Positions 1 to 64,000 of a DNA stretch of 64,000 nt are shown one piece after another. The notes under the pieces were generated by a model. The model was not told the DNA's origin. It did no database searches and saw nothing but the letters and a program-made list of their open reading frames with translations. Source of the stretch: Anaerolineae bacterium (GTDB lineage Bacteria; Chloroflexota; Anaerolineae; Aggregatilineales; Phototrophicaceae); NCBI GenBank assembly GCA_022824365.1, contig JAJEAA010000004.1, positions 1-64,000 on the forward strand, read 5' to 3'. How positions within the stretch are numbered: position 1 is the first letter of the stretch; every line of letters begins with the position of its first letter. Position numbers and translations under genes: made by a program.

Positions 1-223
1 GCCGGTATTTGAAGCCATCCCGCTGAGCGGTTGCCAGATCAAACTGGTGGAGACGCTCTTCTTGCGCGCTGAGCCCGGCGGCGAGATCATCGGCTTGGTT
101 TGGCTCAATTCCGAAGTGTCCGCCTTCGAGATCAACGGCTATTGGTACAAGGTCGAGTTCGAAGGGCAAACCGGCTATATCAGCCGCTACTACCGGCGTG
201 TTCTAAACGGCGGCTGTGGCTGA
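1..223 (+). CDS. SH3-domain protein, C-terminal end (partial)
   Basis: The reading frame enters from the left edge (first full codon at base 2) and stops with TGA at 221-223, giving about 73 C-terminal residues. The pattern, a short Leu-Arg-Ala-Glu-Pro stretch, then Gly-Tyr-Trp-Tyr-Lys-Val and a Gly-Tyr-Ile-Ser close, is that of a bacterial SH3 (SH3_3) domain, usually found in secreted or wall-associated proteins. The N-terminus and any signal peptide lie outside the window, so the role is unknown. It converges on leuS. Confidence 0.6.
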   Translation, partial: PVFEAIPLSGCQIKLVETLFLRAEPGGEIIGLVWLNSEVSAFEINGYWYKVEFEGQTGYISRYYRRVLNGGCG

Positions 224-298
224 ATTTTCCATCCCCTTCACGCAGTCAAGTGTCTAGCGGGGCGAAGAGTCTTCTCGCTCTCAGCAAAGGTTTCAAAG

Positions 299-326
299 CC
301 CCTCCCTCATTTTGGGGGAGGGGTTT
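299..326. terminator. Hairpin between convergent SH3 protein and leuS
   Basis: CCCCTCCC (299-306) pairs perfectly with GGGAGGGG (316-323) and is followed by TTT. It lies between the ends of two convergent genes, so it may stop transcription from either side. The T run is short, so this is a weak intrinsic terminator call; it could also be one of the dispersed intergenic palindromes of this genome. Confidence 0.4.
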
Positions 327-338
327 GGGGTGGTGGCA

Positions 339-3110
339 TTAGACTACGATATTCACCTTCGGGTCGGTCCCATTGCGCCCCGGGATGAAGATCGCGCGCT
401 TTGGCGCCTTTCCGCCCAGGCTACGCTGGGCCGCGCCGCTGGACAGCGCCAACTCCTGCGCCCGCTCCCGCTCAATATCGACCGCCACTGAGATCGTCTC
501 GCGCGGCTTGCCGTTGATCATCACCACCAAGTCGACCATCTCTTCGCGCGCCTTCTCGGCATCGTATTCTGGCCAGGGTTGACTGTGAACACTGTAATCC
601 CAGCCCAGGCGCAACCACATCTCTTCAGCGATGTGCGGGGCGAAGGGCGCCAGCAAGCGGATCATCTGGTTCATCACCCCCCGCCAGACCTCAGCCCCGA
701 TACAATCGTCGCGCAGAGCGGCTTTTAAGGCATTCTTGAACTTCATCTGCTCGGCGATGGCGGTGTTGAAGCTGAATTCTTTCAAGCCCCGGTTGATGAC
801 TGCGATCGTCTGGTGCAGCTTGCGCTCGATATCGCGCTCGGCCGCGGCGTCGCCCTCGGCTGATGGGGGACCAGCCGTAGCGATCTCCCAGACATCATGC
901 AGCCAGCCTTGCGGACCCTTGATATTATTCTCGTTCCAGGGACCGCCCTTCTGCCAATCGAAGTTGAACATCAGGTAGCAGCGCACGACATCGGCGCCAT
1001 ACTTCTCGACCAGTTCATCCGGATTGACGACATTGCCCTTGCTCTTGGACATGCGCTGGATATCCAGGTGATGGCGCAATTGGTTCACATTGTTCTCGCC
1101 CGGGATCTCGGGGATGATGATTCCCGCATCGGGCAAGACTTCGACGAATTGCGTGACGCCCGCCATATTGACGTGCAACACATCTTCCGTGCGGTGAGCG
1201 ATCTCGCCGAAGATGCCATCAAAGCCGGCCGGCACCTGGTTCCAATCCACTACTTCGACGCGATCAGCCTGCATCCGCTCGCCGACGACCCGGCCGCTGC
1301 AGAGCACGAAGTCGCCCTGCCGCTCGCCGCCCAGCACCTGACCCTGATTGCGCAGGACAGTCATGGGTTCGTCGAAGGCGCCTTCGGGATCGCGTCCATG
1401 ACGGCGCATGGCCGCGGCCGCGTCAGCGTAGACGCCGATATCGCGCAGCACCTTGGTGAAGAAGCGCGTGTAGAGCAGGTGCATGACGGCATGTTCAGCG
1501 CCGCCGGTATAAACATCAACCGGCAGCCAATAAGCCGCTTCTTCGGCATCGAAGGGCGCCGTATCGCAATCGGGCGACAGATAACGCAGTTGATACCAGG
1601 ACGAGCACATGAAGGTATCCAGGGTATCGGTCTCGCGCCGCACACTGTCGTTTACCTTGAAGAAGGGTTCGTGATAGGTCAGAGGGCTGCGACCGGTGGG
1701 CATGAAGTCGACATCTTCCGGCAGCTCGACGGGCAAGTCTTCATCGGGCACGGGTATGATCTCATCGCCGTCGTACATCATCGGGATGGGACCGCCCCAA
1801 TAACGCTGTCGGCTGATCAGCCAGTCGCGCAAGCGGTAATTGACCGCCTCCTCGCCTTTGCCAGTCGCCTCCAGCCAATCAATCACGCGGTTTATCGCCG
1901 GGTTCTTTCGTCCCTTCCGCCAGGTGCTGAGGCTGCCGTCCATCGCGTCTGAATTGACCATGACGCCGGGTCCGTCATAGGCTTCGGTCATGCTGTCTGA
2001 AGTCAGCGGCTCAGCCATAGCCTCGGGCTGGATGACGACACGGACCTCCAGGTCATGCGCGCGGGCGAATTCGAAGTCGCGCTGGTCATGCGCCGGCACC
2101 GCCATGATCGCGCCCGTGCCATAAGTGATCATGACATAATCGGCGATCCAGATAGGAATGCGCTCGTCATTGACCGGGTTGATGGCGTATGCGCCGGTGA
2201 AGACGCCGGTCTTTTCACGATGTTCCAGCATGCGCTCGATCTCGGTCTCCAGCGCCGTCTCGTGGATGTACTCGGCGACAGCGGCGCGCTGCTCGGGCTT
2301 GGTGATCTTGTCCACCAGATCATGCTCCGGCGCCAGCACCATGAAGGTCGCGCCCCAGAGCGTATCCGGCCGCGTGGTGTAGATTTCAATGGGATGTTTG
2401 CCGATTTCGGTGTGGAAAGTAGCGCGCGCGCCCTCGCTGCGCCCGATCCAGTTGGTCTGCATAATCTTGATGGATTCGGGCCAGTCCATGCCTTCGAAGT
2501 CCAACAGTTCATCCGCGTACTTCGTGATGGCGAAGAACCACTGCTCCATCATCTTGTGCACGACCGGCTGGCCAGTGCGCTCATCCTTGCCATCGATCAC
2601 CTGCTCGTTGGCCAAGACAGTCTGCAAAGACTCCGACCAGTTGACCATAGCCGAGCCGCGGTAAGCGATGCCCTGCTCATAGAAGCGTTTGAAGAACCAC
2701 TCGGACCATTTGTAGTACTCGGGCGTGCAGGAGATGGCTTCGCGCTCCCAATCGAACATGGCGCCCATGCTGCGCAGTTGCTCGCGCATCCGCTCGATAT
2801 TGGCGTAAGTCCACTTCCAGGGGTGGATATTGCGCGAGATTGCCGCTTGCTCGGCGGGCAGGCCGAAGGCGTCGAAGCCCATCGGGAAGAGCACGTTATA
2901 GCCCTTCATGCGCATCCAGCGGGCGCGCGCGTCGGAGGGGGTCATGGCGAACCAGTGTCCGATATGCAAATCGCCGGAGGGGTATGGCAGCATGGTCAAG
3001 GCGTAGTGCTTCGGCTTGTCCCAGTCGACTTCGGACCGGTAGAGCTTGGTCTCGTCCCATTTGCGCTGCCATTTCACTTCGATCGCATGTGGTTGGTAAG
3101 TTTCAGACAT
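339..3110 (-). CDS. leuS: Leucyl-tRNA synthetase
   Basis: This cytoplasmic class Ia synthetase of 923 residues charges tRNA-Leu. The HIGH motif is intact at residues 49-52, after Leu-Pro-Tyr-Pro-Ser-Gly. The MSKS part of the KMSKS loop is at 687-690 with Arg in place of the first Lys. The CP1 editing domain lies between roughly residues 230 and 420, including a Thr-Thr-Arg-Pro-Asp-Thr motif. The protein is longer than the usual 800-870 residues; the extra length is mainly an insertion of about 100 residues just before the KMSKS loop, where LeuRS-specific domains vary. A GGGGGAG purine stretch lies upstream of the ATG. It is transcribed alone. The call is secure. Confidence 0.97.
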   Translation of the reverse strand: MSETYQPHAIEVKWQRKWDETKLYRSEVDWDKPKHYALTMLPYPSGDLHIGHWFAMTPSDARARWMRMKGYNVLFPMGFDAFGLPAEQAAISRNIHPWKWTYANIERMREQLRSMGAMFDWEREAISCTPEYYKWSEWFFKRFYEQGIAYRGSAMVNWSESLQTVLANEQVIDGKDERTGQPVVHKMMEQWFFAITKYADELLDFEGMDWPESIKIMQTNWIGRSEGARATFHTEIGKHPIEIYTTRPDTLWGATFMVLAPEHDLVDKITKPEQRAAVAEYIHETALETEIERMLEHREKTGVFTGAYAINPVNDERIPIWIADYVMITYGTGAIMAVPAHDQRDFEFARAHDLEVRVVIQPEAMAEPLTSDSMTEAYDGPGVMVNSDAMDGSLSTWRKGRKNPAINRVIDWLEATGKGEEAVNYRLRDWLISRQRYWGGPIPMMYDGDEIIPVPDEDLPVELPEDVDFMPTGRSPLTYHEPFFKVNDSVRRETDTLDTFMCSSWYQLRYLSPDCDTAPFDAEEAAYWLPVDVYTGGAEHAVMHLLYTRFFTKVLRDIGVYADAAAAMRRHGRDPEGAFDEPMTVLRNQGQVLGGERQGDFVLCSGRVVGERMQADRVEVVDWNQVPAGFDGIFGEIAHRTEDVLHVNMAGVTQFVEVLPDAGIIIPEIPGENNVNQLRHHLDIQRMSKSKGNVVNPDELVEKYGADVVRCYLMFNFDWQKGGPWNENNIKGPQGWLHDVWEIATAGPPSAEGDAAAERDIERKLHQTIAVINRGLKEFSFNTAIAEQMKFKNALKAALRDDCIGAEVWRGVMNQMIRLLAPFAPHIAEEMWLRLGWDYSVHSQPWPEYDAEKAREEMVDLVVMINGKPRETISVAVDIERERAQELALSSGAAQRSLGGKAPKRAIFIPGRNGTDPKVNIVV

Positions 3111-3389
3111 TTTGCTTTGCTCCCCCTCAGATCTGCTTGCTAAACAACAAGCGCTTAGGCTCGCTAATGAATGCGAGTCGCATGAACTAAATTAATTGTG
3201 ATTGAGCTTGGGCAGGTAAAAACTTGGCAGTGGCGGAGAGCCTGAAATGCGCAATCGCTGTGGACTACATAAGGAAAGAGCGGGCCACCCCGGCGCCCGA
3301 CATTTTCACTTTCATCTCAAGCCTGCTTTCCTACAATAATTGCGGTGCGGCACAGACTACCATGAATCCAAACGGCTGTAAACAGCGAC
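3111..3389. other. leuS leader region, no gene
   Basis: This gap of about 280 bases lies upstream of leuS and contains no convincing gene. It presumably holds the leuS promoter and 5' leader. On the minus strand a GGGGTGGCCCGC stretch (around 3275-3295) recalls the T-box core but lacks its A and has no clear terminator behind it, so no riboswitch is called. Confidence 0.4.
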
Positions 3390-3579
3390 TTAGCCGCCCC
3401 AGGTCTGGCGGAGGACGCGCAGCCAGTTCTGATGACTCAGTTTGCGCAGCAGTTGGTCGTTGTAGCCCGCTTCTTGCAAAGCCGCGATCAGATTGGGCAG
3501 CTTGGACACATCGCCCACCGCATCAGGCACGCGCGCCCCGTCGTAGTCCGATCCCAAGCCCACGCGCGTTTCGCCCAGC
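3390..3579 (-). pseudogene. Relic of dipeptidase 3' end (duplicate)
   Basis: Bases 3399-3579 match 6318-6498, the last 60 or so codons of the intact M19 dipeptidase gene, with about six mismatches in 181 bases and the same orientation. The frame is still open and ends in its own TAA at 3390-3392 with a slightly different tail (Gly-Gly instead of Lys-Asp). Homology stops abruptly at 3579, so the first five sixths of the gene is absent and the piece cannot be functional. The two copies are direct repeats flanking the LysM protein gene, which suggests a past duplication or insertion. Confidence 0.85.
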
Positions 3580-3665
3580 TTTGATCTGATTTCCTGCGCT
3601 GCGGCAGCAAGGACATTGGTTCATCCCCTAACTGTACAGCAATATGCAAAAATCCACTGAAAAGC

Positions 3666-3693
3666 TTGACGTCCTTAAAAATGAGATTATACT
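3666..3693 (+). promoter_or_regulatory. Sigma-70-type promoter for the 3810/3949 genes
   Basis: TTGACG (3666-3671), a 16-base spacer and TATACT (3688-3693) lie in an AT-rich patch. A second TATAAT-like box follows a few bases on. It would drive the small signal-peptide frame at 3810 and the secreted LysM protein at 3949. Confidence 0.55.
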
Positions 3694-3809
3694 GTATAAT
3701 GATCCTATAAGACAGGCTTTTGATATATTCATCCCGACTAACCATTATGCTCAGAATCACGCTGGCGATGCCTGCCAACCAGTGCCCTCCTAATCAAGGA
3801 AGATCCCCC

Positions 3810-3923
3810 ATGTACCCCAAAGCTCTTAGACCGGTTCTCATTGCCGCCCTGTTCTTGATCGCCGCTCCCCTTGTCCAATCCCAGCGCCAACGACTCACCC
3901 CCCCCCCCCGCAACTCTCGTTAA
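3810..3923 (+). CDS. Short signal-peptide frame ending in a poly-C tract
   Basis: A good ribosome binding site (AAGGAAGA, six to seven bases upstream) precedes an ATG that encodes Met-Tyr-Pro-Lys, then a hydrophobic stretch and an Ala-Pro-Leu-Val-Gln-Ser-Gln end, i.e. a typical signal peptide. The frame then runs into a run of 12 C (3898-3909) and stops at 3921. Loss of one C, or gain of two, would fuse it in frame to the downstream LysM protein. It could be a contingency switch, the stub of a broken secreted protein, or a leader peptide coupled to the next gene. No function is assigned. Confidence 0.45.
   Translation: MYPKALRPVLIAALFLIAAPLVQSQRQRLTPPPRNSR
3898..3909 (+). repeat. C12 homopolymer tract
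   Basis: Twelve consecutive C residues lie inside the short signal-peptide frame. Tracts of this length are prone to slipped-strand changes in bacteria. A change of one base would alter the frame feeding into the secreted protein downstream. Confidence 0.9.
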
Positions 3924-3948
3924 ATCCCGATCTTCGCCGGGGTTCATT

Positions 3949-6276
3949 ATGAACTCCGGATTTATTCTCAAGCTCATCTTGATTGCGACTCTTTTGCTGC
4001 TATTGCCGGCGCTGCCCGCTTTCGCCGCCACCATCAATGTGGACAGCGGCTGCACGCTTGCCCAAGCCATCAACGAAGCCAACGGCGCGGCCAAGCCCGA
4101 AGGCGTCACCTGCGAAGAAGGCAATGACACCAGCGGCAGCACGGACACAATTGTCATACCCAGCAACTTCGCCGGAACCGGGAAAATTACCCTCTCGTCG
4201 CCTTTGCCCACGCTGACCTCCCACATCATCATCAATGGAAACAGCAACGTACTCAGCGGCGGAGACTCGACCCACTTATTCGTAACGGGCAGCGGCGCGC
4301 ATGTCACCTTGCGGCGATTGTCACTAAGACAAGGACATAGCGATGACGGAGCGGCCGCGATAGACCACAAAGCCGGCAGTCTGGTCCTCGAAAACGTCTT
4401 TGTTTCGAACAACGGGGTCGATAGAGACGACACCGGCAGCGCCGGCGCGGGAGCAATCTTAAGCAGCAGCGCCCTGACCATCTCGGGCAGCGTATTTCAT
4501 GGTAATTCCGGCTATAAGGACAGCGGCGATGTACCGGCATCGATCAAGCATACAGCGGGCAATCTAACCATCGACAGCACCGTCTTCCGTGCTGGCGCGG
4601 GCAGCTATGAGATCAGCGCCGCCGTGACCGGAACCGCGACTGTCACCATAAGGAACAGCACCTTTTTTGGCACCGACACCCAGACAAATCCATCCGTGCT
4701 GATAAAAGGCGCTGGCGTAACATCGTATGTGCACCACATCACCAGCCAGGACGGCATCGCTTTCGGGGCGGGCACGCATCATCTGCGCAACAGCATCATT
4801 TACGACGACTCCAGCGAATGCGTACTTGTCGACAGCGGATCGTTGACCAGCAACTCGAACAACATCATCGAGACAAACAATTGCGGCGGCTCGCCCTCGA
4901 ACGCCGATCCGCTGCTGCCCGAGCGGCAAATTGGTCAGGGAACTGTACCCAGATTTTTGGCGCTGCCGCCCAACAGCCCGGCGGTTGACGCGGCCGGCGA
5001 CTGCACCGCCTACACCACCACCAGTCACAACGGCGTGACCCGACCATCGCCGGCCGGCGGGGCTTGCGATATAGGCGCATTTGAACTGGAACAGGCGCAG
5101 CCGCCGCCCGTGGCCTGTTTCACCTTCAGGGTGGATGACGACAACAGCCTGAAATATTACTTTGACGCCAGCGTCTGCTCGGAAGGTCACAACATCAACA
5201 GCTACGGATGGACCTTCAGCGATGGCGATAATACTCCGAATAGCGGGAATCAGGTTTCTTATACTTTCGCCACAGCCGGCCAGTACACCGTCCGCCTGAC
5301 GGTCCAAGACAGTTACGGCGGCCGCGATTCCACGGAGCAAATTATCTCGGTGCAGGCGCCGCTGACCGCGGCAATAGCCGGTTTCAGCTACGAAGCGACG
5401 GGCTCGCGCGTCGTCTTCAAGTCAACATCGACCGGCAGCAACCTCGAATACAGTTGGGATGTCGATGGCGATGGCAACGAAGATTACAACGTCGCCAATT
5501 TCGCGCATACTTACTCGTCTCCGGGTACTTATACCGTGACGCTGACGGCCAGCAACGCCAAGCCCAGCAGCGATACCGCCAGCCAGGAAGTTGTGGTGAG
5601 CTTTGCCGCGCCGCCGCGATCTGGCGGGACGGGCGCCCCGGCCGCGGGAAGCTCGCCGGCTGCCGCGCCCGAGCAGGTCGATTCCACCTGCGAGTCGCTG
5701 CCGGAGAATGTAGAAGTCAAGCCCATGACCGAATCGACGGAGTGTCAACTGGTGCGTGACCACCAGATCAGCGATCCGGCGGTGGCGGCGGAAGCCATCG
5801 CCGCCGTCGATGTCTGGAGTTGGGTTTTGCCGGACACCAAGGTCTGCTTTCAGGGGCAGAGCGGCTCGATTCGCTTCATCGACACGGGCGTCTTGCCGCG
5901 CCGCACCATGGACAAGCAGGTTTTCAGCGATGGCGGCATGATCTGCACGATGATTGACGGTCCCGGCATTGTCGCCTTGGCGCCTGGTCCGCCCGCCCCG
6001 ACGCCGGTTCCAGCGCAGGAACCGGCCGCTGTCAGCCTGCCCGCCGCGCCACCGGCATCCGCGCCCGCCTGCACGGTCGACGCGCAGTCGAATCCGCCCC
6101 GCGACGACGGCTCGCTGATTCATATCGTCCAGCCGGGCGATTGCCTCTGGTCGATCGCCAACGCTTATAGCTTGACCTTCGGCGAGCTTGTGCGCCTGAA
6201 TGGCCTGGACTGGAACAATTCCATGCCGCCAATCCAGCCGGGGCAAGAGATAATCGTCGGCGCGGCTTCTGAATAA
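3949..6276 (+). CDS. Secreted beta-helix / PKD / LysM protein
   Basis: From the ATG at 3949 the product has 775 residues. That start is chosen because a clear signal peptide (Leu-rich, ending Ala-Phe-Ala) begins there; the open frame extends upstream to 3871 without signal character. After cleavage comes a CSLREA-like start (Cys-Thr-Leu-Ala-Gln-Ala-Ile-Asn), then a Ser/Thr/Asn-rich right-handed beta-helix region to about residue 330. Two PKD domains follow (about 386-468 and 471-550), then a Pro/Ala linker, a Cys-containing domain (about 590-680) and a C-terminal LysM domain (about 724-770). LysM suggests attachment to peptidoglycan or another glycan. It is probably an exported surface or adhesive protein; the ligand is unknown. 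Confidence 0.8.
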   Translation: MNSGFILKLILIATLLLLLPALPAFAATINVDSGCTLAQAINEANGAAKPEGVTCEEGNDTSGSTDTIVIPSNFAGTGKITLSSPLPTLTSHIIINGNSNVLSGGDSTHLFVTGSGAHVTLRRLSLRQGHSDDGAAAIDHKAGSLVLENVFVSNNGVDRDDTGSAGAGAILSSSALTISGSVFHGNSGYKDSGDVPASIKHTAGNLTIDSTVFRAGAGSYEISAAVTGTATVTIRNSTFFGTDTQTNPSVLIKGAGVTSYVHHITSQDGIAFGAGTHHLRNSIIYDDSSECVLVDSGSLTSNSNNIIETNNCGGSPSNADPLLPERQIGQGTVPRFLALPPNSPAVDAAGDCTAYTTTSHNGVTRPSPAGGACDIGAFELEQAQPPPVACFTFRVDDDNSLKYYFDASVCSEGHNINSYGWTFSDGDNTPNSGNQVSYTFATAGQYTVRLTVQDSYGGRDSTEQIISVQAPLTAAIAGFSYEATGSRVVFKSTSTGSNLEYSWDVDGDGNEDYNVANFAHTYSSPGTYTVTLTASNAKPSSDTASQEVVVSFAAPPRSGGTGAPAAGSSPAAAPEQVDSTCESLPENVEVKPMTESTECQLVRDHQISDPAVAAEAIAAVDVWSWVLPDTKVCFQGQSGSIRFIDTGVLPRRTMDKQVFSDGGMICTMIDGPGIVALAPGPPAPTPVPAQEPAAVSLPAAPPASAPACTVDAQSNPPRDDGSLIHIVQPGDCLWSIANAYSLTFGELVRLNGLDWNNSMPPIQPGQEIIVGAASE

Positions 6277-6308
6277 GCGAGGGCCGGGGTCCGCGTCAAA
6301 GGCAGCGG

Positions 6309-7361
6309 CTAGTCTTTCCAGGTCTGGCGAAGGACGCGCAGCCAGTTCTGATGACTCAGTTTGCGCAGCAGTTGGTCATTGTAGCCCGCTTCTTGCAAAG
6401 CCGCGATCAGATTCGGCAGCTTGGACACATCGCCCACCGCATCAGGCACGCGCGCGCCGTCGTAGTCCGAGCCTAAGCCCACGCGCGTTTCGCCCAGCCG
6501 CTCGACCAGATAATCGAGATGCCGCACCATAATATCCAGCGGGCGGTCGCTATCCCAAGCGCCGTCCTCGTTGAGGAAGCCGGTGGCGAAGTTCAAGCCC
6601 ACCATGCCATCGGAGGCTTTGATCGCGTCCAGTTGCTTGTCGGTGAGATTGCGCGAGATCGGGCAAAGCGCATGAACGTTGGAATGGGTGGCGACCAAGG
6701 GCGCATCGCTCAGCGCGGCGACATCCCAGAAGCCCGCTTCGTTCATGTGCGAGAGGTCAATCATGATGCCGAGTTCGTTGCAGCGCTTTACCAGGCGTTT
6801 GCCGGCGTCGGTCAAGCCGGGACCAATATCGGGCGAGGAGGGATAGGCGATCGGCACGCCATGGGCAAATATCGTCGGGCGGCTCCAGACGATGCCCAGC
6901 GAGCGAAGACCGGCCTGGTAATAGACTTCCAGCGCGTCGAGATCTTCATCAATCGCTTCCGCGCCTTCAAAGTGCAGGATGGCGGCAAAGACGTCATTAT
7001 CGATGCAGTTCTGCAATTCGGCAGCGCTCCGCACGACCTTGACCTGTCCTTCCGATAGCGATTCAAGCCGAAAGAGGTCGGCCGTCAATCGATTGGCCGC
7101 AGCCTGTGAAATGTCGAAATCGACCGCAGGCGATGTATAGGGTTTGCTCGTATCCGGCATGTTGTCGGGGTCGATCCGACGCTCAGGGTTGGGTACAAAG
7201 ACCGCGAAGAAACCGCCGGCGAAGCCACCGCGCCGCGCCCGAACGAGGTCGATATGCCCGCCGTCCATTTCGCGTAGAAAGTCGCTCAACTCCAGATCGT
7301 CGTTGTTGTAAAAGCGCAATAAGGTATCGTTGTGTCCGTCAAATATCGGAAACTCGGGCAT
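6309..7361 (-). CDS. Membrane dipeptidase (peptidase M19)
   Basis: This is a zinc dipeptidase of the renal dipeptidase family, about 350 residues, likely hydrolysing dipeptides, possibly of D-amino acids. The start at 7361 sits seven bases after GGGGAG; in-frame ATGs at 7364 and 7382 are alternatives. The family marks are present: the N-terminal His-Asn-Asp metal pair (residues 10-12), the bridging Glu in His-Phe-Glu-Gly, His-Met near Leu-Ser-His-Met-Asn, a further His in Thr-His-Ser-Asn, and the Gly-Ser-Asp-Tyr-Asp-Gly motif near the C-terminus. No signal peptide is visible, so it is probably cytoplasmic. A 181-bp copy of its 3' end lies 2.9 kb away at 3399-3579. Confidence 0.92.
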   Translation of the reverse strand: MPEFPIFDGHNDTLLRFYNNDDLELSDFLREMDGGHIDLVRARRGGFAGGFFAVFVPNPERRIDPDNMPDTSKPYTSPAVDFDISQAAANRLTADLFRLESLSEGQVKVVRSAAELQNCIDNDVFAAILHFEGAEAIDEDLDALEVYYQAGLRSLGIVWSRPTIFAHGVPIAYPSSPDIGPGLTDAGKRLVKRCNELGIMIDLSHMNEAGFWDVAALSDAPLVATHSNVHALCPISRNLTDKQLDAIKASDGMVGLNFATGFLNEDGAWDSDRPLDIMVRHLDYLVERLGETRVGLGSDYDGARVPDAVGDVSKLPNLIAALQEAGYNDQLLRKLSHQNWLRVLRQTWKD

Positions 7362-7510
7362 CATGATTCTCCCCGCATACAAACGTTCATTTACCCTCAG
7401 ATGATGTCAGCAAATGCGCCGTCATGCAACCGCAAGCTGCGCAACAACTGTCGAAAACAAAACGCAGTTCGGATGAACTGCGCCGCGATGCAAAGAATTA
7501 TTCGGATCCT

Positions 7511-7774
7511 CTATTCGTTTTCGTAGCGCTTGCGCCGCTTATGGACGGGCACAGGCGCGCGCGCCGGTTTCCGGTTCTGCGGCGCTTTGACATCAAAGAG
7601 ATCGTCCAACTCTTTCAGCATCCGCCGCCCCGCGTTCAGCAAGTCTTCCCAAATGCTGCGTTTGTGTTTCGCCACGATAAGAGCAGTCCTTTCCGAGTAC
7701 GAGAACAATGCGCCGTAACGCCGGGCTCGTTGCGCGTCAAAAAGCTCAAGCGCCGGCCGGGAGCCACCCAACAA
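7511..7774 (-). CDS. Small basic hypothetical protein
   Basis: This is an open frame of 87 residues with a basic C-terminus (Lys-Arg-Arg-Lys-Arg) and a helical centre. It begins 29 bases inside the end of the small membrane protein gene at 7746-7961, so the two may be co-translated, or the true start may lie further in. I do not recognise a family, and the frame could be spurious. Confidence 0.35.
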   Translation of the reverse strand: MLGGSRPALELFDAQRARRYGALFSYSERTALIVAKHKRSIWEDLLNAGRRMLKELDDLFDVKAPQNRKPARAPVPVHKRRKRYENE

Positions 7775-7961
7775 TCATCGACAAAATCGCAAGGGCGATA
7801 CCGATATTCAACGCGATGAGAATCCGCAATATGCCGCGCAATTCCGCGATGTCCGCCTTTGTTGCCATATGCGACAAGGCTTCATCGACGCGCCCTTCCA
7901 AGCGCGCGATGCGTCCTTCTGATTGTATGGCCGATTCCATTAGCGCTATCTCCGCAGGCAT
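7746..7961 (-). CDS. Small coiled-coil membrane protein
   Basis: The product has 71 residues: an N-terminal amphipathic stretch with heptad-like spacing (Arg-Ile-Ala-Arg-Leu-Glu), a Thr-Lys-Ala-Asp-Ile-Ala-Glu-Leu segment and one C-terminal membrane helix. This layout is common in small bacterial and phage coiled-coil anchored proteins, but no function follows from it. It lies just downstream of tRNA-Ala on the same strand. Confidence 0.5.
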   Translation of the reverse strand: MPAEIALMESAIQSEGRIARLEGRVDEALSHMATKADIAELRGILRILIALNIGIALAILSMIVGWLPAGA

Positions 7962-7971
7962 AACGTCAAAG

Positions 7972-8044
7972 TGGACCTGAGGGGACTCGAACCCCTGACT
8001 TCCACAATGCCATTGTGGCGCTCTCCCAACTGAGCTACAGGCCC
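7972..8044 (-). tRNA. tRNA-Ala (anticodon GGC)
   Basis: The minus strand folds as a complete cloverleaf of 73 bases: a seven-pair acceptor stem (one G-U), D arm GCTC/GAGC with an eight-base loop, anticodon stem CCACA/TGTGG with loop ATGGCAT (anticodon GGC), and T arm with TTCGAGT. The discriminator base is A. CCA is not encoded. It reads GCC and, by wobble, GCU alanine codons. Confidence 0.97.
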
Positions 8045-8091
8045 CTGCGACAGCGTATCTTAGCGACGCGCGAGCGGGCTGTCAATAGCAG

Positions 8092-8580
8092 CTAATTCAA
8101 GCGTATTTCAGCCTCGGTTTCCGCTTCTTCAGCGAAATCCAATTCGCCGCATGTATGACAAGGTTTTTCGACGAGCCGCTCTGTTCGGCCTTCGGAGTTG
8201 CTTGGGGCGTAAACCAGCCCGGTCCCGCGCACCGCCTCGCGCAATTCGGCGACTTCGTCCAAGAGGCGATCGATCTTTTCATCTCGCAGCCGCTCTTGCG
8301 CCGGCTGGTCATAAAGCCACCGCCGCAACAATCGATAGATTGTTATGAGAACGACATAGCCGGTGTGGAAGTAGAAGGAGACGATCCAAAGTGAAAAGAG
8401 GGTGAACGAGAGGGGCGGACCAATATTTTCCGAAGAAGCGACTATCGGCACTGGCTCGCCGAAAGTCCAGGCTCTTAGTACTAATGCCGCTACCGCCACC
8501 GCGTAAATCAGCAGATGCAAGCCATAGACCTGGTACATATTTAGGCGGCGCCTGCGTTTGCGCTTGCGCTTGCGCGGCAT
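8092..8580 (-). CDS. Two-helix membrane protein with CxxC tail
   Basis: The product has 162 residues. A very basic N-terminus (about ten Arg/Lys) is followed by two membrane helices (about 17-38 and 55-82), an Arg-rich loop, a short coiled coil (Glu-Lys-Ile-Asp-Arg-Leu-Leu-Asp-Glu-Val) and a Cys-His-Thr-Cys-Gly knuckle near the acidic C-terminus. It resembles the 2TM-domain family; the Cys pair could bind zinc. It is divergent from the epimerase gene at 8691. Confidence 0.6.
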   Translation of the reverse strand: MPRKRKRKRRRRLNMYQVYGLHLLIYAVAVAALVLRAWTFGEPVPIVASSENIGPPLSFTLFSLWIVSFYFHTGYVVLITIYRLLRRWLYDQPAQERLRDEKIDRLLDEVAELREAVRGTGLVYAPSNSEGRTERLVEKPCHTCGELDFAEEAETEAEIRLN

Positions 8581-8690
8581 GATAAGCTCCTGTATCGCTG
8601 TCTATATTATAGTGGAAAACCAGCGTGCCGATTCGCATCATTTCATGGCATAATACGCCACAGTGATTAGACATCGAATGAGACAAACTA

Positions 8691-9923
8691 ATGTCGGACT
8701 CGAAGAAGAGTATGAGTGTCTTTGTCACCGGTGGCGCCGAGAGCGTCGGTTTGGCGACCGTGAGAGCGCTGCTGAAACGCGGCCACAAAGTCGTCGCGAG
8801 CGCCTGTGACGCGGAAGGCGCGCTGGCGATTCGTCAAGCGGGCGCGCTGCCGGTTTACCCGGATCTGAGCCGCGCCAGCGAGGTGCTCAGCATACTAAAG
8901 TTGGCGCAGGCTGACGCGGTCGTACATGCCGGCCCGCAGTACTGGGGCGGCGCTCCGCAAGCCGATGTCGACTACGCCGCCAACAGCGAGCAATTGAAGC
9001 AGGTCACAGAAGCGGTCGTTCAGGCGGCGGCCAGCCATAACATCAAGCGTATCGTCTCGCTCAGCTTCGGCTATCTCTATGAAGCGAGCCACGGCGCGGC
9101 CAAAGAGGGCGATCACGATGCGCATGACAGTGATTACGCGCCGATGCTGTCGGCGGAAGCGATGGTGAAAGCCAGCGGCTTGAGCGGCTTCATATTGCGG
9201 GGCGGTTACATCTATGGCGGCAACAGCCCCGCCACAAATGCGCTCGCCGACGCCATCAAAGCCTCGAAGCGATTGTCCGCCGGGACGGGGGCGGCATCCT
9301 GGCTTCACGAGGATGATCTGGCCGCGGCGATAGCGACGCTGTTGGAAACGGAGGAAGAGCCCGGCGGCATCGAGATCATCAACGCCGCCGATGACAATCC
9401 GCGCAGCCCGGACGATTTTGCCGAGGCCGCCAGCGCCGCGCTTGGTTTGGGCGCCCTGTCCTTTGCCGGCGCCGGTCCCCTCGGCATGCTGCGGCAGAAG
9501 ACCTTCCGCGACAAGCTGCTCGAACGGGAGATTGTGATCAGCAGCAGCGCCTTGAGAGAACGATTCGGCTGGCAGCCCCGGCATAGCAGCATCGAGAGCG
9601 GCTTGGAAGCCTGCGCCTTGGTCTGGCGAATGCGCGATGCGGTTAATCCCGATGACTTCTACAACGCCTATCGGGACAAGGCCGCCGAAGCGATCGCAGC
9701 CTTCGCCTATGACGTTGCCCTGCCCGAAGCGGTCGCCGAGGTTGAAGCGCCGGCCGCCATTGAAGCCGAAGCCGCGCCTCAAGCGCCACCGCCAAAAGCG
9801 GCCGCGCCGCCAGCTTCGGACGGACCGACGCCCTGGAATGAGGACGACGCCAAGCGCGAAGAGCGCCGCCGCAAAGCGCTGGAACGCAAAGCCAAGCGCG
9901 CCGCCAAACAAGCGAGAGGCTGA
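8691..9923 (+). CDS. NAD-dependent epimerase/dehydratase-like protein
   Basis: This is an extended short-chain dehydrogenase fold protein of 410 residues. The N-terminus has the Val-Thr-Gly-Gly-Ala-Glu-Ser-Val-Gly nucleotide loop, followed by the fold through about residue 300. The classical Tyr-x-x-x-Lys is not obvious (a Tyr-Leu-Tyr segment is nearby), so catalysis is uncertain. The last 70 residues are a low-complexity tail rich in Ala, Pro and Glu that ends in a strongly basic Arg/Lys segment, unusual for the family. Two bases separate its stop from the GTG start of the HAD gene, so the two are one operon. Confidence 0.75.
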   Translation: MSDSKKSMSVFVTGGAESVGLATVRALLKRGHKVVASACDAEGALAIRQAGALPVYPDLSRASEVLSILKLAQADAVVHAGPQYWGGAPQADVDYAANSEQLKQVTEAVVQAAASHNIKRIVSLSFGYLYEASHGAAKEGDHDAHDSDYAPMLSAEAMVKASGLSGFILRGGYIYGGNSPATNALADAIKASKRLSAGTGAASWLHEDDLAAAIATLLETEEEPGGIEIINAADDNPRSPDDFAEAASAALGLGALSFAGAGPLGMLRQKTFRDKLLEREIVISSSALRERFGWQPRHSSIESGLEACALVWRMRDAVNPDDFYNAYRDKAAEAIAAFAYDVALPEAVAEVEAPAAIEAEAAPQAPPPKAAAPPASDGPTPWNEDDAKREERRRKALERKAKRAAKQARG

Positions 9924-9925
9924 TC

Positions 9926-10747
9926 GTGGCGCCCTGCCAACTGAAAGGCCTGCTCTTTGACTTCGACGATACCTTGATCGATTGGAGTGGCGTTCGGCAT
10001 AGCTGGCCCGAGCTCGAAGCGCCCCGCCTCGCTCGCGTGCATGCTCACCTCCGCGACAGACTGCCCGACCGCCAAATTGATTGCAAAAGCCTGATTGATC
10101 TGTATCAGGAGCGGACGATACAAGCCTGGTCGGAAGCGCGTCAAAGCCTTATCGCCCCGCACATGCCCAATATCCTCTTTGGCGCGCTGCGCGATCTCGG
10201 CGTTGACGGCGACCGGCTGGATCGCGACGCTGTCATGCGCGTTTACGACTGGAAGGTTATCCCTGGCACGGTTGTCTTTCCCGATGTCCTTCCCATGCTG
10301 GAAGCGCTGCGCGCGGCCGGCATCAAGCTTGGCATCGTCACGAACGCGTCGCAACCGATGGTGATGCGCGACGCGGAGTTGGCGGGCCACGGCTTGATCG
10401 AGTATTTCCCCGACTGTCGCCTGGCGGCCGCCGATACCGGCTATCTCAAACCGCATCGGCTTATGTTCGAGGCGGCGCTGGCGCAGATGGACACGACGCC
10501 GGGTGAGACCGTCTTCATCGGCGACAATCCAAGGGCGGATATCGCCGGCGCCATGGCGGTGGGGATGCGCGCGGTCCAACGAATTACCCGGCGCGTTTTC
10601 GACGGCGGGGTTCGCGCCGTCAAGCCGAATACTCAGCGGGTCTTCCCCGGCTGGGAGAACATGAGTTTGCGAGCCAGCCTGCATTCGCTGGATGAGTTGC
10701 CGGCGATCCTGGATAATTGGTACCCCGATTGGCGCAATGGCAGCTAG
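9926..10747 (+). CDS. HAD-superfamily hydrolase
   Basis: This is a cytoplasmic phosphatase-type protein of 273 residues starting at GTG. Motif I is Phe-Asp-Phe-Asp-Asp-Thr-Leu, with the nucleophile Asp and the acid/base Asp two residues on. Motif II is Val-Thr-Asn-Ala-Ser. The motif III Lys is near Tyr-Leu-Lys-Pro, and motif IV is Ile-Gly-Asp-Asn-Pro-Arg-Ala-Asp. A helical cap lies between motifs I and II (subclass I). The substrate cannot be read from sequence. Its stop overlaps the start of the next gene by 11 bases, giving a three-gene operon. Confidence 0.88.
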   Translation: MAPCQLKGLLFDFDDTLIDWSGVRHSWPELEAPRLARVHAHLRDRLPDRQIDCKSLIDLYQERTIQAWSEARQSLIAPHMPNILFGALRDLGVDGDRLDRDAVMRVYDWKVIPGTVVFPDVLPMLEALRAAGIKLGIVTNASQPMVMRDAELAGHGLIEYFPDCRLAAADTGYLKPHRLMFEAALAQMDTTPGETVFIGDNPRADIAGAMAVGMRAVQRITRRVFDGGVRAVKPNTQRVFPGWENMSLRASLHSLDELPAILDNWYPDWRNGS

Positions 10748-11288
10748 TGAATACGCCCTTCATGGCGACCTCAATCTTATCGTCACCGGATATGTCGAGC
10801 CCAATCGACCGCGGCTGGCGCGTCAACTCGCGTTGCGGCTCGGCCTGGAGTTGATTGACGTCGAGCGCGAAGTTGAAGAGCGCCTGGGCGCCACCATAGA
10901 GACGATTCGCGCAACCTACGGCGATCGGCGCCTCAGGACGATCGAAACGGAGATCATGGACGAGGTGGTCTTGCATCGGCGCGGTCTCATCCGCGTGTCG
11001 GGTCACACGCTTCTCACTTCCGGGCGCCTGACGGAATTACAGCGCAACGGCGTGATCATCTCCTTGGTCGCCACGCTCGATTCGATACTGCGGCGCATGC
11101 ATTTGATGCTGGGCGCGCGCTACCACAACCCGGCGGAACGGGCTCGCGCCATCGGCGAATTGCAGCGGGAATGGAAGATCCGTGAAGTTCCGGATCTGGT
11201 CGAGTTTGACGCCACCTATACGAGCGAAGCGATCCTGATCGAGCGCATCGCAGCCTACTGGCGCGACTTGGCAATCCGGCGCGGCTAA
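10737..11288 (+). CDS. Shikimate-kinase-like protein without P-loop
   Basis: The product has 183 residues starting at the ATG at 10737, which overlaps the HAD stop codon. The order Ile-Asp-Val-Glu-Arg-Glu-Val-Glu-Glu-Arg, then a Gly-Asp-Arg-Arg-Leu-Arg segment with Glu, then Ser-Gly-His-Thr-Leu-Leu and a helix with Arg-Arg-Met follows shikimate kinase closely. The Walker A loop expected near residue 18 (Gly-x-x-Gly-x-Gly-Lys-Ser/Thr) reads Gly-Tyr-Val-Glu-Pro-Asn-Arg-Pro, with no Lys-Ser/Thr, so ATP binding in the usual way is unlikely. It may be a regulator or a divergent enzyme. No aromatic-pathway genes lie nearby. Confidence 0.6.
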   Translation: MAASEYALHGDLNLIVTGYVEPNRPRLARQLALRLGLELIDVEREVEERLGATIETIRATYGDRRLRTIETEIMDEVVLHRRGLIRVSGHTLLTSGRLTELQRNGVIISLVATLDSILRRMHLMLGARYHNPAERARAIGELQREWKIREVPDLVEFDATYTSEAILIERIAAYWRDLAIRRG

Positions 11289-11307
11289 ATCGAACCGCCC
11301 GGCGCCA

Positions 11308-13968
11308 TCAGAAAGAGACGCCGAGCAGGCCCCGCGTCACCTGGAAATCTTCCGTGCCTGTCAGTTGATGCCTGGCAATATGCTGTCTCTTCACCGTAGC
11401 CGTCAATAACTCAAGCAAAGCGGCGGCGATGTCGTCGCCCTCGTGGAGAATCGCGTCAAAATCGGCGGCGGCGCTGGCTTTATCGCTCACCTGCAGCACC
11501 GGCGCCAGCGGATGCCCGGCCAGCGGGTAGCCATCAATGTAGCCGAGCATAAGCTCGACGCCGCTCGCGCCCAAGCCAGCCAAGGTCTCGCCCCAATGCT
11601 GGCGAGGATTCGACATGATATGGAAACCGGCCCGCGCCGCCCTTTGACCGTAGCCCAATGTCGGCGCTGGTCCTTCGGTCAATTGCAGTTCCTCCGCAAA
11701 CTCGGAAGCGACCAGAGAGTCTTTGTCCGAGATAACCACTGTGCCGCCGCCTTTGACGACGATCTTGCTCAAGCGCGCCAATCCGCGCGCCACATAGGCG
11801 GGCAAGTCGCCTTGAGTCAGCAAGCCGATGCGCAATGCCTCCATCCCCGCCCTTGTTCGTTCTGGCGGGCTGCCGCGCCGCAATTGATCGCTGAACCAAC
11901 GCTGGATTTTTAACATGACGGCATCGATGCCGCCGTCCAATTGGATGCTGGCCCAGCCGAATTGATCGGGGTCCAGCCCGCGCTCGGACATCAGTCCCCG
12001 GAAATAGCTGTTATGCGTGATTTCGCAGCCGTGCTCAAGCAACAAAATATGACGCAATTTGGGGTGCTGCAAGTAGCCGATTTGCATCTCATTGTACTCG
12101 GGCACAACCGTGCCGCCGCAGCCTTCAGTATGGACCAACGCAGCAAAGCGCGTCAGACCGTAAGCAGGACCGAGGTCGCCGGCATTCAGCGCGTCGGTCG
12201 TCATCTTGGCGATCTGGCCCGAGCACAAGCTGGTCGGCATGATCAGGGCAATCTGCTCGGTTGTGGGTCCGCGTTCCGTTTGGTAGACGGGCAAGTCCAA
12301 ATGCGGCGCAAGGACATCGCGCGGGATGGGAATCGGCTCGCCGGTGTAAGTTGGCCGCTCGACCAAGGTCAGATTGGCCGGGCCTGTTCGCTGCCAGTCG
12401 CGCCAGATTTGCGCTTGATAATGCCCCGCCCGCTCGCCAACCGATGGCCGCCCGCCCGCGACTTCGATGGTTAAGTCTAGCGTGCGTCCGCCGAGTTCAG
12501 GCAGCGGCGCGCCATCGAGATATTCGCCGGCGTTCACGTCCATGTCATTTTTGAGCAGCTCGTAGCGCGCGGTGGTGGTCACGATCTTGATGGTCGGCAC
12601 GAAGGGGAAATTGGTGATGGAGCCGTTGCCGGTGACGAAGAAAATCATATTGCAGCCGCTGGCGACCTGGCCCGCGATGCTTTCGAGGTCGTTGCCCGGG
12701 CTATCCATGAAGTAGAAACCGCCGCTCGTCATGCGCTGGCTGTATTCGATCACATCGTGCAGGGGCGCATCGGGATGCCGCTTGGCGGCGGCGCCGAGAG
12801 ATTTGAGATAGATGTTGTACAAGCCGCGATATTTGTTGCCGCCGGAGGGGTTGCCTTCGGCCGTCTGCCCGTGCCAGCCCACCCACTCCTTAAAGCGTTC
12901 CACCTTGGCTAAGAAACGACGAGCAATGTCGACCCGCTCGACCTTGTCCAGCACGTAAGCTTCCGCGCCGATCAACTCGTCGGTTTCGGCCAGATTGGCG
13001 GAGCCGCCGTAGCGTATCACTTCCTTGGCGACCCAAGCCGCCAGCGGATTGCCGCTGATGCCGGAGAAAGCATCCGAGCCGCCGCACTGCAAGGCGATCT
13101 TCAGCGCGCTCAGGGGTTGCGGGCTGCGCTCAAAGCGGTTCAGGCGCGGCAGCCACTCGGCGAAGAGTTCTTTGAAAGAGGCTACATTGCTGTCAAAGCT
13201 CGGCGAAAGCGAATGGAAACGATGCTCAACCGCATCCAGCGGGTAGTCATTTTCCAGCAGGTAATCACGCAGATCCGCGTTGGTGATGGCTTCAGCGCCA
13301 TAATCGACGGCGACCACCGCGCCGACATTGGGATGGACGAAGAAGCCGGCCAGCGTCCGCAAGAGCAAATCGCGATTGTTGGGGTTGCGATGCCCGCCTT
13401 CGGTATGCGCGACCGGCACGATGGCGTCGACATTGGGGAATTCATCCGCCATGGGCGCGGTCAACTGCGCGAGCGTCCGCACGAAGCCGGCGACCAATGA
13501 CGACGCGCCCAGGATGACAATCATGTTGCGCGTGCCGACGCCGCGATCCCCCGCCCGCGGATAGCCCATGAAATGGCGCATTTCGCGATGACGCGGCAAG
13601 GCTGGCGTCGCGACAAAGCTCGCTTCATCGAAATGGTAGGGCGTGATCATATTGTCAAAATTCGCTTGCGCGGGCAGCGCGAAATCAAGCTGGCGGCGCG
13701 CAAGCTCGACCTGAACGCCGTCGTTCATCACGTAGTCGCCCGCCCCGATGTCACGCGTAGCCAGGCCGAAGCGCTGGCTCCAGGACGTCAGTTCCGCCCC
13801 GGCTGGAATCGGTTCGATGGCAAAGCGATGGCCTTCGAGCACAGTGTGCGACAGCGTGAAGCTCCGGTCGTCCGTTTGCACAAGCATGCCGGCCGGCAGG
13901 TCTCGGATAGCGATAGCGCAATTATCGGCTGGGTCGGGCAAGCGTCCAATGTCGTTTAGATGAGGCAT
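11308..13968 (-). CDS. Double-headed UxaA-type (altronate/galactarate) dehydratase
   Basis: The product has 886 residues from the ATG at 13968, which has GGGAG five bases upstream; an ATG at 14010 is less likely. It begins with a SAF domain (about 15-100) and continues as a UxaA/GarD sugar-acid dehydratase: a Tyr-Pro-Arg-Ala-Gly-Asp-Arg-Gly-Val-Gly-Thr-Arg-Asn stretch, Cys-Gly-Gly-Ser-Asp-Ala-Phe-Ser-Gly (295-303) and Phe-Met-Asp-Ser-Pro-Gly-Asn (420-426). The family is about 500 residues; here an extra 350 follow. They contain a second copy of the first lobe with Cys at 582, 617 and 648, the positions that are Ala or Gly in the N-terminal lobe. It probably dehydrates an aldonic or aldaric acid; the substrate is unknown. 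Confidence 0.85.
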   Translation of the reverse strand: MPHLNDIGRLPDPADNCAIAIRDLPAGMLVQTDDRSFTLSHTVLEGHRFAIEPIPAGAELTSWSQRFGLATRDIGAGDYVMNDGVQVELARRQLDFALPAQANFDNMITPYHFDEASFVATPALPRHREMRHFMGYPRAGDRGVGTRNMIVILGASSLVAGFVRTLAQLTAPMADEFPNVDAIVPVAHTEGGHRNPNNRDLLLRTLAGFFVHPNVGAVVAVDYGAEAITNADLRDYLLENDYPLDAVEHRFHSLSPSFDSNVASFKELFAEWLPRLNRFERSPQPLSALKIALQCGGSDAFSGISGNPLAAWVAKEVIRYGGSANLAETDELIGAEAYVLDKVERVDIARRFLAKVERFKEWVGWHGQTAEGNPSGGNKYRGLYNIYLKSLGAAAKRHPDAPLHDVIEYSQRMTSGGFYFMDSPGNDLESIAGQVASGCNMIFFVTGNGSITNFPFVPTIKIVTTTARYELLKNDMDVNAGEYLDGAPLPELGGRTLDLTIEVAGGRPSVGERAGHYQAQIWRDWQRTGPANLTLVERPTYTGEPIPIPRDVLAPHLDLPVYQTERGPTTEQIALIMPTSLCSGQIAKMTTDALNAGDLGPAYGLTRFAALVHTEGCGGTVVPEYNEMQIGYLQHPKLRHILLLEHGCEITHNSYFRGLMSERGLDPDQFGWASIQLDGGIDAVMLKIQRWFSDQLRRGSPPERTRAGMEALRIGLLTQGDLPAYVARGLARLSKIVVKGGGTVVISDKDSLVASEFAEELQLTEGPAPTLGYGQRAARAGFHIMSNPRQHWGETLAGLGASGVELMLGYIDGYPLAGHPLAPVLQVSDKASAAADFDAILHEGDDIAAALLELLTATVKRQHIARHQLTGTEDFQVTRGLLGVSF

Positions 13969-14010
13969 ATCAACTCCCAAAGCGCGCGGAATTGCGACCG
14001 AATATACCAC

Positions 14011-14311
14011 AGTCGCTCATGCGCGGCGATTGGTCTTCTCTGCCACCGAGTACGCAGAGTCTTTTCGAGGACACAGAGGATAAGGAGTTTCCTCAATATA
14101 TCTCAACAACCGCCACCGTCCGAAGACGAAAACAGACGCTGTCTACTAGCTACGTTCACAGCGATTCTCTGTGTTATCATTTCTCTCGGTGTACTCGGTA
14201 GCAAAAGAACGTGACAAGCTCGCTACGGACGCGATCGCGCTTCCCTTGCGCATCGAAGGGATGTCCCGTATCTTTATGGCTTGTACGCCCAATACAAGAT
14301 GATGCGGCAAG
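14011..14311. other. Intergenic region with 38-bp repeat copy
   Basis: These 300 bases hold no gene. At 14041-14078 there is a 38-bp element, also found at 54877-54914, and near 14165-14207 a partial inverted version of the same words (CTCTGTG, CTCGGTGTACTCGGTAGC). The region separates two divergent genes and must hold their promoters. Confidence 0.5.
14041..14078 (+). repeat. 38-bp intergenic repeat, copy 1
   Basis: It starts TGCCACCGAG, has CAGAGTCTTTTCGAGG in the centre and ends CACAGAG. It differs from 54877-54914 at three of 38 positions. Both copies lie in gene-free gaps and have a loosely inverted partner about 50 to 100 bases on, suggesting a small non-autonomous element. Confidence 0.65.
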
Positions 14312-14746
14312 ATGGTCAAATTCATGATTCTCTTCCGACAGCCGGAAGATGTTGACAAGTTTGAAAATGTGTATCAGGACTTCCTGGCTTTGGTCGAGCG
14401 CATGCCGCATATTCAGCGGCGTCAGGTGGTTCATGTGACCGGCAGCCCGCAAGGCGCGCCGGAATACTACCGCATCCTCGAACTCTATTTTGAGTCGAGC
14501 GAAGTACAGCAGGAAGCCTTGATGTCGCCGCAGGGGCAAGAGGCGGGCGCTGAACTCAATCGTTTTGATAGCGGCTCCTTCCAGTTGCTCATGGCTGATG
14601 TCTACGAAGAGGCGGGCGGCAGTACGCCGCAAGCTGCCGATGATGAAGCGGAAGCAACTGACACAGAGGCCGCCGACGCCGAAGCAAGCAAAACGGAAGC
14701 GGAAGAAGCGTCATCAGATACGGTCGCCGCTTCAAGCGCGGATTGA
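14312..14746 (+). CDS. EthD-family protein with acidic Ala-rich tail
   Basis: The product has 144 residues. Residues 1-100 match the EthD/dimeric ferredoxin-like fold (start Val-Lys-Phe-Met-Ile-Leu-Phe, middle Phe-Glu-x-x-Tyr, Ser-Pro-Gln-Gly-Gln-Glu). Relatives help in ring degradation or are of unknown role. The last 45 residues are a low-complexity Glu/Ala/Asp/Ser tail, probably disordered. It ends 15 bases inside the 3' end of the opposite-strand uracil-DNA-glycosylase-like gene. Confidence 0.7.
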   Translation: MVKFMILFRQPEDVDKFENVYQDFLALVERMPHIQRRQVVHVTGSPQGAPEYYRILELYFESSEVQQEALMSPQGQEAGAELNRFDSGSFQLLMADVYEEAGGSTPQAADDEAEATDTEAADAEASKTEAEEASSDTVAASSAD

Positions 14747-15388
14747 CAAGAGCGTTTCTAAGCCGGCGACGAAATCGTTTTTGCCGCCATGAGCCGGGTG
14801 CCGAACTTTGCAGCAGTTGATTCCCCGCGCGGTCAGAGTTTCATAGGCGACATTGCCCACTGCTATGACGGTATCGAAGCGCCACAATTCAAGCACAGTC
14901 AGCAGAAAAGCGGCGCCGAGCTCGATTTCAGCGCGACGAGGCTTGCGATTGCTCAGGGGCTGCCCGGTCTTGTGGGGATGGAAGGGAAAGGCGTTCCAGA
15001 TGAAAGGCAGCGCCTTCAGGTCCGCCAACGCGTTCCAGACGATGGTGGCCGATTGCTCGCCGTAAACGCGCTCGAATCCAGTATCGTCCACCGGGCGGAA
15101 GCCAGCTTCAGCGCCGAATATGTCCAGCGCGGGAAGGCTCTCCAGCATGATTTTGCGGCTGGTCACGGGCAGGCCCGTCAAGCGGCAGCCGCGATAACCG
15201 GGCGCTTCCATCACCAGCAGGGTCGTCGGCGCCCGCGTCCTCATCGTCTTCAGGTAGAGGCGCAGGTTTGCCCGTCTGATGGCGTTATTGGCATCGTCAG
15301 GCGCGTATTGGTTGAAGGCGTCGCGAGCGAGCCGGGCGCGTGACAGGTCGGTTATCAGCGCGTCAATCTGTTTGTCGCTGGGTGGCAT
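14732..15388 (-). CDS. Uracil-DNA glycosylase superfamily protein
   Basis: The product has about 218 residues from the ATG at 15388; the frame stays open upstream but loses protein-like character. Motifs are Met-Glu-Ala-Pro-Gly-Tyr-Arg-Gly (motif 1 region), Val-Trp-Asn-Ala-Phe-Pro-Phe-His-Pro (core strand), Ala-Val-Gly-Asn-Val-Ala-Tyr and a C-terminal Val-Arg-His-Pro-Ala-His-Gly-Gly resembling motif 2 (His-Pro-Ser). It probably excises uracil or a related base in repair, or is a related esterase-like fold. I see no Fe-S cysteine set of families 4/5. Confidence 0.72.
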   Translation of the reverse strand: MPPSDKQIDALITDLSRARLARDAFNQYAPDDANNAIRRANLRLYLKTMRTRAPTTLLVMEAPGYRGCRLTGLPVTSRKIMLESLPALDIFGAEAGFRPVDDTGFERVYGEQSATIVWNALADLKALPFIWNAFPFHPHKTGQPLSNRKPRRAEIELGAAFLLTVLELWRFDTVIAVGNVAYETLTARGINCCKVRHPAHGGKNDFVAGLETLLSIRA

Positions 15389-15505
15389 CTGCCTTCTCCG
15401 TCCGAGAGTGGGTTTTGAGCGCTTCGAGCGCCGGAAACGCCTATGATCCCAGCGTTCGCGCGGCGGTCTGAAATTCCGTTGCGGCAATCCAGCGTAGCCG
15501 GAACG

Positions 15506-15536
15506 TTGAGCAACCAGCCGAACACTACTATATAAT
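15506..15536 (+). promoter_or_regulatory. Promoter of the anchored CARDB-like gene
   Basis: TTGAGC (15506-15511) is followed 17 bases on by TATATA, overlapping TATAAT (15531-15536). Transcription would start near 15541, giving a leader of about 40 bases to the preferred ATG at 15584 and almost none to the ATG at 15548. Confidence 0.45.
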
Positions 15537-15583
15537 GGAAACGCGACATGGCGCATTGGTATTCGACGGATGGACGACTGGAC

Positions 15584-16984
15584 ATGGATCGTTGGAAGAT
15601 CATATCTCTGCTCTTTCTCAGCACAATCGTGGTTGCCGCGCAGGTCCGCCCGCGCGACTATTCCATTTCTTCTTCTGTCCTAAGTTATGATGCCGATGCC
15701 TTGACCGCCATCATTGCCTTCACTGTCGAGAATAAAGGCGGAGAGGCGCAGGAGGCATCGGAGATCATCGCAACTGTATACCAGGGACAGGGCGCAGAGG
15801 TGCGCGCGGACTTGCCGGCGCTGGGCGCGGGGCAGACGCGAGACTTCGAGATCCTCTTTCCGCTTGAGGGTTTGCCGCTTAACGAGATCACCACGGTCGA
15901 GGTTCGGGTTGGGATCGACCAATATGAATTGGACGGCAGTCCTATCGCCCGGAACAACAGACAACTGGTCTACATCAACCCGGAGGAAGCGGACATCAGA
16001 ACCGGCGTTGACCCGGCCGCGCCCAGCTACGATCTTTATCTGCCGCTTGTCAACCTGGGCATTGACTTTCGGGCGGATGGCGTCGACATCAACGGCAGGC
16101 GCTACGGCGGCGGCGAATTGTTGGGCATCGCCGGTATCTTGCTGGCGGCGCTGTTTTGCCTTTGGTTGTTGAGCCTGGCGCTGCGGCTTGTTTTTCGGCG
16201 GTCGCCGAAGTTTGAGCCCTGGCAGCCGCCTTATGCGGCCGGCGCCTGGCACGACCCTAATTCGGCGCTCGGGCGTCGGCAGAGCTGGCAGTTCCACGCG
16301 CAGAATTGCACGATAGACGCGCCGCGCGTTCCGAACCAGGTGACCGTGATCAAGCGCCTGACCGATGATGCCGGCGTCAACCTGGGCGGCTGGGAAATCA
16401 AGGCGGTGCGAACCACGCAATACGACATTTACGGGCGCATCAGCCGCACAGAAGTGGTCATGCCGCGGAAGATCAACAAACAGTTGACGCGTATCGCGAG
16501 GCGAGCGCGACGGCTGGACCAGGCCGAATTGCGGAAGGCGATCGTACCGGCGGCGAAGCGGCTGTGCCGGCATGCCCTGGCGGCGATTGAGAAACAGAAT
16601 CGTATGCTGCCATTGGCGCTGGATATGCGCTTCGAGGGGGAACAGGGCGAGGCGCGCGTACATTTTGAACTGTATCAATATCGTAGCGATGCCTGGCATT
16701 TGGTCGATGAATGGGCGCCGGAGATGGGCAAGCTGGGCGCGCGAGTGCCGGAGCAGTTCACCTTTTCGCTGAATGGTCAATTGTCGGGCGAGAGTTACCG
16801 CGAGTACAAAGCGCGTCTGCGCGATGATGTGACACAACTGCTGGCGGGTCTCTTCAGCGAGCATGATCTTGACAGCGGGCCGGCGGCGGATAATGACGGG
16901 CAGGCGCAACTTCAGCCTGAGACGGCGGAGGGCGAGGCCGGCTGGCCCTACGCCGGTCCGGATGATGAGACTGACGCGCGCTAG
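15584..16984 (+). CDS. Exported CARDB-like membrane-anchored protein
   Basis: The product has 466 residues from the ATG at 15584, chosen because a signal peptide (Lys-Ile-Ile-Ser-Leu-Leu-Phe-Leu) begins there. A beta-rich region (about 25-130) with an Asn-Asn-Arg-Gln-Leu-Val close resembles CARDB adhesion domains. One membrane helix (about 185-210) follows, then a soluble domain of 250 residues rich in Arg and Gln ending in an acidic tail. With a cleaved signal and one later helix, the first part would lie outside and the second inside the cell. Function unknown. Confidence 0.65.
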   Translation: MDRWKIISLLFLSTIVVAAQVRPRDYSISSSVLSYDADALTAIIAFTVENKGGEAQEASEIIATVYQGQGAEVRADLPALGAGQTRDFEILFPLEGLPLNEITTVEVRVGIDQYELDGSPIARNNRQLVYINPEEADIRTGVDPAAPSYDLYLPLVNLGIDFRADGVDINGRRYGGGELLGIAGILLAALFCLWLLSLALRLVFRRSPKFEPWQPPYAAGAWHDPNSALGRRQSWQFHAQNCTIDAPRVPNQVTVIKRLTDDAGVNLGGWEIKAVRTTQYDIYGRISRTEVVMPRKINKQLTRIARRARRLDQAELRKAIVPAAKRLCRHALAAIEKQNRMLPLALDMRFEGEQGEARVHFELYQYRSDAWHLVDEWAPEMGKLGARVPEQFTFSLNGQLSGESYREYKARLRDDVTQLLAGLFSEHDLDSGPAADNDGQAQLQPETAEGEAGWPYAGPDDETDAR

Positions 16985-17036
16985 GCATTTGCGCTACAAT
17001 TCCGCTGCAATTGACGCCTATAAGGAGTAAGAGAAC

Positions 17037-17447
17037 ATGGCTGTAGTGATACCTGAGAATGTGAGAGATTTGCTGAATCGGCCGGTGGTTGTCGCTATCG
17101 CGACGATCAACCCCGATGGACAGCCGCAGGTGACGCCGGTCTGGGCGAGCCTTGAGGGCGATCAGGTATGGATCAACTCGGCGGTGGGGCGGCGCAAGGA
17201 CCGCAACATCCGCGCCAATCCCAAGGTGACGGTGATGGCGCTGGACCCGGAGAATCCGTTCAATTGGGCGGAGATACGCGGGGAAGTGGTCGAGTTTGAC
17301 GAGTCTGAGGCGGCGCTGGCGCATATCAACAAGCTTTCGGGCGTCTATGCCGGCAACGAAGATTATTACTCCTTCAATCCCGGCGGCCGGGGCAAGGAGC
17401 AGCGCGTCATCTACAAGATCGCGCCGAGCAAGATCAACACGATGTAG
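17037..17447 (+). CDS. PPOX-class F420/FMN-dependent oxidoreductase
   Basis: The product has 136 residues with a strong AGGAG site upstream. It follows the pyridoxamine-5'-phosphate-oxidase-like split barrel: Ile-Pro-Glu-Asn-Val-Arg-Asp-Leu-Leu-Asn, Ala-Thr-Ile-Asn-Pro-Asp-Gly-Gln-Pro-Gln-Val-Thr-Pro-Val-Trp and Gly-Arg-Arg-Lys-Asp-Arg-Asn. These are marks of the F420-dependent (Rv1155-like) branch. It likely reduces a small molecule with F420 or flavin. It stands alone and converges on nadE. Confidence 0.85.
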   Translation: MAVVIPENVRDLLNRPVVVAIATINPDGQPQVTPVWASLEGDQVWINSAVGRRKDRNIRANPKVTVMALDPENPFNWAEIRGEVVEFDESEAALAHINKLSGVYAGNEDYYSFNPGGRGKEQRVIYKIAPSKINTM

Positions 17448-17453
17448 GGGCGT

Positions 17454-18317
17454 TCAGAGGCGGCCCGGGCGGCCAGTGTAATCGCGCAGATAGAGGAAGT
17501 CATGCCCGATGCTGCGCTTGCTGAGCTTGGCGATATTGGGCATGGTCCGCTTGTAGTGATTGGCTTTGACGCGTTCCCAGATTTTGACGACGAAGTCGCG
17601 CTCGAAACCTTCTTCCGCGACTTCGTCCACCGTGTATCGTTCGTCCACCAGCAGGAACAAGACTTGATCGGCTTGGTCGTAGGTGAAGCCGAGTTCATCT
17701 TCGTCGGTTTGGCCCGCCCAGAGATCGGCGGAGGGCGGCTTATTGATGACGGCGGCGGGCAGGCCGAGGTAGCGCGCCATCTGGCGGATCTGGCATTTGT
17801 AGAGGTCGGCGATGGGGTGCAGGGCGACGCCGCTATCGCCGTAGATGGTGCTGTAGCCGAGCAGGAATTCGGTCTTGTTGCTGGTGCCCATGACGAGGCC
17901 GCCCCAAGCCATGGATTGATCGTAGAGCGTGGTCATGCGCATGCGCGCCATGATGTTGCCCTGGCGCAGCTTGCTCATATCGGGGAAGCGCGAGATGAGG
18001 GCGTCGGCCATCTCGGTGATTGGGACGGTGATATGCGGCAGGCCGAGGTCTTCTATGACGGCTTCGGCATCGCTCAGGCTCGCGGCTGACGAGCTGCGGA
18101 AGGGCATGCGCAGAGCCAGCACATTTTCGGGACCGAGGGCGCGGGCGGAGAGACAGGCGGAGACGGCGGAATCAATCCCGCCGGACAAGCCGATGACGGC
18201 GCGGGACATGCCGGCTTTGGCGACGCTGTCGCGGATGAAGCCGGTCATGATGCGGGACGCGAGTTCGGTGTTGATGGCCAGGCGGGGCAGTATGGACTTG
18301 GCTGTTTGACGGGTCAT
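17454..18317 (-). CDS. nadE: NH3-dependent NAD+ synthetase
   Basis: This cytoplasmic enzyme of 287 residues makes NAD+ from deamido-NAD with ammonia and ATP. The PP-loop Ser-Gly-Gly-Ile-Asp-Ser lies at residues 45-50. Further marks are Gly-Thr-Ser-Asn-Lys-Thr-Glu, Gly-Asp-Ser-Gly-Val-Ala-Leu-His-Pro and Lys-Pro-Pro-Ser-Ala-Asp-Leu-Trp. There is no glutaminase domain, so it is the short form that uses free ammonia. A hypothetical gene lies ten bases upstream on the same strand and may be co-transcribed. Confidence 0.95.
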   Translation of the reverse strand: MTRQTAKSILPRLAINTELASRIMTGFIRDSVAKAGMSRAVIGLSGGIDSAVSACLSARALGPENVLALRMPFRSSSAASLSDAEAVIEDLGLPHITVPITEMADALISRFPDMSKLRQGNIMARMRMTTLYDQSMAWGGLVMGTSNKTEFLLGYSTIYGDSGVALHPIADLYKCQIRQMARYLGLPAAVINKPPSADLWAGQTDEDELGFTYDQADQVLFLLVDERYTVDEVAEEGFERDFVVKIWERVKANHYKRTMPNIAKLSKRSIGHDFLYLRDYTGRPGRL

Positions 18318-18327
18318 GCGGGGGACC

Positions 18328-18687
18328 TCAGGCTTCCTCTTCGAGCGGTTGCAGCGAGTAGTATGTTACCTGATGCGGATAGCTTTCGTTCACGTTCATT
18401 TGCAGGCGCAGGCGCGCCCCACCCTTTTCGGCGGACAGTATCAAGCAGATGGCGTAGTCCTCGGCGGCTTCGACGGCGGCGACCTTGAGGCGGCCATGCA
18501 GACGACGCGTCGCCTTGAGATCGAGCAAGCGCCGCTCAACCGGGTTTTCCATGAGGATGAGGTCATAGTAGCCGGCCCGCATGAAGCCGCGGAGCTTGCG
18601 AAAGTCGCCATCGTTGTAGTAGCGCATTTGGGCGATGAAGCGGCGGCCCGCTTTGCTCCCGCCGATTTGTCGTCTGAGCTCGCTCAT
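18328..18687 (-). CDS. Conserved-looking hypothetical protein
   Basis: The product has 119 residues: a helical N-terminus with an Arg/Tyr-rich segment, then four or so beta strands (for example Arg-Leu-Gln-Met-Asn-Val-Asn-Glu-Ser). The pattern resembles small NTF2-like or cystatin-like folds but no family is certain. It lies ten bases before nadE on the same strand, hinting at an operon. Confidence 0.5.
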   Translation of the reverse strand: MSELRRQIGGSKAGRRFIAQMRYYNDGDFRKLRGFMRAGYYDLILMENPVERRLLDLKATRRLHGRLKVAAVEAAEDYAICLILSAEKGGARLRLQMNVNESYPHQVTYYSLQPLEEEA

Positions 18688-19338
18688 GGCGCGGATTTTA
18701 CACTATCTTCTTTTTTCGCCACAGAGGCCGCGCAGGCACTGACCGCCGGTACAGGAGGGCAGAGATAAATCTGCTTTGGGCAGTTATGCTGGATTGCTTG
18801 AGAGCGAGCCACGAAGACAAATGAAAACATGTAAGCATAAGGTGGGTAAAGGGTGGACAGAGTATGGAAAAGAGTGGACGCAGTATGGGCTGAGTATGTC
18901 AAAAGACGGCGGTATATCGATACAGTATGCATACAGTGTGGTTTTTTCGAGTAAATAGTTGATTTTTCATATTGCACAGGTTGTGTTTTGGATAGGCAGC
19001 TTGATGCGGCGTGGCTGAGTCGAGCATGGACGCGACGAAAAGTTTTTTGGCCATCTGGCCATCTGCGGCGGCGGAGCAAGCCAGGGATATTAGACATTTG
19101 GCGCAGATGGTCATACTCTGATGTTAGCATACTTTGCCGCGCATTATAAGAACGAATGTTCAAGAATACAAGATGAAGTTGGATTAGAAAGGCACAAAGG
19201 GCAGGAAGAAATTGGCGGTGGATGATGATCGGCGGAGTGGCAGGTTGCGTTCGAGGCGATTGGGAGCGCAGCGTAACACAGCCGCGGCATTATCGGGTAT
19301 GATAGCCGCCAGGGCGCGAAGGAGAACCGGGAAGAGGC
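18688..19338. other. 650-base gene-free region with phased AGTATG repeats
   Basis: No gene is supported here, and base composition is more AT-rich than around it. Between 18852 and 18940 there is a cluster of AGTATG words (18861, 18882, 18893, 18924) spaced 21, 11 and 31 bases, close to whole helical turns. A GTATGCATAC palindrome lies at 18925-18934. CATACT words in the opposite sense occur at 19112 and 19128. This could be a binding site for a regulator of one of the flanking genes. Confidence 0.5.
18852..18940 (+). repeat. Helically phased AGTATG direct repeats
   Basis: Two 21-base units sharing GTGGAC and AGTATGG are followed by two more AGTATG words and one CAGTGTG. Starts at 18861, 18882, 18893 and 18924 fit a 10.5-base period. 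The third to fifth units are degenerate. This is typical of operator or iteron arrays, but no cognate protein is evident. Confidence 0.5.
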
Positions 19339-20103
19339 ATGGCGGACAGACTGGCGGAGATACGAGCGGCGATTGATCGCTTTCAGATGGACGAGGCGCG
19401 GGAATTGGCGGCGCGGGAGCTCGAGGAGGAGCCGAGCGCGGAAGCTTATTATTTGGCGGCGCAGGCGGCGCTCAACCATGGGCAGCGGGTGATTTATCTG
19501 GAACGGGCGCTGGAGCTTGAGCCGGGGCATGAAGCGGCGCGCGAGGAGTTGGCGGGCATAAGGCGGCCCGATCAAGACCGGCATGAACCGCAGACAGCGC
19601 CCGAGGCAAAGCCGGTGGAAGAGGCGGAGGCGCCGACAATCAAGCTGGCTTCGATCAGCAAGCGCTTCGTCGCGATTTGCATCGACGGCTTCATCGTCGC
19701 CTTCTTTTCGCTGGCGGTGATGGCGGCCAACGGTCAATTCGCGCAGTTGTACGAGGCGATGTCCACCCTGGACGAAGCGGTTGTGGCCGGGGCGATTTCT
19801 CAATTTCAGTCGGACGCGATCCCGGTGAATCTGGCGGTGAGCGCGGTTTATAATGTCGTCTTGATGGTCATGTTCAATGGGCAGACGCTGGGCAAGATAA
19901 TCTTCGGGATGCGGGTGGTGAAGAAGCGGGGCGGGCGGATTACGGTGCTGGACGCCTTCGTGCGGAACGTTTTCGGTTATACCGTGAGCCAGATATTGCT
20001 GCTGGGGTATTTGTGGGCGGTGGTGGATGGCGAGGCGCAGGCTTGGCATGACAAGATGGCGGGGACGGTGGTGGTGGATGAGCGGAAGGCCGGTTCAAAC
20101 TGA
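19339..20103 (+). CDS. RDD-family membrane protein with TPR-like N-terminus
   Basis: The product has 254 residues. Residues 1-80 are helical with TPR-like pairs (Tyr-Tyr-Leu-Ala-Ala-Gln-Ala-Ala-Leu, Ala-Leu-Glu-Leu-Glu-Pro-Gly-His). A charged linker leads to an RDD domain (about 105-250) with the start Lys-Arg-Phe-Val-Ala-Ile-Cys-Ile-Asp-Gly and three hydrophobic helices, including Gly-Gln-Thr-Leu-Gly-Lys-Ile-Ile-Phe-Gly-Met-Arg-Val-Val. In this protein the second RDD Arg-Asp pair is only partly kept. AAGGAG lies upstream. RDD proteins are implicated in transport or signalling; the exact role is unknown. Confidence 0.8.
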   Translation: MADRLAEIRAAIDRFQMDEARELAARELEEEPSAEAYYLAAQAALNHGQRVIYLERALELEPGHEAAREELAGIRRPDQDRHEPQTAPEAKPVEEAEAPTIKLASISKRFVAICIDGFIVAFFSLAVMAANGQFAQLYEAMSTLDEAVVAGAISQFQSDAIPVNLAVSAVYNVVLMVMFNGQTLGKIIFGMRVVKKRGGRITVLDAFVRNVFGYTVSQILLLGYLWAVVDGEAQAWHDKMAGTVVVDERKAGSN

Positions 20104-20161
20104 CAAAGTCGTTGACTCATCTGGTAGAATACTGAAGTCTTTAGAAAGTCAGGATTCAGCG

Positions 20162-20497
20162 ATGAATACAATTGATAGCATAGACTTGATCTACCGCAAC
20201 CCCAACATTCGGGGTGGGCGTCCCTGCGTTGTGGGCACAGACCTGCGAGTACTCGATATCGTGGTCGCAATGATCTTTGATGAGCGCACACCTGATCAAT
20301 TGGCGCAAGACTATGCGCTTTCGATGGCAGAGGTCCATGCCGCATTGTCATATTATCACTGCAACAAAGCTGAAATCGATGAAGACATTCGTGAGGATAT
20401 CAAGAGAAGCGAGGCGATTGGAAAAGGCGGCTTTGCCAAGATGCAGAGACCCGTTTTCGAAGATGTAGAAACGGTCTCGGTCAGGAGACAGGACTAA
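20162..20497 (+). CDS. DUF433 antitoxin, module 1
   Basis: The product has 111 residues from ATG 20162, with AGGA just upstream. It matches DUF433: Ile-Tyr-Arg-Asn-Pro-Asn-Ile-Arg-Gly-Gly-Arg-Pro-Cys-Val, then a winged-helix segment with Thr-Pro-Asp-Gln-Leu-Ala and Ala-Leu-Ser-Tyr-Tyr. DUF433 proteins pair with DUF5615 PIN-like proteins as putative toxin-antitoxin systems. It is the most diverged of three paralogues here. The partner starts 29 bases after its stop. Confidence 0.85.
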   Translation: MNTIDSIDLIYRNPNIRGGRPCVVGTDLRVLDIVVAMIFDERTPDQLAQDYALSMAEVHAALSYYHCNKAEIDEDIREDIKRSEAIGKGGFAKMQRPVFEDVETVSVRRQD

Positions 20498-20526
20498 GGA
20501 CGAGCTAGAACTGATGGGAAAAGGCG

Positions 20527-20883
20527 TTGAATGAACAGCAGATCGCGTTTTACTTCGACGCATGCGTACAAGTAGCGATTGCTGAGCAATTGAAGCTTTC
20601 TGGCTCTGACGCGATAACTGCGCGCGACTTGGAGAAACTCAGCGACGACGATCCAAGTCATTTACGGCGCGCGACCGAACAAAATCGTGTCCTAGTGACT
20701 TACGATGACGATTTTGTCAAAATAGCGCAACAGGGCGAAGCGCACACCGGCATAGTGTTTGTGCCAACCAAATACCGCAGGATTGGCATCGTTGTAAAGG
20801 AACTGAGAAAGTTTGAGGCGATGTTTCGACCTGAACACGTGAGAAACCTCGTCTGGTATCTTACCGACACCGCGTCAAGCTGA
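20527..20883 (+). CDS. DUF5615 PIN-like toxin, module 1
   Basis: The product has 118 residues of the DUF5615 (PIN-like) family, the presumed RNase toxin of the pair. The central Arg-Asp-Leu-Glu, the Asp-Asp-Asp-Pro-Ser-His segment and the Val-Thr-Tyr-Asp-Asp-Asp-Phe block are present. The first acidic motif reads Phe-Asp-Ala-Cys-Val, where the two paralogues have Leu/Phe-Asp-Glu-His/Asn, so the second acidic residue is lost. Activity may therefore be weaker. Confidence 0.82.
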   Translation: MNEQQIAFYFDACVQVAIAEQLKLSGSDAITARDLEKLSDDDPSHLRRATEQNRVLVTYDDDFVKIAQQGEAHTGIVFVPTKYRRIGIVVKELRKFEAMFRPEHVRNLVWYLTDTASS

Positions 20884-20996
20884 ATTCGCTCGGCGTCTTG
20901 ACATGGGATGGTACGATTCTGTCGACTGACCAGCGCTGCGCGTTGATTCAGAGTCGGAACGAACATATCAGAATGCGAATAAGCTAACTGCGTTTA

Positions 20997-21061
20997 TACC
21001 GCCGCACCCGCAAATCACATTGTCCCTTGTGCTCTATGAAGCCTTCGAGGTCGCAGAGGCG
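20997..21061 (-). pseudogene. hisD 3'-end relic, copy 1
   Basis: This 65-bp stretch, in the same orientation as hisD, matches codons 402-423 of the intact gene (22841-22905) with several mismatches. Homology ends abruptly at 21061, and the same foreign sequence (ATCCCGACATGAC) follows here and in copy 2. It lies after toxin 1 and before antitoxin 2. Confidence 0.85.
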
Positions 21062-21246
21062 ATCCCGACATGACATTATTGCGTCAGTTTAAGGTACAAT
21101 GCAAAATACTACAGCTAGCTAGGAGCCGGCGATGAAGACGATAGAGAGCATCAATTTGATCTATCGGGATCCTGAGATCCGCGGGGGACGTCCCTGCGTT
21201 GTGGGCACAGGCTTGCGCGTGATCGACATTGTGATGGCGATGCAAT
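21000..21246 (+). repeat. Direct repeat block A (matches 22009-22255)
   Basis: About 247 bases covering the hisD relic, the promoter region, the ribosome binding site and the first 38 codons of antitoxin 2 are roughly 95 percent identical to 22009-22255. Identity collapses after 21246, inside the antitoxin gene. Confidence 0.85.
21072..21101 (+). promoter_or_regulatory. Putative promoter of TA module 2
   Basis: TGACAT and, 18 bases on, TACAAT lie about 30 bases before the antitoxin start. The same boxes occur in the repeat copy near 22080-22110 before module 3. AGGAG sits six bases before both ATGs. Confidence 0.4.
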
Positions 21247-21605
21247 TTGGCGATCGAACGCCAGACCAACTGGCATCGGATTACGACATTTCTTTGGCGC
21301 AGGTTCATGCGGCGCTGGCTTATTACTACGAAAACCAGGCAGAAATCGACGACGACATCCGCGAGGACATTCGGATTGGGCTGGAGTTGGCGAAGGAAGG
21401 CTGGGGCAGGCCAGAAAGGTCACTCAGTTCGCGGCTACGGCATTTTATGCAGGATGAGGACCTTCGTTCCGCGATTTCAGAGGCGGTTGTAGCTTCTAAC
21501 GAAAACCGCCCAGCGCTCATCAAGGCGCTTTTTGCAAAGATGGACGCCTTGGAGCTTGGCGCGCATGAGGGGATAGTCGAGCAGGCGCACGAGTCAAGTG
21601 AGTAA
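21132..21605 (+). CDS. DUF433 antitoxin, module 2 (long form)
   Basis: The product has 157 residues. Residues 1-80 are the DUF433 core (Arg-Asp-Pro-Glu-Ile-Arg-Gly-Gly-Arg-Pro-Cys-Val-Val-Gly-Thr). A helical, charged extension of some 65 residues follows that the sister antitoxins lack; it ends His-Glu-Ser-Ser-Glu. The first 38 codons are nearly identical at DNA level to antitoxin 3. The stop overlaps the GTG start of its toxin by eight bases, so translation is coupled. Confidence 0.86.
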   Translation: MKTIESINLIYRDPEIRGGRPCVVGTGLRVIDIVMAMQFGDRTPDQLASDYDISLAQVHAALAYYYENQAEIDDDIREDIRIGLELAKEGWGRPERSLSSRLRHFMQDEDLRSAISEAVVASNENRPALIKALFAKMDALELGAHEGIVEQAHESSE

Positions 21606-21948
21606 GGATTCACTGCGCTTCTATCTCGATGAACATGTGCCCGTTGAGATAGCTCATCAACTCAATCAACTCGGCATTGATACGGTCACTGTTCGAGACC
21701 AGAAGACACGCGGTAAAGATGATCCGAGCCAATTGCAAATCGCTAGCGACCAAGGTCGTGTGCTATGCACATTGGACAGCGACTACCTTGAACTTGCGAA
21801 GGACGGGGCAGTACACGCTGGAATTGTATTCATTCCCAGCGAGAACAGTGAAGTCGGCGTAGTTGTGACCTATCTAGCCCTTATGGCTAAAGTATTCACC
21901 GCTGACGAAGCGCGAAATCATGTGGAATATCTGACACGACTCGCGTGA
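21598..21948 (+). CDS. DUF5615 PIN-like toxin, module 2
   Basis: The product has 116 residues starting with GTG. The acidic motifs are intact: Tyr-Leu-Asp-Glu-His-Val-Pro near the start, Val-Arg-Asp-Gln, Lys-Asp-Asp-Pro-Ser, and Thr-Leu-Asp-Ser-Asp-Tyr in the centre. The fold is PIN-like, so RNA cleavage is the likely activity. It is followed within 60 bases by the second hisD relic. Confidence 0.86.
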   Translation: MSKDSLRFYLDEHVPVEIAHQLNQLGIDTVTVRDQKTRGKDDPSQLQIASDQGRVLCTLDSDYLELAKDGAVHAGIVFIPSENSEVGVVVTYLALMAKVFTADEARNHVEYLTRLA

Positions 21949-22005
21949 ATTGGGGGGCAATCTGTACAGCCTCACCACGTCACAAGCAATTAGCGCTTAT
22001 TGCCA

Positions 22006-22070
22006 TATCGCCGCACCCTCAAATCACATTGTTCTTTGTGGCCCATGAAGCCTTCGAGGTCGCAGAGGCG
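22006..22070 (-). pseudogene. hisD 3'-end relic, copy 2
   Basis: This 65-bp copy of hisD codons 402-423 (22841-22905) is closer to the intact gene than copy 1 and has the same orientation. The right-hand junction at 22070 is at exactly the same hisD position as in copy 1. It lies between toxin 2 and antitoxin 3. Confidence 0.88.
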
Positions 22071-22255
22071 ATCCCGACATGACAATATTGCGTCAGTTTA
22101 AGGTACAATGCAAAATACTACAGCTAGCTAGGAGCCGGCGATGAAGACGATAGAGAGCATCAATTTGATCTATCGGGATCCTGAGATCCGCGGGGGACGG
22201 CCCTGCGTACTGGGCACAGGCTTGCGCGTGATAGATATTGTGATGGCGATGCAAT
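22009..22255 (+). repeat. Direct repeat block B (matches 21000-21246)
   Basis: This is the second copy of the 247-bp block: hisD relic, promoter boxes, AGGAG and the antitoxin 5' end. The distance between copies is 1009 bases, about one toxin-antitoxin module. Confidence 0.85.
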
Positions 22256-22446
22256 ATGGGCAGCGCAGTCCGGAGGAGATAGCGGAGGATTTTCAGGTGT
22301 CGCTGGCGAAGGTGCATGCTTCGCTAGCTTACTATTATGAGCGCCAAGAGGAAATCGACGACGACATCCGCGACCATATCCGAGTAAGCAAGGAATACAA
22401 GGAAAAGCGTGTTGGCAGCCGACGAGATCCGGTACTATTTCGATGA
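22141..22446 (+). CDS. DUF433 antitoxin, module 3
   Basis: The product has 101 residues of DUF433 type, with the same first 40 or so residues as antitoxin 2 and a different second half (Gln-Arg-Ser-Pro-Glu-Glu-Ile-Ala-Glu-Asp). It ends soon after the core, in a basic tail. It overlaps the toxin gene by 38 bases, so the two are co-translated. Confidence 0.86.
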   Translation: MKTIESINLIYRDPEIRGGRPCVLGTGLRVIDIVMAMQYGQRSPEEIAEDFQVSLAKVHASLAYYYERQEEIDDDIRDHIRVSKEYKEKRVGSRRDPVLFR

Positions 22447-22756
22447 AAACATGCCAGTAGTCATAGCGGCAGAGTTAAAGAAGCGGGGTATAGACGCTGT
22501 CACCGTTAGCGACCTCAGAGAATTCGGAGATGACGATAGGAATCATCTGCGGCGGGCAACCGAGCAGAGTCGTGTGCTATGCACATTTGACAGTGATTAT
22601 CTTGAAATTGCCAGCGAGGGCAGGCCGCACGCTGGAATAATCTTCGGACAACAGGAAGAAGACGTTCACAATATCGGAAAATGGGTGTTGCGCTTGTCCG
22701 AATTTCATGAGTATTTGAATTCAGAAGACATGACGGATCATGTGGAATACTTGTAG
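22409..22756 (+). CDS. DUF5615 PIN-like toxin, module 3
   Basis: The product has 115 residues starting with GTG after AAGGA. Acidic motifs: Tyr-Phe-Asp-Glu-Asn-Met-Pro, Ser-Asp-Leu-Arg-Glu, Gly-Asp-Asp-Asp-Arg-Asn-His and Thr-Phe-Asp-Ser-Asp-Tyr. It converges on the intact hisD, whose stop codon is only 65 bases away. Confidence 0.86.
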   Translation: MLAADEIRYYFDENMPVVIAAELKKRGIDAVTVSDLREFGDDDRNHLRRATEQSRVLCTFDSDYLEIASEGRPHAGIIFGQQEEDVHNIGKWVLRLSEFHEYLNSEDMTDHVEYL

Positions 22757-22821
22757 ACGCTTGCCAGCGAGTTCCCGCGATGGCGCGCCAGTGGACACAG
22801 TGCAAGCCGAACGTGTTTTGC

Positions 22822-24108
22822 CTACTTTAGCGTAGTACTATACCGTCGCACGCGCAGATCACATTGTTCTTTGTGGCCCATGAAGCCTTCGAGGTCGCAG
22901 AGGCGGCTGCCGTATTCGCCGATGAGGGCGCTGGCTTCTTCGCTGACGCGCTGGTAGGTCACGGTTTTGATGAACTTGCCCACCCAGAGGCCGCCGGTGT
23001 AACGGCCGGCTTTCTTGGTCGGCAGGGTGTGATTGGTGCCGATGACCTTGTCCCCGTAGGCGACGTTGGTCTCCGCGCCGAGGAAGAGAGCGCCGTAGTT
23101 GCTCATGTTCTCGAGGAAGTAATTCGGGTCGCGGGTGAGGATTTCGACGTGCTCGCTGGCGATGTCGTCGGCGACTTGAACCATTTCTTCGTCAGTGTCG
23201 ACGAGGATGACTTCGCCGTAATCGCGCCAGGCGACGCCGGCCAGGTCAGCGGTGGGCAGGGATTCGAGTTGCGAGCCTATTTCGGCTTCGATGCTTTCGG
23301 CGAGGGCGGGGCTGGTGGTGAGGAGGACAGCGGGAGAGGTCGGTCCATGTTCGGCTTGGCCCAGCAGGTCGACCGCGACCATCTCGGCGTCGGCAGTTTC
23401 ATCGGCGACGATCAGCACTTCGGTGGGACCGGCGAGGAGGTCGATGCCGACCAGGCCGAAGAGTTGCCGCTTGGCTTCGGCGACGTAGGCATTGCCGGGA
23501 CCGACGATCATATCGACCGGTTCGATGCCGAGGGCGCCGTAAGCCATGGCCGCCAGCGCCTGGACACCGCCGAGGATATAGATGTCGTCGGCGCCGCCGA
23601 AGCGCATCGCCGCGATCGTGGCAGCCGGAAGCTCGCCATTGATGGGCGGCGTGCAGGCGATGATGTGTTTGACGCCGGCGGTTTTCGCCGTGACCACACT
23701 CATGTGGGCTGAAGCCACCATGGGGTAGCGGCCGCCGGGGACATAGCAGCCGACGCGGTTGACAGGGATATTCTTGTGGCCGAGGACGACGCCGGGCAGG
23801 GTTTCGACTTCAATGTCGGTCAATGCGGAGCGCTGCGCCTCGGCGAAGTTCCGCACTTGCGCCTGGGCGAACTTGATATCCGAGACGGCTTGAGCGGGCA
23901 GCGTGCTGATGACCGCTTCAATCTCAGCGGCAGACAGTTTGAAATCGGTCGGATTCCAGTTGTCGAACTTCCGCGACAGTTCACGGACGGCAGCGTCTTT
24001 GCGCTCGTTTATATCCGCCAGGATGCCGCGCACGACTGCCTGCACCTGGGCGTCAGCGTCGGCTTTTTGCTCGATGGTCTTGCCTCGTTTGATGTATCGG
24101 ATTGCCAT
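22822..24108 (-). CDS. hisD: Histidinol dehydrogenase-family protein
   Basis: The product has 428 residues. Histidinol dehydrogenases oxidise histidinol to histidine with two NAD+ and a zinc ion. Visible marks are Tyr-Val-Pro-Gly-Gly-Arg-Tyr-Pro, Gly-Pro-Gly-Asn, Gly-Pro-Thr-Glu-Val-Leu, Gln251 and His254 (zinc ligands in the Gln-Ala-Glu-His motif), an Asp near 350 and His412 near the end. No other histidine gene is nearby; the neighbours are MetE-like and cupin genes. The tail (Gly-Phe-Met-Gly-His-Lys-Glu-Gln-Cys) resembles the divergent branch that includes alcohol dehydrogenases for other substrates, so histidine biosynthesis is not certain. Confidence 0.85.
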
Positions 24109-24174
24109 TAGTCGCCTCGTCTCTCTAGCGCCAAGCTGGATATGCGAAAAAGTGATCCGTAGAATTTGACACGG

Positions 24175-24201
24175 GCGGGCGACTCACAGAGTCGCCCCTA
24201 C
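24175..24201. repeat. GGGCGAC palindrome with CTAC tail, copy 1
   Basis: A nine-pair perfect stem GGGCGACTC/GAGTCGCCC with a three-base loop is followed by CTAC. It lies in the hisD-metE-like gap and is one of at least six such elements in the window. Confidence 0.85.
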
Positions 24202-24291
24202 AGATGTATCTATATTTCGCACTCATTTCCGCTTTGTTGAACTTTTCATGAATTCCCCATGCGCCAAGGCTGTAAATCTGACGAAGTCCGA

Positions 24292-25440
24292 TCATCCCCA
24301 GAGCCGTTCGCTGGCGATGCGAGCGCCTTCAGCCAGTGAGCGCAGCTTGGCGTAGGCGATATCAGGATGTACCGCGCCGAAGCCGGCGAAGGTGCCGAAG
24401 CCGCAATCGGTGCCGGCGATGACGCGGTCGCGGCCGACGATGTCGCTATAGCGTTCGATGCGCTGGGCGACCAATTCCGGATGCTCGACAAAGTTGGTGG
24501 TGGTATCGAGCGCGCCGGGGATGAGGATCTTGTCATCGGGGATGTTCGCCTCCGCCCAGATCGCCCATTCGTGTTGATGGCGGGGGTTAGCGCCCTCGAA
24601 CTGAATCGCCTGCGGCTTGGCGGAAAGCACGATGTCGATGATTTCGCGCAGGTCAACATCGTGGTGATGCGGTCCTTCGTAGTTGCCCCAGCAGAGGTGC
24701 ATGCGGACGCGATCAGCCGGGACGTTTTCCAGCGCGTAATTCAGCGCTTCGACCTGCGCTTGAGCCGCCTTTTTGAAGGTCGCGGTATCGGCGTCGCGGA
24801 AGCGGATATGCCTTCCCATCGCCAGGTCGGGACAATCGACTTGCAGGATCAAGCCGGCTTCGGCGATCTTCTCATATTCGACCTTCATCACCTCCGCCAG
24901 CGCGGCCAGGAAAGCTTCGTCATCGGGATAATACTCGTTGGGCTGGAAGACGGCGATGACGCCGGGCGAGGCGGAGTTCATGAAGGCTTCGGTCGCGCGA
25001 GCCGCCTCTTTCGCCGCGAGCAGGTTGGCGATGTCCTTTTCGAGCGGAGAAAGGTCTTTGATTTTGATGGCCTCGCGCACGACGGGCCGATGGTATTTTG
25101 GCGTGCCGCCGGCCTCAGCCAAGCGCTGCTTGTAGGCGGGGAAGTCGTCCAGGTCTTTGGGCGTGGCGCGGGGGACCTCGTCGATTTCGAAACCGGTGAA
25201 GCGGTGGCGGATGTAGGTGGCGTAGCTGATCTTGCTCATCTCGCCATCGCTGATGACATCGACGCCAGCTTCGACCTGTTTGGCGGCCACTTCGCCGACG
25301 GCGCGCCGCATGACCTGGTCAAATTCGGCTTGATCGTAGGCTTCGCCGCGGTCTTGGGCGAAGAGTTGATCGACGACATATTGCGGACGGGGCATGCTGC
25401 CGACGTGGGTTGTCAGGATACGCTCTGAACTCGTCTTCAT
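24292..25440 (-). CDS. Cobalamin-independent methionine synthase-like (MetE C-domain) protein
   Basis: The product has 382 residues, matching the C-terminal catalytic barrel of MetE. The start is Thr-Thr-His-Val-Gly-Ser-Met-Pro-Arg-Pro; later marks are Ser-Asp-Gly-Glu-Met, Gln-Val-Asp-Cys-Pro-Asp, His-Leu-Cys-Trp-Gly-Asn and Gly-Thr-Asp-Cys-Gly-Phe-Gly. The zinc ligands His and Cys appear in the last two. It lacks the N-terminal half, so like other short family members it may transfer methyl groups to or from a non-folate donor, or act as a related carbon-sulfur or epoxide enzyme. It lies between the cupin and hisD-like genes on the same strand. Confidence 0.88.
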   Translation of the reverse strand: MKTSSERILTTHVGSMPRPQYVVDQLFAQDRGEAYDQAEFDQVMRRAVGEVAAKQVEAGVDVISDGEMSKISYATYIRHRFTGFEIDEVPRATPKDLDDFPAYKQRLAEAGGTPKYHRPVVREAIKIKDLSPLEKDIANLLAAKEAARATEAFMNSASPGVIAVFQPNEYYPDDEAFLAALAEVMKVEYEKIAEAGLILQVDCPDLAMGRHIRFRDADTATFKKAAQAQVEALNYALENVPADRVRMHLCWGNYEGPHHHDVDLREIIDIVLSAKPQAIQFEGANPRHQHEWAIWAEANIPDDKILIPGALDTTTNFVEHPELVAQRIERYSDIVGRDRVIAGTDCGFGTFAGFGAVHPDIAYAKLRSLAEGARIASERLWG

Positions 25441-25514
25441 ATTCAGTTGCCTCTAGTTACCTTAGTAGAATCAAGCTAGCCATGCTAAAAGACAATCTGT
25501 AGCGGATGGCTTAG

Positions 25515-25540
25515 GCGGGCGACTCAAGAGTCGCCCCTAC
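25515..25540. repeat. GGGCGAC palindrome with CTAC tail, copy 2
   Basis: GGGCGACTC/GAGTCGCCC with a two-base loop and trailing CTAC lies in the 170-base gap between the MetE-like and cupin genes. Confidence 0.85.
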
Positions 25541-25610
25541 GATATTTTGGATTTTCTTGTCCGTCGATTTACTTGTCATATTTTCTCGTTACTTTCCTGG
25601 AATCATTGTA

Positions 25611-26267
25611 TTAGCTGGGCGGACGGAAATCTTTCAATTCGACGCCGGTTAGATCGCGGAAAGTTTTCAGGAGATAGTCGTTCTGCCGCGCCTTCTGGGC
25701 TTCGTAATCGGGGGGGTGGACCATCTTGCCGCGGGCGTCGGCTTCGTAGCCATTTTCCTGCGCCAGCGCTTCGATCTGCGGCGACCAGTAGGGGTCTTTG
25801 CCTTCGTAGACTTTGTGCGATTCCAGCACGGCGAAGAACCAGCCGATCGAGTCTCCCGAATATTCGAAGCTGCGGTACATGCCCGGCGGCAGGGAGATCA
25901 TATCCCACTCGTTCAGCAGAAACTCGCCCTTGACCTTGTCGGGATCGTCTTCGTTGCCCCAGAAAAAGGTCCAGGGACCGGTGAGAATGAAGAAGGACTC
26001 GACATAGTCATGCGTATGCCAGGCGGGGCCGCAGCCGGGCGGCGCCCAAGCCATGCCGATTTGGTAGCGATGCGGCTCGGTGATGGCGCGCTGGATGCTG
26101 TAGTCGGGGTTTTCGGCGGCGGTATCGCCAATCACGGCGTAGTTCATGCGCATGTGCCCGGGCAGCATGCTGTCGATGAACATGATGGGGATGCCTTTTT
26201 CTTTGAGCTGCTCGAAGCGCATGATGCGCGCCGCCATGCTTTCTTGCGTTTGCTTCGGATGATTCAT
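25611..26267 (-). CDS. Cupin-domain protein
   Basis: The product has 218 residues. A double-stranded beta-helix core contains a cupin motif 1 around His-Thr-His-Asp-Tyr-Val-Glu and a second motif later with Pro-Pro-Gly-Met-Tyr-Arg-Ser-Phe-Glu-Tyr, where the usual Gly-x-x-x-H is altered. The metal-binding His pair and Glu in motif 1 are present. Cupins are enzymes or small-molecule sensors. Its position upstream of MetE-like and hisD-like genes suggests a shared catabolic or detoxifying role, but that is inference. Confidence 0.8.
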   Translation of the reverse strand: MNHPKQTQESMAARIMRFEQLKEKGIPIMFIDSMLPGHMRMNYAVIGDTAAENPDYSIQRAITEPHRYQIGMAWAPPGCGPAWHTHDYVESFFILTGPWTFFWGNEDDPDKVKGEFLLNEWDMISLPPGMYRSFEYSGDSIGWFFAVLESHKVYEGKDPYWSPQIEALAQENGYEADARGKMVHPPDYEAQKARQNDYLLKTFRDLTGVELKDFRPPS

Positions 26268-26408
26268 TTATTTGATCTCCCGGCAGAGTCGAAGTGGCTC
26301 AAAACTTAGTCCGAAGGCTACTGAATAGCCGCGCCTTTGTCAATCAGCGACCGTCATTGGGAGTGGTGAATTACGAGAGTATAATCCCGCCCGTCCGGAG
26401 AATCTGAT

Positions 26409-26434
26409 GCGGGCGACCCAAGGGTCGCCCCTAC
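26409..26434. repeat. GGGCGAC palindrome with CTAC tail, copy 3
   Basis: GGGCGACCC/GGGTCGCCC with a two-base loop and trailing CTAC lies in the gap between the methyltransferase and cupin genes. Confidence 0.85.
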
Positions 26435-26496
26435 ATATGTCCTTTCCTGAGTCAGGATTATTTATTGCCGTGTCCTCAATTTTCACCGCTCCCCCG

Positions 26497-27255
26497 TCAT
26501 TTTCGCGCGATGATGAGCGTAGAGTAGTTGAACGCCCAAGGCAGGACGCGTTTGAGAAGGGCGCCAAGAAACTCGGCGAGGCGGCTCGTCTTGTAATAAC
26601 CGGGCGCGCGGAAAAGCCCGCCAAGCCCCCAAAGCGTGAAGGAGTGGCTGGTGGCTTGGCAGCGCTGCACGGTGAAGCCGGCTTCGGTCACGACATCAAG
26701 AAGCGCTTGCCGCGTGTAGGCGCTTTCGTAAAAGGCGTCATCGGCGAGGGGACCGGCGCCGGCGCGCGCGCGTCGAAATTGCCCCAGTCGATAGATCAGA
26801 TTGGGATAGGGAATTGTCAGGACGAGGATGCCAGCCGGCTTTAGCACGCGATGAGCCTCTTTCAGGGCGGGCAGCATTCCGTGCTCGAAATGTTCGAGGA
26901 CGCCGAAGGAAAGATAACTGCCGATGCTATCCACGCGATAGGGCAACTGATGCACATCGCCGGCGACCAGGGTCAGAGCGGGGTCGTATCGGCGCGACTC
27001 GCGCAGGGCGTTGACGGCATAATCCAAGCCCTGGACATTATAGCCGAGGGCGCGCAGTTTGATGACGATGGCGCTCAAGCCGCTGCCGGCTTCGAGATGG
27101 ATCTCATCTTTCGAGAGAAAAGGCAAATAGGCGCGGATGGCAGCTTGGGCGCGGTCATACTCGGCCGCTTCCAACTCGACCGCGATCGAGGCTTTATCCC
27201 AGATATTTTCCCAGGAGCTGCGCGTGCTTTCGTATCGGTCGTTTTGTTCGGTCAT
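26497..27255 (-). CDS. Class I SAM-dependent methyltransferase
   Basis: The product has 252 residues. Motif I is degenerate but present (Leu-Glu-Ala-Gly-Ser-Gly-Leu-Ser-Ala), followed by Gly-Leu-Asp-Tyr, then Val-Ala-Gly-Asp-Val-His-Gln-Leu-Pro-Tyr and a Glu-His-Phe-Glu-His-Gly segment typical of methyltransf_11 proteins. The C-terminus is hydrophobic and Arg-rich. The substrate is unknown. It ends three bases from a rare ATG cluster and lies nine bases downstream of folC on the same strand. Confidence 0.85.
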   Translation of the reverse strand: MTEQNDRYESTRSSWENIWDKASIAVELEAAEYDRAQAAIRAYLPFLSKDEIHLEAGSGLSAIVIKLRALGYNVQGLDYAVNALRESRRYDPALTLVAGDVHQLPYRVDSIGSYLSFGVLEHFEHGMLPALKEAHRVLKPAGILVLTIPYPNLIYRLGQFRRARAGAGPLADDAFYESAYTRQALLDVVTEAGFTVQRCQATSHSFTLWGLGGLFRAPGYYKTSRLAEFLGALLKRVLPWAFNYSTLIIARK

Positions 27256-27264
27256 GGCGCGCGT

Positions 27265-28611
27265 TCAAATCGCAGTTGTATCAACATCCCAGATTAACAT
27301 ACATTCGCCAACGAGCATCAGCGAAACAGCCAGCAATATCGTGCCTCCGCCCCCGGCAATATCGCGAGCCAAAGCAAGCGCGGACGGCAGATCTTTGGCG
27401 TAACGCAGGTCCCTCGTCAAGCCATCCGCAGCGGCAAGCGCTTGCTCGGGCGAGGGAAAGCGCGTATTGGGATTGATATCGGTCTCCGTGATGATCAGCG
27501 CCTGGCTGCTCGCCGCCATGACCCGATAGACAGCGGCATAGTCCCGGTCGCGTGGGATGCCGACAATGGACAGGATCGGCTCGCGGAGGCGCGGCTTGAC
27601 GCTGGCGATGAAGGAGACGGCCGAACTCAAAGTGATTGCGCCATCGACATAGACGGCAGGGTTATCAGCGAGCTTTTGCACGCGCCCCAGCCATTTGACT
27701 TGTCCCAGGCCGAGGCGAATGGCTTCCGTCCAGGACGGGTCAGGCATGGGTTTGCGCCGCTCAATCAGCTCCACGGCGCGTATGGCGAGCGAAGCATTGT
27801 CAAGCTGGTAGCGCCCGAGCATGGGCAAGTCAAGCTCGCCGTATGGTCGCAAACGAATCCGCTGTCCGTCTTCGCGATCGGCGACCCAAGTTGCCAATTC
27901 TGATTCGCTAATGCGGACAAGCCGGGCGCTCAACTTGTCGCATTCCCGTTGCAGGACGTCAATCACCGCGGGCGCTTGCGGCAGGCTTATGGCGCGGCTG
28001 CCGTGTTTGATGATGCCGGATTTGTGCCAGGCGATACGCTCGATCGCGTCGCCGAGCAGGGCGGTATGTTCCAGCATGATGGGCGCGAAGACGGAAAGGG
28101 CATTGGGCACGACAGCGACATCATCGAAGCGTCCGCCGCGCCCTACCTCGAGCACAGCCACATCGACGCCGGTCTCGTCAAAATAACGCAGGGCGATGGC
28201 CAGGAAAATGCCTTGGGGGCTGAGATATTGTGTCTCGTTCAGATCATCCGTGACAGCATTTATGCCAGGCGTCAAGTCGTTGAGAATGCGCAGGAAGTCC
28301 GCTGTCGGGATCATGCGTCCGTCCACGCGAATTCGTTCGTTCCAGTGGACGAGGTGGGGGCTGGTAAGGGCGCCGACGCGATGCCCGAGCGCTTCGAGCA
28401 GCTTCGCCATGATAGCGGTGACCGATCCCTTGCCGCGGCTGCCGGTGACGACAGCGTACTCGCGCTTGGCGGAGAGCAGGTTTTCGCGAGCCAGCAGTTT
28501 GCGCGTCGGCGCGACATCGCGTGTATATTCGTCGAGTCCGCGCGGAGCGGCATCCAGGCGGCGGCGGGTGGCGAAGATCACGCGGAGCGCCTCTTCCATA
28601 GACTCGATCAT
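27265..28611 (-). CDS. folC: Folylpolyglutamate/dihydrofolate synthase-type Mur ligase
   Basis: The product has 448 residues from ATG 28611 after GGGGAAG; ATG 28641 is an alternative. It joins glutamate to dihydropteroate or folate with ATP. The P-loop Thr-Gly-Ser-Arg-Gly-Lys-Gly-Ser is clear, followed by Ser-Pro-His-Leu-Val-His-Trp-Asn-Glu-Arg-Ile and Gly-Gly-Arg-Phe-Asp-Asp. The C-terminal Mur ligase domain has Asp-Gly-Ala (Tyr-Val-Asp-Gly-Ala-Ile). Some conserved folC residues differ, so a related Mur-type ligase is possible. It likely shares transcription with the downstream methyltransferase. Confidence 0.82.
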   Translation of the reverse strand: MIESMEEALRVIFATRRRLDAAPRGLDEYTRDVAPTRKLLARENLLSAKREYAVVTGSRGKGSVTAIMAKLLEALGHRVGALTSPHLVHWNERIRVDGRMIPTADFLRILNDLTPGINAVTDDLNETQYLSPQGIFLAIALRYFDETGVDVAVLEVGRGGRFDDVAVVPNALSVFAPIMLEHTALLGDAIERIAWHKSGIIKHGSRAISLPQAPAVIDVLQRECDKLSARLVRISESELATWVADREDGQRIRLRPYGELDLPMLGRYQLDNASLAIRAVELIERRKPMPDPSWTEAIRLGLGQVKWLGRVQKLADNPAVYVDGAITLSSAVSFIASVKPRLREPILSIVGIPRDRDYAAVYRVMAASSQALIITETDINPNTRFPSPEQALAAADGLTRDLRYAKDLPSALALARDIAGGGGTILLAVSLMLVGECMLIWDVDTTAI

Positions 28612-28641
28612 TGGCGAGCTTCCCCTTTCGTCAGGGCACAA

Positions 28642-29115
28642 TCATAGCGAAGGACTCGCCCTCGCCCTAGAACTGTTTTGCGGGGAGATGGCGCGCTTGG
28701 GACAGGAGGGATTAAGCACAGAGGCACAGAAGTAGTTCCCAGTAAGTAATGAGAATTGGGAATTTCCATTTTCTACCCCTCAGCCACCAAGCCCTTCCCG
28801 CCATCTTGACGGAGCGACGGGGTATGGGGTTGTGGTTTCATAAGGCTGAGGCAGTTTTTCAGCGAGCGGGATATTGTCGTATATCTTGTACTTTCGTGGG
28901 ATTTTTCGGGCGACCCAAGGGTCGCCCCTACAACTGGATTTTCGCATGACGTATTTGGTTCTGCTGAGATTTCGCGGGTAACGCTCAGGCGAAGCATTGC
29001 GGCTGGGCGGGAGAATACAAGCGCTTGGGAACTTGCGATAAGGCGGCGCGCCCAGGATTCATTGCCCCTTTGTTAATTGGCGCCTTTGGGCTAGATTCTG
29101 CTTTGACGGGACTTG
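28642..29115. other. Gene-free region with palindromes
   Basis: I see no gene in these 470 bases between divergent folC and the flippase. A CCTCAGCC word at about 28788 is answered by GGCTGAGG near 28845, forming a long imperfect inverted repeat, and one GGGCGAC palindrome lies at 28907-28931. Confidence 0.55.
28907..28931. repeat. GGGCGAC palindrome with CTAC tail, copy 4
   Basis: Same core as copy 3 (GGGCGACCC/GGGTCGCCC, then CTAC), sitting in the gene-free stretch upstream of the flippase. Confidence 0.85.
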
Positions 29116-30642
29116 ATGAGATTGACCGCATTGTCTGAAGCCAAAACGATTACGGGCAGCGATGCCAGGCGCGCCGCGCGCAACATCAGCGTGTTGATGC
29201 TTGCCAGCATCGTCAGCAAGGGCGCGCTTTATATTTGGCAGATCACACTATCGGTCTTGCTTGGTCCGACCGAGTACGGCATCTACGGCACAATCGGCGG
29301 GATGATGGTCACGGCGGCGTCGGTCGCGAGTTTTGGCTTGGGTTTGATAGTCATCCGCGATGTGGCGCGCGAGCCGGAGAAGGCGGGCAAGTACTGGACC
29401 GCCATGATTTTCACGCAGACCATCCTGGCGCTGTTCGCCTACGTTGGCATGAACGGCTTCGCGATTGGGTACAGCGAGACGCTGCGCGCCTTTGCCGCGC
29501 TGGCCGGCATCAACCTGTTCATCGATCTTTTTGGCAATATGGGCTACGACTTGCTCTTGGCTCAAGAGCGCATGGCGGTTACATCGCTGGTCGAGATCGC
29601 GCATATCTTCTTGCGCATCGGGCTGGCGCTGCTGGCAGTGAGCGCTGGATGGGGTTTGCTGGGCGTGTACGGGGCGGCTGTTGCCTCGGGCATTCTTCGC
29701 TCCATTGTATTGGTGGGGCTGAACCTGCGCGCCGGCGTCCGGCCGCAATTTCCCTTCGACCGGGCGGTGGCAAAGCCGCTGATCATCAACAGCGCGCCTT
29801 TGGCTTTGTCCGCGTTTTTGACGCTGGCCTACAACCATTCCGACAAGTTGCTGACGAGCGGGATCCTCAGCGAAACCATCACCGGTTATTTGACAGCCGC
29901 CTTTGTGATTAACTTCGGTCTGATCGAGCTTGTCAGCGTGTCGGTCTTGGTGGCGGCTTATCCTTTGCTTTCGCGTTATTACGACGAGGGGCGCAATCCT
30001 TTCTTCGGCTTCATGCTCGAGAAGCTGGCGCTGTACACGGTGCTGGTTGGACTGCCGATGGCGCTGAGCATCAGCATCCTGGCGGACAAGATTATCGTGC
30101 CGCTGTTGGGGGAAGCTTATGAGCCTTCGGCCGGCATCTTGCGTCTGCTGATCTGGTACACCGCTATCACCATATTTGGCAATGTCCTCACTAAAGGCAT
30201 GCTGATTCAGAATCGTCAGCGCCGCTTGTTGCTAATCCGGGCGGCGAGCCTGGCGCTGAATATTACATTGACCGCCATTCTGCTATTGAATTGGGGAGAT
30301 CCGCGCGGGGCCGTGGCCGCGTCAATTGTTGGGGAAGCGCTTGTGGTCGTCTTGCTGCTGCTGAGCTTCCGCGCGCTGGGTTGGCAGCCGGGCCGCATCG
30401 CTAGAAGAGCCATTCGGCTTTTGCCGATCGCCGTACCGACCGCGCTGGTCATGCTGGCATTGCGCGAGCAATTCATCGCGCTGCCATTGCTCGGCGGGCT
30501 TGGGGTTTATGCAGGAGGCGTCTTGTTGGTCCGGGTATTGCATTCGGAAGACTGGGACCTGGTCTACCGGCTTGCTTCCACGCTGCCGGGCGCCGCGATA
30601 TTGCTGCGCTACTGGAAACGCGATGTCGAATTGAGTTGGTGA
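29116..30642 (+). CDS. Polysaccharide flippase (Wzx/MATE-like)
   Basis: The product has 508 residues. It starts at ATG 29116; an in-frame TTG lies just before. About 12 to 14 hydrophobic helices span most of the length, as in PST/MVF-type lipid-linked oligosaccharide flippases of the inner membrane. A short basic N-terminus (Asp-Ala-Arg-Arg-Ala-Ala-Arg-Asn) precedes helix 1. The glycosyltransferase gene starts four bases after its stop codon, so the two likely act in making and exporting a surface glycan or glycolipid. Confidence 0.85.
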   Translation: MRLTALSEAKTITGSDARRAARNISVLMLASIVSKGALYIWQITLSVLLGPTEYGIYGTIGGMMVTAASVASFGLGLIVIRDVAREPEKAGKYWTAMIFTQTILALFAYVGMNGFAIGYSETLRAFAALAGINLFIDLFGNMGYDLLLAQERMAVTSLVEIAHIFLRIGLALLAVSAGWGLLGVYGAAVASGILRSIVLVGLNLRAGVRPQFPFDRAVAKPLIINSAPLALSAFLTLAYNHSDKLLTSGILSETITGYLTAAFVINFGLIELVSVSVLVAAYPLLSRYYDEGRNPFFGFMLEKLALYTVLVGLPMALSISILADKIIVPLLGEAYEPSAGILRLLIWYTAITIFGNVLTKGMLIQNRQRRLLLIRAASLALNITLTAILLLNWGDPRGAVAASIVGEALVVVLLLLSFRALGWQPGRIARRAIRLLPIAVPTALVMLALREQFIALPLLGGLGVYAGGVLLVRVLHSEDWDLVYRLASTLPGAAILLRYWKRDVELSW

Positions 30643-30646
30643 CTCA

Positions 30647-31834
30647 ATGCGCATTTTGCATGTGACGCCGTATTATGCGCCGGCTTACGCTTTTGGCGGC
30701 GTTGTGCGTTCTGTCGAGCTCATGGCGACTTCCTTGGCGGCGCGGGGGCAGGACGTCACCGTCTTGACCAGCGACGCCCTGGATCAAGACCGGCGATATG
30801 CGGGGGCGCTGGACGAAAGGATTGGGAGCCTAAGAGTGCTCCGGCATCCGAATATTTCGCCCTGGTTGCGCGGCAAGCTCAACTTGTCCACGCCGCGAGG
30901 CATGAAGCGGGCGGCCGAGTCGATCCTTCCAACTGTCGATATTGTTCACGTTCACGAATTTCGGACGCTGGAGAATCTGCTGGCGACGCCAATTGCTCAG
31001 CAGCTCGGCAAGCCAATCGTGTTGTCGCCGCACGGCACGCTGAATATCAAGACCGGGCGGAGTCGGCTGAAGTCCATTTGGGATCGCGTCTTGGGCGTCG
31101 GCGTCGCCAGCCGTATTGATCATGTCATCGCTTTGACCGATACGGAACTGGCCGAAGTCAAGTCGCTCTGGAGAGGATTCGGGGCGAGGCATACTCCGGC
31201 CCGATTCAGCGTGATTCCGAATGCCGTCTCTTTGGGCGAATTTGACGCGGGGCGCCTGGCTGCCGACTTTCGCAAACGTTACGACCTTGGGGACGCGCCG
31301 ACCGCGCTCTTCATGGGACGGCTGCATGCGCGCAAGGGCGTCGATGTGCTCATTGAGGCGTTCAAGGCGGCGGACGCAGGAGGGGCGCGCCTGCTGATCG
31401 TGGGACCGGACGAGGGGATGCTGCCAAGTTTGCGGGCGCTCGCTGGCGACGACAGACGCATCGTCTTCACCGGTCATCTGGATGGCGAAGCGCGGTTGGG
31501 CGCGCTGGCGGCGGGTGATGTTTTTGGGCTGCCCGCGACCGGAGAGGGTCAGCCGATGGCGGCGCTGGAGGCGATGGCGGCGGGGATGCCAGTTGCGCTT
31601 TCGCCGGGCTGCAATCTAGATGTGGTGGAGAAGTCCGGCGCGGGATATGTGGTTGATGCGACAAAAGATTCTTTCGCTGAGAAGTTGCGCGAGTTGCTGC
31701 GGGACGTTCAGTTACGACGCGAAATGGGTGAACGGGGGCGGCGGCTGGTCGCGGAGCGGTATTCGCCGGAGGTGGTGGTGGCGAGGTTGGAGGGGGTTTA
31801 TGGGAGCTTGCTCGATCAGAGCGCGACGCGATAG
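30647..31834 (+). CDS. GT4-family glycosyltransferase
   Basis: The product has 395 residues with two Rossmann domains (GT-B fold). Evidence: Phe-Gly-Gly-Val-Val-Arg-Ser near the start, Ser-Pro-His-Gly-Thr, Met-Gly-Arg-Leu-His-Ala-Arg-Lys-Gly, and a retaining EX7E motif (Glu-Gly-Gln-Pro-Met-Ala-Ala-Leu-Glu) near residue 305. It probably transfers a sugar to a lipid-linked acceptor. It follows the flippase by four bases in one operon. Confidence 0.92.
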   Translation: MRILHVTPYYAPAYAFGGVVRSVELMATSLAARGQDVTVLTSDALDQDRRYAGALDERIGSLRVLRHPNISPWLRGKLNLSTPRGMKRAAESILPTVDIVHVHEFRTLENLLATPIAQQLGKPIVLSPHGTLNIKTGRSRLKSIWDRVLGVGVASRIDHVIALTDTELAEVKSLWRGFGARHTPARFSVIPNAVSLGEFDAGRLAADFRKRYDLGDAPTALFMGRLHARKGVDVLIEAFKAADAGGARLLIVGPDEGMLPSLRALAGDDRRIVFTGHLDGEARLGALAAGDVFGLPATGEGQPMAALEAMAAGMPVALSPGCNLDVVEKSGAGYVVDATKDSFAEKLRELLRDVQLRREMGERGRRLVAERYSPEVVVARLEGVYGSLLDQSATR

Positions 31835-32058
31835 GCGGGAGCTTCGCAGCAGCGCAGCCGGCGCAAATGCGACCACCTACCAATGCAAATCTTACGTTAT
31901 GCCGTTATCCTGTATGAATATCATGCGGAAATCCATCGCAACTGTACAATAGAATTCATCCAAGCACGGATCAGTCTCGCCACGACTTTAGGAAACGCAA
32001 TCGGAGAATTTCGACGGATAACTCGGCGTAGAATAACTATCGTTCTCAAGGAAACTAT

Positions 32059-34677
32059 ATGATCCGATTCGATCGATTCACCGAACGCGCGCAGGACGCC
32101 GCCGCCCGCGCTTATGAAATCCTGCATCGCTACGGCCATTCGCAGGTGGATACCGAGCATATCTTGCTGGCGCTGCTGGAACAGACCGATGGCGTCGTCC
32201 CGCAGATACTCGAGCGGCTCGCCGTGGATGTCGGCGCCTTGCGCTCCCGCGTTGACGATATCCTGCGGGAAAGTCCGCGGACAGCGACCATCTACGGGCA
32301 GGGCACGAATCAGGTCTTTATCACGCCGCGGCTGAAAAGCATTATTGACCGCGCCAACGAAGAGGCGAACCGCCTGCGCGATGAATACATCAGCACCGAG
32401 CATATCTTCTTGGCGCTGCTCAATGAACGCAACACCGGCGTGGCCAAGACCATGGCGGAATACAGCATCACCCGCGACCGCGTGGCCGACGCGGTCAAGG
32501 ATATTCGGGGCGGGCAGCGCGTCACCGATCCGCAAGCGGAGAGCCGCTATCGCACGCTGGAAAAGTACAGCCGCGACCTGACGCGCATGGCGCATGAAGG
32601 CAAACTCGATCCGGTGATCGGCCGCGATGGAGAGATCTTGCGCGTCATACAGGTGCTGAGCCGCCGGACAAAGAACAATCCGGTGCTGATTGGGGAAGCG
32701 GGCGTGGGCAAGACAGCCATCGTCGAAGGCTTGGCGCAGAAGATCGCCGCTAACGATGTGCCGGATATTCTGCTGGGCAAGCGCGTACTGCGTCTGGACT
32801 TGAGCGGCATGCTGGCCGGCAGCCGCTTTCGCGGCGAGTTTGAAGAGCGGCTAAAGGGCACTATCGAGGAGATACAGCGCTCGGAAGGCGAGATTATCTT
32901 GTTCATCGACGAGTTGCACCAAGTGGTCGGCGCGGGCGCGGCGGCGGGCGCGATGGATGCCGGCAACATGATGAAACCGGCCTTGGCGCGGGGAGAATTG
33001 CAGACTGTCGGCGCGACCACGATGGATGAGTATCGACAGCATATCGAAAAGGACAGCGCGCTGGACCGGCGCTTCGCTCCCATTTTCGTCGAAGAGCCGA
33101 ATATTGAAGACACCATCGATATGCTGTACGGCATCCGCGATCGTTACGAGGCGCATCACAATGTCAACATCGCCGATGACGCGATTGAAGCGGCGGCCCG
33201 GCTGTCCGCGCGTTATTTGACCGAGCGCAAACTGCCCGACAAAGCCATCGATCTCTTGGACGAAGCGGCGGCGAAATTGCGGGTCGCGCTATTCTCCATG
33301 CCCCCCGAACTGAAGAAACTGCGCGAGACCATTGACCAACTCGCGATGGAGGAACAGGCAGCCGGGCTCTCGCGGGATTATGAGCGAGCGGCGGATTGCA
33401 AGATGCAGCGCATTCAACTCGAAGAAGAATACGAGCAGGCGCATCGCAGCTGGCGGCAGGAGAACACGCTCGATGAGTTGGTCACGGCCGACAACGTGGC
33501 GCAAGTGGTCGAACAGTGGACCGGCATCCCGGTGCAGAACATGCTGGAAACAGAATCCGAGAAGCTCCTGCGGATGGAGGAAGTGCTTAAGGAAAGGGTG
33601 ATCGGGCAGGAAAAGGCGGTGATCGCGCTTTCGGACGCGATCCGGCGGGCACGCAGCGGCCTCAAAGACCCGAAGCGGCCAATCGGTTCCTTCATCTTCC
33701 TCGGCTCGAGCGGAGTCGGCAAGACGGAACTGGCCAAAGCCTTGGCCGGATTCATGTTCGATGACGAGGACAATCTGGTTCGCGTCGATATGAGCGAATA
33801 CCGCGAGAAGCACACTGTCAGCCGGCTCTTCGGCGCGCCGCCCGGCTATGTCGGGTATGAAGCCGGCGGGCAGTTGACCGAAGCCATTCGCCGACGACCC
33901 TATCGCGTGATCTTGTTCGATGAAATCGAAAAGGCGCATCCTGATGTGTGGAGCGCGCTGTTGCAAGTGTTGGAAGATGGCCGGATGACCGATGGCCAGG
34001 GTCGCACGGTTGACTTCCGCAATACCGTGCTGATTATGACCAGCAATCTCGGCACTGAGTTCGCCCGGCATGGTGGCGCCCTGGGTTTCTTGCAGAGCGA
34101 TGAGGAGGCCGTCGCCGATCACCGCAAGATTGAGAAAGCCATGCGCGACACTTTCCGTCCGGAGTTCCTGAATCGCATTGACGAGATCATCATATTTGAG
34201 CCCTTGACGCTTGAGGCGGTCGAGCAGATGGTTGATTTGCAGTTGCGCGAATTGGCGGAGCGCATGGACGACGCTGGATTGAGCATCCACTTGACGGAGC
34301 CGGCGCGTTACTGGCTGGCGAAAAAGGGCTATGACCCGCAGTTTGGCGCCCGTCCCCTGCGCCGCGCCGTGCAGCGCCATATCGAAACGCCGCTGAGCAT
34401 TCATCTGCTCAAGGGCGATTTCAACGCCGGCGACCTCGTGGTCATCGACGAGCAAGACGACCAGCTTGAGTTCTCGCGCCATGCCGATCAGCGGAGTGTC
34501 TACGATGAGGACAGCGAGACGACGCAAAGCGAATATGGCGACTTTTACGAAGAAAGTTACCCGGCGCCGGACTACTACGACGCCAAGTACGAAGATGAAG
34601 ACTTCGCCGACTTTCTCTCTCAGACTGACGATGACGATGAGTTTGATCCCTTCCCCGCCCCGCCGCGCGGCACATAG
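32059..34677 (+). CDS. clpC: ClpC-type AAA+ ATPase, copy 1
   Basis: The product has 872 residues. It has a double Clp N repeat (about 1-150), AAA module 1 (Walker A 212-219), a middle domain with a UVR-like motif (about 420-450), AAA module 2 (Walker A 549-556) and a D2 small domain. Unlike standard ClpC it carries an acidic C-terminal tail of about 70 residues (Asp/Glu/Tyr-rich) instead of the short end. As part of ClpCP it would unfold proteins for ClpP; an IGF/LGF-like loop is not obvious, so it may act as a disaggregase. No clpP lies in the window. Confidence 0.93.
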
Positions 34678-34762
34678 GCTCATTGGCCGGCGCGAATCAC
34701 GATAAGCGCGCCGCTCGCGTTCCGCTTGCGAAGCCTGCCCAACCAGCCGCGATTTCAGATAG

Positions 34763-34783
34763 GGCGCAGTTTGCGCCGCTCAT
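34763..34783 (+). terminator. Weak hairpin after clpC copy 1
   Basis: GGCGCA/TGCGCC (34763-34768 with 34772-34777) has a GTT loop and is followed by GCTCATTTTG. The stem is short and the T run weak. It lies between the first clpC and the rpsA-like promoter. Confidence 0.35.
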
Positions 34784-34791
34784 TTTGTCCT

Positions 34792-34819
34792 TTGACTATG
34801 CGCGGGCAATAGATATAAT
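34792..34819 (+). promoter_or_regulatory. Promoter of rpsA-like gene
   Basis: TTGACT (34792-34797), a 16-base spacer and a perfect TATAAT (34814-34819) lie about 25 to 50 bases ahead of the start. This is a strong sigma-70-type promoter, which shows that the gene is not just read through from clpC. Confidence 0.75.
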
Positions 34820-34843
34820 GTCTGCGCAGACTTCGGGCAAGAG

Positions 34844-36352
34844 ATGGGTATCGCCATGAGTATACAAGAACAAGGCAAGATTGAAGAATCGCAACAGGAT
34901 GCTTCGTCTGCCGAGTTGTCGCCTTCAGAGTCCTCCGATCTTGAGGCAGTCGTTGATCTGGTTTCGACAGAGAACATCGCCGCGGACAGCAGCATCACTG
35001 ATGAGGAGCCGGCGACAAGCGCCGTCGCTGGGGCGGCTGCGTCAGCGCCCGAGGCGCCATCGGTTGAATCCGAGGCCGATGCAGTCACAGTTGTTGAGAA
35101 CGCAACCGAGGACGGGCAAGAAGCGACTGAGGACACGGCGGAAACGGACGCGGAGCCTGCCCCGGCCGATGACACGGCAGTTGCGCTGGCAAAAGAAGAA
35201 GCGAGATTCAAGCGCGGACAGGTTTATCAGGGCGTTATAAGCAGTACGACGCCGACCGCCGTCACTGTCGATCTCGGCGATGGCGATCAAGGGGTTGTGC
35301 CTGGCCGAGAGCTGGAGTTGATGACGCGCAAGATGCTTGAATCCCTGGTCGTTGGGGCGACAGTGGATGTTTATGTGGTGAACCCGCGCAACCACCGCGG
35401 CCAGACGATCCTGTCGATCAATCACGCGCTGGAAGAACTTGACTGGCGCAACGCTGAAGAATTCTCAAAGTCCAAGCAAGTTCATGAGGCTTTGATCGGC
35501 GGCTACAACAAAGGCGGCCTAATCGTGCGCTTTGGGCGCTTGCGCGGTTTTGTGCCGCAGAGCCAACTGGCGGAAGAGCGCGTCCGCAGTATGACAGGCG
35601 CGACGCCGGAAGAGCGATTTGGTCCCATGGTGAACCAGCCAATCGGCGTGAAGGTGATGGAAGTCGACCGCCACCGCAACCGCCTGATCCTATCGGAACG
35701 GGCTGCCTTGCGTGATGTTCGTCAACAGCGGAAGGAAGCGTTAATCGCCGAATTGAAAGTGGGCGATATCCGCAAGGGCAAGGTGGTCAGCCTGGAGAAT
35801 TTTGGCGCCTTTGTCGACATTGGCGGAGGCGAGGGCTTGATTCATCTTTCCGAGTTGGCTTGGGGTCACATTACGCATCCGCGTCAAGCGGTGAATCTCG
35901 GCGATGAAGTTGAGGTTGAGGTGATCAGCGTCAATGCCGATGCCAAGCGGATTGGCTTGAGCCGGCGGCGCGTCATCAGCGACCCGTGGGACGAAATCGC
36001 GACATCGCTGCGGCGGGGCCAGTTGGTGCGCGGTCGCGTGACCAAGTTGACCAAATTCGGCGCTTTCGCCCGTCTTATTGACCATGAGGCGGTAGAAGGT
36101 TTGATCCATATTTCCGAGCTCGCCAGCGAACGCGTCAGCCATCCGCGCGAAGTCGTCAACCGCGGCGCCGAGTTGGTCCTGCGGATTGTCAAAATCGATA
36201 TCAAGGAGCGCCGGCTCGGCCTCAGCTTGAAGTCGGTCAATTCGACAGAATTTCTCGATTTGGACTGGGAGATGGCGCTGCAAGATTCAGCGTCGCTGTC
36301 ACAAAAGGCGGAAGCACCGGAGACCGCCGAAGGGGAAAACGAAGACCAGTAA
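34844..36352 (+). CDS. rpsA: S1-domain protein (30S ribosomal protein S1-like)
   Basis: The product has 502 residues; an ATG at 34856 is an alternative start. An acidic, low-complexity N-terminus of about 115 residues precedes four S1 RNA-binding domains (about 120-190, 210-285, 305-375 and 390-465). The last two have the typical Phe-Gly-Ala-Phe-Val and Gly-Leu-Ile-His-Leu/Ile-Ser-Glu-Leu signatures. E. coli S1 has six domains, so this is a four-domain form, probably helping mRNA binding by the ribosome. A terminator follows directly. It is flanked on both sides by clpC genes. Confidence 0.9.
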   Translation: MGIAMSIQEQGKIEESQQDASSAELSPSESSDLEAVVDLVSTENIAADSSITDEEPATSAVAGAAASAPEAPSVESEADAVTVVENATEDGQEATEDTAETDAEPAPADDTAVALAKEEARFKRGQVYQGVISSTTPTAVTVDLGDGDQGVVPGRELELMTRKMLESLVVGATVDVYVVNPRNHRGQTILSINHALEELDWRNAEEFSKSKQVHEALIGGYNKGGLIVRFGRLRGFVPQSQLAEERVRSMTGATPEERFGPMVNQPIGVKVMEVDRHRNRLILSERAALRDVRQQRKEALIAELKVGDIRKGKVVSLENFGAFVDIGGGEGLIHLSELAWGHITHPRQAVNLGDEVEVEVISVNADAKRIGLSRRRVISDPWDEIATSLRRGQLVRGRVTKLTKFGAFARLIDHEAVEGLIHISELASERVSHPREVVNRGAELVLRIVKIDIKERRLGLSLKSVNSTEFLDLDWEMALQDSASLSQKAEAPETAEGENEDQ

Positions 36353-36378
36353 GGTCAAAATTGCGGCAATCACGTTAG

Positions 36379-36403
36379 GACATCCATATTTGGATGTCTT
36401 TTT
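36379..36403 (+). terminator. Rho-independent terminator of rpsA-like gene
   Basis: GACATCCA (36379-36386) pairs perfectly with TGGATGTC (36391-36398) with a TATT loop; a TTTTT run follows at 36399-36403. It lies 27 bases after the stop codon. Confidence 0.88.
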
Positions 36404-36792
36404 GTTTACATAGCGGTCGGTTGCGTCAAGCATCAGATTGGAATGAAACTCCTGCTGGGGCCACTGAGAAATCCGGATAGCGCTGTGAGCCGAGCCTTGC
36501 GGGGTATGGGCATCGAACGGCAAGAATTGATTGGCGCACTGCGTCATACTTCTTAGATATGAGCAAGAGAAGTAATTCATCCGCTCACTGTCCCGCAGCC
36601 AAGCCAGGTTTTCCGTTGATAATTTTTACATCATCGGCTAGTATCAAGTGAGTCTTGTATGTTATGCCCGGTTTGAATTGATGATTACAAGCGACTGCGC
36701 ATGGTTTGATTTGACCGCTGGCATAATGAGAAATCGACGACCAATTCTGTTATGGCCCAACAGACGGGCTTCTGATTTGGGAGGAAGTGACC
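36404..36792. other. Region upstream of second clpC, no gene
   Basis: I see no gene in these 390 bases. It contains a promoter-like pair at 36616-36644 and the ribosome binding site GGGAGG at 36779-36784 for the second clpC. Confidence 0.5.
36616..36644 (+). promoter_or_regulatory. Putative promoter of clpC copy 2
   Basis: TTGATA (36616-36621), a 17-base spacer and TAGTAT (36639-36644) lie in an AT-rich patch about 150 bases upstream of the gene. Confidence 0.5.
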
Positions 36793-39291
36793 GTGCCGAA
36801 TAAAATGGAACGTTTCACGCAGCGGGCGCGGCGAGTGTTGAGCTTGGCGCAAGAAGAGGCCGATCGCTTGCGTCATCATCAGATTGGAACGGAACATCTG
36901 TTGCTGGGCTTGATGCGGGAGGAAGGGGGCGTCGCGGGAAGAGTCCTGCGCGACCTGGGCTTGGACCTGCGGCGGGTGGAAGAATTGGTCAAGCGGCTGT
37001 CGACGGCGGGCGAGCGCAGCACAAATTCGCAACTGGATCTTTCGCCAGGCACAAAGAAGGTGCTCGAATTGGCTGTCGATGAAGCGCGGCGCATGGGGCA
37101 TCATTACATCGGGACCGAGCATCTGCTGCTGGGTCTGGTGCGGCAGCAGGAAGGCATCGCCCTGGATGTGCTGCGGCGCTTGGGGGTCAGCCCCGAGGAA
37201 GTGCGGCGGCAGACCAGCAAGGTACTGCAAGAGAGCCCGGTGCAATCTACGCCAAAAGCGCACGAGCGCGCCCACGGCAAGTCTTCACGCAAGGACAGCA
37301 CACCACTGGTCGATCAATTGGCGACGGACCTGACGAGCCTCGCCGAAACCGGCAAGCTGGATCCCGTTGTCGGCCGGGAGATGGAGATCGAGCGCGTCAT
37401 ACAGGTGCTCAGCCGGCGCCGCAAAAACAATCCGGCCTTGATCGGCGAGCCGGGCGTCGGCAAGACCGCCATCGTGGAGGGCCTGGCGCAACGCATCGTC
37501 GAAGGCGATACGCCAAAGCCGCTGCTGCGCAAGCGCGTCTTGCAACTGGATGTGGGCTCGCTGGTGGCGGGCACGATGTACCGCGGCCAGTTTGAGGAGC
37601 GGCTCAAGCGCGTCATTGAAGAACTCAAAGCCTCGGATACGATCCTTTTCATTGATGAAGTACATATGCTCGTTGGCGCCGGTTCAGCCGGCAGCAGCGT
37701 AGACGCGGCCAATATCTTGAAACCGGCATTGGCCCGCGGCGAATTGCAGTGTATCGGCGCGACCACCCTCGACGAATACCGCAAACATATCGAGAGCGAC
37801 GCCGCCCTGGAACGGCGCTTCCAGCAGATTCAAGTGGCGGAGCCAACCATTGAAGAGACGATCGAAATCCTGCAAGGCATCAAATTCCCTTATCAAGATC
37901 ATCATAATGTCGAAATAACTGACGACGCCATCGAAACAGCCGCGAACCTCTCAGCCCGTTATATTCCCGACCGCTTTTTGCCGGACAAAGCCATAGATCT
38001 CATCGACGAGGCGGCGGCCCGCTTGCGGATGTACAAGAGTCCGGAAGCAGCCGCGGTGCGCCGCGTCATGGATGAACTGGAAGCCGTGCACGAAGATATC
38101 GAGATGGCGGAGGTCGCGGGCGAGCAGGACGAGGTGGCATCGTTGCAGACACGGCGCGAATCGCTTGACGCCACCCTGGCTGATTACAGCGTCAACTGGA
38201 ATGAAGAGACCGGGCAACCGCGCCTGGTGGGCGAAGATATCTCGGAAGTGGCGGCTATGTGGACCGGCATCCCGGTGACGCGAATCGCCAACGAGGAGAG
38301 CGAGCGCCTGATGGAGATGGAAGACAAACTGCATGAGCGGATTGTCGGGCAGCATGAAGCTATCGTCTCCATCAGCAAGGCAGTGCGCCGCGCCCGCGCC
38401 GGATTAAAAGACCCGCGTCGCCCGATCGGGTCTTTTATGTTTCTGGGACCCACAGGGGTCGGCAAGACAGAGTTGACCAAAGCGCTGGCGGAGTTTCTCT
38501 TTGGCAGCGAAGACGCTTTGATCCAGCTCGACATGAGCGAATTTATGGAAAGGCATTCGGTGGCGCGTCTGGTTGGCGCCCCGCCCGGTTATGTCGGCTA
38601 CGAAGACGCGGGCCAGTTAACGGAAGCGGTGCGGCGCCGCCCCTACTCCATCGTCGTCTTCGACGAGGTGGAAAAGGCGCATCCGGAAGCTTTTAATATG
38701 CTGCTGCAAGTGATGGAAGAAGGCACGCTGACCGACGCGCGGGGCCGCCGAGTCGATTTCCGCAACGCCATGATTGTCATGACAAGCAATGTCGGCGCCG
38801 AGATGATCAAGCCAAATTCCGGTTTGGGCTTCAATACGCCGCTTGATACGGACAAGCTTGATGAAGAAGCTTATGAAGACATGAGCCGCAATGTCACCGA
38901 TCAATTGCAGCGTCTGTTCCGCCCCGAGTTTCTCAATCGCGTCGATGCCACCATCATCTTCCGCTCGCTTTCTCGTGATGAGATCAAGCAGATTGTCGAC
39001 CTGGAACTGAACAAGGTCCGCGAGCGGCTGCTGGAGCATGCGATCACCCTGGAAGCGGCCGATGCCGGCATCGAGTGGCTGGCTGAGAACGGTTACAATC
39101 CCGAATTCGGCGCTCGCCCATTGCGCCGCTTGATTCAGAACGAGGTCGAAGATCGCCTCTCGGACGGCATCCTCTCCGGTCAGTTTAGGTTAGCGAGCAT
39201 CGTCCGCATTGATGTAGACGAAGATAGCGCCTTGACCATGTACAACGTCGAAGAAGATGAGATTCCCGACGAGCTTGAGGCGGCGGTCTGA
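36793..39291 (+). CDS. clpC: ClpC-type AAA+ ATPase, copy 2
   Basis: The product has 832 residues from GTG 36793, which lies eight bases after GGGAGG; GTG 36787 and ATG 36805 are alternatives. It has Clp N repeats (about 5-150) with the usual Arg-Phe-Thr-Gln-Arg-Ala-Arg start, AAA module 1 (Walker A 218-225), a UVR-like middle domain and AAA module 2 (Walker A 552-559). This copy is closer to standard ClpC than the first one and has only a short acidic end. It is a protein unfoldase for ClpP-type proteolysis. A bidirectional terminator follows. Confidence 0.95.
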
Positions 39292-39375
39292 ACCGTCTGA
39301 GGCGCGATCACCACAGCCGCCGGAAAAGCAAATCGCTAAACTGGAAGTCCTGCGCTTTGGCACAAGGCAAAATAG

Positions 39376-39408
39376 AAGTGGCAGCCGTACGCGCAACGGC
39401 CGCCACTT
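39376..39408. terminator. Bidirectional terminator, clpC / coiled-coil gene
   Basis: AAGTGGC and GCCACTT flank a second stem GCCGT/ACGGC with one mismatch between. T-rich sequence follows on both strands (TAAGGTTTTC forward, CTATTTTGCC reverse). It separates the convergent second clpC and the large coiled-coil gene. Confidence 0.75.
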
Positions 39409-39442
39409 TAAGGTTTTCTACCGGTGCAGATTTAAGTAGCCG

Positions 39443-42400
39443 TTAGCGATTGACCGTATCACCGCAGTAGTCGTGCAGGCTGGCGAACCAAGCCATCTCG
39501 TTGGTGACCCAATCTTCGTCTTCAATCCAGTGGTAGGCATGGGATTCGAGCACCTCATCGCGGGTATAGAATACCTCGATATCTCTCTCCTCGGATGTCC
39601 AATCGGCGCTGCTGTACTTGTCTTGACCGACAATCTTGTATTCGCCGCTTTTCGCCAGCGCGTGAATAGCAGCCTGATTGGAAATGCGATAGTAGACATG
39701 GGGCGAATAGCCGGCGGGCATATCGCCGACGCAAGCGATCGCGGTAAGCATGCGCTGTTCGGTCGCTGTATCGTAGGGATCAATGTAAAAGCCCATCGGC
39801 TCATGCACGCGGATGATGGCCGGCTCTTCCTCGAGCTTCTGGCGGGTTTCTTTCAGTTGGGCGCCCTGGCTGTCGATGACCGCTTCTTTGTCCCGCAAAT
39901 CAGATTCGATAGACTTGATTGCAGCGTCTTTCTCTTGCAACTGATTAGCCGCGTCGTCCAGTTGCGCGGCGACTGACTCAGCGGCAGCCAAGGCGCCTTG
40001 CAGTTCGGCCTTGAGAGCGGCGTTCCGCGCATCGCTGGCCTGCAACTTTGCCGCAAGCGCTTCCAATTCCGCTTCCAAGCCCGCGACTTCGGCGTCTTTC
40101 ATTTTCAGTCGGTTCGCTGCGGCCGCTTCAAGCTGCGTCTGTGCAGCGCGCAAGTCAAATTCGAGCCGCGCTATCGCTTCATTCCGCGCATCCAATTGCG
40201 CCTCGGCGGCGCCCAAAAGCAACGATAGCGACTCCGCCGCCACCTGCGCATCCCGCAGGTCGCCTTCGAGAGAGACGATTGCAGCGTCGCGTTGGGACAG
40301 TCTGGTTTCGGCGTCTTCCAGCAGAATCGATTGCGTCTCTGCAGCCGAGCGCGCGGCAGCCAAGTCAGATTCGAGACCCGCTATCGCTTCATTCCGCGCA
40401 TCCAATTGCGCCGCCGCCGATTCGGCAGCGATTCGCGCCTCATGCAAGTCGTCTTCCAGAGCGACAATTTCCGCTTCGCGTTCGGATAGCCTGGTTTCGG
40501 CATCTTCGAGCAGAATCGATTGCGTCTCTGCAGCCCAGCGCGCGGCAGCCAAGTCAGATTCGAGACGCGCTATCTCTTCATTCCGCGCATCCAATTGCGC
40601 CGCCGCCGATTCGGCAGCGATTCGCGCCTCATGCAAGTCGTCTTGGAGAGCGGCAATTTCTGCGTCACGTTCGGTCAGTCCGGTTTCGGCGTCTTCCAGC
40701 AGAATCGATTGCGTCTCTGCAGCCGAGCGCGCAGCAGCCAAGTCAGATTCGAGACGCGCTATCGCTTCATTCCGCGCATCCAATTGCGCCGTCGTCGATT
40801 CGGCGGCGATTCGCGCCTCATGCAAGTCGCCTTGGAGAACGGCAATTTCAGCGTCGCGTTCGGATAGCCTGGTTTCGGCGTCTTCGAGCAGAATCGATTG
40901 CGTCTCTACCGCGGCGCGCGCATCATGCAAGTCGGCCTCGAGGGTGGCGATCCGCTTATCTTTGACATTCAGTTGCGTCTGGGCAGCTTCCAAATCAGCG
41001 GTTGTCGAACGGGCGGCCGCTTGCGCATCCTCCAGCCCCACTTCCAAACCGGCGACTTGAACCGCATAACTCGTCAGCTTGCTCTTGGCATCGTTCAATT
41101 CTGTCGACAAAGCTTGCACAGCCGCGAGGGCATCGCGCAAGTCAGCTTCGAGGCTTTCGATTTCGGCGCGCTTCTCCAACAGTTCGTTCCGGGCATAATC
41201 CAGTTGGGTCGATTCAGACGTGGCCGTTTCCAGAATGAATTGGACCTCTTCCTCAAGGCTGGAGATCTGCTCGTCCTTTTCCTGGAGCATAGCCTCGGCT
41301 TCTTTCAGAAGCGCCGCTTGAATCCGTATCTCGCTCCGCAGTTCTTGTATATCGGCTTCGAGATTGGAGGCTTGAGCTTTCTTCTCGTCCAATTGCGCTT
41401 TGGCATAGGTCAATTGAGCCGCCTGCGCCCGCAGCGCTCCTTGTGATTCTTGCAGCGCAGCTTCCATTTCGGCTATGTGCGCTTCCTTTTCGCTCAATTG
41501 CGCCGCCGAGTATTCCAACCTGGCGGATTGCGTCTGCGCGAGCGCCAGCGCATCCTGCAACTGTGTCTCGATGCCAGCGATGTATGCATCCTTTTCGCCA
41601 AGCTGAGTCTCGGCGAATTCAAGTTGCGCCGTCTGCGTTTGCACGGTCGCTTTCATTTCCTGCAAGTTCGCTTCGAGGCCAACGCTCAAATCGTCCTTTT
41701 CTTTCAGTTGACTGCGCGCCGCTTCCAGGTGCGCGGCGGTGGCTTGCTTGATACTTTCAGCATCGGAAAGCGCGGACCGCGCGGCCTGCAGTTCGGATTC
41801 AAAGGCGGCGGCCTGGGCGCTCTTCTCGTTCAGTTCGTTCGCCGCGTATTGCAACTGCGCCGACTGCGTATGCACCGTCGCCTGCGCTTGCTCCAGTTCC
41901 GCCTCGAGATTGGCGATTCGCGCGTCCTTGACTTGCAGTTGTTCTTTGGCGAATTTCAACTGCGCCGACGCCGCCTGTAATTCGCCCTGCCTACCCAGCG
42001 AAGCAGCCTCCGCTTCCTGCAGCCCGGATTCGAATTCCGCGATCCGCGCGTCGCGCTCCTTCAACTCGGACGTCGCGTATTCCAACTGCGCCGACTTGGT
42101 ATAGACAGCGGCGCGCGAGGCCTGCAAATCCGCTTCCAGCCCGGCGATCTCGGCATCCTTTTCTTCAAGCTGCTGGTTAACAAGAACCAACTGGGCTCCC
42201 TGGGCATCCTGCGATGCCTGGGACACATCCTGCAAGCTCGATTCCATGCTGGCGATAAGGGCGTCCTTCTCTGTCAAGCGCTCTTGCGAGTAATCGAGCT
42301 GAGCTGTCTTGGTATGGACGACGGCTTGAGACGCTTGCAAGTCGGCCTGGACTTGAGCAATCTGCGCATCCTTCTCTTTTACTTGTTCCCGGACAAGCTC

Positions 42401-43429
42401 CAATTGCGCTGTCGCGGCCTGCCAATTGCCTTGCGCGTCCAACAGCGTGGTCTCGACAGCTTGCAAGTCCGCCTGGATTTGCGCGATTTGCGCATCCCGT
42501 TCAAGCAGTTCGTTTTCGGCGTAATCCAATTGGGCGGACTTGGTATGCACGGTCGCTTGCGAGACTTGCAGCGCAGCCTGGACGCTGGCGATCTCGGCGT
42601 CCTTCGCCTGCATCTGCCTCTGGACAACTTCCAATTGAGCCGCCGCCACTTGCCATTCGCCGCGGATATCCAGCATCTCACTCTCGGCGGTCTGCAGGTC
42701 AACCTGCGCGGCCGCGATCAGCGCGTCTTGTTCTTTCAGTTCGCTCTCGGCAAATTGCAACTGCGCCGTCTTGGCATGCAGGTCCGCGCGGGACTCATCC
42801 AACTCGGCCTGAATGCTCGCGGTCTGCGCTTCTCTTTCCTTGAGGCGGTTTTCGGTCAGCTGCAACTGCACGGAGGCGACTTGGCCGGAACCTTGCGCTT
42901 CCCGCAACGCGGTCTCGGTATCCCGCAGTTCCGCTTCGATGCTTGCGAATTGAGCATCGCGGGTATTGAGGCGGTTTTCCGCGTAATACAGCTTGGCGGC
43001 CGCGTCTTGCATCGCGGCTTGGGTATCCTGCAAGTTAGTCTCGACCGTAGCAATGCGCGCGTCTTTTTCGTCCAGCCGGGTCTCGGCCGTATCGAGCACA
43101 GCCAGGGTCTTCTTCAACTCGCTTTGGGTTTCCTGCAAACTGTCTTCAGCAGCTTGCATTTGGGATTCCAATTCCAGACGCCGGGCGCCAGATTCTTGTA
43201 ACTGCACATCGAGCGCTTGCAAGCGATCTTCCGCTACTTGCAGGCTGGCGGCGGTCGAACCCAGCAGGTCCTCGTTTTCTTGCAGTTGCTTTCGCAATGA
43301 CTCATATTGAGTGAAGGCAAATAAACCGGCCAGTGTCACGACGATCAAGAAAAGAACAATAACCACAATCCGAGGCACATTGGGCTTGCGTATATATATT
43401 GTCGCGAAAGGTTTGGGTTTCTCTTCCAT
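39443..43429 (-). CDS. Very long membrane-anchored coiled-coil protein
   Basis: The product has 1328 residues. A short cytoplasmic start is followed by one membrane helix (about 20-39), then about 1150 residues of unbroken heptads (Ala-Gln-Leu, Glu-Lys-Asp-Ala). They are organised as repeats of 35 or 42 residues (five or six heptads) in the first two thirds and of exactly 63 residues (nine heptads) near residues 840-1100. The last 120 residues are globular, with Tyr-Ile-Asp-Pro-Tyr-Asp-Thr-Ala-Thr-Glu and several Trp; I know no family for them. Extended coils of this length would span over 100 nm. It probably tethers or spaces something from the membrane. No SMC or myosin ATPase domain is present. 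Confidence 0.85.
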   Translation of the reverse strand: MEEKPKPFATIYIRKPNVPRIVVIVLFLIVVTLAGLFAFTQYESLRKQLQENEDLLGSTAASLQVAEDRLQALDVQLQESGARRLELESQMQAAEDSLQETQSELKKTLAVLDTAETRLDEKDARIATVETNLQDTQAAMQDAAAKLYYAENRLNTRDAQFASIEAELRDTETALREAQGSGQVASVQLQLTENRLKEREAQTASIQAELDESRADLHAKTAQLQFAESELKEQDALIAAAQVDLQTAESEMLDIRGEWQVAAAQLEVVQRQMQAKDAEIASVQAALQVSQATVHTKSAQLDYAENELLERDAQIAQIQADLQAVETTLLDAQGNWQAATAQLELVREQVKEKDAQIAQVQADLQASQAVVHTKTAQLDYSQERLTEKDALIASMESSLQDVSQASQDAQGAQLVLVNQQLEEKDAEIAGLEADLQASRAAVYTKSAQLEYATSELKERDARIAEFESGLQEAEAASLGRQGELQAASAQLKFAKEQLQVKDARIANLEAELEQAQATVHTQSAQLQYAANELNEKSAQAAAFESELQAARSALSDAESIKQATAAHLEAARSQLKEKDDLSVGLEANLQEMKATVQTQTAQLEFAETQLGEKDAYIAGIETQLQDALALAQTQSARLEYSAAQLSEKEAHIAEMEAALQESQGALRAQAAQLTYAKAQLDEKKAQASNLEADIQELRSEIRIQAALLKEAEAMLQEKDEQISSLEEEVQFILETATSESTQLDYARNELLEKRAEIESLEADLRDALAAVQALSTELNDAKSKLTSYAVQVAGLEVGLEDAQAAARSTTADLEAAQTQLNVKDKRIATLEADLHDARAAVETQSILLEDAETRLSERDAEIAVLQGDLHEARIAAESTTAQLDARNEAIARLESDLAAARSAAETQSILLEDAETGLTERDAEIAALQDDLHEARIAAESAAAQLDARNEEIARLESDLAAARWAAETQSILLEDAETRLSEREAEIVALEDDLHEARIAAESAAAQLDARNEAIAGLESDLAAARSAAETQSILLEDAETRLSQRDAAIVSLEGDLRDAQVAAESLSLLLGAAEAQLDARNEAIARLEFDLRAAQTQLEAAAANRLKMKDAEVAGLEAELEALAAKLQASDARNAALKAELQGALAAAESVAAQLDDAANQLQEKDAAIKSIESDLRDKEAVIDSQGAQLKETRQKLEEEPAIIRVHEPMGFYIDPYDTATEQRMLTAIACVGDMPAGYSPHVYYRISNQAAIHALAKSGEYKIVGQDKYSSADWTSEERDIEVFYTRDEVLESHAYHWIEDEDWVTNEMAWFASLHDYCGDTVNR
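40140..40925 (-). repeat. 189-bp tandem repeats inside the coiled-coil gene
   Basis: The word CAGAATCGATTGCG begins at 40322, 40511, 40700 and 40889, exactly 189 bases apart. The units share most bases over the whole period and each encodes 63 residues or nine heptads. Such near-identical tandem units can expand or contract by recombination while keeping the coil in register. Confidence 0.92.
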
Positions 43430-43570
43430 CAGATTCTCCCGTCAATCTCGATTTCTTGCGGCTCGAATAAGATCTAAATCGACTCCGTTGGGCTTGCCCG
43501 CGCCCAGAAGACTCTATATTAAGCAAATAAGGCTTGATTTATGGATAGGATAGCACAGAAGGTCTCTTAA

Positions 43571-43599
43571 ACAAAAGAGGACTGCCACAGGGCAGCCCT
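43571..43599 (-). terminator. Rho-independent terminator of groEL
   Basis: On the minus strand AGGGCTGCC pairs with GGCAGTCCT (one G-U) around a four-base loop, followed by CTTTTGTTT. It lies about 35 bases after the groEL stop codon. Confidence 0.85.
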
Positions 43600-43632
43600 C
43601 CGATTGCATTGCAGTTTCCGGCGCAAGGCAGC

Positions 43633-45312
<1,680 letters not shown>

Positions 45313-45352
45313 CTAGTCTAGGTTCGATACCTGTCCTCGTTCGCCAAGTCGG

Positions 45353-45655
45353 CTAGACTTGGACGATGCCGAGGATGTCGGATTCTTTCATGATCAGCAT
45401 CTTGACGCCGTCAAGCTTTACTTCGGTGCCGGCATACTTCGCGAAGAGCACCCGGTCGCCTTCCTGAACATCCATCGGAATGCGCTTTTCCCCTTCTTCG
45501 TCATATTTGCCGGGACCAGCGGCGCGAATGACACCTTGCTGCGGCTTTTCCTTCGCCGTCTCCGGCAATACGAAGGCGCCACCGCCGAAGGTTTCCTCGG
45601 ACTCCACGGGTTCGACCAAAACACGGTCACCAAGCGGGCGGATCGATACAGCCAT
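45353..45655 (-). CDS. groS: 10-kDa co-chaperonin GroES
   Basis: The product has 100 residues and forms the lid of the GroEL cage. The family pattern [10 protein letters not shown] and the mobile loop ([11 protein letters not shown]) are present, as is the closing Lys-Glu-Ser-Asp-Ile-Leu-Gly-Ile. It is the first gene of the groES-groEL operon, preceded by a promoter and CIRCE. Confidence 0.98.
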
Positions 45656-45717
45656 TTTCTTCTCCCTCTATGAACTATCGATAAGCGTGATATTGCAAAA
45701 CGCTTGCTTGCACGATG

Positions 45718-45744
45718 TTAGCACTCGCCTTGTGAGAGTGCCAA
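45718..45744 (-). promoter_or_regulatory. CIRCE operator (HrcA binding site)
   Basis: TTAGCACTC, nine bases, then GAGTGCCAA: one mismatch from the consensus inverted repeat. It lies about 65 bases upstream of groES and just downstream of its -10 box, as expected for repression by HrcA and release on heat shock. hrcA itself is not in the window. Confidence 0.95.
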
Positions 45745-45756
45745 ACATTCAGCGGT

Positions 45757-45785
45757 AAAATAGCATATCGCGTCAATTCAGTCAA
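45757..45785 (-). promoter_or_regulatory. groESL promoter
   Basis: On the minus strand TTGACT, a 17-base spacer and TATTTT lie upstream of the CIRCE element, which begins 12 bases past the -10 box and so overlaps the likely start of transcription. Confidence 0.8.
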
Positions 45786-45903
45786 TAGATTTGGCAGAGG
45801 CAAAGAGCGTTTGCCAGAAAATTTATGCTCTTCTTATATTTCGGGCGCCAAGCATGGGACCGTAGAAGCCGAGAAACGACGGCCCGCGAGAGGATTGGCC
45901 GCC

Positions 45904-47712
45904 TCAGTCGCCGACTATCTCTATGGACTCGACGCCATAGAATTGCTCGGCGAAGCGCAGTGTGCCCATGCCGATGTAGTCAGCCAGGTCAAAGGAGAGC
46001 GGCGTCACTTCAATATGCGTCAAGCCCTTGTCGCGCTGCGCGAGGATAATTTCGTGCCGAGCATCCCACTCGCGGGCGTAGGTCTGCAAGTCGGGGACCA
46101 ACCGCGCCTGCCCCAAGAAGATGCCGCCGCCCAGCGCAAGAGCCGCAAGCAAGCCGCCAGCCGCCAGCCGCCGAGCCTGAACTGCGGCAGATAGATTGAT
46201 CATTCGTCCCAAGTACAAACCCCAAAACAGGCCAGCGACCACCTGCAAAAATGCCGGACCCGCCATCATCCGATGCGAGGTGAAGCCGTGACCGATGAAG
46301 GTTACGCATATCAGCGCCGCAATCGTGACCCAGGCAATAACAAGTGTGCCCGCTGACGCTCGCTCAAGCGCGCGTGTTCCGCAATCGGGAAGTTCCGGTC
46401 GCCACAGAATTGCCAGCATGATCAACATGCCAAGGGCAGTCGCAAAAAGGTAGGTCGAGGCGCGCGCGTCAATGCTGCGGACCTGCGTTAGCGTCACCAG
46501 AATCAGGAAAGCCAGCAGCAGGAAGCCGGAGACCGCGGTCAGCCCGTGTTCTTGAGCTTTCAGAGCTGCCGTCACTCGCCGCCGCTGCCGGAGCGCGAGC
46601 AGAAGAGCGAGCAGCAAGGCCACGTTTATAGCGAGGACAATCATATAACTTGAGCTATAGCGCCCGAAGAACTGAGGATTGTCGCTGAGGTGCGCCCACA
46701 AGATCGGCAGAAACAGGAATTGAACAGCCAGGCCCGTCAGCGCTGCCTGTGTGAATCGAGCGGCTAAGGACCCGCGCGCCATCCTTTCCGGCGACGTTTT
46801 AGTCTGCGCGCCCAGAGTAATGCCCATCCCGAACAGGAGCGCAAAACCGGCGATGACCTCTTGCCGGCCCACGCTCTCGAAACTTATCTGCGCCGTAATA
46901 GCCGCCAGTTGCGATAGCGAGCGGATCGGCGGGCGATAATTGACGGCGTCCGCCTCCATGCGATTCCAAATGCCGGGCGAACTGAGTTGCAGGAGCAATC
47001 CGACGGCGGTCGCGATCAGCATCGCGCCGGCCACGATAGCCAGAGCGCGGCGTCTTTGCCCATCGACGACCGTTACAGCCAGCGCCGCGAGGAGCGTCAA
47101 GAAAGTAGCCTGAAAAACAAGAAACATTTCGGAAGCGCCAGCGGTGAGAAAGCTGATCAGCGCGCAGGCGCTCGCCCCCCAAAGAAGACGCTGTCTAGAC
47201 TGGGGCCACTTGTCAATCGTCCAGGCAGCAAGCGCCAGACAGACAATGAGGCAAACAAGCGGCAGGGTGTATTGCACGCTCGCGGAATACCAGTAAAAGG
47301 ATTCCGGCGTATAAAAGGCGTTGATGGCAGCCGCAAGCGCGAGGCAAGACGCGGCGAGCGCATAAAAGCGGCGCGGTCCGCCCAGCCGAATATGCCTGAA
47401 GATCTGACAAAGCAGCCAATACAAAGCGAATAGGCCGATGATAATGATGATGAGAGTGATCAGCGGCGGCAGCGTCACCGCGTATTCAGCCAGGCTCAGC
47501 CTGAGAAAGATGCTTGAATAGGCGCTGGTCCAGCGATTGTAATAATGAAGCAAGCCATCCCAGACGCCATACTCCAGTCCCGCGGCCGCAACGCCGAAGT
47601 CATCGTGAATCATGCGGCTATGCAAACCCAGGTAGGCAAAGAGCAACAGCGGCGCGCTTGCCAGCACAAGCAGAATCCACTTGAACGCCCGCTCTAACTG
47701 CATTCTGCGCAT
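45904..47712 (-). CDS. Polytopic membrane protein, possible GT-C type glycosyltransferase
   Basis: The product has 602 residues with about 11-13 membrane helices. After the first helix there is a His-Asp-Asp-Phe motif in the first long loop, and a further conserved region Trp-Tyr-Ser-Ala-Ser-Val-Gln-Tyr-Thr. This layout matches DUF6056/GT-C-like glycosyltransferases, where the acidic pair handles a lipid-phosphate sugar. It starts directly at the end of the PBP-like gene (no gap) and was probably transcribed with it, suggesting a role in the cell envelope. Confidence 0.7.
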   Translation of the reverse strand: MRRMQLERAFKWILLVLASAPLLLFAYLGLHSRMIHDDFGVAAAGLEYGVWDGLLHYYNRWTSAYSSIFLRLSLAEYAVTLPPLITLIIIIIGLFALYWLLCQIFRHIRLGGPRRFYALAASCLALAAAINAFYTPESFYWYSASVQYTLPLVCLIVCLALAAWTIDKWPQSRQRLLWGASACALISFLTAGASEMFLVFQATFLTLLAALAVTVVDGQRRRALAIVAGAMLIATAVGLLLQLSSPGIWNRMEADAVNYRPPIRSLSQLAAITAQISFESVGRQEVIAGFALLFGMGITLGAQTKTSPERMARGSLAARFTQAALTGLAVQFLFLPILWAHLSDNPQFFGRYSSSYMIVLAINVALLLALLLALRQRRRVTAALKAQEHGLTAVSGFLLLAFLILVTLTQVRSIDARASTYLFATALGMLIMLAILWRPELPDCGTRALERASAGTLVIAWVTIAALICVTFIGHGFTSHRMMAGPAFLQVVAGLFWGLYLGRMINLSAAVQARRLAAGGLLAALALGGGIFLGQARLVPDLQTYAREWDARHEIILAQRDKGLTHIEVTPLSFDLADYIGMGTLRFAEQFYGVESIEIVGD

Positions 47713-50631
47713 TTACCCGGCCTCGTCTCTCGATATCGTCAGTCGCGACTCGGCGCGATTGCCCACCTGGTCATAAGCCACCGCTCGGATTGTCGCGTCC
47801 TCGGCGGCGCCCAAGTTTACTTCTATGCCATAGGGCCATTCGGCATCGATGCCGAGCAATTCGTCATCGCGGTAGAACTCAACCCGCTCTATCGTGAGAT
47901 TGTCGCTGACGGCCGCAAGAAGGGAAACCGGCTGATCGGCTGGCGTCGATCCGTCGCTCTTTTGCAGTTGTATGGCCGGCGGGGTGTTATCGAAGGTCAA
48001 CAACCTGGTATCAGTTTCCCGGCTGCCGTCGGCGAAGGTCACCGTCAAGCGCAGAGTGTGGATGCCGCTGAGCAGCGCAGTTTCCCAGGTGGCGGAAATG
48101 GCGCCGTCGGTTTCAGGTCGGCGCGGCTCGCCGATAGCCCGCCACGATTTTGGATTTACATCCGCGCCATATTCCAGCAGCCAGCTTTCGGCGTCATCGC
48201 GATTTATCCTGGCGCTTATGTCCACGGTTGAGCCGACATAGGCGTAATCGGCCGGCGCTGTAATCTGGACCGCTTTGCTGGCCGGCGCCGCGCCATCGGC
48301 GCTGTAACTTGTAGGCGGCAAGGGCTTGTCATTTTCCACCCACCAATCCAGGATCGCTTCCGGCGGCAGGAAGTAAGCGACTTCTTCGCGCAAATCGTCC
48401 GGCGTATTGACGGTGGCCAACTGACCGGTCGCGCGGTTGATCTCGACCGTCTGCCACCTGTCATCGCGGCGCAGGTTGGAGCCAGCGGGCATCAGTTCGC
48501 GCCGCGTCGGGCAATGATTAGTGGTCGCCGGCAACAAGCCTGAAAGCTCACAGACCAGGTATTCTTCCACATCATCAGGCGCTTGCCAGGCGCTCGGCGG
48601 TAGAGCGCGCTGCTGATGCGCGTACGTCATCAGCGCTTGCCAGACGGGCGCTGAAGCCAGGCGCTGCCCGGGGTCGATGCTCATGCCCGCCTCATCGTCA
48701 CGGCCTGCGCGCACGACGATGGCCAGATGCGGACTATAACCCACGGTCCAGCTATCGCGTTTGTCCGCGCTCAGCCCGTCCAGCACGGCGGCCGGCCGCG
48801 CAAGTTGCAAAGCGAGGTCCGGCTCTTGCAGCGTTGTCTGCCGCGCCTCGCCATCAGCCAGGATATCATTCACCAGGTAGGCCAGGCTCGGTTCAATAAT
48901 CTGGGTCTGCCGCGCCTCTTCTCCCGCGTAGGACCAAAGGACGGCGCCGGCCGCGTCCGCGATCTCCAAGACTGCCACCGGGTCCCATCCGCGATAGCCG
49001 GCGCCCGGCGATTCTATTGGCACACCGCGCATCGCGCCGAGTGAAGCCAGCACGCTATAGGCATAGGCGGTATCCAGCACGGAGACACTTCCGCCTCGCT
49101 CCAAGAGTTCAAGATCCCCGTCGCCGGCGTCCAAACTGCTAAAGCCCAATGCCTGCGCCGTATTTATCACTGCCGGCATACCGGCCGCGCTGGCCACCTG
49201 CGCCACCGGCAGGAGCAGATCAGCCGCCATGGCATCGCGCAGGTTCAGCGGACCACGATGGCGGCCGTCGGGATTGGCCGGCGTATAGATTAGCTCGGCT
49301 CTTCGCCCGGGATAGGCGCGCGGGATGTCATAGACCATGGAGGCCGGCGTGAGCTCGCGCTGCAGGAAGGCGCGTATATAGACGAAGGGGCGCAGCACAG
49401 TCGCCGGTTGATGCCGCGGCGCGACGGCAGCGCCGACAAGGCTCAGAATCTCCCCATTGCCGACATCGATCAGGACAAGCGCGCCTTGGTTAGGCGGCGA
49501 TGCAAGGGATAGCGACGGCAGCGTCAAATCAGAAGAGGTCGCGCAGGCGGCGCCGGAATCTGTTCCGCCGACGTTAAATTTTCCGAGGTGGCTGTCCAGC
49601 GCGCACTTGGCCTGATATTGCAGGTCCAAATCGAGCGATGTGGTAATCCGCAGGCCCCCGCGCGCTACCATATTTTCGCCGTCCTGCCCCAGCCGGGCGA
49701 GAATTGCGGCCGCTTGCCCCCGGGCGTAGTCGATGAATTCGGGCGCAATAGAGGAGTCGTCTTCCGCCGGCGCCAGGACGGGCACATCGCTAGTGGCGGC
49801 CGCGTCAAATTGCGCCTCGTCGATCAAATCCGCAGCGAGCATGTCAAAGAGCAGATCGTCGCCGCGCTCGCGGCTGCGCTGTTCCGCGTCGATGGGATTC
49901 AGGGCAGGCTCTTCCGCCGTCTTGGCGAGGATTGCCGCTTCCGCCAGGTCAAGCTGCGCGGCGTTTTTGCCGAAGTACACCTTGGCGGCCGCGTCGATCC
50001 CGTAAGCATCGTGTCCATAGAAACGGCTGTTCAGTCGCCACTCGAGCAATTCTTCCGCCGAGCGACTGCGCTTGCTTTCGGCGATCAGCACGATTTCCAG
50101 CAGGCGCGGATCCAATCCACTCCTTCGGGTTAATGGCAGCATCGCTTCACGCGCGAGCGCGCCAGCGAGGCCGTCGTCCGAAGCGAGCGGCAATCCGATA
50201 ATGTAGCGCCAGGTTTGCAGCGCCGTATCGAGCAGATCAAATGAGGGTGGCGCAGTCAGAAATGTCGGCTCCTCGACCAGCAGCGTCGCGTCAATCACAT
50301 GTTTGGGCAACTGATCAAGCGGTCGCCAGCGCCGCTCGTCGCCAAGCGGATCACGGGTACGGTGGATTTCTATTGCGCCGCCCCGATCATAAAAGCGCGT
50401 GACACCGTAGACCGGATCCAGAGAGACGCTTTCTTGCGGCGTCGGCAGGTGGCTCGCCGCTTGTATATAGAGCCAGATAGACAAGCCCAAGCCCGCAATT
50501 ACAGGCGTCAACAGAAGCGAGGCGGGAAAGAAGAAGATCAGGGTCAGCCAAAATGCCGAGCGCCGCGATTCCTGGCGGCGTCGACGCTTGCGGCTATACC
50601 GCCGGCGGATGATATGAGCCACAGCGGGCAT
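47713..50631 (-). CDS. Class A PBP homologue with degenerate active sites
   Basis: The product has 972 residues. A basic start and one membrane helix (about 28-57) lead into a GT51 transglycosylase-like domain (70-250), a transpeptidase-like domain (290-670) and a C-terminal part with two Ig-like domains (about 780-970). Key motifs are lost. GT51 motif 1 keeps Glu120-Glu121 but lacks the His; the Gln-Gln of motif 2 is absent. The transpeptidase SxxK reads Thr411-Val-Leu-Arg414, the SxN region reads Asp-Leu-Leu-Leu (about 471), and KTG is missing at 612-620. The fold is clear (PFVY, DSWTVGY), so it looks like an enzyme that became a scaffold or regulator. Confidence 0.85.
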   Translation of the reverse strand: MPAVAHIIRRRYSRKRRRRQESRRSAFWLTLIFFFPASLLLTPVIAGLGLSIWLYIQAASHLPTPQESVSLDPVYGVTRFYDRGGAIEIHRTRDPLGDERRWRPLDQLPKHVIDATLLVEEPTFLTAPPSFDLLDTALQTWRYIIGLPLASDDGLAGALAREAMLPLTRRSGLDPRLLEIVLIAESKRSRSAEELLEWRLNSRFYGHDAYGIDAAAKVYFGKNAAQLDLAEAAILAKTAEEPALNPIDAEQRSRERGDDLLFDMLAADLIDEAQFDAAATSDVPVLAPAEDDSSIAPEFIDYARGQAAAILARLGQDGENMVARGGLRITTSLDLDLQYQAKCALDSHLGKFNVGGTDSGAACATSSDLTLPSLSLASPPNQGALVLIDVGNGEILSLVGAAVAPRHQPATVLRPFVYIRAFLQRELTPASMVYDIPRAYPGRRAELIYTPANPDGRHRGPLNLRDAMAADLLLPVAQVASAAGMPAVINTAQALGFSSLDAGDGDLELLERGGSVSVLDTAYAYSVLASLGAMRGVPIESPGAGYRGWDPVAVLEIADAAGAVLWSYAGEEARQTQIIEPSLAYLVNDILADGEARQTTLQEPDLALQLARPAAVLDGLSADKRDSWTVGYSPHLAIVVRAGRDDEAGMSIDPGQRLASAPVWQALMTYAHQQRALPPSAWQAPDDVEEYLVCELSGLLPATTNHCPTRRELMPAGSNLRRDDRWQTVEINRATGQLATVNTPDDLREEVAYFLPPEAILDWWVENDKPLPPTSYSADGAAPASKAVQITAPADYAYVGSTVDISARINRDDAESWLLEYGADVNPKSWRAIGEPRRPETDGAISATWETALLSGIHTLRLTVTFADGSRETDTRLLTFDNTPPAIQLQKSDGSTPADQPVSLLAAVSDNLTIERVEFYRDDELLGIDAEWPYGIEVNLGAAEDATIRAVAYDQVGNRAESRLTISRDEAG

Positions 50632-50781
50632 TGGTGGTCCTTAATGCAGCGGCGCTGATGTTCAGTGTACTTGGGATTCACCTCGCCGCAAATCGGGGCA
50701 TGAACCATCGGCGCCGCGTCAACATTATGATTCTGAGGAAACGCTTGGCTAAAGGGCAGCTATCGCAAGCGTCAGGAGCGC

Positions 50782-51315
50782 TTAGTCGCCCAGCGAATCC
50801 AGATAGCCCCGCAGCCCGTCCCAGTCGTCCTTCGCGGCGAAAACAGCCTGGGCTGGCCAGGTCTCCAGGCGTCCGGGGCGGCTGCGGCCGGCCGCTTCGA
50901 ATATCGCTTCCAGGTCTTCCACACTAGCCTGCGCCAGCGCGCTGTATGTTGTGAGGCCAGCTTCATTCAGCACCGTTTCAAAGACAGCGCCGACGCCATT
51001 TACGCGGGTCAAGTCATCGGGATCGGAACGTTCTTCGATTGTTTCGGCGGCCTCATCGGCGTGCCGGATGATGGTCCGTTTCGCCAGCTCTTCCGCCTCT
51101 TGCGCCGCGGCTTCAGCTGCTTCCGCCTCGCTTTGGACGGCGCTATCACGGCGCGACCATATCCAGACGACAATGGCCACCGCCAGCAAACTGATCGTCC
51201 AGGACCACATGTCTCGGTTGCCCGCCGGCGCCACCGAAGCATTAAGCGCCAATGCGATTGCGAGCACCAAAGCCATCATCGCCAGCATATTCTTCGCTTC
51301 TTGATTGAATCTCAT
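50782..51315 (-). CDS. Membrane protein with helix-hairpin-helix domain
   Basis: The product has about 177 residues from ATG 51315 (ATG 51345 is an alternative). Two membrane helices (about 10-28 and 35-52), then a Glu/Ala-rich coil (60-95), then a C-terminal HhH-like domain with Asp-Asp-Leu-Thr-Arg-Val-Asn-Gly-Val-Gly and Leu-Asn-Glu-Ala-Gly-Leu-Thr-Thr-Tyr. The last part resembles the domain seen at the ends of bacterial L21-like and polymerase-associated proteins, possibly for DNA or protein contacts. Confidence 0.7.
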   Translation of the reverse strand: MRFNQEAKNMLAMMALVLAIALALNASVAPAGNRDMWSWTISLLAVAIVVWIWSRRDSAVQSEAEAAEAAAQEAEELAKRTIIRHADEAAETIEERSDPDDLTRVNGVGAVFETVLNEAGLTTYSALAQASVEDLEAIFEAAGRSRPGRLETWPAQAVFAAKDDWDGLRGYLDSLGD

Positions 51316-51422
51316 CGTGACCGTCCAGTTTTTGCCATGCGCCAAATTATAGCATATCGGCTATGATAAACGCCGAGAGCGCTTAACGCCATATGCGCTA
51401 ACATCTATACGTTGAAAGCGCC

Positions 51423-53111
51423 GTGAATAGTTTCAAGAATCGCAATGACGCGCGGCCCGGGCAAATCAGCATGGACAATACCTTCGGCAAGTACAGCAGC
51501 GACGAACTTAAGCTGATCAATCACCGCGCCAATCTGAGCGGCGTCCAACATCAGCACAACATTTCGCCGCGTGATCCGGCGCCCGGCGAGAGCGTGAAAG
51601 TTCACATGACTACGACCAGCGAACCAGCGATTCGGAAAGCCCGGCTGCGTTACACCATCGACGGATCCGATCCGCGTCAATGGCCAAACACGGCCGAAGA
51701 GGTCGATGTTTTCCCGGTCGGTTACGAGTGGGATACGCAGCTCTGGGATTACGTCAACCTTTGGGAAGCGGAAATCCCGCCGCAGCCCGAGGGCACGATT
51801 GTGACCTATTACATCAGCGCAGAGCCGTATATCAGCAGCGGCAAAGGCAACACGCAATTCTTGTACCCGGACACCCCCGATGCCGAAGAGCGCGTCCAGC
51901 ACGCGACCATGATCCACTTCAACAACATCCCGCCGGATACACCCTTTAGGCCGGCGCCGCAGAGCGACATCCCCTTGTTCTGCTACCACGTCGACCGCCT
52001 CAAAGCACCCGAATGGGTGAGAGACGCCATCATCTACCATATCTTCCTCGATCGCTTCTACCCGGGCGATGGCAGAGACTGGCGGCAGACAGATGACCTG
52101 GGTGGCTTCTGCGGCGGGACGCTCTGGGGCTTGCGCGACAAACTCGATTACCTGGCGGAGCTCGGCGTCAACTGTCTCTGGCTCAGCCCTTGCTGGAAAA
52201 GCCCGAGCAATCATGGCTACGATGTCGCCGACTATGAAATAATCGAGCCGCGTCTGGGCGGGGAAGAAGCGCTTCACGCGGTCGTCGAAGGCGCACATGA
52301 GCGCGGCATACGCATCCTGCTCGATCTGGTCTGCAATCACCTCTCGGACGAGCATCCGATTTTCATCGACGCGGCGAGCAGCGAAAACAGCCCCTATCGC
52401 GACTGGTTCATTTTCGACGAGCGTTACCGGCATGGCTACCGCAGCTTCTTCAACGTCAAGAACATGCCCAAGATCAACCTGGAGACGCTGTCCGCTCGCG
52501 AATGGATGATCAGCATGGCGATCAAGCAACTGCGGGATTTCGATGTCGATGGCTTCCGGCTGGATGTGGCCGATGGCGCGGGAGCCAATTTCTGGACGCA
52601 TTGTCGTCCGCGATTGCGCGCGGTCAAGCCGGATTGCGCCCTCATCGGCGAGATCGTCGATAGTCCTGAATATCTGCGCGTGTACGAAGGCCGGCTGGAC
52701 GGCTGCCTTGACTTCTCCACGAATGAGGCTTTGCGCAACACCTTCGCTTGGGAAACCTGGATTCTCGAGCGCTACGAAGAATTCAAGTGGAGTCACGATC
52801 TCTACTTTGATCCGGACTTCATCTTGCCCAGCTTCCTCGACAACCACGATATGGATCGCTTCTCGCTCATCGCCGGCAACGACAGGGACAAGATCAAGCG
52901 CGCGGTCGAGGCGCAGATGCTGCTACCCAACCCGCCAATAATCTTGTATGGTACAGAAGTTGGCTTGCGCCAGCGGGTCAGTACGCGCGGCAGCACGCTG
53001 GACCAGTGCCGCGTCCCGATGGTCTGGGGCGATGAACAGGATCAGGACTTGCTCGCGTTTTACAAAGGGCAGATCCACAACCGCAAGAACAAGAAAGGGA
53101 AAGACACATGA
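51423..53111 (+). CDS. GH13 alpha-amylase family enzyme
   Basis: The product has 562 residues from a GTG; ATG 51471 is an alternative. An N-terminal beta domain of about 180 residues (CBM34-like) precedes the catalytic barrel. The three acids are Asp381 (Gly-Phe-Arg-Leu-Asp-Val), Glu410 (Ile-Gly-Glu-Ile-Val) and Asp476 (Asp-Asn-His-Asp). The neopullulanase / maltogenic-amylase layout and lack of a signal peptide suggest cytosolic breakdown of maltodextrins or cyclodextrins. Its stop overlaps the start of the VOC gene (ATGA), so they are coupled. Confidence 0.9.
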   Translation: MNSFKNRNDARPGQISMDNTFGKYSSDELKLINHRANLSGVQHQHNISPRDPAPGESVKVHMTTTSEPAIRKARLRYTIDGSDPRQWPNTAEEVDVFPVGYEWDTQLWDYVNLWEAEIPPQPEGTIVTYYISAEPYISSGKGNTQFLYPDTPDAEERVQHATMIHFNNIPPDTPFRPAPQSDIPLFCYHVDRLKAPEWVRDAIIYHIFLDRFYPGDGRDWRQTDDLGGFCGGTLWGLRDKLDYLAELGVNCLWLSPCWKSPSNHGYDVADYEIIEPRLGGEEALHAVVEGAHERGIRILLDLVCNHLSDEHPIFIDAASSENSPYRDWFIFDERYRHGYRSFFNVKNMPKINLETLSAREWMISMAIKQLRDFDVDGFRLDVADGAGANFWTHCRPRLRAVKPDCALIGEIVDSPEYLRVYEGRLDGCLDFSTNEALRNTFAWETWILERYEEFKWSHDLYFDPDFILPSFLDNHDMDRFSLIAGNDRDKIKRAVEAQMLLPNPPIILYGTEVGLRQRVSTRGSTLDQCRVPMVWGDEQDQDLLAFYKGQIHNRKNKKGKDT

Positions 53112-53509
53112 TTATAGGTCTTGCAGGCGTAGTCGTAGACGACCAATCCAAAGCGCTGGAGTTTTATACTGAGGTGCTGGGTTTCCAACTCAAGCGCGAC
53201 ATCCCCCTGGGCAATCCTGAAGGCGACCGCTGGCTGACGGTGGTATCGCCGGAGCGGCCCGATGGCGTGGAACTGCTGCTGGAGCCCAATCGCAATCCGC
53301 TATCCAGCACCTTTCAGGAAGGCTTGATGGAACAGGGCATTCCCGCGACCATTTTCACCGTTGAAGATGCCCAGGCGGAACACGACCGACTGGTCGGGCT
53401 GGGCGTGGAATTCACCGTGCCGCCGACCGATATCGGGCCGGCGATCATCGCCATATTCAACGACACCTGCGGCAATCTGATTCAGATTATGCAGGAAAAA
53501 GCGGGCTAG
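53108..53509 (+). CDS. VOC-family (glyoxalase/dioxygenase) protein
   Basis: The product has 133 residues with two beta-alpha-beta-beta-beta units. Start: Gly-Leu-Ala-Gly-Val-Val-Val-Asp-Asp-Gln-Ser-Lys-Ala-Leu-Glu-Phe-Tyr; second half: Phe-Asn-Asp-Thr-Cys-Gly-Asn-Leu-Ile-Gln. The metal-binding His of typical members is not clear in the first unit, and the closing Gln replaces the usual Glu, so activity is uncertain. It overlaps the amylase gene by four bases. Confidence 0.8.
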   Translation: MIIGLAGVVVDDQSKALEFYTEVLGFQLKRDIPLGNPEGDRWLTVVSPERPDGVELLLEPNRNPLSSTFQEGLMEQGIPATIFTVEDAQAEHDRLVGLGVEFTVPPTDIGPAIIAIFNDTCGNLIQIMQEKAG

Positions 53510-53537
53510 ACACTGCGCTTAGCCTGCACTAAGAATC

Positions 53538-53592
53538 GTAGGGGCGACCTGCAAGTCGCCCACACAGCGGACGATACAAGTATCGCCTCTAC
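53538..53592. repeat. Tandem GTAGGGGCGAC-type palindromes, copies 5 and 6
   Basis: A reversed copy, GTAGGGGCGAC/GTCGCCCAC (53538-53563), is followed directly by a diverged forward copy, GCGGACGATAC/GTATCGCCTCTAC (53567-53592). It lies between convergent VOC and amidohydrolase genes. Confidence 0.75.
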
Positions 53593-53612
53593 AAGCGCTC
53601 AGCGAATCTCGT

Positions 53613-54791
53613 TCAGCCGCCATGCTGGCGCAGGAGGCGCAGGGCGCTCTCAGCCATGACGCCGACGCCGACCGGCATACAGCCTTCATGGATATCGAAT
53701 ATCGGGCTGTGATGGGGTCGATTCAGTTCGTCCAGTTGCGCGCCGAGCCGCAGCATCGCGCCGGGCGCTTTTTGCGTCATGAAAGCGAAATCCTCGCCCG
53801 CCATGATCGGCTCGCCGTGACCTGATCTCTCTTCGCCCAGCAAGTCACGGCTCACGTCCCGAATCAGTTCAGCCACGCCCGGATCGTTGTATAGCGCCGG
53901 GTAGCCGGTCGAGATGTTCAGCTTGTAATCGCCGCCGAAGTGGCGAGCCAAGGCGAAAGCCTCTTCAACCAGCCGATGGATTTCCTCGCGAGCCTCTTGC
54001 TCGAAGGTGCGAATCGTGCCGGTCAGCAGGACTTCATTGGGAATAACATTGGGCGCGATGCCAGCGTGGATCGAGCCGAGCGTCACGACTGAGCGTTCGG
54101 TCGGGTTGCGCCGGCGGGAGCGGATGGCTTGCAGAGCGTTAATCACCTGCGCGCTCAGCCAGATGGGGTCCAGGCCGTTGTGTGGCGCGGCGCCGTGCGT
54201 GCCTTCGCCGATGATGGTCGCCTCGAAGCTATCGGGGGCGGCCAGCGAAAAGCCATCGCAGACTTCGACTTCGCCCATGGGCGAGCCGCTTGAGACATGG
54301 CAGGCGATGACGGCGTCCAGACCATCCAAGGCGTTCTCCTCGACCATGAGGCTGCCGCCGCTGTGCCCATCGGATTCGCGCCATTTCTCTTCGCTCGGCT
54401 GGAAGAGCAGGCGGATTTCGCCGGCGGGCCGGTCCGGCAGGTCGTTGAGGAGCTTGGCCACGCCGAGGAGCATGGAGGTATGCGCATCGTGGCCGCAGGC
54501 GTGCATCAATCCGGGAGTCTGCGACTTGTAAGGCACATCGTTGGCTTCTTGAATCGGCAAAGCATCCATGTCGGCGCGGATACCGACAGCGGGACGACCT
54601 TCGCCGATGCGGGCGACGACGCCCGTCTCCGCCACGCCGACTTCAATCTCTATGCCCATATCGCGCAGGGAATCGGCGACCAGGCGCGAGGTCCGCTGCT
54701 CTTCGAAACCGAGCTCGGGGTGCATGTGAATATCGCGGCGCCAGGCGATCAATTGCTCTTGCATCTCATGGGCTTTATCCAGAATTGTCAT
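53613..54791 (-). CDS. M20 amidohydrolase / amidase
   Basis: The product has 392 residues of the M20D type that hydrolyses N-acyl or peptide bonds. Marks: Trp-Arg-Arg-Asp-Ile-His-Met-His-Pro-Glu, His-Ala-Cys-Gly-His-Asp-Ala-His-Thr-Ser with metal ligands, Gln-Pro-Ser-Glu-Glu, and Gly-Glu-Asp-Phe-Ala-Phe-Met at the end. No signal peptide is present, so it acts in the cytosol. Substrate unknown (hippurate-, IAA- or acyl-amino-acid-type). Confidence 0.93.
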   Translation of the reverse strand: MTILDKAHEMQEQLIAWRRDIHMHPELGFEEQRTSRLVADSLRDMGIEIEVGVAETGVVARIGEGRPAVGIRADMDALPIQEANDVPYKSQTPGLMHACGHDAHTSMLLGVAKLLNDLPDRPAGEIRLLFQPSEEKWRESDGHSGGSLMVEENALDGLDAVIACHVSSGSPMGEVEVCDGFSLAAPDSFEATIIGEGTHGAAPHNGLDPIWLSAQVINALQAIRSRRRNPTERSVVTLGSIHAGIAPNVIPNEVLLTGTIRTFEQEAREEIHRLVEEAFALARHFGGDYKLNISTGYPALYNDPGVAELIRDVSRDLLGEERSGHGEPIMAGEDFAFMTQKAPGAMLRLGAQLDELNRPHHSPIFDIHEGCMPVGVGVMAESALRLLRQHGG

Positions 54792-54876
54792 GTCGCGGTC
54801 CTTTTATGCTCTAGTGAAGTGGCTAGATGATACTGTAAATTGCAGTTAGGTCGAATATCGTTTTGGGACCAAGTTT

Positions 54877-54914
54877 TGCCACCGAGTTCACAGAGTCTTT
54901 TCGAGGGCACAGAG
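54877..54914 (+). repeat. 38-bp intergenic repeat, copy 2
   Basis: Same element as 14041-14078 with three mismatches. CTCTGTGGCTAAATAG further on (around 55000) is the loosely inverted partner. It lies in the gap between the M20 and nitrilase genes. Confidence 0.65.
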
Positions 54915-55039
54915 AATTTCTCGATTCTGAGCCTGATCGCGATGAGAAGCGTTGTTGGCCGACAATTGTCTGTGCACTCATTTTTACTCGGATTACTCTG
55001 TGGCTAAATAGAAAGCGTCCATGCCGATGATCCAGGCAA

Positions 55040-56008
55040 TCATGCTGAATCGTTCGCCGCCGGGCTTCGCTCAATTCTCACGGGCGGATTGGGCGTTTCG
55101 TTCACGCTGAGCTTGAAGACATCCGGACGGTTGTAATGCCCGACGACATCGAAGTCCAGATGTCCCTGGCGTATCAAGTTCAGATCGAGCTCGGCGTAGA
55201 GCAGGCCTTCCGCGCCATAAAGCGGCTGACAGAGGTATTCGCCGAAGGGGTCGATGATGGCGCTGCCGCCGCGGCAAAGCTCCTCCGGCAGATCCGCCAG
55301 TTCATCGTAGAGCGCCAGATCGCGCGGGTACATCGACTTGCGGAAGTATTGATTGCAGCCGAGCACAAAGCAGCGTCCCTCGCAGGCGATGTGACGCAGG
55401 GTTGCTTGCCAGGACTCGCGCTGGTCGGCGGTGGGGGCGAGGTAGATGCTCAGGCCTTTGGCGTACATGGCCATCCGCGCCAGCGGCATGTAATTTTCCC
55501 AGCAGATCAAACCGCCGATCACGCCGAAGGGCGTCGCGACCGCCGTCAGCGTGCTGCCGTCGCCGCTGCCCCAGATCAAGCGCTCGGAGCCGGTCGGCAT
55601 CAGCTTGCGATGGACGCCGAGGATATCGCCGTTGGGACCGATATAGAGCAGCGAGTTGAACAGTGTGCCGCCATTGCCGGACCCGCTCCGCTCCGAGATG
55701 CCGATGACAACGTAGGCGCCCGCTGCTTGAGCCGCCTCGCGCAGAGGCCGCGTCTCGGCATCGTTGACGGTCAGGGAAGCTTTCCAGAAGCGGGCGAAAT
55801 CTTCACGGCCGGCGCTCGTCCGATTGCCGATATAAGCGCCGTAGGTGAAGCCGCGGGGATAACCGGGGATCATCGCCTCGGGCAGCAGGATCAAGTTCGC
55901 GCCTTGGGCGCCAGCCTCGACGATCACCTGAGCCGCTTTGGCGATGCAGGCTTCTTTGTCGGCGAAGATCGATGCCACCTGCGCCACCGCCACGCTTATT
56001 TTGTCCAT
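55040..56008 (-). CDS. Nitrilase-superfamily carbon-nitrogen hydrolase
   Basis: The product has 322 residues. The catalytic triad is complete: Glu44 (Leu-Leu-Pro-Glu-Ala), Lys135 (His-Arg-Lys-Leu-Met-Pro-Thr) and Cys169 (Gly-Leu-Ile-Cys-Trp-Glu-Asn-Tyr). The Cys-Trp-Glu-Asn pattern and Gly-Ser-Glu-Arg point to the nitrilase branch (nitrile to acid and ammonia) rather than amidases. Confidence 0.93.
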   Translation of the reverse strand: MDKISVAVAQVASIFADKEACIAKAAQVIVEAGAQGANLILLPEAMIPGYPRGFTYGAYIGNRTSAGREDFARFWKASLTVNDAETRPLREAAQAAGAYVVIGISERSGSGNGGTLFNSLLYIGPNGDILGVHRKLMPTGSERLIWGSGDGSTLTAVATPFGVIGGLICWENYMPLARMAMYAKGLSIYLAPTADQRESWQATLRHIACEGRCFVLGCNQYFRKSMYPRDLALYDELADLPEELCRGGSAIIDPFGEYLCQPLYGAEGLLYAELDLNLIRQGHLDFDVVGHYNRPDVFKLSVNETPNPPVRIERSPAANDSA

Positions 56009-56402
56009 TGGTCCGCCCTCAGCACATCCTCGCCAATCCGGCGGCGGGAGGCTCGCTCCGATTCATGCAGTCATAACCATGACATTCTGCCAGAACTATT
56101 ATAAACGAAAGAGGCGAGCAATACTAGACCAAATGTTCGCGCATATTGGGCTTGGTTGGATTTCTCAAAATGTAGCTACTCCGACGTATTGCTCAGCTGA
56201 AAACTCTCAGCCCAATCCCCTCTTCCATAACGCTGAGCATTTTCGGGCGACCCAAGGGTCGCCCCTACAACTTTCAGCAAATGATGCTTGTGATTGCTGT
56301 CCCGCCGCTCTGATATACGAGCAAATCAAACCTGTCCTGTCCTCAGCCTTGTGGGAGAAGGGGTTGAATAATGAGGGAGCAATTTACGACTTGCGCGCGC
56401 AA
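56009..56402. other. Gene-free region with one palindromic repeat
   Basis: I see no gene in these 390 bases between the nitrilase and the TSP3 protein gene. A GGGCGAC palindrome lies at 56244-56268 within Cys-free, C/T-rich sequence; a CTCAGCC...GCTGAG inverted pair lies just before it. Confidence 0.55.
56244..56268. repeat. GGGCGAC palindrome with CTAC tail, copy 7
   Basis: Core identical to copies 3 and 4: GGGCGACCC/GGGTCGCCC and CTAC. It lies in the gene-free gap. Confidence 0.85.
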
Positions 56403-57080
56403 TCAACCGCCGGCGTCGCCGGTCAGGGGGCAGCCTTGGTTCGCCGCTGGTCCCGCCTCGTTCGGGCAGTCATCGGCGGCTGTATCCAAGCCATCGTCAT
56501 CGAAATCGCGGCAGCCGCGCGGGGAATCGAGCGCAAATTCGTTGGGGCAGGCGTCGGCGCTATCGCGTATGCCATCGCGGTCGGCGTCATCGGGATAGGG
56601 ACAGCCCTCGTTATCGGCATAACCAAAGTCGCTTGGGCATTTGTCCTGGTCGTTAGCCAAGCCATCGAAATCCGCGTCATCAATTTCGCTGGTCGGGCGC
56701 GGGGTCGGGCTGGGGGGCGGATCGGTGGCGAGCGGCGTCGGACTGACGACCGTCACGATGGTTTGGGTGGGGATGGCTGTCGGCGGCAGGAATTGCGCGG
56801 GCGTGCGAATTGGTTGTTGGAGCGGCGTGAAGGTGGCGAGAGCCGACGGCGCATCGGTGGCGACGGGGGAGGCGAATAGGTTTGCGCCCAAGGGCGTGAA
56901 AGTGGGCGCGGGCGAGGCAGTCTGAGGGATTTTCGTAGAATAACCTTCGGGGGGCGCGCTGCCGATGAAGTAGATGGCGAAGCAGTAGAAGGGGAAGGTT
57001 CCGGCGATGATCAGAAGCATCAAAAGGCGCAAGCTTTGATTGCGATTGCTTTGGCTTTGAATGACGTCGATCGTTCTCAT
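56403..57080 (-). CDS. Membrane-anchored thrombospondin type 3 repeat protein
   Basis: The product has 225 residues: a short start, one membrane helix (about 17-38), a Pro/Thr-rich linker (45-130), then Asp-rich repeats with calcium-binding pattern (Asp-Ala-Asp-Phe-Asp-Gly-Leu-Ala-Asn-Asp and Asp-Asp-Ala-Asp-Arg-Asp-Gly-Ile) and Cys-Pro pairs. These are thrombospondin type 3-like calcium-binding repeats, probably presented outside the cell. Ligand unknown. Confidence 0.8.
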   Translation of the reverse strand: MRTIDVIQSQSNRNQSLRLLMLLIIAGTFPFYCFAIYFIGSAPPEGYSTKIPQTASPAPTFTPLGANLFASPVATDAPSALATFTPLQQPIRTPAQFLPPTAIPTQTIVTVVSPTPLATDPPPSPTPRPTSEIDDADFDGLANDQDKCPSDFGYADNEGCPYPDDADRDGIRDSADACPNEFALDSPRGCRDFDDDGLDTAADDCPNEAGPAANQGCPLTGDAGG

Positions 57081-57143
57081 TGGCGGGCTTGCTGCGCTGG
57101 CTGCTCGAAGGCGCGCCGCGTGATTTCGGCGCGGGCGTCAAGC

Positions 57144-59018
57144 TTATTCTAGCGGAAGCGGCGAATCTTGCGCCGCAGGCTCCAGCAAGTCGCGCAGTTG
57201 GTACAGGTCGCCATCGGCGAAACCGCGCCGGCGATAATACTCGCGCGTGCCGATCGCCGAGATGACGGCAAGCCGCCGGTAGCCCCGCTCGGCCGCAATC
57301 GCCGCGGCGCGTTCGATCAGACGCGCGCCCAGCCCGGCGTGTTGCGCCCGGCCTTCATGCGCCGCGCCAATGCCAAGCGCCAAACCATAGACATGCACTT
57401 CGCGGATCATGGCGCAGCCTTGCAATTCGTCAAGCAACGCCTCTTCGTTTTGGTCGGGCAATGACAGACGCAGGAAGCCGGCGATGTCGCGCTCGTCGGT
57501 TATGAGTTGCAGGAATAGCTCGTCGCCGATACTTGAGCGGTAGCTGAGGCAGTCCAGACGCAGGTCGTCGCTCGTGACCTGTTTCTTTCGGATTTCGCGG
57601 GCGCGGATGTCGGGGCAGGTTTCGCCGCGTCGCTCCAATTCACGCTCGACCAACTGACGGAAGTTGGTCACTTTATTGCCATCCACGATATCGGTGCCCG
57701 GAATGTCGCGGATGACGCGGGTCAGCCGGCAGTATTCCGGCGTGCGCTTGAAACAGGCCACTAATAGTTCAAGCAATTCCTCGTGAATATAGGGCTGCCA
57801 CTGGCCGGATTGATACTGCTGCATCAGTTCGGCGCTTTCAATCAAGGAGCAGGGGTAGATTTTCAGTTCGTCCGGGCGGAAGTCCGGATCGGCGAAGAGC
57901 GTCTCATAATCGGCCAGGTCGGCTTCGGGGGACGAGCCGTAGAGATTGGGCATCCAGTGGGCGTGGATTTTGAAGCCGGCCAGCCGCAGGAGCCGCAGGG
58001 CGCGCCGCGTCGACGCGACATCATGTCCGCGTTTGTTCAGCGTCAGCACGCGGTCATTCAAGCTCTGGAAGCCGATCTGCACTTTGGTGCAGCCGAGCCG
58101 CCGCACGCGGATCACCTCTTCTTCGCTGATATGGTCGGGGCGCGTCTCGATGACCAAGCCGACCGAGCGGCAGGCAGCCGTCTCGTTCTCGCGCTGCGCC
58201 GCTTCCAATTCAGCCCAGGCGGCGTATTCGTCGGCAGGACCCCGTCCCCGCCGGCCGGCGGCGATGGCTTCAGCCAGCCCGCGCGAGCGATGCATCTCGT
58301 CGGCATAAATGCTCTGCACGGTCTGGTTGTAGGAGGCCTCCGGCGCAAGACCTTGAATCGTTACCTGGCTGACCGGCTCGCCAGTGAATTGGGATTCTGC
58401 GCGCAGAGCGGCGCGGACTTCGGCGCGGCGGTCGATGCCCTTGCCGAAATCATGCAGGGCGTCCAGGATCCGTTTGACGAACCAGATCTGATAGGTCTCC
58501 GGATAAAAGGACCAGGTGCCGCCCAAGATGATGATCTCGATTTTGTCGGTTGAATGCCCCAGATTGTGGTAGGTCTGCAAGCGCATCCAGGTCTGCAAGT
58601 AGGGGTCGAAGGCGTTCTTCTCGGCGCGTTGCGCGCCCGGTTCATCGGCGAGATAACTTTTGGGCATGCGAATATCGTTGGGGCAAAAGATGCAGGTGCC
58701 GGGACAGGGAAAGGGTTTGGTCAGCACGGTCAGGGGCGTCACGCCGGACATGGTGCGGACGGGCTTGCGGCGCAGCTTGTAGAGCAGGGCTTCGTCATAG
58801 TCCGGCAGTCCGTCTTGACCGGCGAAGAGGCGCCAGGCGTCCACCAGATTGGCGAGGCTGTAGAAGCCTTCGCCGGCCGGCTTGGGATAGCGCCGCATCA
58901 ACTGTTGATGCTCGCGCGAGCTGAGGCGATTGGGCGCAGCCAGGATGACTTGGAGCAGGGGGATCAACTGCTCCCGGTGCGCTTCGGCGTCAAAGTCGTA
59001 TTTGCGGTCGGTCAGCAT
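57144..59018 (-). CDS. elp3: Elp3-like radical SAM / GNAT tRNA-modifying enzyme
   Basis: The product has 624 residues. Radical SAM cysteines are Cys105, Cys109 and Cys112 (Cys-Pro-Gly-Thr-Cys-Ile-Phe-Cys). The C-terminal acetyltransferase domain (about 470-600) has Gly-Ala-Ala-His-Glu-Gly and Gly-Leu-Gly-Ala. The family adds carboxymethyl groups to U34 of tRNA; bacterial members are single-subunit versions without the other Elongator parts. The neighbours are unrelated. Confidence 0.93.
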   Translation of the reverse strand: MLTDRKYDFDAEAHREQLIPLLQVILAAPNRLSSREHQQLMRRYPKPAGEGFYSLANLVDAWRLFAGQDGLPDYDEALLYKLRRKPVRTMSGVTPLTVLTKPFPCPGTCIFCPNDIRMPKSYLADEPGAQRAEKNAFDPYLQTWMRLQTYHNLGHSTDKIEIIILGGTWSFYPETYQIWFVKRILDALHDFGKGIDRRAEVRAALRAESQFTGEPVSQVTIQGLAPEASYNQTVQSIYADEMHRSRGLAEAIAAGRRGRGPADEYAAWAELEAAQRENETAACRSVGLVIETRPDHISEEEVIRVRRLGCTKVQIGFQSLNDRVLTLNKRGHDVASTRRALRLLRLAGFKIHAHWMPNLYGSSPEADLADYETLFADPDFRPDELKIYPCSLIESAELMQQYQSGQWQPYIHEELLELLVACFKRTPEYCRLTRVIRDIPGTDIVDGNKVTNFRQLVERELERRGETCPDIRAREIRKKQVTSDDLRLDCLSYRSSIGDELFLQLITDERDIAGFLRLSLPDQNEEALLDELQGCAMIREVHVYGLALGIGAAHEGRAQHAGLGARLIERAAAIAAERGYRRLAVISAIGTREYYRRRGFADGDLYQLRDLLEPAAQDSPLPLE

Positions 59019-59156
59019 GCGCTGTCCTGATGGTCTTCGCTCGCCTGTATTTTAATGGCGAATGCGGGAAAGTTGAACGCTGCGCCTTGACGCTATTTCG
59101 CGAGTCGTCTTTTCCGCTACACTTAGGCAGACTCTACGCGGGAGGCGAGCCGATTC

Positions 59157-59936
59157 ATGACCCATTTGCTGCCGCCATTCAAGCGCGCCTTGCTGCGACG
59201 CCCGGCCGATAACTTCGCCGATGGCATCACCGCCGCCCAGCTTGGCGCGCCGGATTATGACGCGGCGATGCGCCAGTATGAGACCTACACGCAAGCGCTG
59301 CGGGATTGCGGTCTCGCGGTCATTGTCTTGGGGGCCGACGAGCGATATCCCGATGGGCACTTCGTGGAAGATCCATTCGTGATCTTTCATAAGCTCGCTT
59401 TTCACTGCCGCTCCGGCGCGCTTTCCCGACGGGGCGAAGGCGAATCGCTGAAGCCGCATCTTTCTCATCTGCGCGTGGTTGATGCGCCGGCGGACGCGTA
59501 TATCGATGGCGGCGATGTGCTCTTCTGCGCCGACCGGGTCTTGATCGGCATTTCGCGACGGACGAACCGAGCCGGTTATGAGGCGCTGCGATCTGCCCTG
59601 CGGTCGGTGATGGCTGGAATCCGCGTGGATGCCGTGCCCTTTAGCGGCGTCCTGCATCTCAAGAGCGGCTTGACCGAGTTGGCGCCGGGCGTTCTGCTTC
59701 ATGACCCGGCGCTGCGTACAGCATACGATCTGTCCTGGGCGCGCGTCATCACGCTGCCGCCGAAGGAGGGCTATGCCGCCGATGTCATGCCGGTGAACGG
59801 TACGGTGTTCGTGGCGGCGCATTGCCCGGTTGTCTACAAGGCGGCCGCCGAATGTTGCGAGCGGGTTGTCGCCCTGGATATGAGCGAATTCGTCAAAATG
59901 GATGGCGGCTTGACATGCCTGTCTCTGCGCTATTAA
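59157..59936 (+). CDS. DDAH/arginine-deiminase-family amidinohydrolase
   Basis: The product has 259 residues, with the propeller-like amidinotransferase fold. Visible residues: Glu71-Asp72 (Val-Glu-Asp-Pro), His167 (Leu-His-Leu-Lys-Ser) and Cys254 (Gly-Gly-Leu-Thr-Cys-Leu-Ser) form the expected catalytic set; Gly-Gly-Asp at 118-120 binds the substrate. It likely turns dimethylarginine into citrulline and dimethylamine; arginine or a related guanidino compound is possible. It overlaps the next gene by 22 bases. Confidence 0.9.
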   Translation: MTHLLPPFKRALLRRPADNFADGITAAQLGAPDYDAAMRQYETYTQALRDCGLAVIVLGADERYPDGHFVEDPFVIFHKLAFHCRSGALSRRGEGESLKPHLSHLRVVDAPADAYIDGGDVLFCADRVLIGISRRTNRAGYEALRSALRSVMAGIRVDAVPFSGVLHLKSGLTELAPGVLLHDPALRTAYDLSWARVITLPPKEGYAADVMPVNGTVFVAAHCPVVYKAAAECCERVVALDMSEFVKMDGGLTCLSLRY

Positions 59937-61222
59937 GTCGTCGCCCCGGCAAGCTTGCGCTTTTGCTTTGGGTGGCGTTCGTCTTTGCCGCCGCAAGTCA
60001 GGCGCAGCGGCCGGAATTGCCGGAGTGCGCTGACCGCCCGACGGCCGTTTCGGACGAGCTATACGTTGACAATATCCGCTGGTGCGTGGAGCAGATCGCG
60101 CATGAGCCGGAGCTTGAGCCGCTGTCGTTCACCGCGCTGGAAGCGGCGCCCGATGGCAGGCTCTATGCGGCGCGCCCGCTGACCGGCAAGATCATGGTCC
60201 TGGACGACACAGATGGCGATACGCTGCCGGATGCGATGACGACATTCGCCGAGGGCTTAAGCTTCCCCAACGGCTTGGCCTATCACGAGGATCATCTCTA
60301 TGTATCGGGCGGTTCAAAGATCTACCGAATTTCGCGGAGCGGCGATGTGGCAGTGCTGGTGGAGGACCTGCCGGTCGGCACAGGTTTCGGGGCTGGCGGC
60401 ATCGCGATCGGCGCTGATAATCGTCTCTACCTGGCAATTGGCGCGCCATGCAGCTTGTGCGAGTTCGACGGGACCGAGCGGGGCGCTATCCTGAGCATGA
60501 ATCTTGATGGCGGGGATCGGCAGGCGGTCGCCTCCGGCTTTCGCAATCCGGCTGACGTCGCCTTCTTTCGCGGGAAGCTTTGGACGCTCGATAGCGCGCC
60601 GCGCCAACGTGAACGAGTTGCCCTGGATGAACTGAATCGGGTAGAGGCGGGCGGCTGGTATGGCTTCCCCTATTGCATGGGCAACGATACCGCCCGCATT
60701 GCCTCGGATGCGCGCAACTGCGACGAGAGCATCGCGCCCGTCATGCTATTTGGCAGCGGCGCCGTGCCGAGCAGTCTGGCGGCTTATTCACATGATGTCT
60801 TGCCCGGCACAAAGGACACGTTGATCGTCGTCCTCCGGGGCGAGCCGAGCCAAATCGACATCGTGGGTCACAAGGTAATCATGATCAGTTTTGACGATGC
60901 CGACCAGCCGCTCGGCGCAACCGTCGTGATCCCCCTGCGCCTTCAGTTTGGCCGGAACGCTTACCTGCCTTACCAAGGCGAAGGGCTGTTTTGGGAGACC
61001 TTCATTCACCTCAACGAACTCGGTTTCGGCTTCTACCCACAGCAGCCGCTGGCGGTCGCCGTCAGCCCACAGGGTTGGATCTATATAAGCATCACCGGCG
61101 GACGGATCATCGCTTTGCGCCCAAGGTACGATCAGACCGATTACGACCGCTTCTATCCGATATGGACGCCGATGCATCCGAACTTCGACCCGGCCGCCCG
61201 GCCCCAAGCCCAAACAGGCTAG
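59915..61222 (+). CDS. Secreted beta-propeller (sugar dehydrogenase-like) protein
   Basis: The product has about 435 residues from ATG 59915, just inside the DDAH gene. A signal peptide (Leu-Ala-Leu-Leu-Leu-Trp-Val-Ala, then Ala-Ala-Ser-Gln-Ala) leads into a Cys-containing, six-bladed propeller like the PQQ glucose/sorbosone dehydrogenases (Phe-Pro-Asn-Gly-Leu-Ala-Tyr, Gly-Phe-Arg-Asn-Pro-Ala-Asp-Val-Ala-Phe). The pattern Gly-Ala-Pro-Cys-x-x-Cys suggests a disulfide. Substrate unknown. Confidence 0.82.
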   Translation: MPVSALLSRRPGKLALLLWVAFVFAAASQAQRPELPECADRPTAVSDELYVDNIRWCVEQIAHEPELEPLSFTALEAAPDGRLYAARPLTGKIMVLDDTDGDTLPDAMTTFAEGLSFPNGLAYHEDHLYVSGGSKIYRISRSGDVAVLVEDLPVGTGFGAGGIAIGADNRLYLAIGAPCSLCEFDGTERGAILSMNLDGGDRQAVASGFRNPADVAFFRGKLWTLDSAPRQRERVALDELNRVEAGGWYGFPYCMGNDTARIASDARNCDESIAPVMLFGSGAVPSSLAAYSHDVLPGTKDTLIVVLRGEPSQIDIVGHKVIMISFDDADQPLGATVVIPLRLQFGRNAYLPYQGEGLFWETFIHLNELGFGFYPQQPLAVAVSPQGWIYISITGGRIIALRPRYDQTDYDRFYPIWTPMHPNFDPAARPQAQTG

Positions 61223-61307
61223 CGAGTCCCCCGCGTCAGGCATTTCGCGCCGAGCCATACCACTGCGCTATCGAGGCGCGTTTTGCGCTTGGGCTATAAT
61301 GAGGAGA

Positions 61308-62822
61308 ATGGAACTGCTGAGGAAATCGACCGCGATGCTCAAGCAAGTCCGTCTCTTCCTGCTTGTCGCTCTGCTCAGTCTGCTCACATGCGGAGCGGCT
61401 TTCGCGCGCGGTGTACAACAGGGGGAAAATTGCAGCGTGCCGGCGGACGCCGTGATACAGGGCGCCCTCTTCGCCTTTTGTCAAACCCTGGACATTGCGG
61501 GCAGAGTCGAAGGCAATGTGATCGGCATCGGATTGCGGGCGACGATCAGCGGCGAGGTGAGCGGGAATGTCTACCTGGCGGGCTTGGAGCTGGACGTGAC
61601 CGGCGCGGTCGACGGCGACTTGCACTATGTGGGCTTGATGCTGGAATTGGCGAGCGCCGATACCGCCCGGCGCCAAGTCCTGCGAGGCCAATTGATCTTC
61701 GCCGCTTTATCCTTCGCGCTCGATAGCGAGACAGAATTCTTCGGTCCAATTACCGGCGTCGGCTATCAGGCGCTTATCAACGGCGAAGTTCGCGGCGAGG
61801 TCAATTATTGGGGTTCGGCCTTCGCGCTCAACAACAGACTTGAGGGCGATGTCTACACCACGGTGGGCAATCCCGAATCCGATGTCAGCGATGTGGAGAC
61901 ATTGCTGCTGCCGCTGGGCATTGAGTTTTCGCCGGCGACGCCGGGCCTTGTCATTACCGGCAATGGCAGCATCCGCGGAGATCTGGAATACATTGGACCG
62001 GCCGAAGCGACGATAGAAGGCGAGATCAGCGGCGTTGTGACACATTATTCGACCATCCCGGTCTTTATTCCGGAGTTGCCGCAACGAGGTTTGGCAACGC
62101 TGGTTTATGACAATTTCAAACGCGAGTTTACCGTCCTGCTCACAGTTGGAATTCTTGGAATCGTCTTTGCCGGCAGGCGCTTTCGATACCCGCTGACACA
62201 GATGCGACGGCGGCCCGCGCGCAGTTTTGTCATCGGCATGCTTCTCTTCATCATTTCTTTTCCGATTATGCTGATTCTTCTGCTGGCTACGCTGGTCATT
62301 GTCTTGCTGCTGCTGGTCTTGAATCTCGAGGGGGTCGCGCTGCCGCTGGGCGTATTTCTGGGGCTGGTTGACGTGGGCTTGATCGGGATCTTTTATTTCT
62401 GCGCCATATTCGTAGCGCGGGCGATCTTCGCCTTAGGTTTGGGACGTCTGGTCATGCAGGTCGCGATGGGGCGAGGCAACGCGCGGCGGCGACCACGCAT
62501 GAGCATGCTCATCGGCGTCGGGCTGCTGGCGCTGCTCACGTCGATGCCCGGCGTCGGCTTCCTCTTTAATGCCGGCGCCTTGTTTCTGGGTTTGGGCGCT
62601 ATCGCCAGCTCAACAATGGGCTGGCTGCGGACCGTGCGCCGCAGTCGCTTAGGCGAAATGGCCCCGGGGGGGGGCGGCGGATGGTCAGCGCAAGGCGAAG
62701 CTCAGCCAATAAATATCGCGCCAACAGCGCGGGCGCAACTCCCGCCGCTTCTGCCTGCCAAACTCGGGCTTGATGACTTGCCGGTCGGCTTCGATCCCGA
62801 TTTCTTTTTCTCCGATGACTAA
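61308..62822 (+). CDS. Membrane protein with bactofilin-like outer domain
   Basis: The product has about 504 residues from ATG 61308. A signal-like segment is followed by a beta-solenoid region (about 40-250) with repeated Gly-x-Val-x-Gly-Asn and Ile-Ser-Gly-Glu-Val words, like polymer-forming bactofilins, but here outside the membrane. About four to five helices follow (260-440), then a Gly/Pro-rich tail. It includes a run of nine G (62665-62673). It may form a surface or envelope structure; no known system includes it. Confidence 0.75.
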   Translation: MELLRKSTAMLKQVRLFLLVALLSLLTCGAAFARGVQQGENCSVPADAVIQGALFAFCQTLDIAGRVEGNVIGIGLRATISGEVSGNVYLAGLELDVTGAVDGDLHYVGLMLELASADTARRQVLRGQLIFAALSFALDSETEFFGPITGVGYQALINGEVRGEVNYWGSAFALNNRLEGDVYTTVGNPESDVSDVETLLLPLGIEFSPATPGLVITGNGSIRGDLEYIGPAEATIEGEISGVVTHYSTIPVFIPELPQRGLATLVYDNFKREFTVLLTVGILGIVFAGRRFRYPLTQMRRRPARSFVIGMLLFIISFPIMLILLLATLVIVLLLLVLNLEGVALPLGVFLGLVDVGLIGIFYFCAIFVARAIFALGLGRLVMQVAMGRGNARRRPRMSMLIGVGLLALLTSMPGVGFLFNAGALFLGLGAIASSTMGWLRTVRRSRLGEMAPGGGGGWSAQGEAQPINIAPTARAQLPPLLPAKLGLDDLPVGFDPDFFFSDD

Positions 62823-62926
62823 AGCCGCAGTCATGCCCTCATCAGCAAGTTTACAAGCGCTATGGATTGCCGCCGGGCAGGATGCTTTGGTATATTTGCT
62901 CTCCGATACAAGGAAAATGTAATCTG

Positions 62927-63550
62927 ATGACCGTTCTCGACATCATCGCCAAAAGCAAAATCGTCGCCATCGTCCGCCTGGACGACCTCTCGGCAGCCGG
63001 GAATATCACCGATGCCCTGATTGCGGGCGGCATCCGCGCGATCGAATTCACCTTGACCAACGAGGCGGCTGCGCCAACTATCGCGGAGATCGTCAACCTG
63101 GTTGATGATTCGGTCGCGATCGGCGCCGGCTCGGTTATTAACGCGGATCAAGTACGGGCGGTGGCGGAGGCGGGCGCTCAATTCGTGGTCTCGCCCGTAT
63201 GCAAACGGGAAGTGATTGACGCCTGCCGGGCGCTCGATTTGCCGACCATGCCGGGCGCATTCACGCCGAGCGAGATTCAGCAAGCCTGGGAATGGGGCGC
63301 GGACGTGGTCAAGGTCTTCCCCGCCAACCATCTGGGAAAACGCTACATCAAGGATGTCATGGCGCCGTTGCCGCATCTACGCCTGATGCCGACCGGCGGC
63401 GTCAATGCGGATAACCTGCGCGAGTTCCTCGATTTCGGCGCTTTTGCTTTGGGCGTCGGCTCGGCATTGATCAACCAAGAAGCGATCGCGAGCCGGGACT
63501 GGAAGCGACTGGAGGCTGAAGCGCGGCGCTACGTCGATCAACTGCCCTGA
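62927..63550 (+). CDS. eda: KDPG/KHG aldolase
   Basis: The product has 207 residues from ATG 62927 after AAGGAAA. The enzyme cleaves 2-keto-3-deoxy-6-phosphogluconate to pyruvate and glyceraldehyde-3-phosphate, or the related hydroxyoxoglutarate. Schiff-base Lys129 sits in Val-Val-Lys-Val-Phe-Pro-Ala; Glu40 (Ala-Ile-Glu-Phe-Thr) is the general acid; the Gly-Gly phosphate loop follows (Pro-Thr-Gly-Gly-Val). It is transcribed alone, and its end overlaps the DUF1697 gene on the other strand. Confidence 0.93.
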   Translation: MTVLDIIAKSKIVAIVRLDDLSAAGNITDALIAGGIRAIEFTLTNEAAAPTIAEIVNLVDDSVAIGAGSVINADQVRAVAEAGAQFVVSPVCKREVIDACRALDLPTMPGAFTPSEIQQAWEWGADVVKVFPANHLGKRYIKDVMAPLPHLRLMPTGGVNADNLREFLDFGAFALGVGSALINQEAIASRDWKRLEAEARRYVDQLP

Positions 63551-64000
63551 GCCTCAACTTCGCCCAACAGTTTCAGCAGGCGCTGGCAAGTATTCCAGTT
63601 TCGCGCGGTCGAGACGACATTGAGGGCGCGCTCAATACGCTTGTTATCCAGTTTTGAGCGGGCGGCGCCATCGGTATAAAAGATGTAGAGCGCGTCCCCG
63701 GCAGCATGAATCACTTCGCGGCCCGGATTATTCTCGTTTAGCGCTTCGACGGCGGCCCGAGCAGGCACGGCGGAGAGGAAGGCAATCATCGCGTGGTTGC
63801 CTCGCTCGAGCTGCGCCGCTGTGAAGGGATGGCGAGCAAGCGCGACTTTGAAATCTTCCGCCCCGCGCAGTAGGACCTGCACCTCGAATCCAAAGCGCTC
63901 GCGTATAGCCGCCTCGAGTTGCTCCTGGAGCCGCGCGAGATCAGTCTCGTCGGTAGCGAAGACGGCATTGCCGCTCTGCAAGACGGTGCGAACATCACGC
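63538..64000 (-). CDS. DUF1697 family protein (5' end outside window)
   Basis: The frame runs off the right edge, so about 154 C-terminal residues are seen. Gln-Ser-Gly-Asn-Ala-Val-Phe near the visible start and Asn-Pro-Gly-Arg-Glu, Arg-Asn-Trp-Asn-Thr-Cys near the end match DUF1697, a fold of unknown function of about 180 residues. Roughly 30 N-terminal residues are missing. The end overlaps the aldolase gene by 13 bases. Confidence 0.85.
   Translation of the reverse strand, partial: RDVRTVLQSGNAVFATDETDLARLQEQLEAAIRERFGFEVQVLLRGAEDFKVALARHPFTAAQLERGNHAMIAFLSAVPARAAVEALNENNPGREVIHAAGDALYIFYTDGAARSKLDNKRIERALNVVSTARNWNTCQRLLKLLGEVEAQGS

Follow-up and report, generated by a model that had tools for sequence, protein, structure and literature searches.

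Background

Class A penicillin-binding proteins (PBPs) of the PBP1A and PBP1C (PbpC) type are built in a common order: a basic tail, one membrane helix, a GT51 domain, a transpeptidase (TP) fold and a C-terminal extension. What is inferred about non-catalytic jobs of PBPs has come mostly from point mutants made by engineering. C. difficile PBP3 works without its own catalytic activity and forms complexes with PBP1 (PMC12539705), and the same paper cites the allosteric activation of FtsW by FtsI in B. subtilis and S. aureus. Caulobacter PbpC, described as a cell wall synthase, binds the bactofilin BacA through its residues 1–13 (PMC12448750).

Here we describe a 972-residue protein (pseudo-PBP), encoded at 47713..50631 on the minus strand of the window (the whole stretch of 64,000 nucleotides that was analysed). 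It shares its folds and their order with PBP1A/PBP1C-type enzymes but has none of their transpeptidase catalytic residues, and its GT51 motifs 2 and 3 are rewritten. As in C. difficile PBP3 and FtsI (class B), a PBP would serve complex formation or regulation apart from its transpeptidase; this is what we propose below. Those two are, however, ordinary PBPs in which catalysis is dispensed with, whereas the pseudo-PBP belongs to class A and has lost its residues naturally. It shares with Caulobacter PbpC its class and a tail that is basic next to the membrane; in PbpC, a short conserved cytoplasmic peptide at the N-terminus is the docking site. A naturally double-degenerate class A PBP is not described in the open-access literature that we searched, which is weak evidence of absence.

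Domain architecture and predicted fold

The reading frame starts with ATG and contains no internal stop, in agreement with the original prediction of a frame open across 972 residues. Pfam places Transgly at residues 98–264 (66 bits) and Big_7 at 893–948, while the Transpeptidase model stays under its cut-off (E=0.12). The best NCBIfam models (PBP_1a_fam, PbpC and PBP_1c) are likewise each under cut-off, and the solved structures nearest by sequence are PBP1A proteins. An AlphaFold model based on 41 orthologues (mean pLDDT 87.1) runs from a membrane helix through GT51-type helical and transpeptidase-type domains and a further region to two Ig-like domains; the domain order, anchor and Ig-like tail described from the sequence are thus present, with both helix and tail visible in the model. 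VIA-align of the model to PBP1B, PBP1A and related structures gives Z of 34–39. The structure prediction suggested at the outset returned a class A PBP fold at a pLDDT of 87, with a Z of about 37 for the transpeptidase domain alone, both against S. pneumoniae PBP1a (2c6w_B; Z 37.3, rmsd 2.4 Å, 343 residues) and M. tuberculosis PonA1 (5crf_A; Z 37.2, 2.5 Å, 342 residues); higher rmsd values in some structure matches come from whole-chain alignments that span both domains.

The modelled helix covers residues 4–59 and is hydrophobic from about residue 26, which places the membrane anchor at about residues 26–58 (50458..50556, minus strand). The N-terminal anchor, GT51 fold and transpeptidase fold lie on a single chain, and the protein falls into one clade with the intact orthologues of its order, to which it is about 33–39% identical over the full length. 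By ancestry and fold, it counts among the class A PBPs.

In front of the anchor lies a cytoplasmic tail (residues 1–28, MPAVAHIIRRRYSRKRRRR...; 50548..50631, minus strand), whose basic character, of the IIRRRRxRKRRR type, is ancestral and which is better conserved in the family. On the far side of the transpeptidase domain follows a region (residues 671–790; 48262..48621, minus strand) with C694 and C707, unchanged across all 41 aligned sequences, and a WW(x)EN(G)xPLPP linker; BiPBP_C was matched in this region in 2 of the 41 relatives. Two Ig/FnIII-like domains lie at residues 791–966 (47734..48261, minus strand), with structure matches to 3pdd (Z 13.5, 173 residues, 5.5 Å rmsd) and, on the last of them, to 9kvu (Z 12.8, 89 residues, 2.1 Å). 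The C-terminal 300 residues, a small region followed by these two domains, are modelled at a pLDDT of 90.3.

Loss of the transpeptidase motifs across the family

Alignment, AlphaFold model and structure search delimit a transpeptidase-fold domain at residues 380–670 (48622..49494, minus strand) without catalytic residues. In an alignment that took in the intact orthologues and the three other class A PBPs of the same genome, the SxxK position is occupied by T411-V-L-R414 (49390..49401), the SxN position by D471-L-L473 (49213..49221) and the KTG position by L617-D-G619 (48775..48783, all minus strand). The absence of all three motifs, as initially read from the single sequence, is confirmed by both orthologues and paralogues, and none of the signatures of an active PF00905 transpeptidase (SxxK, SxN, K(T/S)G) is present. 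A canonical Ser/Lys pair at shifted positions, which would have overturned this reading, was sought in the whole sequence and is not there. The only SxxK, S621-A-D-K624, sits on the strand after the KTG position and occurs in 12 of the 33 genus members and in none of the 61 rows from the rest of the family; we therefore rejected it as a shifted active site, being both misplaced and unconserved. The window protein is almost certainly dead as a transpeptidase and, because the nucleophile is gone, covalent acylation by beta-lactams is predicted to be absent.

A search of 60 relatives found orthologues in every sampled family of the order. Within the window's family (f1), 98 genomes were searched with an intact orthologue and 56 further loci were read. 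A degenerate orthologue was found in 92 of the 98 genomes, representing 22 of 24 genera, none with the transpeptidase Ser or Lys, and all 56 further loci were degenerate as well. A full-length orthologue was not found in G033, G069, G080, G098, G104 and G119, some of these assemblies being fragmentary. That the genus member G033 has no detectable orthologue indicates that the pseudo-PBP is not universally required; its copies of the neighbouring amidohydrolase gene sit in another gene context.

Residues were counted in 33 rows from the genus, 61 from the rest of the family (one record among them is believed to have been counted twice), 4 from family f4 and 26 intact. The six transpeptidase residues are all kept in 26 of 26 scored sister-lineage orthologues, and none is kept in 32/33 genus and 46/61 other family rows, the remainder keeping one. 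No family row has the nucleophile Ser (Val, Ile, Pro, Gly and others stand there instead) or the SxxK Lys (replaced by Gln, His, Tyr, Leu, Arg and others). Motifs are degenerate in every member of f1 and f4, and all are intact in the orthologues of families f2, f3, f5, f6, f7 and f8 and in further Anaerolineales and Chloroflexi records. The conservation check in close relatives thus found the changed state family-wide and, with intact motifs confined to other families, the objection of a local error fails: the same losses in 92 family genomes led us to reject sequencing error or recent mutation. In f4, 3 of 4 rows retain the Ser with Arg in place of the Lys, and SxN and KTG are missing. Of the f4 loci L053, L056, L057 and L058, most still have the Ser and every one has GT51 motif 1, which means that the order of residue loss differs from that in f1.

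Alterations of the GT51 domain

The GT51 (Transgly) domain, placed by Pfam and alignment at residues 98–264 (49840..50340, minus strand, as are all its motifs), is altered in motifs 1–3. In motif 1 (E120-E121-P-T-F124, intact EDxxF; 50260..50274) the catalytic Glu is retained and the Asp has become Glu. At the motif 2 position (residues 150–162; 50146..50184) DGLAGALARE stands for STITQQLVKN; the change noted there originally is real, ASDDGLAGAL being found where the intact sequence is GGSTITQQ. The motif 3 position (residues 175–179; 50095..50109) reads PRLLE for RKxxE, so that neither GGSTxTQQ nor RKxxE is present and only the second Glu survives from the latter. Motif 4 (residues 192–201, ...LLEWRLN; 50029..50058) is largely retained by residue counts, with N201 invariant and E197 in 91/94 family rows. 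By motif equivalence, the two catalytic Glu correspond to E233 and E290 of E. coli PBP1b. How much each residue of the domain counts is judged here from its conservation in these alignments and from general knowledge.

Both catalytic Glu are retained in 24/33 genus and 54/61 other family rows. Outside the genus, the first is found in 59/61 rows, the Asp after it in 57/61 and the second Glu in 55/61, with motif 4 also retained; in motif 2 the first Gln is replaced by Gly in 52/61 and the second by Arg in 57/61, and motif 3 has lost its Arg in most rows. GT51 positions drift far more within the window's genus than elsewhere in the family: the motif 1 Asp is left in 10/33 rows and the Phe in 7/33, its Glu is gone in 8/33, and the Thr/Ser of motif 2 are mostly Gly. 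From these counts, with the catalytic Glu retained and the QQ of motif 2 turned into GR, the domain looks rebuilt across the family outside the genus and eroded inside it. Peptidoglycan polymerisation is probably not carried out by the window protein, and we rate polymerase activity as unlikely for it; since most relatives keep the Glu, a residual or altered glycosyltransferase role is possible.

Remaining wall enzymes and origin of the degenerate state

Besides other Transpeptidase-domain proteins and three SEDS proteins, the genome has three class A PBPs that remain intact, and its peptidoglycan synthesis is therefore presumably normal. An unusual envelope, offered originally to make such a protein plausible, is not needed as an explanation given these class A PBPs, Transpeptidase-domain proteins and SEDS proteins. 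The other class A PBPs of the genome are ~27–30% identical to the pseudo-PBP (BLASTP) and are found in sister families too, and GT51 copies number 2–4 per genome in all families. The conversion of an extra duplicate was rejected, as this orthologue has no second, intact copy in the genome. The dead protein fills the place of one ancestral enzyme and is not an extra copy, and the ancestor-type protein, which the sister families still have, is shown to be a normal bifunctional PBP1A/PbpC-like enzyme orthologous to it. Many genus genomes (G002, G003, G005 and more) give only three GT51 matches and none to the 850-aa active paralogue, which seems to be missing from a large part of the genus, and still keep the pseudo-PBP; its retention does not follow that paralogue.

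The PBP tree groups f1 with f4 (SH-aLRT 97–98) and disfavours f4 with f3+f8 (AU p=0.0115). The rpoB tree places f4 among intact families and does not reject f1+f4 (AU p=0.44); from the two trees, one origin and two origins are both possible. A further degenerate relative, L147:3001-5652 (Dive96_bin10.148), has lost the transpeptidase motifs and partly keeps motif 2 (LTITQQ); a separate origin for it was not established (AU p=0.50).

Selection and shift of constraint

Nei-Gojobori dN/dS over the whole gene is 0.16–0.29 in family pairs, 0.04–0.15 in pairs of intact orthologues and 0.08 in f4, the family values indicating purifying selection on the pseudo-PBP. Pseudogene decay was rejected with dN/dS well below 1, ~900–1000 codons open in nearly all genomes and the fold intact. 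Loss of catalysis throughout a clade that keeps the fold under purifying selection marks a pseudoenzyme under selection. Of the earlier proposal of selection on a non-enzymatic role, selection for a function apart from transpeptidation has strong support from the 92/98 genomes, dN/dS and fold.

Family and intact pairs matched at 45–55% overall identity differ in where that identity lies. It is lower in the family for GT51 (50% vs 60%) and the transpeptidase domain (52% vs 57%) and higher for the N-terminal tail (45% vs 25%), the post-transpeptidase region (50.5% vs 41.8%), which is under tighter constraint than its counterpart in intact orthologues, and Big_7 (46.6% vs 33.8%). Constraint has moved from both catalytic domains to the cytoplasmic tail and the C-terminal domains, the pattern that a switch from chemistry to binding would leave.

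Gene neighbourhood

The stop codon of the PBP gene is followed without a gap (TAA ATG) by the start of a co-oriented gene for a 602-aa DUF6056/GT-C-like membrane protein (45904..47712, minus strand). The direct junction described originally is therefore real, while the GT-C assignment consists of a sub-threshold DUF6056 match (PF19528, 25.0 bits, short of the curated cut-off of 27) together with a membrane-protein sequence, and the arrangement belongs to part of one genus only. In 9/9 genus loci examined with flanks outside the L036-L040 subgroup, a co-oriented DUF6056-type gene, often in tandem copies, follows that of the PBP; it is not directly downstream in that subgroup or in other genera of the family with the dead protein. 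The adjacent protein is thus a candidate partner only within the window's genus, and the gene neighbourhoods examined gave no conserved operon partner beyond it. In L061-L066, DUF6056/GT-C-like proteins are amplified beside the pseudo-PBP, with up to five consecutive ORFs in L063, some of which may be fragments.

Eleven loci (L035, L041, L042, L044, L046, L050-L052, L055, L059 and L068), from several families and two of them from f1, encode an OmpR-type response regulator beside the PBP orthologue. It is mostly divergently upstream and accompanies both intact (the majority) and dead PBPs; in the window's genus it is not adjacent to the pseudo-PBP gene. Upstream of the pseudo-PBP, a 187-aa ORF (50782-51345) with helix-hairpin-helix/DUF4332 similarity and hydrophobic N-terminal segments is conserved across much of the genus. 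Elsewhere in the window, 39443-43429 encodes a 1328-aa predicted coiled-coil protein that matches the Fez1, crescentin rod and DUF641 models, and a bactofilin domain (PF04519, E=2.7e-8) is carried by the 507-aa ORF at 61299-62822, whose product may be a cytoskeletal protein to which PBP tails bind. By analogy with Caulobacter PbpC, this last protein as a partner of the pseudo-PBP is only a suggestion.

Possible functions of the pseudo-PBP

We infer, with a probability of about 0.55, that the protein is a long-established class A PBP pseudoenzyme that has taken on the part of a non-catalytic subunit in a peptidoglycan-synthesis complex. This reading is supported by the uniform loss of motifs, purifying selection, the retained fold, the shift of constraint and the availability of active enzymes. 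It starts from a chain in which all transpeptidase catalytic residues are replaced and GT51 motifs 2–3 rewritten, and fold, anchor, tail and Ig-like domains kept. Held in the membrane by its anchor, the pseudo-PBP may engage a cytoplasmic or membrane partner with its conserved basic tail, and the wall or another synthase with its dead GT/TP body and Ig-like domains, and could thereby position or allosterically control one intact PBP. It probably organises working wall enzymes, and the odds are about even that it does so as a scaffold or regulator of the synthase complex; the originally proposed 'scaffold or sensor' role is still our best guess. The broader claim of a non-enzymatic role stands for the transpeptidase, dead everywhere, and is weakened by a GT51 domain that is not uniformly dead.

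The retained Glu pair is also what speaks for a monofunctional glycosyltransferase, in which the transpeptidase would be dead, GT51 would polymerise or modify a lipid-linked glycan and cross-linking would come from other PBPs. The rebuilt site (EDPDFL / SLTGRLVRN / REIA / ILEWHLN), with its conserved Gly and Arg, fits this; yet no intact orthologue departs from QQ or RK, GT51 is the domain in which matched identity falls by ten points, and in the window's own genus the site is eroded, so we regard this alternative as unlikely. A more specific form, in which the site was rebuilt (QQ to GR, SLTGRLVRN) for another lipid-linked substrate or for binding only and was later stripped in the genus, is decidedly improbable. 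A wall sensor, whose dead GT/TP body would bind nascent strands, stem peptides or beta-lactams non-covalently and signal via the basic tail, would agree with the retained fold, the strengthened constraint on the tail and the response regulator at 11 loci. The regulator is, however, mostly beside intact enzymes and absent beside the gene in the window's genus, and the former ligand-contact positions drift freely (V/P/I/G/T at the Ser site) with no new binding residue fixed, which makes such a sensor quite unlikely.

The gapless junction and the 9/9 genus loci could be read as the pseudo-PBP carrying or anchoring the adjacent DUF6056 GT-C-like protein, the two jointly adding or attaching a surface glycan. 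But that gene is not directly downstream in L036-L040 and in other genera that have the dead protein, so this role cannot explain family-wide retention and is very improbable. From one sequence, the loss of every transpeptidase motif might look like a decaying gene or an assembly artefact; shared by 92/98 genomes from independent assemblies, with open frames, constrained dN/dS and an intact fold, it has virtually no chance of being either. The preferred reading is still that of a non-catalytic subunit of the synthesis complex.

Conclusions

Were the GT51 domain indeed rebuilt for another substrate or for binding, the protein would represent a class A PBP repurposed for a new envelope function with a dead transpeptidase. 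By prediction, the pseudo-PBP is a penicillin-binding protein unable to bind penicillin, and automatic annotation may readily call it an active synthase. It offers natural separation-of-function material, as its remaining role cannot be cross-linking. In this family of environmental Chloroflexota, the chemistry of cross-linking has been lost and that of building sugar chains largely lost, family-wide, and a full-length membrane protein has been kept under selection.
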